DNA from: Prolixibacteraceae bacterium
Lineage (GTDB): Bacteria; Bacteroidota; Bacteroidia; Bacteroidales; Prolixibacteraceae
Length of the DNA stretch: 32,152 nucleotides
Assembly: GCA_025355875.1 (NCBI GenBank)
Contig: JANXYV010000199.1
Span: 1 to 32,152, forward strand
Direction: 5' to 3'
The translations under genes were made by a program, and so were the position numbers. Positions 1 to 32,152 of the stretch are shown here, in pieces; within the stretch, counting starts at the first letter, position 1, and the number at the start of each line of letters is the position of its first letter. The notes beneath the pieces are model-generated. The model was not told the DNA's origin, ran no database searches, and saw nothing but the letters and a program-made list of their open reading frames with translations.

Positions 1-41
1 CTATACCACGAAACAAAAATGACTTTTTGTCACCATTAAAC

Positions 42-76
42 TAGTGAGCGGGTGACTTTGAGTCACCCGCTCACTA
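42..76. terminator. Long perfect hairpin at left edge
   Basis: A 15-bp perfect inverted repeat (43-57 with 61-75, extendable by the 42/76 T-A pair) closes on a 3-nt TTG loop. No T-run follows on the plus strand, so it is not a textbook intrinsic terminator; on the minus strand it is followed by AT-rich DNA. A smaller inverted repeat (TGAC-TTTTT-GTCA, about 20-32) sits just upstream. The likely role is to end transcription of a gene left of the window and insulate the gene starting at 164. The role is inferred; the pairing is seen directly. Confidence 0.5.
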
Positions 77-163
77 TAGCTCAGAATGCAAAAACTGATT
101 TTACTCTGCTTTTATCTGACGGAAAGGGATAATTTTGCAGCATAATTGATTCCAACAAAACAA

Positions 164-1630
164 ATGACCAGGCTTGAAAACTATTTTAATGCGTTCAGAA
201 AAGAAATTATTGGTATTGATCAGCATTTTCAATCGCCTTATGGTGAGAAAAAAATCATTTATGCCGATTGGATTGCCAGTGGCAGGCTTTATCAACCCAT
301 CGAAAAACAGATTACTGAAATTTTTGGGCCATTTGTGGGAAATACCCATTCCGAAACCAGCGAGACAGGTGCACTGATGACGCATGCTTATCACCAGGGA
401 CAGCAAATTATCAAGGCTCATGTGAATGCCGGACCCAACGACATTATTATTACTGCCGGTTCAGGAATGACCGCAGTCATCAATAAATTTCAGCGAATGC
501 TGGGTCTGAAATACTGCGGAAAGGTCAATCATACCGGTTGTCTTACCCAGCGAGAGCGTCCTGTGGTTTTTATCACTCATATGGAACACCATTCGAACCA
601 CACCAGCTGGTACGAAACCAATGCCGATGTGGTGATTGTCGATCCTGATGAAAACTTACAGGTTTCGCCGGAAAATCTCCGGAAGAAACTCGAAGAATAC
701 AAAGACCGGACATTTAAAATTGGTTCGTTTACCGCCTGTTCGAATGTTACCGGAATACGGACTCCATATAATGAAATGGCGCAAATCATGCACGAAAACG
801 GCGGTGTGGTTTTCATCGACTTTGCCGCTTCAGCTCCGTATGATGCTATTGACATGCATCCTGAAGATCAGATGCGAAAACTGGATGCCATCATGTTTTC
901 ACCCCACAAATTTCTAGGCGGACCAGGTTCTTCCGGAGTGTTGGTTTTCGACCAGTCAATGTACCACAATTCTGTTCCCGACCAACCTGGTGGCGGAACG
1001 GTGGACTGGACCAATCCATGGGGAGAATACAAATACGTCGACAATATTGAAATCCGTGAAGATGGCGGCACTCCCGGTTTTTTGCAAACCATCCGGACCG
1101 CGCTCTGCATCCGGCTGAAAGAACAGATGGGAATCGGGAATATCCATCAGCGAGAGAATGAATTACTGAAACTGGCATTCGAAGGACTTGACAGCATTCC
1201 TGAAGTTAAAATAATGGATAACGCACATCGCGACAGGTCGGGCATTATTTCGTTTTATGTAGCCAAAATTCATTACAATCTGTTGGTCAAATTATTGAAC
1301 GATTTGTATGGTATCCAGGTTCGCGGAGGTTGTGCCTGTGCCGGAACTTACGGCCATATTTTACTTGAAGTCAGCCACGAATTATCCGAAGAAATTACGC
1401 ACCGGATTGATCAGGGCGATTTGTCGCTGAAACCAGGCTGGGTCAGATGGTCACTGCATCCGACAACCACAAACAAAGAAATTGAACAGGTCATCGTTGC
1501 ACTGCGCGACATTGTCAAAAACCACGAAAAATACTCCGCAGATTACACCTACTTTCCAAAAGAAAATATTTTCCGGCATAGGAACGAAAACAAGTATTCG
1601 GAGATTGTAAAAGAATGGTTTGAAATGTAA
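164..1630 (+). CDS. Class V aminotransferase, cysteine desulfurase-like (PLP enzyme)
   Basis: Fold-type I PLP enzyme of the class V aminotransferase/SufS-NifS superfamily. The Schiff-base lysine is K249 in SPHKFLGGPGSSG, the typical desulfurase context, and a THMEHHSNHTSW segment supplies the PLP-stacking histidine region. Near the C terminus, RGGCACAGTYG (Cys390 and Cys392) lies where desulfurases carry the persulfide cysteine. At 488 residues it is about 80 longer than SufS, with extra sequence in the middle and at the end, so it belongs to a large uncharacterised subgroup rather than SufS itself. No Suf or Isc partners are adjacent, so sulfur transfer to Fe-S clusters is not implied. I chose the ATG at 164; an in-frame TTG at 146 would add six residues. 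A long spacer follows, so it appears to be transcribed alone. Confidence 0.85.
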   Translation: MTRLENYFNAFRKEIIGIDQHFQSPYGEKKIIYADWIASGRLYQPIEKQITEIFGPFVGNTHSETSETGALMTHAYHQGQQIIKAHVNAGPNDIIITAGSGMTAVINKFQRMLGLKYCGKVNHTGCLTQRERPVVFITHMEHHSNHTSWYETNADVVIVDPDENLQVSPENLRKKLEEYKDRTFKIGSFTACSNVTGIRTPYNEMAQIMHENGGVVFIDFAASAPYDAIDMHPEDQMRKLDAIMFSPHKFLGGPGSSGVLVFDQSMYHNSVPDQPGGGTVDWTNPWGEYKYVDNIEIREDGGTPGFLQTIRTALCIRLKEQMGIGNIHQRENELLKLAFEGLDSIPEVKIMDNAHRDRSGIISFYVAKIHYNLLVKLLNDLYGIQVRGGCACAGTYGHILLEVSHELSEEITHRIDQGDLSLKPGWVRWSLHPTTTNKEIEQVIVALRDIVKNHEKYSADYTYFPKENIFRHRNENKYSEIVKEWFEM

Positions 1631-1993
1631 TTCCATGTTCTAAATTTCAATTTCCACGCCAGGTAATCCTGGGATACTCCCCATTATTTTTCTCCAAAAA
1701 TCTAAATTAATCATCGACTTGAACAATTAAAAGAGTTGTTTGTCTTTTATTTTGATTCAGATCTGAATTCCTGATCTTGAGAGAAATAAATGATCAATTC
1801 AAAACTCATGACAGACAAGTCGGGCACCATTGCATCGTTTCTTCACCGTTCACCGAATGGTTTAGCCCAATCGTGTCTAAAATTCTCACAACAATCTTTC
1901 AAAGTATCTACCTATCGGACCAACAAAAAAAAAAATTGGGTCTACGAAAATGAGGAAGGAAATGACAAAGAAAAACTTTGACAAAAATAAATT
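1631..1993. other. Spacer without a convincing gene
   Basis: AT-rich stretch between the aminotransferase and the first leader motif. It holds a short hairpin (CCAGG-taat-CCTGG, 1659-1672) without a T-run, and a homopolymer A tract near 1925-1935. A 63-codon open frame (1790-1981) has low-complexity Lys/Asn/Ser composition and no recognisable motif. The promoter of the downstream small genes probably lies here, but I see no clean TAnnTTTG box. Confidence 0.4.
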
Positions 1994-2024
1994 CGGAGCA
2001 GCCTAAAACCGGACAGAGTAGGCA
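1994..2024 (+). promoter_or_regulatory. Repeated 5' leader motif, copy 1
   Basis: First of three near-identical leaders. The shared core is AGCC(T/G)AAAACC, four variable bases, then an invariant AGAGTAGGCA, preceded by CGG(A/G)G. Here 20 nt separate the motif end from the ATG at 2045. GCCT (2001-2004) can pair with AGGC (2020-2023), and the upstream CGG with the CCG in the loop, which would make a small pseudoknot. The repeat is seen directly; an RNA regulatory role is inferred. Confidence 0.6.
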
Positions 2025-2044
2025 GAATATCAAATACAATCAAA

Positions 2045-2314
2045 ATGGGAAAAACAGTTATTGCACGACACAAAGTTGGAAATATCGAGGCGTGGCTCAA
2101 AGGCCATCAGGACCGGGTTGAATTATTTGCTCCGGCAGTATCAAGTTTTAAAACTTTTCAGGACACGGATGACCCCAATTTGGTAGTTATGGTCATTGAA
2201 GTCACAGATCTGGAAAAGCTTGGAGCAATCATAAATGATCCGAAAAACAAGGATGTAAAAAATAAGCACACTGTAATAGAGCCAATTACTCTGTCAATGC
2301 CCGTGGATTTATAA
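2045..2314 (+). CDS. Small dimeric alpha/beta-barrel-like protein (ABM-like)
   Basis: 89-residue cytoplasmic protein without a signal peptide. It opens with VIARHKVGNIEAWLKGHQD and continues with a DDPNLVVMVIEVTDLEKLGAII segment; both match in layout each of the two modules of the protein at 2820-3479 (H-KV-D/N-x-x-AWLK and DDP-x-x-V-x-x-V-x-x-x-D). This pattern (strand, helix, two strands, helix) is that of the dimeric alpha/beta barrel or ferredoxin-like superfamily that includes antibiotic biosynthesis monooxygenase-like proteins. No catalytic residues can be assigned, so enzyme function is not claimed. It is preceded by leader motif copy 1 and seems related by duplication to the 2820 gene. 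Confidence 0.7.
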   Translation: MGKTVIARHKVGNIEAWLKGHQDRVELFAPAVSSFKTFQDTDDPNLVVMVIEVTDLEKLGAIINDPKNKDVKNKHTVIEPITLSMPVDL

Positions 2315-2434
2315 AACAACATTTTAATTTCCTGGCAGATTCTCCTGAATTGAATTCTTTGTAAAAGATGTGGTTGAAATGGATAATTGAAAATATGGAG
2401 ACGCTAAATGGAATTTGACGGAGGTAAAATAAAA

Positions 2435-2465
2435 CGGGGAAGCCGAAAACCTGTAAGAGTAGGCA
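2435..2465 (+). promoter_or_regulatory. Repeated 5' leader motif, copy 2
   Basis: Second copy of the leader: AGCCGAAAACC, TGTA, AGAGTAGGCA, preceded by CGGGG. As in copy 1, exactly 20 nt separate its end from an ATG, here at 2486. That spacing decides the start of the downstream gene: an upstream in-frame ATG at 2408 would translate straight through the motif. Apart from the core, the flanking DNA is not conserved. Confidence 0.6.
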
Positions 2466-2485
2466 AAATATTAAAATTCAATAGT

Positions 2486-2758
2486 ATGCCAAAGTATGTC
2501 ATCGAAAGGGAAATTCCGGGAGCCGGAAAATTGACCGCTGAGCAACTGAAAGCAATTTCACAAACTTCCTGTGGAGTATTGTCTAACATGGGACCTCAAA
2601 TTCAGTGGGTACAAAGTTATGTTACAACCGATAAAATCTACTGTGTTTACAATGCACCCAACGAAGAAATGGTACGTGAACACGCCAGGCAAGGTGGGTT
2701 TCCGGCAAACTCAGTCAGCCGGGTTTCGACCATCATTGACCCGACTACAGCAGAATAA
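2486..2758 (+). CDS. DUF4242 family small protein (SCO4226-like fold)
   Basis: 90-residue protein beginning MPKYVIEREIPGAGKLT, the typical DUF4242 opening, and containing LTAEQLKAISQTSC, a WVQSYVTTDKIYCVYNAPNEE segment and an EHARQGGFPANSVSRV end. Family members are ferredoxin-like; a Streptomyces relative (SCO4226) is reported as a nickel-binding protein, but metal binding here is only a possibility. The start at 2486 is preferred over 2408 because leader copy 2 would otherwise be coding and because family members begin at M(P)KYVIER. It sits between two ABM-like genes with the same leader, which suggests shared control. No signal peptide is present. Confidence 0.8.
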   Translation: MPKYVIEREIPGAGKLTAEQLKAISQTSCGVLSNMGPQIQWVQSYVTTDKIYCVYNAPNEEMVREHARQGGFPANSVSRVSTIIDPTTAE

Positions 2759-2771
2759 GAAAAATAACACG

Positions 2772-2803
2772 CGGAGACAGCCGAAAACCGATTAGAGTAG
2801 GCA
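2772..2803 (+). promoter_or_regulatory. Repeated 5' leader motif, copy 3
   Basis: Third copy: AGCCGAAAACC, GATT, AGAGTAGGCA, preceded by CGGAG with one extra base before the core. It ends 16 nt before the ATG at 2820. The motif starts 13 nt after the stop codon of the DUF4242 gene, so it would lie in an intercistronic position if the cluster is one transcript. That favours a post-transcriptional role over a promoter role. Confidence 0.6.
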
Positions 2804-2819
2804 ACAAAAAATAACAACA

Positions 2820-3479
2820 ATGAAAAACAAGAATTTTTTCTCAGTCGTGGCAATCACAATTGTCTTATTTTCAATGACTGGCATAAGTCATGCCCAAATG
2901 CCTGCAGCACCTTTTAATGTGATGGAAATTTCACATACAGTAAAAGATTATGCTACATGGAAAAAGGCATTTGATGCCGATGCAGCCAACCGTAAAGCAG
3001 GTGGATTGGAATTTATAGCTTTGGGAAGAAGCATTGAAGATCCAAATAATGTAACTGTAGTATTACAAGCTACCGATTTAGGGAAGGCAAAAGCATTTGC
3101 TGCTTCTCCAAAATTAAAAGAAGTAATGGAAAAAAATGGCGTGACTTCAAAACCGGCTATCAGCTATTTTAAGGTAATCCGGATGAATCCTGATTCAAAG
3201 GAAAAAAACTGGGTAGTAGTAACCCACAAAGTGAAGGATTATGATGCCTGGCTAAAGGTATTTGATAAGGAAGGTACTGCAGGTAGAGCCGCTCAGGGCC
3301 TGATTGATGTGGTATTGTCACGCGGTATTGACGACCCAAGCATGGTTCATATCGTTTTTGATATCAAAGACATGGCAAAAGCAAAAGCATCAATTTATTC
3401 GGAAGAAAAGAAAAAGCTGATGATGAATGCCGGAGTAGTTGGACTGCCAAAATTTGAATTTTTCACTCAGGGGGAGTAA
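2820..3479 (+). CDS. Secreted two-module ABM-like/dimeric alpha-beta barrel protein
   Basis: 219-residue exported protein. Residues 1-25 form a signal peptide (MKNKN basic start, hydrophobic core, SHA|Q cleavage site). The mature part has two homologous modules of about 90 residues: one from roughly 30 (MEISHTVKDYATWKKAFD) to 120, the second from roughly 130 (VVTHKVKDYDAWLKVFD) to 219. Each contains an internal (E/D)DP motif (SIEDPNNVTVV, GIDDPSMVHIV) and an AKA-rich helix. The module matches the single-module protein at 2045. In this superfamily such modules normally dimerise, so a tandem fusion could form the barrel intramolecularly. The catalytic role is unknown; the location is probably periplasmic. 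It is preceded by leader copy 3. Confidence 0.75.
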   Translation: MKNKNFFSVVAITIVLFSMTGISHAQMPAAPFNVMEISHTVKDYATWKKAFDADAANRKAGGLEFIALGRSIEDPNNVTVVLQATDLGKAKAFAASPKLKEVMEKNGVTSKPAISYFKVIRMNPDSKEKNWVVVTHKVKDYDAWLKVFDKEGTAGRAAQGLIDVVLSRGIDDPSMVHIVFDIKDMAKAKASIYSEEKKKLMMNAGVVGLPKFEFFTQGE

Positions 3480-3570
3480 GCAATAGCAAAAAGTAGATGA
3501 GTTTACTTTTGACAAAAAACACAAGGCTCCCTCGTTGAGCAGTGTACAAATAAAATTAAAATTTATGATT

Positions 3571-4095
3571 ATGAAAAACATGAATAAATCAGGAATTATT
3601 GCAATATCTATTGCTCTGTTCTTATCAGTTCTGGGATTTACATTAACCAGTGGCAATAAAGCAACAAGTGCAACCCCTGCCACAGAGCAGCAAATGCAGG
3701 CAAAACCGGAATTGGTTAAACTGAAAGCTGAGATTCAGGCCTTGGAAAGCAGCTGGGCCGCTGCCGATAATGCCAGAAATGCAAATGCAGTGGCAGCTTT
3801 TTATGCCGATGATGCGGTGAGCCTCGCCAACAATAAACCAATGTTGATGGGGAAAGCTGCCATCCAAAAGGATGTTGCAGAAAGTATTTCGAAAAGAGTC
3901 AAAGGTTCCACAGTTTCCTATGACATTATGGATGTATTTGGCAACGAAAATACTGTCACTGAGGTTGGTAAAGAAACTGTAAAAGACTCTGCTGGCAAGG
4001 TAATTTCTACAGGAAAGTACATGGCCATTTGGGAAAAACGCAACGGAAAATTCATTTGCATCCGGGATATTTACAACAATGACGTGAAAGAATAG
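3571..4095 (+). CDS. Exported SnoaL/DUF4440-like (NTF2 fold) protein
   Basis: About 174 residues with an N-terminal hydrophobic segment (GIIAISIALFLSVLGFTLT) that may act as a signal peptide or anchor; there is no lipobox cysteine. From about residue 45 the sequence fits the SnoaL-like/DUF4440 NTF2 fold: a helix (LKAEIQALESSWAAADNARN), then AVAAFYADDAVSLANNKPMLMGKAAI, and C-terminal strands ending in GKYMAIWEKRNGKFICIRDIYN. Members range from ketosteroid isomerase-like enzymes to ligand-binding proteins of unknown role. Possible starts are the ATGs at 3565 and 3571; an upstream TTG (3535) is unlikely because it would put extra residues before the hydrophobic segment. This gene lacks the repeated leader motif seen before the previous three. 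Confidence 0.75.
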   Translation: MKNMNKSGIIAISIALFLSVLGFTLTSGNKATSATPATEQQMQAKPELVKLKAEIQALESSWAAADNARNANAVAAFYADDAVSLANNKPMLMGKAAIQKDVAESISKRVKGSTVSYDIMDVFGNENTVTEVGKETVKDSAGKVISTGKYMAIWEKRNGKFICIRDIYNNDVKE

Positions 4096-4175
4096 CAGAT
4101 AACTTGAGTTTGATATTGCCGGAAGCGAATCCCGAAGAATCAACACTCTTTTCACTACAAAAAAAGGACATTCCT

Positions 4176-5189
4176 ATGAAACTACTTCTCGTCCTATTGC
4201 TTCCTTTTTCTTTTTTCTCCCACGCAGCGATTGGCACGAATTCCGGTTCTGCCAAAGCGCTGGCTTTTGTGAATTCCCTGACTGAAGAAGAAAAGAAAAC
4301 TGCTGTCTTCCCGTTTGACGAAATGAATCGTTACGAATGGCACTATCTTCCGGCTGCAATGGTTGCCCGCACCGGTGTTGCCGTTAAAAACCTGGATTTG
4401 GACCAAAAACAGATTCTCGATACTTTATTGCGTGCTTATTTAAGTGAAGAAGGCTACCAAAAAAGCAAGGCAATAATGGGTTATGAATACTTGTTAAAAG
4501 AAATGCAACCCGATAATCCAAACCGGATTCCCGAGAATTATTTTGTTTCTGTTTACGGTTCTCCGGGCCAGGACAGTATCTGGGGCTGGAAGTTCAGTGG
4601 GCACCACCTTGCACTAAATTTTACCATTGTCAACAATCAGCTGGCTTTTGCACCATTCTTTTTCGGGGTTTATCCTGCTGAGGTGAAAGATGGACTGAAG
4701 AAAGGCCAGCAATTATTGCAAGATGAAGAAGACTTTGGATTTCAATTGGTTAATTCCTTAACTGAAGAACAAAAACATTCAGCTATTTTTCAGCTAAAAG
4801 CCTTTGATGACATCGTGACTACCAATGCCATGCAAGTTGGGCCTTTAAAACCGGTTGGTATATATGGCAGCGAACTGACTCATGCCCAGAAAACTGCGTT
4901 GAACAAATTGATTGTGGCATATTTGTTTTCCATGCCCAAACCCATAGCAAAAGTCAGGATGGGAAAAATTAATGCCGAGGATATGAATTCAGTTTGTTTT
5001 GGCTGGGGAGGCGGAACCAAACCAGGCATTCCGCATTACTACCGCATTCAGGGGAAATCATTTTTGATTGAATTCGATAACACTCAAAACAACGCCAACC
5101 ATATTCATTCCGTTTGGCGCGACTTTAACGGCGATTTTGGTGAAGACCTCCTGCAGGAACATTATTTACAATCCCACCATCATCATTAA
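4176..5189 (+). CDS. DUF3500 family exported protein
   Basis: 337-residue exported protein, signal peptide 1 to about 17 (MKLLLVLLLPFSFFSHA|A). It matches the DUF3500 layout: a VNSLTEEEKKTAVFPFDE helix, a WGWKFSGHHLALNFTI segment, and FAPFFFGVYPAEVKDG. A second VNSLTEEQKHSAIFQLKAF unit near residue 190 repeats the first, so the protein has two similar halves. It ends in SHHHH, a natural histidine cluster, and the His pair in SGHHLALNF is a family hallmark; both could bind metal, though this is inference. The family function is unknown. The ATG at 4176 is preceded by AAGGA at 6-10 nt spacing and begins exactly at the signal peptide, which rules out the upstream TTG at 4104. A strong terminator follows. 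Confidence 0.85.
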   Translation: MKLLLVLLLPFSFFSHAAIGTNSGSAKALAFVNSLTEEEKKTAVFPFDEMNRYEWHYLPAAMVARTGVAVKNLDLDQKQILDTLLRAYLSEEGYQKSKAIMGYEYLLKEMQPDNPNRIPENYFVSVYGSPGQDSIWGWKFSGHHLALNFTIVNNQLAFAPFFFGVYPAEVKDGLKKGQQLLQDEEDFGFQLVNSLTEEQKHSAIFQLKAFDDIVTTNAMQVGPLKPVGIYGSELTHAQKTALNKLIVAYLFSMPKPIAKVRMGKINAEDMNSVCFGWGGGTKPGIPHYYRIQGKSFLIEFDNTQNNANHIHSVWRDFNGDFGEDLLQEHYLQSHHHH

Positions 5190-5216
5190 ATTATTTCTCC
5201 TGAAATTGAACCAGAT

Positions 5217-5252
5217 AACCGGAATTGAACTGAAAAATTCCGGTTTTTTTTT
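5217..5252 (+). terminator. Rho-independent terminator after DUF3500 gene
   Basis: A 10-bp stem (5217-5226 AACCGGAATT with 5236-5245 AATTCCGGTT), a 9-nt loop, and a run of T to 5252. It ends the plus-strand small-gene cluster. The A-rich left arm offers little for the opposite strand. Confidence 0.85.
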
Positions 5253-5258
5253 CGTTCC

Positions 5259-5362
5259 TTCCTGAAATGTAAACGGTCGGGTTTGCCCTTTTAACACCAG
5301 CTGTGCCACCTGGCTTTCACTGATTTTTTTACCCTGAAGTTCAAACGGGATGCGCAGTTTGC
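5259..5362 (-). pseudogene. Decayed duplicate of the topB 3' end
   Basis: Read on the minus strand, this encodes KLRIPFELQGKK(I/S)ESQVAQ..., the same segment as the last zinc-ribbon unit of TopB. It aligns with 6377-6493 in the same orientation: 88 of 93 bases are identical over 5270-5362, and the remaining 10 nt match after a 13-nt deletion (6387-6399 has no counterpart). The deletion is not a multiple of three, so the frame is lost. Four of the five mismatches change LT to IS, conservative substitutions that suggest this copy was once coding. It begins 4 nt beyond the stop codon of the ST7-like gene and has no start of its own. Confidence 0.75.
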
Positions 5363-5366
5363 TTTT

Positions 5367-6302
5367 CTATTTGCCTTTTGAACCTCGACTTTCAACAAAA
5401 CTAAATAGCCAATCCACCGTGTTTTCAACATTCAACCACAATCTGAAATTGTCCATTAAATAGAAAGTAGCTTCATTTTCATCACCAGGACTGTAATGAT
5501 TTCCGGGGTTTTTTGTAATTTCTTTTCGTTGAGTTAGAAATTCAATGACGTGTGAATTTTCGCGATTGGCAAGTAAGAGCGCCCGGTTCGCTTTTACTGT
5601 CGCACCTTCGGTTGCGAATAAATACAAGGCATAATTGAATAGCCAGAAAGTGGATTTTTCATCCTTGTATTTTTTGTATAACACAGAAAATTCCTGGTAT
5701 TTTCCAGTTAAAATCAAGAGTGTTGTAAGCAAGTATCTGATGCCCTGGTTATCGGTTGGATTCAATTCGAGCATTTCGTTAAACTCAGCAATTGCTTCTT
5801 CTTTCCAGTCCAACGCATCCAAACAATGAGCAAAACCCTGTCTGGCGGTCATATATGGCCTGGTTTCCATCATCATCCAGAAATGACCTTTATTGTCCTT
5901 AAAAAATTGTTCCCCAAGTTGTTTTCTTCCATATCCAACAGCTTTCTGGTAAAACTTTAATGCAGCTTCCGCAGTGTCAGCTTGCTCAGCCAGATAATTT
6001 AATGCACGAACATTTTCAGGATGGAGTTTTAATGCCTCTTTTGCCAGTTTCTTGCCTTTTTCAGGAGGGCAATCATAGGCTTCATACATCAGGTCATCAG
6101 CTTTTTCGGCATTTGTTTGGCTCGATCGAAGTATTGGAACCGCTTGGTCAATCCTTTTCCCATTCACATTCGCATGCAGAAATTCATTAACTTCTTCAAT
6201 GCTCCCGAAATTCTGACTTTGAATAAATTCCAATAGTCTTTCAGTACTCATCTGCATTTTTCCAAGACTCATTGGCTTGACGGGTTCTTTTCTTTTTACC
6301 AT
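5367..6302 (-). CDS. ST7-like TPR family protein
   Basis: 311-residue soluble protein. The centre, GHFWMMMETRPYMTARQGFA followed by CLDALDWKEEAIAEFNEMLELNPTDNQGIRYLL, is the characteristic signature of bacterial members of the ST7 (suppressor of tumorigenicity 7) family, which have TPR-like helical repeats. An upstream pair of TPR-like units lies at about 75-120 (AKEALKLHPENVRALNYLAE, AEAALKFYQKAVG). No catalytic motif, signal peptide or membrane helix is visible; a protein-binding scaffold role is inferred. It lies 12 nt downstream of topB, same strand, and between two copies of the topB 3' end, so it looks inserted there. The C terminus (SFVESRGSKGK) is short and basic. Confidence 0.75.
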   Translation of the reverse strand: MVKRKEPVKPMSLGKMQMSTERLLEFIQSQNFGSIEEVNEFLHANVNGKRIDQAVPILRSSQTNAEKADDLMYEAYDCPPEKGKKLAKEALKLHPENVRALNYLAEQADTAEAALKFYQKAVGYGRKQLGEQFFKDNKGHFWMMMETRPYMTARQGFAHCLDALDWKEEAIAEFNEMLELNPTDNQGIRYLLTTLLILTGKYQEFSVLYKKYKDEKSTFWLFNYALYLFATEGATVKANRALLLANRENSHVIEFLTQRKEITKNPGNHYSPGDENEATFYLMDNFRLWLNVENTVDWLFSFVESRGSKGK

Positions 6303-6314
6303 TTATCTAATGTT

Positions 6315-8675
6315 TTATTTTTCTGAAATAGAGGTCTGAAAGTTAATGTTAAATTTAAAAATACAGAGGGTCTTTTTTCCTGAAATTTCTTCAATGTTCG
6401 TAAACGGTCGTGTTTGCCCTTTTAACACCAGCTGTGCCACCTGGCTTTCGGTAAGTTTTTTACCCTGAAGTTCAAACGGGATGCGCAGTTTGCATCCTCC
6501 CCTGAAATTGCTGCAGCCCCAGGCTGTATTGCCTTTCACGATCTCGCCAATTTTGCACGACGGGCAAACTAATTTTTCAGGTTCGGCTTCCGAGAATGCA
6601 ATTTTGAAATCTCCGGTCAATTCCAGGAAACCGTCAACCGGATCGTCATCCTGTCTGAAACCCTTGATCAGTGCGGTTTTCCCTTTTTCGGCCAACCGTT
6701 TGATCTGTGCATCGGTGAGTTTCTTTCCAATAAACTCGAACGGAATAATGAAACGGCAGCCGTCTTTCCATGCCGAGCAACCCCAGGCATTCTTACCCTT
6801 TTTCAACGTTCCTTTTTTACAGGCTGGGCAAGTCGTTTCCGTTGGTTCTTCCGGTTTGGCTTTTTCTTTTTTCTCCTGAATGGATGGTTCTTCCGGAGCG
6901 AACGTAAACTCTTTTCGTGGCGAATGTTTCACCTGATCGACTACTTCGGTCACCATTTGCTTCATCTCGTCCATAAAATGCGTCACATCATACTGGCCAA
7001 GTTCAATCATCCGAAGCTTCTTTTCCCATTGCCCGGTGAGTTCAGCCGATTTCAGAAGTTCATTTTCAATGCTGTCGATCAGGTCGATTCCTGTGGGCGT
7101 GGCAACCAGCTTCTTTCCATCTTTTTTGATGTATTTTCTCCGGAAAAGTGTTTCGATAATATTCGCCCGGGTCGATGGGCGACCGATGCCGTTATCTTTC
7201 ATTAATTCGCGCAGTTCTTCATCATCCACACTTTTACCGGCGGTCTCCATGGCGCGCAACAGAGTTGCTTCAGTGTGATACTTGGGTGGTTGGGTAAATT
7301 TTTCGAGTAATCCCGGTTCGTGTGGTCCATGTTCACCGGTCACGAAAATCGGAAGTAAGTTTTCATCGCTTTGAACCGGATTCTTTTCATTCATGTAAAC
7401 AGTTCTCCATCCAGGCGAAAGAATTTGCTTTCCGGTAGCCTTAAAATCGTGCGGTCCAACTTTGGCTTCAACAGTGGTGTTGGCCACTTTACAATCGGGA
7501 TAAAACACCGAAATAAACCGTTTGGCAACCATGTCGAAGACTTGCTTTTCCTGCTGATTCAGATCAACCCGATGTTGACCCGTGGGGATGATGGCGTGGT
7601 GGTCGGTAATTTTGGCATTGTCGAAAACCTTGTTCGATTTTCGGATTGATTTTTCCTGAAGCAAAGGCGCTGTCAGGGTTTCATATCCTTTCAGGTTTTT
7701 CAGGATTCCCGGAATTTTGGGGTAAATATCGTCAGAAAGATAGGTGGTATCGACACGCGGATAGGTAGTCAACTTTTTCTCGTACAGCGACTGAATGGTT
7801 TTTAAGGTATCCTCCGCTCCCATTCCAAATTTGCGGTTGCAATCTACTTGTAGCGAGGTCAGGTCAAACAACCGAAGAGGTTGTTCTATGCTGTCTTTGG
7901 TTTCTATTTTTCCGATCACCAGTTCGAAACGGCTAATTTCTTCCAAAACCTTCGCTGCATCTTCACGATTCTGAAACCTTCCGGAAGCCGCAGAAAACGT
8001 GGCTTCGCGGTAAATGGTTTTGATTTCAAAATAGGGTACCGGCTTAAACAAATCGATTTCCTTTTGCCTGTTGACAATAATGGCGAGAGTCGGAGTTTGT
8101 ACCCTCCCGATTGATAAAACCTGTTTGTTCTGCCCGTATTTTAGGGTGTAGAGGCGGGTAGCGTTCATTCCCAGCAACCAGTCGCCAATGGCACGTGCAC
8201 TTCCGGCGGCATATAAATTATCGAATTTTTTTCCGTCCTGAAGCTTCTGAAATCCTTCTCGAATAGCTTCCTCTGTAAGCGAAGATATCCATAGCCGTTT
8301 TACCGGAGCGGTGCATTTGGCCATATTCATGACCCAGCGTTGAATCAATTCGCCTTCCTGTCCGGCATCACCGCAGTTGATTACCTCTTCGGCAGTTGAC
8401 ATCAGTTTTTCGATGGTGGAAAATTGCTTTTTGACGCCATCGTTTTCGATCAGTTTAATACCGAATTTTTGAGGAATCATCGGAAGTGACCGGAAGTTCC
8501 ACGATTTCCATTGTTCGGTATAATCGTTGGGTTCTTTCAGCGAACACAAATGCCCGAAAGTCCAGGTCACCTGATAGCCATTGCCTTCAAAAAAACCATC
8601 GCGCCGGTTGCCGGCGCCCAGGATTTGGGCAAGTTCCTTAGCCACGCTGGGCTTTTCGGCAATGCAAACTTTCAT
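6315..8675 (-). CDS. topB: DNA topoisomerase III (type IA)
   Basis: 786-residue type IA topoisomerase that cleaves one strand through a 5'-phosphotyrosine and passes the other, acting in decatenation and recombination intermediates. The N-terminal Toprim region starts MKVCIAEKPSVAKELAQIL and carries the acidic NCGDAGQEGELI motif (about 102-112). SIGRVQTPTLA (about 188-198) is the conserved DNA-binding segment, and the active tyrosine is Y305 in TTYPRVDTTYLSDDIY. The C terminus holds two four-cysteine zinc ribbons near 616 (CPACKKG...GCxxxxxGC) and 704 (CPSCKIG...GCxxxxxGC), each followed by a similar GKKLT(D/E)xQ unit. The ATG at 8675 is chosen over an in-frame TTG at 8696 because family members begin MKVCIAEKPS. 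Part of the 3' end is duplicated at 5259-5362. Confidence 0.95.
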   Translation of the reverse strand: MKVCIAEKPSVAKELAQILGAGNRRDGFFEGNGYQVTWTFGHLCSLKEPNDYTEQWKSWNFRSLPMIPQKFGIKLIENDGVKKQFSTIEKLMSTAEEVINCGDAGQEGELIQRWVMNMAKCTAPVKRLWISSLTEEAIREGFQKLQDGKKFDNLYAAGSARAIGDWLLGMNATRLYTLKYGQNKQVLSIGRVQTPTLAIIVNRQKEIDLFKPVPYFEIKTIYREATFSAASGRFQNREDAAKVLEEISRFELVIGKIETKDSIEQPLRLFDLTSLQVDCNRKFGMGAEDTLKTIQSLYEKKLTTYPRVDTTYLSDDIYPKIPGILKNLKGYETLTAPLLQEKSIRKSNKVFDNAKITDHHAIIPTGQHRVDLNQQEKQVFDMVAKRFISVFYPDCKVANTTVEAKVGPHDFKATGKQILSPGWRTVYMNEKNPVQSDENLLPIFVTGEHGPHEPGLLEKFTQPPKYHTEATLLRAMETAGKSVDDEELRELMKDNGIGRPSTRANIIETLFRRKYIKKDGKKLVATPTGIDLIDSIENELLKSAELTGQWEKKLRMIELGQYDVTHFMDEMKQMVTEVVDQVKHSPRKEFTFAPEEPSIQEKKEKAKPEEPTETTCPACKKGTLKKGKNAWGCSAWKDGCRFIIPFEFIGKKLTDAQIKRLAEKGKTALIKGFRQDDDPVDGFLELTGDFKIAFSEAEPEKLVCPSCKIGEIVKGNTAWGCSNFRGGCKLRIPFELQGKKLTESQVAQLVLKGQTRPFTNIEEISGKKTLCIFKFNINFQTSISEK
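6377..6493 (-). repeat. Direct repeat unit within topB 3' end
   Basis: Intact counterpart of the 5259-5362 fragment, lying inside the topB coding sequence (roughly residues 729-766). The pair forms same-orientation repeats about 1.1 kb apart that flank the ST7-like gene. Homology on the minus strand starts mid-codon in the GCxxxxxxCKLR part of the ribbon. Recombination between the copies would delete the ST7-like gene and restore a single topB end. Confidence 0.75.
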
Positions 8676-8725
8676 CCTTTTAGTTTCAAGTTCCAAATTC
8701 CAGGTTTCAAGTTTGCCTAGAATTT

Positions 8726-8767
8726 GGATATTGGTTACTGGATATCAGATACCAGATACTAGATATT
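8726..8767. repeat. Degenerate 7-bp tandem array (GATAC type)
   Basis: Six consecutive heptamers on the plus strand: GGATATT, GGTTACT, GGATATC, AGATACC, AGATACT, AGATATT. The array fills the spacer between the GyrI-like gene and topB. A related NNGATAC array occurs at 11411-11445. The function is unknown. Confidence 0.6.
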
Positions 8768-8770
8768 GTT

Positions 8771-9259
8771 TTACTCACTCTTCACTTTTACCGGAATCCA
8801 GATTTCTTCTTCCGAATCGGGGTCGTTTCCCTTGTATTTTTCCCCCATGATTTCGAAATGAGGCCGGTCGTCAGGGGCCAAACCTGATTCGGGCAGCCAA
8901 TTTTCAAAAATATTCCGGAAGAAAGAAAAAGCTTCATTCGCAGCTCCCCGATAGTTGAAAACAGCATAAAGTCCAGCGGTTAAAACCATTGTTTCCATTC
9001 CCGAAGGTATTTCTTCAAAAACCGAGACTTCAACTGCTGCCCACTTTTCAAATTCGACAAACTGATTGAAATTCATAAAATCCTGATTCGCATCATAAAT
9101 TTCAATCGAAAAGAGTTCAGCACTGGAAACATTTTGAATTTCATTTCGCCGGGACATGAACGATCGCCAAAGCTGGGCAGTTTGGTTAGCGGATAAAGTC
9201 ATCCGGATTCGTTTGCCAACCAGCCTTTTTCCTTGGATAGTAATGATTCGTGGGGTCAT
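8771..9259 (-). CDS. GyrI-like small-molecule-binding protein
   Basis: 162-residue single-domain protein of the GyrI-like/effector-binding (SHS2-type) superfamily. The diagnostic stretch is YAVFNYRGAANEAFSFFRNIFENW, followed by LPESGLAPDDRPHFEIMGEKYKG and the SEEEIWIPVK end, where the conserved Glu of the ligand pocket usually lies. No DNA-binding domain is attached, so it is a stand-alone sensor or binding protein and not an AraC-type regulator. Relatives bind diverse hydrophobic compounds, and some hydrolyse them; the ligand here cannot be told. It lies in a minus-strand run between the DUF1080 gene and topB. Confidence 0.8.
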   Translation of the reverse strand: MTPRIITIQGKRLVGKRIRMTLSANQTAQLWRSFMSRRNEIQNVSSAELFSIEIYDANQDFMNFNQFVEFEKWAAVEVSVFEEIPSGMETMVLTAGLYAVFNYRGAANEAFSFFRNIFENWLPESGLAPDDRPHFEIMGEKYKGNDPDSEEEIWIPVKVKSE

Positions 9260-9276
9260 AACAGATTTGTTTTACT

Positions 9277-9302
9277 CGCGGGATTATTCGCAAAACCCCG
9301 CG
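9277..9302 (-). other. GC-rich hairpin between DUF1080 and GyrI-like genes
   Basis: CGCGGG (9277-9282) pairs with CCCGCG (9297-9302) around a 14-nt AT-rich loop in an otherwise AT-rich spacer. On the minus strand it lies 14 nt after the DUF1080 stop, with no T-run following. It may attenuate or stabilise the upstream transcript; this is inferred. Confidence 0.35.
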
Positions 9303-9316
9303 GGCAAAGCAGTTCA

Positions 9317-10036
9317 TTACTTATTTTTGTCGTCCTTCAATTCTTTGATTTTCACATTCCTGAAAAAGATAGGAGCTCCGGCATGTTTCCCCTGGAGACC
9401 AATGTATCCTTTTGTTTTGAGCTGGTTAAACGGCGTGCTGAGCCAGCTTGGAATTTCGCTTCCATCGGGGTTTTTGGTGGCGCTTGTCCACAAATCCATA
9501 TCCATTTCGTTCACGACTTCACCATTCAAGGCAACTTTAATTTTCTTGCCTTTGCAGGTGATGGTCATCCGGTTCCATTCGCCGGGTTTCTTTACCAGGC
9601 TTTTGGTTGGAGCCAAATGTCCAAAAATGGCGGCACACTGCCATGTTTTCGGACTTTCGGCCCATTTCTTGGCAAAGTCGTCGGCAATCTGAATTTCTAC
9701 CGAGTTCGGAATCCAGTTTTCCTGGTTGGTACAGTAAATCATCACCCCGCTGTTGGTTCCGTCGGCAGTCTTGAATTCCAGGTCGATCTTGAAATTTTCG
9801 TACTGTTTGGCCGACCAGATAGCCTGATCCTCAGAAGCTGTATAAACTCCTTTTTGACAAGTCCAAACCCCTTTTGGGAAAGTAGCATTGGAAAGATCTT
9901 CCTTGAAAAGACTTTCCCATTTTTCTGAATCGGGATGAACACTTTTGTCCTTCTTTTTATCCTTGGCCGAAAGACCGGTACTCATGATTGCCAGCAGTGA
10001 AAGGGCAACCATCCCTGTTTGAATTAATTTAATCAT
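9317..10036 (-). CDS. Exported DUF1080/3-keto-disaccharide hydrolase-like protein
   Basis: 239 residues with a signal peptide of about 24 residues (hydrophobic core to GLSA|K). The mature chain matches the DUF1080 concanavalin-like fold: WESLFKEDLSNATFPKGVWTCQKGVYTA, then NFKIDLEFKTADGTNSGVMIYC, EIQIADD, a GEWNRMTITCKGKKIKVALNGEVVNEMD core, and the closing KGYIGLQGKHAGAPIFFRNVKIKEL. The family is known to include 3-keto-glycoside hydrolases, acting on 3-ketosugars in the periplasm, and is abundant in Bacteroidota and Planctomycetes. No sugar oxidoreductase or SusCD pair is nearby, so the substrate cannot be inferred. It is probably cotranscribed with, or follows, the CvfB-like gene at 10111-10950. 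Confidence 0.85.
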   Translation of the reverse strand: MIKLIQTGMVALSLLAIMSTGLSAKDKKKDKSVHPDSEKWESLFKEDLSNATFPKGVWTCQKGVYTASEDQAIWSAKQYENFKIDLEFKTADGTNSGVMIYCTNQENWIPNSVEIQIADDFAKKWAESPKTWQCAAIFGHLAPTKSLVKKPGEWNRMTITCKGKKIKVALNGEVVNEMDMDLWTSATKNPDGSEIPSWLSTPFNQLKTKGYIGLQGKHAGAPIFFRNVKIKELKDDKNK

Positions 10037-10110
10037 GATTGAGTTCTAGTTTATTTTAAGGTTTATTTCGTACTGACGGGATGACTTTAAGAAACCCCAT
10101 CAGTTTCTTT

Positions 10111-10950
10111 CTATTCTGAAACCATCAGCCTGATGCCATTTTCTTCCAACAAAATCATTCTTTTTTTATAAAGTGCGCCAATGGCTGATTTGAAATTTTT
10201 CTTGCTGATTTTAAAAACTTTATATATTTCTTCCGGAGAACTTTTATCAGTCAGTGACAAAAAGCCCTTGTTTTTTTCAAGCTCTGAAATAATCCTGTCA
10301 GCAAATACACTTATTTTTTCATATCCGGCTTTTTGCAGGCAAAGGTCGATTTTGCCGTCATTCCTGATCTTTTTGATGAATCCCGGAACCTGGTCGCCAG
10401 GATTCAGTGGCTGGAAAACCTCATTTTTAAAGATCACCCCGAAGTGACTATTATCAATAATGGCATTGTATCCCAGATCGGTTTCATTCACAATAATCAG
10501 GTCAACTTCTTCATCCAAATCGTAATCAACCGGAATATTGTCGAGGTATTGTTCAATTTTTGAAGAAGCTGCGATACGCTTTGTGTTGGTATCCAGATAG
10601 ATATAAACCAGATAGCTTTTACCTTCTTCCATGGGCTGGCGTTGTTCACGGAAAGGAACAAACAAATCCTTGGGAAGTCCCCAGTCTAAAAAAGCTCCTA
10701 TCGGTGTCACTGAAACCACTTTCAGCAAAGCGAATTCCTCCACCATGGCAAAAGGTTTCTCTGTTGTAGCCACCAAACGGTCTTCTGAATCAAGATAGAT
10801 AAACGCATCGATCATATCTTCCGGTTGGGTTCCTTCCGGAACATACCGTTTTGGCATCAGGATTTCTCCCAGATCGCCACCATCGAGGTAAATACCAAAA
10901 TCTACTTCTTTAACTACCTCTAAATGATTTGTTTTTCCTATTTCAGTCAT
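10111..10950 (-). CDS. cvfB: CvfB-like S1 RNA-binding protein
   Basis: 279-residue protein of the CvfB/YitL family, RNA-binding regulators built of tandem S1-like domains plus a C-terminal winged helix. Visible landmarks: a first S1-like unit (VVKEVDFGIYLDGGDLGEILMPKRYVP), a second with LLKVVSVTPIGAFLDWGLPKDLFVPFREQ (about 75-105), a third around VDLIIVNETDLGYNAIIDNSHFGVIF, and a winged-helix end with SPEEIYKVFKISKKNFKSAIGALYKK. GAFLDWGLPKDLFVP is the most diagnostic stretch. The ATG at 10950 gives MTEIGKTNHLEV; an in-frame TTG at 10977 is less likely. The role of post-transcriptional control is from family knowledge, as described in Gram-positive relatives. Confidence 0.85.
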   Translation of the reverse strand: MTEIGKTNHLEVVKEVDFGIYLDGGDLGEILMPKRYVPEGTQPEDMIDAFIYLDSEDRLVATTEKPFAMVEEFALLKVVSVTPIGAFLDWGLPKDLFVPFREQRQPMEEGKSYLVYIYLDTNTKRIAASSKIEQYLDNIPVDYDLDEEVDLIIVNETDLGYNAIIDNSHFGVIFKNEVFQPLNPGDQVPGFIKKIRNDGKIDLCLQKAGYEKISVFADRIISELEKNKGFLSLTDKSSPEEIYKVFKISKKNFKSAIGALYKKRMILLEENGIRLMVSE

Positions 10951-11066
10951 ATTCGAGTTTCGTGTTATGTATTTCAAGTCTAAGTTTTATCCGTGATTCG
11001 GAACGTCATGCTGAACTTTCTGCCTACTGGCCTGGCAGATGAGGTTTCATTATCTGTGACTTATAT

Positions 11067-11384
11067 TTAAACGTAATCTTTTCTTGGAGGTGTAAAAACA
11101 TCAATTACCGTTCCTCCAACAATCACCTCCCATGAATGCTCAATGTTTTCAGGTATTGAATAACTATCTCCCTCCATTAAAATAGCTTGAATATCAGCGT
11201 ATTTTATTTCGTATTTTCCTGAAATCACATATCCGCTTTGTTCATTTGGATGAGAATGTAAAGGAACTTTGTCTCCGACCTTATAATTCATTTTAGTCAC
11301 CATTGATTTATCTCCGGTGGCTAAAACATCAAAATTTACTCCTTTAAATTCCCTGTGTTTTGATCCATTTTGTTTTACAATCAT
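11067..11384 (-). CDS. Small cupin-domain protein
   Basis: 105-residue single-domain cupin. Motif 1 is GDKVPLHSHPNEQSGYVISG, giving the metal-binding His-x-His, the Glu position and the closing Gly; motif 2 is GDSYSIPENIEHSWEV with the third His. The metal ligands are therefore intact (HSH, E, H). It lacks further domains, so the reaction is unknown; small stand-alone cupins include isomerases, dioxygenases and sensors. It lies 116 nt upstream of the CvfB-like gene in the same direction and is followed upstream by a heptamer array. Confidence 0.85.
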   Translation of the reverse strand: MIVKQNGSKHREFKGVNFDVLATGDKSMVTKMNYKVGDKVPLHSHPNEQSGYVISGKYEIKYADIQAILMEGDSYSIPENIEHSWEVIVGGTVIDVFTPPRKDYV

Positions 11385-11410
11385 TGTCTATCATCTAAAA
11401 TCTGATTTTT

Positions 11411-11445
11411 TATCTTGATACTTGATACTCATATCTTGATACTCT
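11411..11445. repeat. Degenerate 7-bp tandem array (TTGATAC type)
   Basis: Five heptamers in a row: TATCTTG, ATACTTG, ATACTCA, TATCTTG, ATACTCT, equal to a TTGATAC repeat read two bases over. It occupies the spacer between the LutA-like and cupin genes, the same kind of position as the array at 8726-8767. It is seen directly; the role is unknown. Confidence 0.6.
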
Positions 11446-11447
11446 TC

Positions 11448-12173
11448 TCATTCCCATCCAGATGCCAAAATATCAGCAATATGGATTGGTTTGATCGGCA
11501 ATTTATTCTTTAGAATGTATCCTTCCAGGTTCATAATGCATGAAGATTCAGTAGAAACAATGTATTCTGCACCGGTTTTCAGGGCATTCTCCACTTTTTG
11601 TTCGGTCATAGCCGTCGAAATGGCGGTGAATTTGGCCGAAAAGGTTCCTCCAAATCCGCAGCAGGTTTCGGTATCTTCCATTTCAATCAGTTCCAAACCT
11701 TTCACCTTCGAGAGCAAAAGCCTTGGTTCCTTTCGGATTCCATATTCGCGTAAAGCCGTGCAGGCATCATGATAGCATACTTTATGCGGAAACTCAGCCC
11801 CGAAATCTGTAAATTGAAGATGATTCACCAGATAATCCGTCAACTCAAACAGGTTTCGGTTTAATCGCTGGTAATCTTTAAAACCGGATTGTCCGTTTTT
11901 AAACATATCCGGATAATAGTTTTTGATAAACCCAGTGCATGAAGCCGACGGACTTATAATGTGTCGGTCGTTCGGGAAATCGCGGATAAATTTATTTGCC
12001 AGTGTTTTAGTTTCGTCCCAGTACCCACTGTTAAAAGCTGGTTGGCCGCAACAGGTTTGCTCCGGATTGTATTCAACGTCAAGTCCGGCTTTCCGGAGAA
12101 GTTTAACGGTATTGAATGCGGTCTCAGGATAAATCTGATCGATGAAACAGGGAATAAAAAGATCGACAGTCAT
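11448..12173 (-). CDS. LutA/YkgE-like (Fe-S) oxidoreductase, CCG-domain protein
   Basis: 241 residues with two cysteine-rich CCG domains: TCCGQPAFNSGYWDE (Cys41-Cys42) and TCCGFGGTFSAKF (Cys171-Cys172), plus SPSASCTGFI (Cys79) and CYHDAC (Cys133 and Cys138). This is the LutA/YkgE arrangement, a subunit of the L-lactate utilisation complex or a heterodisulfide reductase-like subunit. LutB and LutC partners, which normally sit beside lutA, are not in the window on either side. The ATG at 12173 is chosen because a terminator hairpin for the upstream tRNA lies in the region that a longer reading (to 12278) would have to translate. The start MTVDLFIPCFIDQ matches family N termini. Confidence 0.85.
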   Translation of the reverse strand: MTVDLFIPCFIDQIYPETAFNTVKLLRKAGLDVEYNPEQTCCGQPAFNSGYWDETKTLANKFIRDFPNDRHIISPSASCTGFIKNYYPDMFKNGQSGFKDYQRLNRNLFELTDYLVNHLQFTDFGAEFPHKVCYHDACTALREYGIRKEPRLLLSKVKGLELIEMEDTETCCGFGGTFSAKFTAISTAMTEQKVENALKTGAEYIVSTESSCIMNLEGYILKNKLPIKPIHIADILASGWE

Positions 12174-12218
12174 TGCTGTTTTAATTTGGGTTGAAGATAC
12201 CAAAGACTTTCCGGAAAA

Positions 12219-12243
12219 CAAAAAAGCTGCCTGAAAGAGCAGC
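12219..12243 (-). terminator. Terminator downstream of tRNA-Trp
   Basis: On the minus strand, GCTGC (from 12243-12239) and GCAGC (12230-12226) form a 5-bp stem around an 8-nt loop, directly followed by T6. It lies 5 nt past the end of the tRNA and ends its transcript before the LutA-like gene. Confidence 0.65.
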
Positions 12244-12248
12244 CTTTG

Positions 12249-12321
12249 CACGGGAGGAGCGACTCGAACGCCCGACACCTGGTTTTGGAGACCAGTGCTC
12301 TACCAACTGAGCTACACCCGT
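12249..12321 (-). tRNA. tRNA-Trp (anticodon CCA)
   Basis: 73-nt cloverleaf read on the minus strand: acceptor arm ACGGGTG with CTCCCGT (one T-T mismatch at pair 6-67), D-arm GCTC..GAGC, anticodon stem CTGGT/ACCAG with loop CTCCAAA giving anticodon CCA, and a T-arm GGGCG-TTCGAGT-CGCTC. The discriminator is G73 and the CCA tail is not encoded, as is common in Bacteroidota. The mismatch in the acceptor stem is slightly unusual but the fold is otherwise complete. Confidence 0.93.
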
Positions 12322-12336
12322 TTCTTTTTGCGATGG

Positions 12337-12344
12337 CAAATATA
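12337..12344 (-). promoter_or_regulatory. -7 promoter box of tRNA-Trp
   Basis: TATATTTG on the minus strand fits the Bacteroidota -7 consensus TAnnTTTG exactly. It ends 15 nt before the first tRNA base, so a start about 7 nt downstream would give a short 5' leader. No clear TTTG -33 box is at the usual distance. Confidence 0.55.
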
Positions 12345-12664
12345 GTAATTTGTTTTTCACAACCTAGAAAAATAAAGGACTGCGAAGAAAAAAACTGTTA
12401 GAATCATTGGTTTCGGCAGTTGAATAAATTGTAACTTTTTCAGATTCTGGTTATTGGTTTTACCTCCTTCAAGGATCCTGTGTTTCTGGGGATGTTGAAT
12501 GGGTCAAACGAGGTAGTTAAATTTTGACTACTAACAAACAGAGATTGCTCTGAACAGGTTTTAATGAACTTAATAAATACTAAAACCTATTTGGTCATTT
12601 GTGAACAATTACTATTTTTACCTGTACTAAGAATTTCTATTTATTAATTACTAAACAAGAAAGA
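12345..12664. other. Intergenic region between divergent tRNA and outer-membrane gene
   Basis: About 320 nt without a convincing ORF. It contains an 8-bp inverted repeat, AGGTTTTA (12555-12562) with TAAAACCT (12580-12587), about 80 nt before the ATG at 12665, possibly an operator or hairpin. The last 60 nt before the gene are very AT-rich and contain a near-consensus TATTTTTA -7-like sequence. Nothing else is recognised. Confidence 0.4.
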
Positions 12665-13105
12665 ATGAAAAAGCTACTTTTGATTGCAACGTTCAGTTTT
12701 TTAATGGCCGGAATAGCCGGTGCACAAGAATTAGGGGTTCGTTTCGGCGACATCTCGAGCGGAAACAATTTTGCCATTGACGGTATGTTTAGCACGGCAA
12801 AGTTTAGCCGTATCCATGCCGATCTCTCCTTTGGCAACGGGGTGGGAATTGATGCCCTTTGGGATTTCATTTACAAACCACTTGGCAACGAATCATTTAA
12901 CTGGTATTTGGGTGCCGGTCCTTACATGAGGATCGCAGATCCGTTCTGGCTGGGAGTTGCTGGTGAAATCGGTTTGGAATATACGTTTAAAGGAGCGCCA
13001 ATTGCTCTTGGCGCAGATTGGCGGCCTCACATTAGTATTATAGATGAGACAGCCTTTCACGCTGAAGGTTTCGGAATAAATATCCGATACATTTTCGGAA
13101 AATAA
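12665..13105 (+). CDS. Small outer-membrane beta-barrel-like protein
   Basis: 146 residues with a clear signal peptide (1-20, cleavage AGA|QE). The mature part is rich in Gly and aromatic residues with alternating hydrophobicity: LGVRFGDISSGNNFAIDGMF, FNWYLGAGPYMRI, WLGVAGEIGLEYTFKG, and it ends FGINIRYIFGK, an aromatic-hydrophobic end typical of outer-membrane barrels. It would make about eight strands, OmpW/OmpX-size. I do not recognise a specific family. It is a single-gene unit between the divergent tRNA and convergent speA, closed by a shared terminator. Confidence 0.8.
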   Translation: MKKLLLIATFSFLMAGIAGAQELGVRFGDISSGNNFAIDGMFSTAKFSRIHADLSFGNGVGIDALWDFIYKPLGNESFNWYLGAGPYMRIADPFWLGVAGEIGLEYTFKGAPIALGADWRPHISIIDETAFHAEGFGINIRYIFGK

Positions 13106-13133
13106 GAGTTAACTAATTGAAAATCAAATATAA

Positions 13134-13169
13134 AAAATGCAAGTACCTCTCCGGAAGTATTTGCATTTT
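13134..13169. terminator. Bidirectional terminator between outer-membrane gene and speA
   Basis: A 13-bp stem: 13134-13146 pairs with 13157-13169, with one G-T wobble, around a 10-nt loop. The arms end in A4 on the left and T4 on the right, so it can serve both converging genes. Confidence 0.8.
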
Positions 13170-13192
13170 AATTTTAGACAGGTCACCAAATT

Positions 13193-15085
13193 CTATTCCA
13201 GATACGTATATCCGTAAAGTCCTGATCGGTAATTCGATAAAAATTCTTTTCCTTCTTCAGCGGTAATAATTTCCGATTTTACAGATGAGGTTACCCAGGT
13301 TTCAACCTTTCGAACCAGCTTTTTGGCATTGTACTGAACGTAATCAAGTACTTCCGCAACGGTCTCCCCGTCAATAATCTGATCGATGTTGTATCCATTT
13401 TCATCTACTGAAATGTGGACTGCATTCGTGTCGCCGAAGAGGTTATGCAAATCGCCCAGTATTTCCTGGTAAGCGCCAACCAGAAAAACGCCGATGTAAT
13501 ACGGTTCTTTTCCTTTCAGAGAATGAACCGGCAAATAGTATGAGAAGTTGCGTGTCGATATAAAGTTGTCGATTTTTCCGTCCGAATCGCAGGTTACATC
13601 CTGAATGGTTGCTGAACGATCGGGTTTTTCGTCCAATCGCTGAATAGGGATAATCGGAAAAATCTGGTCGATGGCCCACGAATCGGGAAGTGACTGAAAC
13701 AGGGAGAAGTTACAGAAATACTTGTCCGACATCAGTTTTGGCAAGTAAAGAAGCTCCTCCGGAATATGTTTCAGTTCGCTGGTCATCTGATGGATTTCTT
13801 TGGTAATCGACCAGAAAAGCCGTTCAATCTGGGCACGGGTTTTCAGGTCGAGCATCCCCAAACTGAATAAATCGAGTGCCTCTTCACGGATTTGCTGGGC
13901 ATCGTGCCAGGTTTCAAGCATCCTCGACTGGTTAATCTGTTCCCAGAGCGAAAACAATTCGAGAACCAACTCATGATCGTCTTCGCGCGGCTCTTCGTCT
14001 TCGTTCATTGTTGGTACGCTGGCTGTTTCAAGAACTTCAAAAATCAGGACCGAGTGGTGGGCGGTTAATGAACGACCTGATTCGGTGATGATATTCGGAT
14101 GAGGGATGTTATTTTTATCGCTGGCGTCAACCATAGTAAAAATGGCATCATTTACATATTCCTGAATGCTGTAATTTACGCTGCTTTCGCTGCTCGACGA
14201 TCGTGTTCCGTCGTAATCGACGCCCAAACCACCGCCGATATCAACAAATTCAACCTGAAATCCTTTCAGATGAAGTTGAACGTAAAACTGAGATGCCTCT
14301 CGCATGGCCAGTTTGATGCGACGTATTTTTGTAACCTGGCTTCCGATATGAAAATGAACCAGTTTCAGGCAATCCTGAAGGTCTTTCTTTTCCAAAAGGT
14401 CAAGCGCTTCGAGCAATTCGCTTGAAGTCAATCCAAACTTACTTGCATCGCCACCTGAATCTTCCCATTTGCCGCTTCCTGAACTGAAAAGCTTGATGCG
14501 GATTCCGATATTTGGTTTGATTTTCAGGCGGTGGGCAATTTTGATGATAAGTTTCAACTCATTGAGCTTTTCTACAACCAAAAAAATTCTCCTTCCCATT
14601 TTCTGGGCCAGCAGTGCAAGTTCGATGTAATTTTCATCTTTATATCCATTGCAGATGATCAGCGAATCGTTATCAGTATTGATGGCAATTACGGCGTGCA
14701 ATTCGGGTTTTGAGCCGGCTTCAAGGCCAATGTTAAATTTTTTGCCATGGCCTACAATTTCTTCGACCACAGGCCGCATCTGGTTGACCTTGATGGGATA
14801 TACGATGAAGTTTTGAGCTTTGTAATCATACTCCTCGGCAGCTACTTTGAAGCAACTGGCCATTTTTTCGATCCGGCTGTCCAGAATATCGGGGAAACGA
14901 AGCAGCATGGGTGCCGAAACGTCACGAAGCTGAAGTTCTTCAACCAATTCGTGCAGGTCGACCTGAACTCCGTCTTTTCGGGGAGTTACGGTCACGTGAC
15001 CTTGTTCGTTGATGGAAAAAAAGTTGATACCCCAACCGTGAATGTTGTAGAGTTCAGCTGAGTCTTCGATGCGCCATTTTCTCAT
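13193..15085 (-). CDS. speA: Biosynthetic arginine decarboxylase
   Basis: 630 residues, the standard SpeA length. It is a fold-type III PLP decarboxylase making agmatine from arginine, the first step of the agmatine route to putrescine and spermidine. PLP lysine K99 lies in FIVYPIKVNQM. Further landmarks are LVHFHIGSQV, the phosphate-binding GGGLGVDYDGT segment, the TESGRSLTAHHSV motif (family active site loop) and a C-terminal half typical of SpeA, including the NFSLFQSLPDSWAIDQ(I/L)FPI(I/M)P(I/L) motif. The ATG at 15085 gives MRKWRIEDSAELYNIHGWG, matching family N termini. No agmatine-processing gene follows in the window. Confidence 0.95.
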   Translation of the reverse strand: MRKWRIEDSAELYNIHGWGINFFSINEQGHVTVTPRKDGVQVDLHELVEELQLRDVSAPMLLRFPDILDSRIEKMASCFKVAAEEYDYKAQNFIVYPIKVNQMRPVVEEIVGHGKKFNIGLEAGSKPELHAVIAINTDNDSLIICNGYKDENYIELALLAQKMGRRIFLVVEKLNELKLIIKIAHRLKIKPNIGIRIKLFSSGSGKWEDSGGDASKFGLTSSELLEALDLLEKKDLQDCLKLVHFHIGSQVTKIRRIKLAMREASQFYVQLHLKGFQVEFVDIGGGLGVDYDGTRSSSSESSVNYSIQEYVNDAIFTMVDASDKNNIPHPNIITESGRSLTAHHSVLIFEVLETASVPTMNEDEEPREDDHELVLELFSLWEQINQSRMLETWHDAQQIREEALDLFSLGMLDLKTRAQIERLFWSITKEIHQMTSELKHIPEELLYLPKLMSDKYFCNFSLFQSLPDSWAIDQIFPIIPIQRLDEKPDRSATIQDVTCDSDGKIDNFISTRNFSYYLPVHSLKGKEPYYIGVFLVGAYQEILGDLHNLFGDTNAVHISVDENGYNIDQIIDGETVAEVLDYVQYNAKKLVRKVETWVTSSVKSEIITAEEGKEFLSNYRSGLYGYTYLE

Positions 15086-15268
15086 TGATGAAAAGTTGTT
15101 TGATTGTTTATACCCGATAAAAAATTTCCGTAAACCGCGCCGATTCTATTTAAACTGCTGTTTTACGGAGGTGGTAAATGTAATAAAATATTGAAAGTGA
15201 TCGGTTATTTTCAGGAAAGTGATCCAGTTAAAAAATGAGATAACATTGAATTTACATTCCTGTTGGCG

Positions 15269-16684
15269 TCACTTTTCCCTTCGCTCCAACAGCACCACAT
15301 TTTCAACATGATGAGTATGCGGAAACATATCCACCGGTTGGATTCGGGTTACCCGGTAGAATTCGTCCATCCAGGCGAGGTCGCGGGCCTGGGTTGCCGG
15401 ATTGCAACTTACATACACTACTTTTTCAGGAGCTGCTTCCAAAATGGTTTTCACAACTTCTTCATCCATTCCGGCACGGGGCGGATCAGTGATGATTACG
15501 TCCGGGTTTCCGTTACGGGCAATAAAATCTCTGTTCAATATCCTTTTCATGTCTCCTGAAAAGAAACTGGTATTCGTGATTCCATTGAGTTCCGAATTCA
15601 GATGAGCATCTGCTATTGCTTCCGGAACATATTCGATACCAACCACTTTCTTCACGTTTCGGGCGATGAAATTGGCAATGGTTCCGGTTCCGGTGTACAA
15701 ATCGTAAACCACTTCATCTCCCTTCAAACCAGCAAATTCGCGGGCTACTTTATACAATTCGTAAGCCTGCAGGGAGTTGGTCTGGTAAAAACTTTTTGGC
15801 CCAATTTTGAATTTCAGGCCTTCCATTTCTTCGAAAATATGGTCGTGACCTTTGTAAATCCGGATTTCCTGGTCGGTAATGGTGTCGTTGCCTTTTTCGT
15901 TGATCACGTACATCAGCGAAGTAATCTGTGGAAACTCGGAGGCAATTGCATCGAGCAATTTCTCACGCTTTTCTTTTTCTTCCCTGAAAAAGCAAACAAT
16001 CAGCATGAGATCGCCAGTTGATGAACTTCGGACAATGATGTTCCGGAGTAATCCAGATTGAATGCGCCGGTCAAAAAAATCGAGGCCGTTTTCGTCGGCA
16101 TATTCCTTGATAAAATTTCGGATTTGATTCGACGGATCGCTTTGCAGCCAGCATTTGTTGATGTTGATGATTTTATCGAACAAGCCGGGAATATGGAATC
16201 CAAGGGCATTTTTATTCATGGCTTCTCCTTCGGTGCCGATTTCTTCTGAAGTCAGCCAGCGTTTGTTCGAAAACCCGAATTCGAGCTTGTTCCGATAAAA
16301 GGTGGTATTTTTTGAGCCAAGGATTGGACTGATTTCGGGAAGTTCGATCCGTCCAATCCGTTGCAATTGATCGGCAACCTGCTTCTGCTTATAATAAAGT
16401 TGTTTTTCATACGGAAGGAACTGCCATTTGCAGCCGCCACAAACTTCAAAGTGCTCGCAGAAAGCAGGAACACGGTCGGGCGATTCGGAAACAACACGGG
16501 TTACTCGCGCTTCCATAAATTTGCTTCGCTTCCTAGTAACCTGTAAATCGACCACATCGCCCGGTATGACATGCGTGGTAAAAACTACTACATCGTTCAC
16601 TCTGCCAATTGCTTTCCCTTCAGCGCCAATATCAGTAATTAAAACACCCTCCAACAATGGCTTGTTATTCCGGCTTCTTCCCAT
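15269..16684 (-). CDS. rlmD: 23S rRNA (uracil-5-)-methyltransferase, RlmD/RumA type
   Basis: 471 residues. A TRAM domain occupies about 8-65. The Fe-S cysteines are C76, C82 and C85 in CEHFEVCGGC, and a fourth in INKCWLQSD near 163, the RumA pattern. The SAM-binding motif is VVYDLYTGTGTIANFIA, followed by DPPRAGMDEEVV, and the catalytic cysteine lies in VYVSCNPATQARDL. Methylation at C5 of a 23S rRNA uridine is known for RlmD; RlmD versus related RlmC/TrmA-type specificity cannot be settled from sequence alone. The ATG at 16684 is chosen; an upstream TTG at 16705 overlaps the promoter box. It is followed by speA on the same strand after 183 nt. Confidence 0.9.
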   Translation of the reverse strand: MGRSRNNKPLLEGVLITDIGAEGKAIGRVNDVVVFTTHVIPGDVVDLQVTRKRSKFMEARVTRVVSESPDRVPAFCEHFEVCGGCKWQFLPYEKQLYYKQKQVADQLQRIGRIELPEISPILGSKNTTFYRNKLEFGFSNKRWLTSEEIGTEGEAMNKNALGFHIPGLFDKIININKCWLQSDPSNQIRNFIKEYADENGLDFFDRRIQSGLLRNIIVRSSSTGDLMLIVCFFREEKEKREKLLDAIASEFPQITSLMYVINEKGNDTITDQEIRIYKGHDHIFEEMEGLKFKIGPKSFYQTNSLQAYELYKVAREFAGLKGDEVVYDLYTGTGTIANFIARNVKKVVGIEYVPEAIADAHLNSELNGITNTSFFSGDMKRILNRDFIARNGNPDVIITDPPRAGMDEEVVKTILEAAPEKVVYVSCNPATQARDLAWMDEFYRVTRIQPVDMFPHTHHVENVVLLERREK

Positions 16685-16702
16685 GGGTTTCAAAATTTCA
16701 GG

Positions 16703-16710
16703 CAAAAGTA
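16703..16710 (-). promoter_or_regulatory. -7 promoter box of rlmD
   Basis: TACTTTTG on the minus strand fits TAnnTTTG exactly and lies 18 nt before the chosen ATG at 16684. A TTTG is present upstream but 25 nt away, longer than the usual 19-21, so the -33 element is unsure. Confidence 0.5.
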
Positions 16711-16968
16711 GTTAAATTATCAGAGCCGGAGAAAGCAAAAAGTAGTCCATGATCAGTCTCAGCTTTCAGAAAAGGGAGATGAATCAGAAGTTTGGCATTG
16801 TTTTCGGCTTTGTAGCTTTCAGGTGTGCAGTAATTATTCCCAATCAAAACACCTCCGATGAATACTGGTCCCTTTTTCATTGCCAACATCAAATTAGTAA
16901 AAATCTATCCGGATTTTCCTGCAAATTCCGTTGTTCCTTTTTATCTTTACTGAAAATAAAATCAAGTC

Positions 16969-19149
16969 ATGGCACGAATCAAAAAAAGATATTTCGTTTT
17001 GGGAACACTGTCCCTGTTGGTATTTATTGCCTTGTTTTTCCTGTCGACCTTCACAAAAAACTATCTGGTGAAAAACAGCGAAAAACTCATTCACAGGAAA
17101 CTTGAAATTGCCGAGATGCATTTCAACTATACCAAGGTGTCGCTTCAGGTTAAAAACCTTGCTTTGTTCGAAGCCAATAAAACCGATACTTTTGTGTCGT
17201 TCAGCGAATTCTATATCAATTTCAACCCATGGGCTTTGCTACAGCGCGAATACTCGTTTGCAGAAATACGGCTGGCCAATCCCAGGATTCAGGTTATTCA
17301 GGATGGAGGAAAATTTAATTTTGACAGTCTCATCCCCAAAAAAGACAGTCTGAAAGCAAAGGACACCACTGCACAAGAACCACTTAGATTTCTTATACGG
17401 AACATCCAGCTTGTAAATGGCGAAGTGAAATATGTTGATGTGCCGAAAAAAAATGTGGTGGAAATGAAAAATCTTAGCCTCAACCTGCCACTGATTGCCT
17501 GGAACAACAAAGAATCGGATATGGGTGTGGATTTCAGGATGGGCGAAAAAGGTCATGTGATCGTTCAGGCAAAAGTCGACAACCTGAATAATAAATACCA
17601 CATAAACCTCACAACAAAAGACATTCAAATTCAGCCGATTACCAATTACCTGACTGACTACTTTGAGGTGAAATCGATGAACGGGCTGCTTTCTTCCGAT
17701 CTGAAGATTGTGGGCGACATGAAGGACGTGATGAATGTACAACTGTCCGGAAAAGCCTCTGTTTCTGATTTTATTGTGGAGGACTTTGATTCCGAAAAAC
17801 TGATTTCTGCCCCGAAAGTTTCGGCGACTCTCAAGGATATCAATATGAAAACCTTCCATTTCGGATTTGGAAAGATTGAAGCCAGCCAGCCAAACTTTTT
17901 GCTGGTCAGGAATACAAAAATGACCAACTTCGAAAAGTTTATCCTTCCATATTTCAGCACTGAATCGAATGCCACTGTTGCAGTTGCAGCAACGACCGAG
18001 CCTTCGGTGACCTATAGCATCGACACCATCAAAGTAGACAATGGCCTGATTTCGTTTACAGATAAGACGCTCAATCGACCATTTTCATACGAATTCAACA
18101 ACCTGAACCTGACGATGAACAATTTTTCGGAAAGCGCCGACCGGATTCCTTTTGATTTTAACATGAAATTAAACGACAAAGGCACATTTTCAGGAAAGAC
18201 CGTTTGGAGCATGCTCCACCCAATGAACCTCGAATTTAACGGAAAAATAAACCGGATGGACCTAATGAGTTTTTCGCCGTATTCCGAATTTTACTTCGCA
18301 TCGCCCATCACCCAGGGATGGTTCAATTACAATCTCAGCCTGAAAATGAATCCTACCTCGCTGACGAATATGAACAAGGTTAAGATCGATGAACTTGAAT
18401 TTGGCAAACGCACCAAAGACACTACCGCCATGAAAGTGCCGGTGCGACTGGGTCTTTACCTGATGAAAGATAAAAATGGAGAAATACAATTCGACATTCC
18501 GGTAAGCGGAAACCCGTCTGATCCTCAATACAAATTAGGAAAAATCATTTGGAAAGCTTTTGGCAAAATGATGCTCAAAGCAGTCACTTCACCATTTACA
18601 GCCATGAAAGATCTGGCCGGAACAAATCCTGAATCGCTTAAAACACTTCCATTTGACATTGCCCAGGATTCGCTGACTCAAGAGCAGCGGGATAAAATGG
18701 AAAAACTGGCCAGTATCCTGAAAAAGAAACCGGATCTCATCCTGCAGCTCGTACAAACCTCCGATCCGGAGAAGGAAAAAAACCGGATAGCCATTCAACT
18801 TACCAAAACGGATTATATTGAAACACAGACGAAAGAGCCGGTTGCAGTTAAAAAACTCGTTTCTGAATTAAAAGACGATGATCCGAATCTGCTCGATTTT
18901 ATCCGGAAAACAGTTCCTGACCTGGATGCCATCGGGCTTCAACAAGCCTGTCTGAAACATGTTAGTGCAAGCAGGATCGAATCCAGATTTCAGGAAGTGC
19001 TGACTTCCAGAAACCGCGCTGTCACCGACTTTTTTGTTCAGAAGCAAGGCATTCCAGCCGAAGGAGTTCAGGTTTCAACGGCCGATTTGAACGATCTCGC
19101 ACAGGAATTACGAATTCCGCAGTTTAAAATCGAAGTTTCACTGAAATAG
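16969..19149 (+). CDS. DUF748/AsmA-like envelope protein
   Basis: 726 residues. One N-terminal transmembrane helix (YFVLGTLSLLVFIALFFLSTF, about 9-29) anchors it in the inner membrane and the rest is periplasmic. The body has AsmA-like repeats: KLEIAEMHFNYTKVSLQVKNLALFE, SFAEIRLANPRIQVIQDGGKFNFD and KVDNGLISFTDKTL. The C-terminal section has the DUF748 hallmark FDIPVSGNPSDPQYKLGKII followed by WKAFGKMMLKAVTSPF and a helix with DSLTQEQRDKMEKLASILKKKPDL, as in that family. AsmA-type proteins are long lipid-transfer or envelope-homeostasis proteins; the specific role here is inferred. The last 12 nt overlap the end of the converging radical SAM gene. Confidence 0.88.
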   Translation: MARIKKRYFVLGTLSLLVFIALFFLSTFTKNYLVKNSEKLIHRKLEIAEMHFNYTKVSLQVKNLALFEANKTDTFVSFSEFYINFNPWALLQREYSFAEIRLANPRIQVIQDGGKFNFDSLIPKKDSLKAKDTTAQEPLRFLIRNIQLVNGEVKYVDVPKKNVVEMKNLSLNLPLIAWNNKESDMGVDFRMGEKGHVIVQAKVDNLNNKYHINLTTKDIQIQPITNYLTDYFEVKSMNGLLSSDLKIVGDMKDVMNVQLSGKASVSDFIVEDFDSEKLISAPKVSATLKDINMKTFHFGFGKIEASQPNFLLVRNTKMTNFEKFILPYFSTESNATVAVAATTEPSVTYSIDTIKVDNGLISFTDKTLNRPFSYEFNNLNLTMNNFSESADRIPFDFNMKLNDKGTFSGKTVWSMLHPMNLEFNGKINRMDLMSFSPYSEFYFASPITQGWFNYNLSLKMNPTSLTNMNKVKIDELEFGKRTKDTTAMKVPVRLGLYLMKDKNGEIQFDIPVSGNPSDPQYKLGKIIWKAFGKMMLKAVTSPFTAMKDLAGTNPESLKTLPFDIAQDSLTQEQRDKMEKLASILKKKPDLILQLVQTSDPEKEKNRIAIQLTKTDYIETQTKEPVAVKKLVSELKDDDPNLLDFIRKTVPDLDAIGLQQACLKHVSASRIESRFQEVLTSRNRAVTDFFVQKQGIPAEGVQVSTADLNDLAQELRIPQFKIEVSLK

Positions 19150-20076
19150 CCGACCCTGCCAGGTATCTTGCTCTTCAAGCAGTTTTTCCAACTTGGCAGT
19201 GAATTCAAAGTTTTTCAGTCCCCAGTGGGGAGCAACCAGGAGTTTATCCGGAGCTTCGCTAACAAAGCGTTCAACTACAATTTTCGGGTTGAGCAATTCG
19301 AGATATTTTACGCACAAATCGAGGTATTCATCGACTGTAAACATCTTGAAATCTTCCGGATGATCGCGAAACTCTCCGAAAAGTCGCGTTCCTTTATGAA
19401 TCTGCAACTGATGAAGTTTCAGGTTTTCGACAGGAAGATGTGAGATTACCCTGGCCTGATCGAGCCAATCTGTCATGGTTTCGCCGGGCAATCCTAAAAT
19501 CAGGTGAGCACAATTGTGGATATTCCTTGCGGCAGTTTCATCCAACGCCCATACTGACTCTTCAAAACTGTGACCACGGTTCATTTTCTCAAGACTGGAA
19601 TTCAGATGAGATTCCAATCCAAACTCAAGCATAATGTAGTGTTTTTCAGCCAATTCCTGAAGATAATCAAGTATTTCAATGGTGAGGCAGTCAGGACGGG
19701 TAGCAATCACCAGCCCAATCATTTCGGGATTATTCAAGGCTTCTTCATACAAGATTTTCAGATTTTCGACAGGAGCATAGGTATTGCTGTAGGCCTGAAA
19801 ATAAGCCAGATACTTCATCGAAGTATATTTCCTGGAGAAAAAATCAATGCCTTCGGCAAGCTGATTGGCTACACTTTTCTCCAGATTGCAATAGGCAGGT
19901 GAAAATGTGAGATTGTTGCAGTACGAACATCCTCCGGTTCCGCGCGAACCATCTCGGTTTGGACAGGTAAAACCAGCATCGATCGAAATTTTCTGGACTC
20001 TGCCATTAAACTTTCCACGAAAAAATCCCGAAAAATCGTTGTATCGTTTATCACTTCCCCAGGTAAACCGGCTCAT
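19138..20076 (-). CDS. Radical SAM protein, TIGR01212 (YhcC) family
   Basis: 312 residues. The cluster cysteines are C38, C50 and C53 in FTCPNRDG...GGCSYCNN, the CX11CX2C spacing peculiar to TIGR01212/YhcC. Further conserved parts are RYNDFSGFFRGKF, FQAYSNTYAPVE, IATRPDC, LEFGLES and the GLPGET strand. The family is radical SAM of unknown substrate, with distant similarity to Elp3-type and HemN-type enzymes. The gene's 3' end overlaps the DUF748 gene by 12 nt. Its own -7 box lies at 20100-20107. Confidence 0.9.
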   Translation of the reverse strand: MSRFTWGSDKRYNDFSGFFRGKFNGRVQKISIDAGFTCPNRDGSRGTGGCSYCNNLTFSPAYCNLEKSVANQLAEGIDFFSRKYTSMKYLAYFQAYSNTYAPVENLKILYEEALNNPEMIGLVIATRPDCLTIEILDYLQELAEKHYIMLEFGLESHLNSSLEKMNRGHSFEESVWALDETAARNIHNCAHLILGLPGETMTDWLDQARVISHLPVENLKLHQLQIHKGTRLFGEFRDHPEDFKMFTVDEYLDLCVKYLELLNPKIVVERFVSEAPDKLLVAPHWGLKNFEFTAKLEKLLEEQDTWQGRLFQ

Positions 20077-20099
20077 CAGTATCGTATTTGAATAGTTCG

Positions 20100-20107
20100 C
20101 AAATGTA
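20100..20107 (-). promoter_or_regulatory. -7 promoter box of the radical SAM gene
   Basis: TACATTTG on the minus strand, an exact TAnnTTTG, 23 nt before the ATG at 20076. A TTTG lies 23 nt upstream, slightly more than the usual spacing. Confidence 0.5.
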
Positions 20108-20280
20108 GTTCAAAATCGAACCTTCAGTTGCAAATTTTAGTGATATGCCTGAGAATTATGCACTTTGAAAACCTCCGAATTTCAACAAAATCTGACGCTA
20201 ATTTTTCCAATATCCAACAATACCATTGACAATTGTTCATATACTATTAACATACAATCAATTAACCACTGAAAGTATCA

Positions 20281-20310
20281 TTCAAAACTGTTTAAAACTC
20301 GTTTAAAACT
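20281..20310 (+). promoter_or_regulatory. Three direct repeats upstream of DUF4301 gene
   Basis: TTCAAAACT (20281), TTTAAAACT (20291) and TTTAAAACT (20302) recur at 10 and 11 nt, about one helical turn apart. They lie some 70 nt before the ATG at 20380 in a 303-nt spacer that otherwise holds only AT-rich DNA and the divergent radical SAM promoter. This could be a tandem operator or phased A-tract bend next to the promoter; no factor can be named. Confidence 0.4.
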
Positions 20311-20379
20311 TTTTTACATCGACACTGCTAATGCTCATTTTCTTCGCTTCGATTTTTTAAATTTAAAAAACGATAAACC

Positions 20380-21927
20380 ATGGCCATGTTCAGACCTGAA
20401 GATATCAGTCAGATTACCGCCAGAGGTAGTAGTATCGAGACTGTTAAACAACAGATTACAAATTTTAAATCCGGATTTCCACTCCTTCAGATAACTGAAG
20501 CCGCCAGCAACTATCATGGGTTGATCAAACTATCAGAGTCTGAAATACAGAAATATGCTTCTGCTTTTGATGATCGAATTTCGTCGGGTTTGGAAGTCCT
20601 GAAATTTGTTCCAGCATCCGGAGCTGCCAGCCGGATGTTTAAGTCCTTGTTTTCGGCTCTTGAAGCTATCCAAAAAGGGTCGTCTCCATCCGAAGTATTA
20701 AAGGAGAGTGAAATTGCTAAATTCATAAGCCAGATCGACCATTTTGCATTTTACGATGAGCTTAAAAGTCTGGCTTCAAAAAGGAACCTAAAAGTTCAGG
20801 AATTGCCTTTGCAGGAATTGCTTGAGCTGACTGTTTCCAAGATTGGACTGAATTACGGAAATCTACCGAAAGGACTCATTCTTTTTCATAAATATCCGGA
20901 AGGAAACCGCACTGCTACCGAAGAGCATTTCGCTGAAGGTGCTTCCTATTCGAGAAACAGCACTGGTGTTGTTAGCATTCACTTCACGGTTTCTGCTGAA
21001 CATCAGGAAGCCTTCGAAAAACATGTGGCAGATATAAAATCCGGATTTGAGAAGAAGTTTGGTGTTCGTTACCAGATTGGTTTTTCACAACAAAAACCTT
21101 CGACCGACACGGTTGCAGTGACCCATGAGAATGAACCTTTCAGAAAAACGGACGGGTCGCTCGTCTTCAGACCAGCCGGACACGGTGCTTTGCTCGAAAA
21201 TTTAAACGATTTGGATGCCGACCTGATTTTCATTAAGAATATCGACAATGTTGTTCCCGATCATTATAAAAAGACGACGATCAACCATAAGAAAGCTCTG
21301 GGTGGAGTTCTGCTCAATCTTCAGGAGCAGATTTTCAATTATCAGAAAATGCTGAACGAATATCTGCCTGCAATGCTCGAAAGCGCTTTTTACGCCGAAG
21401 CATCGAATTTTCTGGAAAATGTTTTGAATATAAGTCCTCCCAACAATCTGTTATACAGCGAAAAAGAAGAATTACACCATTACCTCATTCGTAAATTCAA
21501 CCGTCCGGTCAGGGTTTGCGGAATGGTCAAAAATCAGGGTGAGCCAGGCGGTGGCCCGTTTTTTGCACTGAATAACGATGGTACTGTTTCGCTTCAGATT
21601 GTCGAAAGTTCCCAAATCAATTTCAATGATCCTGGACAATCGAGAATTGCAAAAAATGCAACCCATTTCAATCCGGTCGATTTGGTTTGTGCAATTCGGA
21701 ATTTTGCAGGAGAAAAATACAATTTAATGTATTTTACCGATCCGAAGACAGGTTTCATTTCGATGAAGTCGAAAGATGGCAAAGATTTGAAAGCTCAGGA
21801 ATTGCCTGGACTCTGGAATGGATCGATGTCGGATTGGAATACCCTTTTTGTTGAAGTACCGGTGGAGACCTTCAATCCGGTAAAAACTGTAACAGACTTG
21901 TTAAGAAAAGAGCATCAATCGAATTGA
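20380..21927 (+). CDS. DUF4301 protein, nucleotidyltransferase-like
   Basis: 515 residues, a DUF4301 protein typical of Bacteroidota. FVPASGAASRMFKSL (77-91) resembles the glycine-rich G-x-x-x-R-M...K signature that holds the nucleotide in GT-A sugar-nucleotidyltransferases, and GHGALLENLNDLDADLIFIKNIDNVVPD (267-294) resembles the GHG(D/A) and NxDN metal/sugar segments of UDP-sugar pyrophosphorylases. KGLILFHKYPEG and INHKKALGG add further candidate lysines. A sugar-1-phosphate nucleotidyltransferase or a derived binding role is inferred, not proven. No signal peptide. The start ATG at 20380 has an alternative at 20386. A promoter of the next gene overlaps its stop codon. Confidence 0.85.
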   Translation: MAMFRPEDISQITARGSSIETVKQQITNFKSGFPLLQITEAASNYHGLIKLSESEIQKYASAFDDRISSGLEVLKFVPASGAASRMFKSLFSALEAIQKGSSPSEVLKESEIAKFISQIDHFAFYDELKSLASKRNLKVQELPLQELLELTVSKIGLNYGNLPKGLILFHKYPEGNRTATEEHFAEGASYSRNSTGVVSIHFTVSAEHQEAFEKHVADIKSGFEKKFGVRYQIGFSQQKPSTDTVAVTHENEPFRKTDGSLVFRPAGHGALLENLNDLDADLIFIKNIDNVVPDHYKKTTINHKKALGGVLLNLQEQIFNYQKMLNEYLPAMLESAFYAEASNFLENVLNISPPNNLLYSEKEELHHYLIRKFNRPVRVCGMVKNQGEPGGGPFFALNNDGTVSLQIVESSQINFNDPGQSRIAKNATHFNPVDLVCAIRNFAGEKYNLMYFTDPKTGFISMKSKDGKDLKAQELPGLWNGSMSDWNTLFVEVPVETFNPVKTVTDLLRKEHQSN

Positions 21928-21955
21928 TTTTAATCGAAAAGTATTCTTAGATTTG
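21924..21955 (+). promoter_or_regulatory. Promoter of the TPR gene (TTG-N21-TAGATTTG)
   Basis: The best full match in the window to the Bacteroidota promoter: TTG at 21924-21926, 21 nt spacer, then TAGATTTG at 21948-21955 fitting TAnnTTTG. The ATG is at 21976, so a start about 7 nt past the box gives a 14-nt leader. The -33 element overlaps the stop codon of the DUF4301 gene. Confidence 0.6.
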
Positions 21956-21975
21956 CAAACTTTTAATGAAAAGAT

Positions 21976-23394
21976 ATGAACGAGGAAGCCAGAGACAATA
22001 TCGAAGATGATGATTTTGAGGAAGTTGCCGCCCGTTTCAAAAAGATGGTAAAATCCAATTCTTCAGAATATTTCGATGTTTTTGAAGTGGAAGGTATCGT
22101 TGACCAGTTTTTGGAAGATGGAAATATTAAGCTCGCCAAAAAAGCGGTCGAAACCGGATTGCGGATGCACCCTTCATCAATTTCAATTAAAATCAGGCAG
22201 GCGCAGGTGCTTATGCACGAAGGCAAACTCGACGAAAGCCTCGAACTGGTAAGTCTTGCCGAGAAAATCGAGACCAACAACCCTGATCTTTATCTCACTA
22301 AAGGTGCCGTTCTAACTTTAAAAGGCGACTTGAATATGGCCGTTGAAGCCTACGAATATGCTCTGAAAATGCCCATTGATGAATTAGATGAAACGCTTTA
22401 CAACATCGGGGTCTCTTTTGGCCAGGAAGGTGAAACTCATCTAGCACTCAAATACCTAAAAAAGGCTTATCAGGCTAATCCTGACAACGAAATCATTCTT
22501 TATGAATTGGGATATTATTTCGATAAGGACTCACAGTTTGAAAACAGCATCGAATTCTATTCTAAATATTTGGACATTGATCCTTTCAACCATTCGGTAT
22601 GGTACAACATCGGGATTACATACAACCGGATGGGAATGTTCGAAAAAGCCATTGAAGCTTATGATTTTGCATTGGTCATCAATGATGAATTTCTTCATGC
22701 GCATTTCAATAAAGCCAACGCGCTGGCAAACAACAACCAATTTGACTCAGCGATTGAATGTTATCTCGAATATTTACAGCTCGACAAGAGTAACGACGAT
22801 GCCCACTGCTATCTTGCTGAATGTTACCTGAACACCGACCGTTACAATGAAGCCCTGGTCAATTACCAGAAAGCAATTAAGCTGAACGACACCAATGCAA
22901 GCGCATGGTATGGCTCCGGGCTTATCATGTGGTCAGAAGGTCATCTGAATGAGGCTCAGGGATTTTTCAAGAAAGCAATCAGTCTGGAAGAGGATAATTC
23001 TGATTTCTGGGCCATGAATGCCAAGGTACAGGCTGAATTGAATGAAATTGAAGAGGCAATAGATTCATTTGAAATGGCCACCATGCTCGAACCTGATTGT
23101 ATTGAAAACTGGCTTTCGTATTCAGAAATGTTCTATGACATGGAAGATAACGACCGGGCTATAGAAGTCTTAAAAACGGCCAATAAAATCAATAAATCGA
23201 ATGCTTTCCTGAATTATCGTTTAACGGCCTATCTGCTCGATAAAGACGAAGAGCTGGAGGCAGTTTGCCATTTCGAACGTGCACTGAAAATTGATTACAG
23301 CAAACAAAATGAGCTATTTGAGTTTTATCCGGAAGCATCTAAAGTTGAATCCATTAAAAAGCTAATTTCCCAATACCAGTCGATGAAATTTTAA
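21976..23394 (+). CDS. Tetratricopeptide-repeat protein
   Basis: 472-residue cytoplasmic protein made almost wholly of TPR units from about residue 60 to 450, for example LYNIGVSFGQEGETHLALKY, VWYNIGITYNRMGMFEKAIE, AWYGSGLIMWSEGHLNEAQG and ENWLSYSEMFYDMEDNDRAI. The N-terminal 30 residues are acidic (DNIEDDDFEEVAARF). No signal peptide or catalytic domain is visible. Such TPR scaffolds are common in Bacteroidota; partners are unknown. It has its own promoter box and lies 48 nt after the DUF4301 gene. Confidence 0.9.
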   Translation: MNEEARDNIEDDDFEEVAARFKKMVKSNSSEYFDVFEVEGIVDQFLEDGNIKLAKKAVETGLRMHPSSISIKIRQAQVLMHEGKLDESLELVSLAEKIETNNPDLYLTKGAVLTLKGDLNMAVEAYEYALKMPIDELDETLYNIGVSFGQEGETHLALKYLKKAYQANPDNEIILYELGYYFDKDSQFENSIEFYSKYLDIDPFNHSVWYNIGITYNRMGMFEKAIEAYDFALVINDEFLHAHFNKANALANNNQFDSAIECYLEYLQLDKSNDDAHCYLAECYLNTDRYNEALVNYQKAIKLNDTNASAWYGSGLIMWSEGHLNEAQGFFKKAISLEEDNSDFWAMNAKVQAELNEIEEAIDSFEMATMLEPDCIENWLSYSEMFYDMEDNDRAIEVLKTANKINKSNAFLNYRLTAYLLDKDEELEAVCHFERALKIDYSKQNELFEFYPEASKVESIKKLISQYQSMKF

Positions 23395-23476
23395 CACGAT
23401 GAAACAAACCATTGAATATCAGGGCAAGTTCCATCAGAGCGCACAAACAATCAATTAATTAACATCAAAATCTTCT

Positions 23477-24256
23477 ATGAATTTTAGTTTGCCACACATG
23501 CCTGAACGACCGGCAAAACCCAGAGAAAAAGGATTGACAATGGTGATGGACAAAGGGTTAAGTCTTCGTGAAGCGGAAGATTTATGTGATATTTCTGCCC
23601 CATATTGTGATCTGATCAAACTTGGTTTTGGAACGTCTGTCATAACCAACCGGCTGCTTGATAAAATCAGGCTATATAAATCGGCTGGTTTGACCCCCTA
23701 TTTTGGAGGTACGCTATTCGAAGCTTTTGCTGTTCGGGAAATGATCGACGAATATCGACGGTATCTTGATGAATTTGAAATGGAAATGGTCGAGGTTTCA
23801 GATGGGGTAATGGATCTGGATCACGAACTTAAATGCAGGTATATTGCTGAACTGAGCAAAAACTATACGGTTCTGTCTGAAGTCGGCACCAAATTAAAAG
23901 GAAAAGAAATTTCGAATGACAAATGGATTTCCTTTATGAAAACCGAACTTGAGGCTGGTGCATGGAAAGTGATCGCTGAAGCCCGCGAAAGTGGAAATAT
24001 GGGAATTTATAATGATGACGGATCGGCCAACTTCGAGTTGATTCTTGGAATTAAAAAAGCACTCAATCCTGATGATATCCTATGGGAAGCGCCTTTGAAA
24101 AACCAGCAGGTTTGGTTTATCAAACTTCTGGGATCGAATGTGAATCTTGGGAATATTGCTACCAATGAGATTATCCCGCTCGAAACCCTCCGTCTTGGAC
24201 TTCGCGGCGATACCTTGCTGACCTTTATTCCATGCAAGCATAACTGGGACATTTGA
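23477..24256 (+). CDS. comA: Phosphosulfolactate synthase (ComA family)
   Basis: 259 residues, the usual length of ComA, a TIM-barrel enzyme adding sulfite to phosphoenolpyruvate to give (R)-2-phospho-3-sulfolactate. Recognisable segments are RPAKPREKGLTMVMDKGLS, LCDISAPYCDLIKLGFGTS, LTPYFGGTLFE, MVEVSDGVMDL, VLSEVGTK and GAWKVIAEARESGNMGIYNDDG, with a C-terminal LRLGLRGDTL. The reaction is known from methanogen coenzyme M synthesis and from sulfolactate synthesis in Bacillus spores; in Bacteroidota the end product is not established. None of the later enzymes (ComB phosphatase, ComC dehydrogenase) is next to it. It ends at a shared terminator. Confidence 0.85.
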   Translation: MNFSLPHMPERPAKPREKGLTMVMDKGLSLREAEDLCDISAPYCDLIKLGFGTSVITNRLLDKIRLYKSAGLTPYFGGTLFEAFAVREMIDEYRRYLDEFEMEMVEVSDGVMDLDHELKCRYIAELSKNYTVLSEVGTKLKGKEISNDKWISFMKTELEAGAWKVIAEARESGNMGIYNDDGSANFELILGIKKALNPDDILWEAPLKNQQVWFIKLLGSNVNLGNIATNEIIPLETLRLGLRGDTLLTFIPCKHNWDI

Positions 24257-24297
24257 TCATTTATAAAAAGCATCTATTCGTGGTTGAGTGATCGTAG

Positions 24298-24331
24298 AAA
24301 AGGCCATCTGTCGATTGACAGATGGCCTTTT
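24298..24331. terminator. Bidirectional terminator between comA and rny
   Basis: A perfect 15-bp stem (24298-24312 with 24317-24331) around GATT. The arms begin with A4 and end with T4, so it serves both converging genes. Confidence 0.9.
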
Positions 24332-24358
24332 CTTATTGAATCTTCAGACCATTACATT

Positions 24359-25912
24359 CTATTTTGCATAGCTGATAGCACGCATTTCGCGAATAACGGT
24401 TACTTTTATTTGTCCCGGATAGGTCATCTCATCCTGAATGCGTTTGGCAATGTCAAACGACAATTGTTCCGATTCCTTGTCGCCAATTTTGTCACTTCCA
24501 ACAATGACACGTAATTCGCGTCCGGCCTGAATGGCGTATGTTTTTAAGACTCCCGGATAAGAAAGCGCCAGATCTTCCAGGGTTTTCAGGCGTTTGATAT
24601 ATGATTCGACCACTTCGCGACGGGCTCCCGGACGGGCTCCTGAAATCGCGTCACAAACCTGGATAATAGGTGCGAGCAAACTGGTCATTTCAACTTCGTC
24701 GTGGTGGGCACCGATGGCATTACAAATATCCGGTTTTTCCTTGAAGCGTTCTGCCAGCTTCATTCCCAGCACAGCGTGTGGTAATTCCGGCTCATCATCA
24801 GGTACCTTCCCAATATCGTGGAGCAACCCGGCGCGCTTGGCCGACTTGGCATTCAGGCCTAATTCTGTGGCCATGATGGCGCAAAGATTGGCTACTTCGC
24901 GGGAATGCTGCAACAGGTTTTGTCCGTACGACGAGCGGTATTTCATTTTCCCAATCATCCGGATCAGTTCAGGATGTAAACCATGAACTCCCAAGTCGAT
25001 GGTAGTCCGTTTTCCAGTTTCGATAATTTCTTCTTCCACTTGCTTGCGTACTTTTTCAACCACTTCCTCGATACGGGCCGGATGAATCCGACCGTCGGTA
25101 ACCAGTTGATGAAGCGCCAGACGTGCAATTTCGCGCCGGACCGGATCAAATCCGGATAGTACAATAGCTTCCGGAGTATCATCCACAATAATCTCAACAC
25201 CGGTTGCAGCTTCCAAAGCACGGATATTCCGGCCTTCACGGCCAATGATACGACCTTTGATTTCGTCGCTTTCGATATGAAAAATAGTGACCGAGTTTTC
25301 GATGGCAGTTTCGGTAGCCACTCGCTGAATCGTTTTAACCACCACCTTTTTGGCTTCCTTGTTAGCCGAGAGTTTGGCTTCTTCCATGATTTCGTTGATG
25401 TACGACATGGCTTCCGTTTTGGCCTCATTCTTCAAAGATTCAACCAATTGTGCTTTTGCTTCATCGGCTGAAAGGCCAGACAATACTTCCAGCTTTTCAA
25501 GATGTTTTCGGTGAAGTACTTCCACTTCTGCTTCCTTCTTTTCGAGAAGTTCAAGCTGAACAGTCAGATTTTCTCGGATTACATCCACTTCATGCTTCGA
25601 GGTCTCGAAATCCTTAATTTCCTTGTTTAGTTCGTTACGCCTTTGGTCGATCGAAGTTTCCCGCTGTTTGAGCTTGGCTTCAAAGTTATTGACCTTGATG
25701 CTCTTCTCATTGATGTACTCTTCGTGTTCCGATTTCAGTTGAAGAAACTTCTCCTTGGCCTGAAGGATTTTGTCTTTCTTAATAACCTCGCCTTCAGCTT
25801 CGGCTTCACTTACGATTTTGTTTTTCTTGCTTTTCAGGGCTTTGTCCCACATAAAATAGGAAAGCACTCCACCTCCTAAAAGGCCAGCAATGACGTATAT
25901 AATAACCTCCAT
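24359..25912 (-). CDS. rny: Ribonuclease Y
   Basis: 517 residues, standard for RNase Y, the membrane-anchored endoribonuclease starting mRNA decay. Domains in order: one N-terminal transmembrane helix ([20 protein letters not shown], 3-22), a long charged coiled coil (about 25-200), a KH RNA-binding domain with [20 protein letters not shown] (about 222-241), and an HD domain with HDIGK (His365, Asp366) and further metal ligands (HHDEVE). The ATG at 25912 gives [10 protein letters not shown]. The gene follows zapA on the same strand after a 116-nt spacer that contains a structured element. Confidence 0.97.
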
Positions 25913-25943
25913 TTGATATTTAATTAAACTTGTTTATACTAAT

Positions 25944-26010
25944 AAACCCGCATTTCTGATTCAAACTCCTGATCCTGAAATCATGGAATTCAAATTAAAA
26001 ATGCGGGTTT
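25944..26010 (-). other. Structured zapA-rny spacer (long stem with inner hairpin)
   Basis: A 12-bp perfect stem (25944-25955 with 25999-26010) encloses 43 nt. Inside, TCC-TGAT (25967-25973) pairs with ATCA-T-GGA (25980-25987) with one bulged T. On the minus strand the stem is followed by TTTATTAG, giving a weak T-tract. The element could be the terminator of the zap operon, an attenuator ahead of rny, or a short stable RNA. It lies 18 nt from the zapA stop. Confidence 0.55.
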
Positions 26011-26028
26011 TCGAATCTGTGATAAAAT

Positions 26029-26322
26029 TTATTCCTTCAATGACAAATAATCTCCCAAATCTTCATCGAGCTTCTTCAACTCATCAAACAAAGGGGAATG
26101 GTCAACTTTTTCTTCCAACTCAATAGCTTTTAAAACAAATTGAAATGCAGTCATCGCTAAAATATCCTGCGAATCACTATTGACATACCTTTGACGGTAC
26201 TGAAGAACGATATCGTTTATTATTTTGGCAGCTTTCCTATGCTTCTCTTCTTTTTCCCTCTCGACCTTCAACGGATATGAACGTCCGTCAATTTTAATGT
26301 TTATAGAAAGCTTCTCAGTCAT
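26029..26322 (-). CDS. zapA: Cell division protein ZapA
   Basis: 97 residues, the ZapA size and layout: an N-terminal strand-helix head (LSINIKIDGRSYPLKVEREKEEKHRKAAKIIND) and a C-terminal coiled coil (DILAMTAFQFVLKAIELEE). ZapA binds FtsZ and bundles filaments at the division ring. It lies 11 nt after a coiled-coil gene, same strand, a pair conserved in Bacteroidota, and is followed by rny. Confidence 0.9.
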   Translation of the reverse strand: MTEKLSINIKIDGRSYPLKVEREKEEKHRKAAKIINDIVLQYRQRYVNSDSQDILAMTAFQFVLKAIELEEKVDHSPLFDELKKLDEDLGDYLSLKE

Positions 26323-26333
26323 TTATCTGTGTA

Positions 26334-26627
26334 TTACTGGTTTAATAGAGCAATACATTTATCAATTTCCCGCACTATTTTTTGTATTCTGTTTTTTGCA
26401 TCTTTATTTTCATCATCCGACACAATTAACATTTTTGCAATTTTTAAATTTTCGTATTTCTGTTCAAGCAAACGATTTTCCTGATGAAGCTGATTGATCG
26501 ATTTTTCCAGGTCTCCAATCTTTCCTTGCAGTTGGTGTTTTTCCTGTTTAAGTGCCTCATGCTTAGCGATTATCTGCTTCACTTTAACCTTAAAGTCTAT
26601 CAATAGGTTTTTCTCCAAATCAGTCAT
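26334..26627 (-). CDS. ZapB-like coiled-coil protein
   Basis: 97 residues forming one coiled coil from about residue 10 to 65 (KVKQIIAKHEALKQEKHQLQ, IGDLEKSINQLHQENRLLEQ), with a C-terminal helix (RIQKIVREIDKCIALL). No catalytic motif. Its place directly ahead of zapA and its size suggest a division-ring partner analogous to ZapB, but similarity is only in coiled-coil character. A -7 box for this operon lies at 26647-26654. Confidence 0.7.
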   Translation of the reverse strand: MTDLEKNLLIDFKVKVKQIIAKHEALKQEKHQLQGKIGDLEKSINQLHQENRLLEQKYENLKIAKMLIVSDDENKDAKNRIQKIVREIDKCIALLNQ

Positions 26628-26646
26628 TTCAATACACTTTCTTGGA

Positions 26647-26654
26647 CAAAATTA
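26647..26654 (-). promoter_or_regulatory. -7 promoter box of the zap operon
   Basis: TAATTTTG on the minus strand, an exact TAnnTTTG, 19 nt before the ATG at 26627. No TTTG at the normal -33 distance. Confidence 0.5.
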
Positions 26655-26765
26655 ACATTTTTGGTCAATAGTAAAAATCTGCGGTCATTTATTTTGATTT
26701 AATCCGGGATAGACTTAGTCTGTCGCATAAATAAGTTTTCTATTTTCGCAATCCAAAGAACACCG

Positions 26766-28487
26766 ATGAAAAACATTCTGAATATCCTGATTTTTCTTGC
26801 TTTTGAATTTTCTGCTGCCGCAGTTACTCCCGAATCCGTTGATCACAACTATTTTGCCCCACCCCTGAAAATTCCTTTTTTCCTGGCCGGAAATTTTGCA
26901 GAATTGCGTCCCAATCATTTTCATGCAGGGATCGACATCAAAACTCAGGGAAGAACCGGGCTTCCGGTTTATGCAGCAGCGGATGGATATCTTTCAAGAA
27001 TTACAATTTCAGCTTCGGGATATGGAAATGCCATGTACATCAATCATCCGAATGGCACGACCACCGTATATGGCCACCTCGAAAGATTTATTCCGCGAAT
27101 CGAAGAATTTATTCGCCAGATCCAATACGAAAAAGAAGTTTTTGCGCTCGACCAGGTGATTTCGGAAGGTACATTTCCGGTAAAAAAAGGAGAACAAATT
27201 GCATTCAGTGGAAACTCCGGAAGTTCGGGTGGACCACATTTGCATTTTGAAATCAGGCAAACCAAAGAGCAGATTGTACTGAATCCACTGCTGTTTAATA
27301 TGCCGGTGAAGGATAAAAGCAAACCTATTGTTCAGGCACTGATGGTGTATCCGATTTCGGACGATGCCACAGTGGCCGGAAAAACCAGTCCTCAGCGGTT
27401 CGAAACCGTTTTGTCCGGAAATTCATGGCAATTGAAACCCAACCAGGCCATTCAGGTATTCGGAAAAATCGGTTTTGGAATCCAGACCGTTGATGTATTG
27501 GATGGAAGTCCAAACCGGTGTGGCATATATTTACTAAAACTGAGCGTGGATAAAGAACTTATATACTCGTTCACCATGGACGATTTTACTCAGGACGAAT
27601 CCAGGTACATCAATTCTCAGATGGATTACGAGCGCGAAGTAAAAACAGGACAGCGGCTATACCGGACCTGGCTTCAACCTGGGAACAAACTGACCATTTA
27701 CGATAAGGTTGAAGAAAGGGGAATTTTTAAAGCTACCGACGACAATTTGCACGAGGTAAACTATGAAATTACTGATGCCTATGGCAATGAAACCAGTTTA
27801 AATTTCAAAATCCAATCCAAAGAGATAAAAACAACACCGGAAAAGGAAAAAGGCGAACTGTTTAAATATAACCGGAACAACCACATCCGGAACGACGAAC
27901 TCGAATTTTCGGTTCCTGAAGGAGCTTTGTATGATGATGTGGATTTCGTATATTCGAAAAAATCAACCCTTCCAAAATTCTATTCTCCGGTTTTTCAGCT
28001 TCACAATACAACTATTCCTTTGCACTTTGCATGCCCTTTGAAAATAAAGGCAGTGAATCTACCGGCCAACCTTCAGGGAAAAGCCTTGCTCGCCCAGGTT
28101 GATCCAGCTTCAGGAAAAATATACTCTGCCACAGGGAAATTTGTCGATGGATGGGTGGAAGGAAACATTAAGGTTCTTGGAAATTATGCCGTTGCTATCG
28201 ACAATGTTGCACCGAAAATCACCTCGCTGTCCATCTCCGACAAAAAACCATTAAATAAAACCAATCTACTGAAATTCAAAGTGACTGATAACCTTTCAGG
28301 CATCGAAACTTTCAGGGGAACCATTGATGGGAAGTGGGTCTTGTTTGAATACGATTTAAAAAACAATTTGCTCAGCTATACGTTTGATAAAACAAGGTTT
28401 CAGTTCGGCAAGAAACATGAACTGAATCTTGAAGTTACCGATTACAAAGGCAACACGAGTAAATACAAGGCAAACTTTTACAAATAA
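26766..28487 (+). CDS. M23-family metallopeptidase (murein hydrolase)
   Basis: 573 residues with a signal peptide (about 1-19). The LytM/M23 domain occupies about 48-175: HFHAGIDIKT supplies zinc ligands H53 and D57, VYGHLERF gives H104, and GPHLHFEI gives H158 and H160, so the active site is complete. The remaining 400 residues are beta-rich extracytoplasmic domains (for example KITSLSISDKKPLNKTNLLKFKVTDNLSG near the end, an Ig-like unit). It is expected to cleave peptidoglycan cross-links or stem peptides in the periplasm. Its TAA stop overlaps the ATG of anmK (TAATG), so the two are translationally coupled. Confidence 0.9.
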   Translation: MKNILNILIFLAFEFSAAAVTPESVDHNYFAPPLKIPFFLAGNFAELRPNHFHAGIDIKTQGRTGLPVYAAADGYLSRITISASGYGNAMYINHPNGTTTVYGHLERFIPRIEEFIRQIQYEKEVFALDQVISEGTFPVKKGEQIAFSGNSGSSGGPHLHFEIRQTKEQIVLNPLLFNMPVKDKSKPIVQALMVYPISDDATVAGKTSPQRFETVLSGNSWQLKPNQAIQVFGKIGFGIQTVDVLDGSPNRCGIYLLKLSVDKELIYSFTMDDFTQDESRYINSQMDYEREVKTGQRLYRTWLQPGNKLTIYDKVEERGIFKATDDNLHEVNYEITDAYGNETSLNFKIQSKEIKTTPEKEKGELFKYNRNNHIRNDELEFSVPEGALYDDVDFVYSKKSTLPKFYSPVFQLHNTTIPLHFACPLKIKAVNLPANLQGKALLAQVDPASGKIYSATGKFVDGWVEGNIKVLGNYAVAIDNVAPKITSLSISDKKPLNKTNLLKFKVTDNLSGIETFRGTIDGKWVLFEYDLKNNLLSYTFDKTRFQFGKKHELNLEVTDYKGNTSKYKANFYK

Positions 28488-29542
28488 TGGAAACCTATTT
28501 GAGCATCGGTTGCATGTCGGGAACATCGTTGGACGGACTGGATTTAACTGCCTGCCGGTTTTCATTCGATGGGGCATGGAAATTTGAAATCCTGAAATCG
28601 GTTACCATTCCCTATTCTCACAAATGGGTCAACCGGCTCGCCAAAGCCGGCCAACTAACGGCGCTTGAACTGGCTTTGCTCAACAACGATTACGGAAAAT
28701 ACATCGGCAAACAAGTTGCTGGATTTTGCACTGAACTTCCTGAAAAACCTGATATCGTCTCGTCTCACGGACACACCATTTTCCATCAGCCTCAGGAAAG
28801 GCTCACGCTTCAGATTGGGAATGGCGCTTTCGTGGCAGCTTATTCAGGGATTCAAACGGCTTGTGATTTCAGGAGTTTGGATGTAGCCTTGAAAGGCCAA
28901 GGCGCTCCGTTGGTTCCGATTGGTGATGAGCTTTTGTTTGGTGAATATGAAATATGCCTGAACCTGGGCGGAATTGCCAATGTTTCTTACAAAGAAAATG
29001 GCGAGCGGCGAGCCTTTGATATTTGTCCGGCCAACATGGCTTTTAACTATTTCATCCAGGAATTGGGCTACGAATATGATTTGGACGGGAATCTGGGTCG
29101 TGCCGGAAAAATTCAGGAAGAATTGCTTGGTTTGCTCAACGAATTGGAATTTTATCAGCAAAAAGGACCCAAATCGCTTAGCCGCGAATGGTTTAATACA
29201 GAATTCTTACCCGTAATCCTTTCATTTCATTTGGCCCCGGAAGATGTACTTCGTACTTTATACGAACATGTTTCCGATCAGCTTTCGCGCGCAGTGGACG
29301 GATTTCAAAAGGCTCAGATACTCATCTCTGGAGGCGGAGCACACAATGTTTTCCTGATTGAATTATTCAGCGAGAAGACCAAGCATAAAACCATCATCCC
29401 ATCAGCGCAGATCATTGATTTTAAAGAAGCTATCATTTTTGCATTTCTGGGAGTTCTCAGACTTCGTCATGAAATCAATTGCCTGAAATCGGTTACCGGA
29501 TCGCTACGAGATCATTCAGGAGGGGTCATCTATCTGCCCTGA
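28487..29542 (+). CDS. anmK: Anhydro-N-acetylmuramic acid kinase
   Basis: 351 residues. It phosphorylates and hydrolyses 1,6-anhydroMurNAc to MurNAc-6-phosphate during peptidoglycan recycling. The N-terminal phosphate loop is IGCMSGTSLDGLDL (about 7-20); other family parts are VSSHGHTIFHQP, CDFRSLDVALKGQGAPLVP, LNLGGIANVSY, FDICPANMAFN (with a catalytic Asp) and ISGGGAHN. The length is typical of Bacteroidota AnmK. It overlaps the M23 peptidase by one nucleotide, linking a murein cutter with recycling of its product type. Confidence 0.95.
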   Translation: METYLSIGCMSGTSLDGLDLTACRFSFDGAWKFEILKSVTIPYSHKWVNRLAKAGQLTALELALLNNDYGKYIGKQVAGFCTELPEKPDIVSSHGHTIFHQPQERLTLQIGNGAFVAAYSGIQTACDFRSLDVALKGQGAPLVPIGDELLFGEYEICLNLGGIANVSYKENGERRAFDICPANMAFNYFIQELGYEYDLDGNLGRAGKIQEELLGLLNELEFYQQKGPKSLSREWFNTEFLPVILSFHLAPEDVLRTLYEHVSDQLSRAVDGFQKAQILISGGGAHNVFLIELFSEKTKHKTIIPSAQIIDFKEAIIFAFLGVLRLRHEINCLKSVTGSLRDHSGGVIYLP

Positions 29543-29630
29543 TAGTAAACAATCTTCAGGTACTTGAATAAAGTCATGGATTTTTTCTTTCCGGAAGTCT
29601 ACCTTTCCTGAGAATCTAAAACTTAACTGT

Positions 29631-30830
29631 ATGAAATTTGATCCGGCCTCAAACATCCAGCATTTAAAACAATTTGGCGAATTCGGTGGTGTAAATCCTT
29701 CGATTACCGACTCCTCGACCTACATCTTCTTGCATGCCGACGATATGGAAGAAACCTTTCTGGGACACATGGAAGGCTGTTTTCTCTACTCAAGGCACTG
29801 GAATCCTACCAATAAGTACTTAGCTGATGCAATAGCCGCTATGGAAGATACCGAATCTGCCTGGATCACCGCATCAGGAATGGCCGCCATCACCTGCGCC
29901 ATTCTTCAGGTCTGCAGTGCCGGCGACCACATTGTTACTTCAGTAACTACTTATGGCGGAACTTACGCTTTCCTGAAAAACTATCTCCCCAAGTTTAATA
30001 TCGAAGTCAGTTTTGTAGATATTACCCAATTAGGTCAGGTTGAAGCTTCAATCAGACCAAACACCAAAGTCATTTACACTGAAAGTGTGACGAATCCTTT
30101 GCTTCAGGTTTCTGACATTCCCAAACTGGCTGAAATGGCTCACAGACACAGAACGCTGCTCATGGTTGACAATACTTTTACTCCGATGATCATGACACCC
30201 GCCAGAATGGGTGCCGACATCGTAGTTTACAGTATGACCAAGTTTATCAATGGTAAAAACGACTGTGTGGCAGGCGCCATCTGTGGAAGCAAACAATTCA
30301 TCAACGATCTCTCGAATGTGAACAACGGGACGGCTATGCTACTCGGACCGGTACTCGATCCACTCCGCTCAGCGTCCATTCATAAAAATCTCCATACGCT
30401 TCACCTTCGCATCAAGCAACACAGCAAAAATGCCATGTATCTGGCCCGGGAACTTTTTGCGGCAGGATTAAAACTCGCTTATCCGGGACTTGAAACTCAT
30501 CCTCAGCATGAACTGCACAAATCGCTGATGAACGAAGAATTCGGGTTTGGCGGAATGCTGGCCCTCGACTTTGGAACCGTTCAAAAAGCCAATCAGGTGA
30601 TGCAAAAAATGCAACAGGCTGATGTAGGTTATCTGGCGGTTAGCCTGGGATATTTCAAAACACTTTTCAGTTGTTCCGGGAAAAGTACTTCGTCCGAAAT
30701 ACCTGAAACCGTTCAGCATCAAATGGGACTTTCGCAAGGTCTGGTTCGTTTCTCTGTCGGAATTGACAACAACATCGAAGACAGCCTGAAGGCTATTCTG
30801 GAAATCTGCAGGGAAGAAGGAGTGATTTAG
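29631..30830 (+). CDS. Cys/Met metabolism PLP-dependent lyase (methionine gamma-lyase-like)
   Basis: 399 residues of the Cys/Met metabolism PLP family. The PLP lysine is K204 in YSMTKFINGKNDCVAG; VDNTFTPMIMTPARMGAD holds the PLP aspartate; the family YSRxGNPT motif appears as YSRHWNPT, so the Gly is replaced by Trp. SGMAAIT and the C-terminal GLVRFSVGIDN (SxGxE/D-like) are also typical. The enzyme could be a methionine gamma-lyase, cystathionine gamma-lyase or a related synthase; the changed motif and the NGKND loop set it apart from standard MetB/MetC. No Met or Cys biosynthesis genes are adjacent. It begins 88 nt after anmK. Confidence 0.85.
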   Translation: MKFDPASNIQHLKQFGEFGGVNPSITDSSTYIFLHADDMEETFLGHMEGCFLYSRHWNPTNKYLADAIAAMEDTESAWITASGMAAITCAILQVCSAGDHIVTSVTTYGGTYAFLKNYLPKFNIEVSFVDITQLGQVEASIRPNTKVIYTESVTNPLLQVSDIPKLAEMAHRHRTLLMVDNTFTPMIMTPARMGADIVVYSMTKFINGKNDCVAGAICGSKQFINDLSNVNNGTAMLLGPVLDPLRSASIHKNLHTLHLRIKQHSKNAMYLARELFAAGLKLAYPGLETHPQHELHKSLMNEEFGFGGMLALDFGTVQKANQVMQKMQQADVGYLAVSLGYFKTLFSCSGKSTSSEIPETVQHQMGLSQGLVRFSVGIDNNIEDSLKAILEICREEGVI

Positions 30831-30832
30831 AA

Positions 30833-30876
30833 GTCATTAGTGGTCAGTCAATTGTCATTAGACGTCATTAATGGTC
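30833..30876. repeat. Degenerate TCATTAG-type tandem repeat
   Basis: GTCATTA, GTGGTCA, GTCAATT, GTCATTA follow in register at 7 nt, then GTCATTA again three bases later and ATGGTC. It begins two bases after the stop of the PLP lyase. It is a third example in this window of a 7-bp periodic intergenic array, with a different unit. Confidence 0.5.
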
Positions 30877-31079
30877 TTTGTAATCGAAATTTGAACTTCG
30901 AAAGAGTAAAATTGTTCCAGAAGAAAATTTGAATTGGGTTCATACGTCAGCAAAATACTTATTTCCAATGTGATAATAATTATTTGGGCGGGAAACCATG
31001 ATTATTGGAGTTGACATTTAAATCAAATCATAATCGTATTTCCGCATTTTCTAAAGAAATCAGCAACCCGAAAAAATAC

Positions 31080-31087
31080 TATATTTG
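31080..31087 (+). promoter_or_regulatory. -7 promoter box of fabD
   Basis: TATATTTG fits TAnnTTTG exactly, 26 nt before the ATG of fabD. A -33 TTTG is not evident. The rest of the 283-nt spacer is AT-rich, with an imperfect hairpin near 30966-31007. Confidence 0.55.
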
Positions 31088-31113
31088 CCGCCTGTAATTT
31101 TAAAACCACAAAA

Positions 31114-31998
31114 ATGAAAGCATACGTTTTTCCAGGGCAGGGCGCTCAATTCCCCGGTATGGGCAAAGATTTGTACGAAAAATCCCCTTTAGCCAAAGAA
31201 CTTTTCGAGAAAGCCAACGAAATCTTAGGATTCAGGATCACTGACATCATGTTCAACGGAACTGAAGAAGATCTGAAACAAACCAAAGTAACACAACCAG
31301 CGATCTTTTTACATTCGGTTTTATTGGCCAGAACCCTCGAAAACTTTCAGCCTGAAATGGTTGCCGGACATTCACTGGGCGAATTTTCTGCATTGGTGGC
31401 TAATGGCGCTTTGAGTTTTGAAGATGGCTTGCTCCTGGTTTCAAAACGTGCACAAGCCATGCAAAAAGCCTGCGAAAAGGAACCTTCTACCATGGCCGCT
31501 ATTGTTGGTTTAGATGACGAGATCGTGGAAGAAGTATGTGCTTCGATCGATGAAGTGGTGGTTCCGGCCAATTACAATTGCCCCGGACAACTGGTGATTT
31601 CCGGATCATTTGCCGGCATCGACAAAGCCTGCGAAGCATTGACTGCCCACGGTGCGAAACGCGCCCTGAAATTGCCTGTTGGCGGAGCATTCCATTCACC
31701 TTTAATGGAACCTGCCCGCGAAGAATTGGCTGCGGCCATCGAAGCAACACCATTCTCTGTGCCGGTTTGCCCCATTTATCAAAACGTAAATGCTGCTCCA
31801 ACTTCTGATCCTGCCACAATCAAGCAAAACCTGATTTCACAACTTACTGCTCCGGTTCGATGGACCCAGACTGCTAAAAATATGATTGAGGATGGCGCAA
31901 CCCTATTCACCGAAATCGGACCAGGAAAAGTTCTTCAGGGACTGATCAAAAAGGTTGACCGCAATGCCGAAGTTGCAGGTGTACAAAGCTTTGAATAG
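31114..31998 (+). CDS. fabD: Malonyl-CoA-acyl carrier protein transacylase
   Basis: 294 residues, close to the usual FabD length. It moves malonyl from CoA to ACP for fatty acid synthesis. The GQGAQ loop is at FPGQGAQFPGMG (6-17), the nucleophile is S87 in GHSLGEF and the catalytic His is H194 in GAFHSPLM, with R112 region KRAQAMQ aligning to the substrate carboxylate-binding arginine. No other fab gene is in the window. A probable IS element starts within about 16 nt of its stop codon, so its native downstream region has been replaced. Confidence 0.97.
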   Translation: MKAYVFPGQGAQFPGMGKDLYEKSPLAKELFEKANEILGFRITDIMFNGTEEDLKQTKVTQPAIFLHSVLLARTLENFQPEMVAGHSLGEFSALVANGALSFEDGLLLVSKRAQAMQKACEKEPSTMAAIVGLDDEIVEEVCASIDEVVVPANYNCPGQLVISGSFAGIDKACEALTAHGAKRALKLPVGGAFHSPLMEPAREELAAAIEATPFSVPVCPIYQNVNAAPTSDPATIKQNLISQLTAPVRWTQTAKNMIEDGATLFTEIGPGKVLQGLIKKVDRNAEVAGVQSFE

Positions 31999-32013
31999 AT
32001 AAATGAAACTCCC

Positions 32014-32152
32014 TAGTGTCATGTCAACAATCATATGACGGATAAAGTCTCTTAAGTTTTACACGAGCCTTCTCTGAGGTAAACTGCCAGTTAATTTTCT
32101 TGTCAAATCCATTGCGAGCCTTTTCCCAGGCTTCAGCTTCATCCCGGACTTT
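32014..32152 (-). mobile_element. Probable IS630-type insertion sequence, right part cut by window edge
   Basis: The end of an insertion sequence whose transposase runs off the window. The boundary is placed at the TA (32014-32015) preceding GTGTCATGTCAACAA because IS630-family elements insert at TA and their transposase stop lies close to or inside the terminal repeat; the repeat partner is not visible, so the exact end is inferred. Confidence 0.45.
32024..32152 (-). CDS. Transposase C-terminal fragment (IS630-like)
   Basis: Forty-two codons plus a TGA stop (minus strand) open to the window edge. The end reads INWQFTSEKARVKLKRLYPS, a recognisable C-terminal signature of IS630/Tc1-mariner-type DDE transposases (WQFT..DAR.KLK.LYP). 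The upstream catalytic DDE residues are outside the window. This frame is too short for a usual ORF filter. Confidence 0.6.
   Translation of the reverse strand, partial: KVRDEAEAWEKARNGFDKKINWQFTSEKARVKLKRLYPSYDC

Follow-up and report, generated by a model that had tools for sequence, protein, structure and literature searches.

DUF805 (RF03081) and DUF805b (RF02914) are two RNA motifs of one Rfam clan, reportedly first described by Weinberg and others in NAR in 2017. DUF805b is of the cis-regulatory type and consists of a hairpin, here called S1, with a CCGAAAA loop and a AGAGUAGG tail. DUF805 shares this core in its 3' half (GGGGcGaaACCGAAAAgCC..GAGUAGG) and differs by an additional 5' hairpin, GUGGAG..CCAC. 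Among validated RNAs, the closest in architecture and size are small riboswitches of the H-type pseudoknot kind such as preQ1-I, which is built from a hairpin, an A-rich strand and a tail that pairs into the loop. A literature search on DUF805b, RF02914 and the DUF805 motif returned one machine-learning study and nothing further, and by title or the start of the abstract no function for either RNA was found; the discovery paper was outside the reach of this search, so that claims of novelty concerning phages, tandem copies and the second helix are limited.

Identity of the repeated element

The window, by which is meant the whole analysed stretch of 32,152 nucleotides from a Prolixibacteraceae genome, contains three copies of a short element in front of three consecutive genes (Table 1). 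All three match DUF805b over model positions 1–35 of 35 in an E-value scan of 1 kb, but none reaches the gathering cut-off of 35.6 bits, which is a reporting threshold and not an anatomical feature. The copies would thus be missed by routine annotation, and a scan of the window at gathering thresholds gave one tRNA and nothing else. Similar elements in three other loci (L013, L006 and L017) do reach the cut-off. Rfam families outside the DUF805 clan gave no match in positions 1900–2900 at E-values up to 5, and this includes the validated riboswitch classes (preQ1, SAM, c-di-GMP and others). Within the clan DUF805b is the best match, and the combination that marks DUF805, a 5' hairpin plus the core at 51.1 or above, was not found in the window copies. 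By Rfam comparison these copies are sub-cut-off members of the DUF805/DUF805b clan, a family already catalogued, and the sequence-only reading, which had not recognised them as a described riboswitch, has to be corrected in that they represent an outlying case of DUF805b.

The window copies share with DUF805b the hairpin, the loop and the tail, but they lack the innermost S1 base before the CC and have variable loops of 4 nt. Copy 1 also differs in that a U replaces the near-constant G after the 5' strand of the second helix, S2. This U is at position 2004 (the copy reads CCUAAAA), and the other 186 of 187 collected elements have G there, at a position where the search patterns admitted only G or T. 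The phage element L357 shares the U of copy 1.

Table 1. Features of the window region carrying the three DUF805b-like elements.
Feature	Positions	Strand	Description
Copy 1, DUF805b-like pseudoknot	1992..2024	+	Rfam RF02914, 19.5 bits, E 0.01
Copy 1, S1	1992–1996 with 2009–2013		UUCGG/CCGGA, five possible pairs, one U-G; from sequence
Copy 1, S2	2001–2003 with 2021–2023		GCC/GGC; from sequence
Gene 1	2045..2314	+	89 aa, no Pfam match; both gene 3 halves are homologous to it
Copy 2, DUF805b-like pseudoknot	2433..2465	+	Rfam RF02914, 34.1 bits, E 1.2e-7
Copy 2, S1	2434–2438 with 2450–2454		ACGGG/CCUGU, five possible pairs, one G-U; also in predicted fold
Copy 2, S2	2442–2444 with 2462–2464		GCC/GGC
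Gene 2	2486..2758	+	90 aa, SCO4226-like/DUF4242 (PF14026), 2e-30
Copy 3, DUF805b-like pseudoknot	2771..2803	+	Rfam RF02914, 20.3 bits, E 0.0052
Copy 3, S1	2772–2774 with 2788–2790		three possible pairs
Copy 3, S2	2780–2782 with 2800–2802		GCC/GGC
Gene 3	2820..3479	+	219 aa, DUF3764 (PF12594), two gene-1-like stretches

The three copies and their genes

A search of the window for AGCCNAAAACCNNNNAGAGTAGGCA gave exact matches at 2000–2024, 2441–2465 and 2779–2803, all on the forward strand and with no mismatch, and the sequence was absent from 100 dinucleotide shuffles. The distance from the end of the GGC to the ATG is 21, 21 and 17 nt for the starts at 2045, 2486 and 2820, which agrees with the three copies and the spacing of 20, 20 and 16 nt (counted after the final A) noted in the sequence-only reading. 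Copy 3 is intercistronic, as had also been proposed, and begins 12 nt past the stop codon of the middle gene. Nested folds computed with ViennaRNA, in which pseudoknots are not scorable, are no stabler for the window copies than for shuffled sequences (z of 0.03, -0.49 and 0.48), as is expected of a pseudoknot. A fourth exact copy is located elsewhere in this genome, on a different contig (G000:C146:5711), where it precedes a gene (L005:5759–6346) whose product matches prok_STING (1.2e-11).

Genes 1 and 3 are homologous, with 30% identity over 77 residues, and gene 1 is matched by both halves of gene 3, whose product has a signal-peptide-like start as judged by eye. No similarity was seen between gene 2 and gene 3. 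Duplication, which in the sequence-only reading did not explain the leader, is partly relevant given the homology of genes 1 and 3. Homologues of gene 1 are rare, being found in 3 of 395 genomes of the phylum with its own genome counted, and in five other loci (L033, L060, L094, L116, L245) proteins of this type are encoded downstream of the element; in L080 a longer protein of the same cluster stands behind it. The window has its own DUF4440 gene at 3565, and no element was matched in positions 3480–3565, while in the same genus several genes of DUF4440 type (L008, L009, L012, L015, L017) have the element 16–18 nt before the start.

Loci with a DUF4242 gene, 12 in number and drawn from 101 genomes, were compared. 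DUF805b lies ahead of this gene in the window, in L248 and L251, and weakly in L249 (19.8 bits, E 0.29), whereas the position is taken by DUF805 in six relatives (L250, L252, L253, L254, L255, L257). In L256 a DUF805 element precedes another gene of the region and not the DUF4242 gene, and in L258 neither motif was found at E-values up to 5. The replacement of one motif by the other before a single orthologous gene suggests that the two have one function. The presence of multiple clustered copies might be taken to indicate a mobile repeat or a recombination site of integron or transposon type, but this is hardly credible since the core is common while the flanks differ by eye, and since the place before most of the DUF4242 orthologues found is kept while the bases change.

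Pseudoknot structure and covariation

A collection of 187 distinct elements was assembled with a regular expression having a fixed core, from named genomes (at least 118 stretches) and from genome searches. All 187 have a GG 3–7 nt before the NCC. S1 is formed by this GG with CC and S2 by NCC with GGN, and the two helices cross as in an H-type pseudoknot, with loop lengths of 3–11 nt. The printed structure line of RF02914 has no S2 pairs; the GCC/GGC pseudoknot is inferred here. Each helix was tested on loci fetched without requiring that helix, which limits circularity, and the shuffled expectations given below leave the relatedness among the sequences in place. Since some of the 187 elements come from loci that were retrieved with S2 fixed as G-C, the claim for S2 rests on the sets in which the helix was not forced.

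For S2 this set consisted of the elements of L137–L210, which were fetched by Infernal with the Rfam model and of which those having the exact core were kept. The outer S2 pair is a standard pair in 42 of 44 elements, against 18.7 (sd 3.1) after shuffling, and all four Watson-Crick kinds occur (19 UA, 15 GC, 5 AU, 2 CG, with one UG in addition); with similar sequences removed the figures are 34 of 36 against 15.0. The outer pair of S1, in loci fetched by an S1-free pattern, is formed in 119 of 142 elements with 56.3 (sd 5.4) expected. A viral set in which neither helix was forced behaves in the same way, with 54 of 60 for S2 (35.2 shuffled), 48 of 57 for S1 (21.1 shuffled, the three of 60 without GG being excluded) and 45 of 46 for the inner S1 pair (33.2 shuffled). 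Some of the 6 of 60 viral elements, all found by the second search pattern, that are without the outer S2 pair are probably chance matches. Both complementarities suspected in the sequence-only reading, GCC/GGC and CGG/CCG, are thus borne out as covarying helices in related loci.

S1 pairing is possible in 154 of 187 elements and in only 75 or 69 when the 3' partner is slid by 1 or 2 nt. For the second and third outer pairs of S1 covariation is slight or absent (84 of 187 against 69.2, and 65 of 187 against 65.4). The inner S1 pair is gained or lost as a unit: of 42 elements with the inner base 39 have a loop 1 of 5 nt, and of 145 lacking it 139 have one of 4 nt.

Position relative to start codons

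In 181 of the 187 elements an ATG follows within 100 nt and begins a frame that has 25 codons or more or runs off the locus. The constant spacing seen in the window is general: the ATG lies 14–29 nt downstream in 158 of 187 elements, with a mode of 21, compared with 378 of 3740 random anchors placed within these loci. Over its first 18 nt the spacer is rich in A (53%) and poor in G (5%). A same-strand open frame of at least 80 codons, counted without demanding a start codon, ends within 200 nt upstream in 85 of 168 cases, sometimes only 5–30 nt away, and many elements therefore appear to be intercistronic. A spacer of about 20 nt also leaves little room for a terminator.

A promoter reading was rejected, as the TAnnTTTG box is not enriched in the 70 nt upstream of the elements (10 of 182, with 6 in a far block and a shuffle mean of 5.9). 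More generally, a short and conserved sequence upstream of genes might act at the DNA level, as a promoter for an alternative sigma factor or as an operator for a dimeric repressor. This is very unlikely, given a loop varying from 3 to 11 nt, the covariation of two crossing complementarities, the narrow distance to the ATG on the sense strand, and some sites that begin only a few nucleotides past the upstream frame.

Ten loci (L019, L020, L035, L036, L043, L064, L077, L087, L095, L103) have longer spacers of 41–57 nt. By eye, these contain a second hairpin after UAAAGUUU, between the element and the ATG, with stems that vary by pairs (GCUUUU/AAAAGC, GCCUUU/AAAGGC, CCGCUUUU/AAAAGCGG), and the genes that follow encode small exported proteins or resemble those for leader peptides. 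Eight such loci were scanned and no further Rfam family was found in them.

Distribution in genomes

With a spacer of 2–8 nt allowed, the exact pattern is present in 11 of 61 relatives, the own genome being counted here and below. With the RF02914 model, whose counts take in DUF805 elements as both models hold the same core, 51 of these 61 have a match at E ≤0.01 and 33 have one above the cut-off. The own genome has 13 RF02914 matches at E ≤0.06, three of them above the cut-off and six coinciding with matches to DUF805 RF03081. DUF805 itself gives six matches at E 1e-4, none of them on contig C64, and those on C87 and C141, which are identical and located at contig ends, may be one element. 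Among 296 genomes of the phylum 83 have a match at E 1e-4 and 59 have one above the cut-off, compared with none of 14 controls; at E 0.01 two of the 14 controls have a match and at E 1 all of them, but none above the cut-off. Weak scores, such as those of copies 1 and 3, which fall far short of the cut-off, are thus not specific. Of the 80 listed record titles (at least 118 stretches), 79 are Bacteroidota by name and one is an Ignavibacteria MAG. Matches at a fixed distance from the start, with compensatory changes, thus extend far beyond this locus into many genomes. Together with the covarying helices and the intercistronic copies this supports the earlier proposal of a cis-acting RNA, whose action would be translational.

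This distribution bears on the possibility that the element is a leader that recruits the ribosome, docking on the 30S platform and constitutively raising translation without a Shine-Dalgarno sequence. Such a role would fit the fixed spacing of 20–22 nt and the presence between phage genes described below, and PMC9976891 describes ribosomes of Bacteroidia that ignore Shine-Dalgarno sequences, the tail of the 16S rRNA being held by bS21, bS18 and bS6. However, an element found in 83 of 296 genomes (E 1e-4) with few copies in each is no general initiation signal, and tandem copies would be unexplained, which makes this reading rather doubtful.

Phages and plasmids

In a viral collection the first search pattern was found in 109 contigs and the second in 83, with some common to both, giving in total 182 loci (L259–L440) with 189 elements, of which 144 are non-identical. 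An ATG follows at 14–29 nt in 123 of these 144. Of 124 viral downstream proteins 46 fall in one cluster, the representative of which is weakly similar to a ParB-like PHROG (4e-5), and among the best 25 of 42 families single representatives of other clusters match a DNA methyltransferase, HNH endonucleases, an exonuclease and repressors. Three contigs were examined, and two of them are phage. The gene order in L302 is primase/helicase, exonuclease, element, gene of the ParB-like cluster, methyltransferase and terminase, and in L264 exonuclease, element, gene of the ParB-like cluster and terminase, so that in both the element follows the exonuclease gene and precedes that of the ParB-like cluster. 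In the third, L273, short stretches match a tail fibre (5.8e-23), and the proteins tested gave no further phage hallmark. For the remaining viral loci phage status is taken from the labels of the collection, and gene order is the basis on which operons are inferred.

A tblastn search of the phage collection with the proteins encoded in L264 (ParB-like cluster) and L356, the latter having no Pfam match, was negative. With element-sized blastn queries only chance-level matches (E 4–6) were obtained in phages, and in plasmids one 35-nt match in Aureibacter (E 0.01) and four at E 5.

Genes following the element

A start codon within 120 nt was found for 130 elements, and 127 of the proteins were aligned, with L043, L113 and L115 excluded. 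The list is a convenience sample, with at least 118 stretches coming from named genomes and a part from one genus. The most frequent Pfam matches are DUF6520 (29), DUF4440 (10), SnoaL_2 (10) and SnoaL_4 (5), followed by SCO4226-like, OMP_b-brl and Por_Secre_tail with 3 each and others with 1–5 each, among the best 25 of 53 families. By a crude rule 95 of the 127 begin in the manner of a signal peptide, and 71 do not exceed 110 aa. Peptides resembling those with a double-glycine leader are seen by eye in L091, L095, L120 and L124. In L013 the frame that begins 23 nt after the element stops after 21 codons.

In L043 two DUF805b elements stand in tandem before one gene (548–580 and 581–613), and in L115 a second copy lies ahead of the same start, as judged by eye. 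Tandem copies occur in some riboswitches, and these back-to-back elements, the size and architecture, and the long conserved unpaired strands of the Rfam consensus would suit a candidate translational riboswitch built like preQ1-I, responding to a metabolite or signal common to Bacteroidota. We consider this possible rather than probable, as the genes behind the element have no evident common pathway, ranging from DUF6520 (29 of 127) and the DUF4440 and SnoaL_2 genes to many singletons, and include phage genes; the gene set is also unrelated to that of riboswitches of the preQ1-I type. Cyclic di-GMP is unlikely as a general ligand, since a GGDEF match at E 1e-5 is missing in 57 of the 83 element-bearing genomes, the own genome included, and the association with GGDEF is negative (odds ratio 0.29, possibly just taxonomy). 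The broad set of target genes, the conserved unpaired strands and the presence of as many as 15 or 16 matches in a genome, partly including DUF805 matches, could instead be explained by a binding site for an RNA-binding regulator protein, and this too is rather uncertain.

Proposed function

The observed sequence, covariation of both helices in related loci, spacing, intercistronic use and wide occurrence in Bacteroidota and in phages are probably those of a translational cis-regulatory pseudoknot of the orphan DUF805/DUF805b family that acts on the adjacent gene. Each copy would form, in the mRNA, an H-type pseudoknot of 33 nt about 20 nt upstream of the start codon, with S1, made of GG/CC and a variable outer pair, closing a loop whose GCC would pair with the GGC of the 3' end as S2, and with GAAAA and AGAGUA strands between the helices. 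The fixed distance to the AUG, the intercistronic use and the lack of space for a terminator point to an action on translation initiation. In a 30S subunit whose P site holds the AUG, the pseudoknot would have its 3' end (about -21) near the mRNA exit of the platform, where folding or the binding of a partner could help or block initiation. The riboswitch, the ribosome-recruiting leader and the protein-binding site considered above are three versions of this reading, in which a signal is presumed; a small molecule is our first candidate for the partner, followed by a protein and the ribosome itself as equals.

A bolder reading, which we hold to be improbable, is that of a bacterial counterpart of an IRES, in which a 35-nt pseudoknot at a fixed distance from the AUG would land the SD-blind ribosomes of Bacteroidota or answer a global signal there. 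It would be common to host genes for small exported proteins and to phages, where it is placed between genes of the replication region.

For the DUF805/DUF805b family, the pseudoknot reading narrows the question to a covariation-backed fold with translation as the most likely level of action, c-di-GMP as an unlikely ligand, mutual replacement of the two motifs and carriage by phages. In a phylum whose ribosomes ignore the Shine-Dalgarno sequence, a leader fold at a fixed distance from the AUG would be a direct route to studying the choice or control of start sites.
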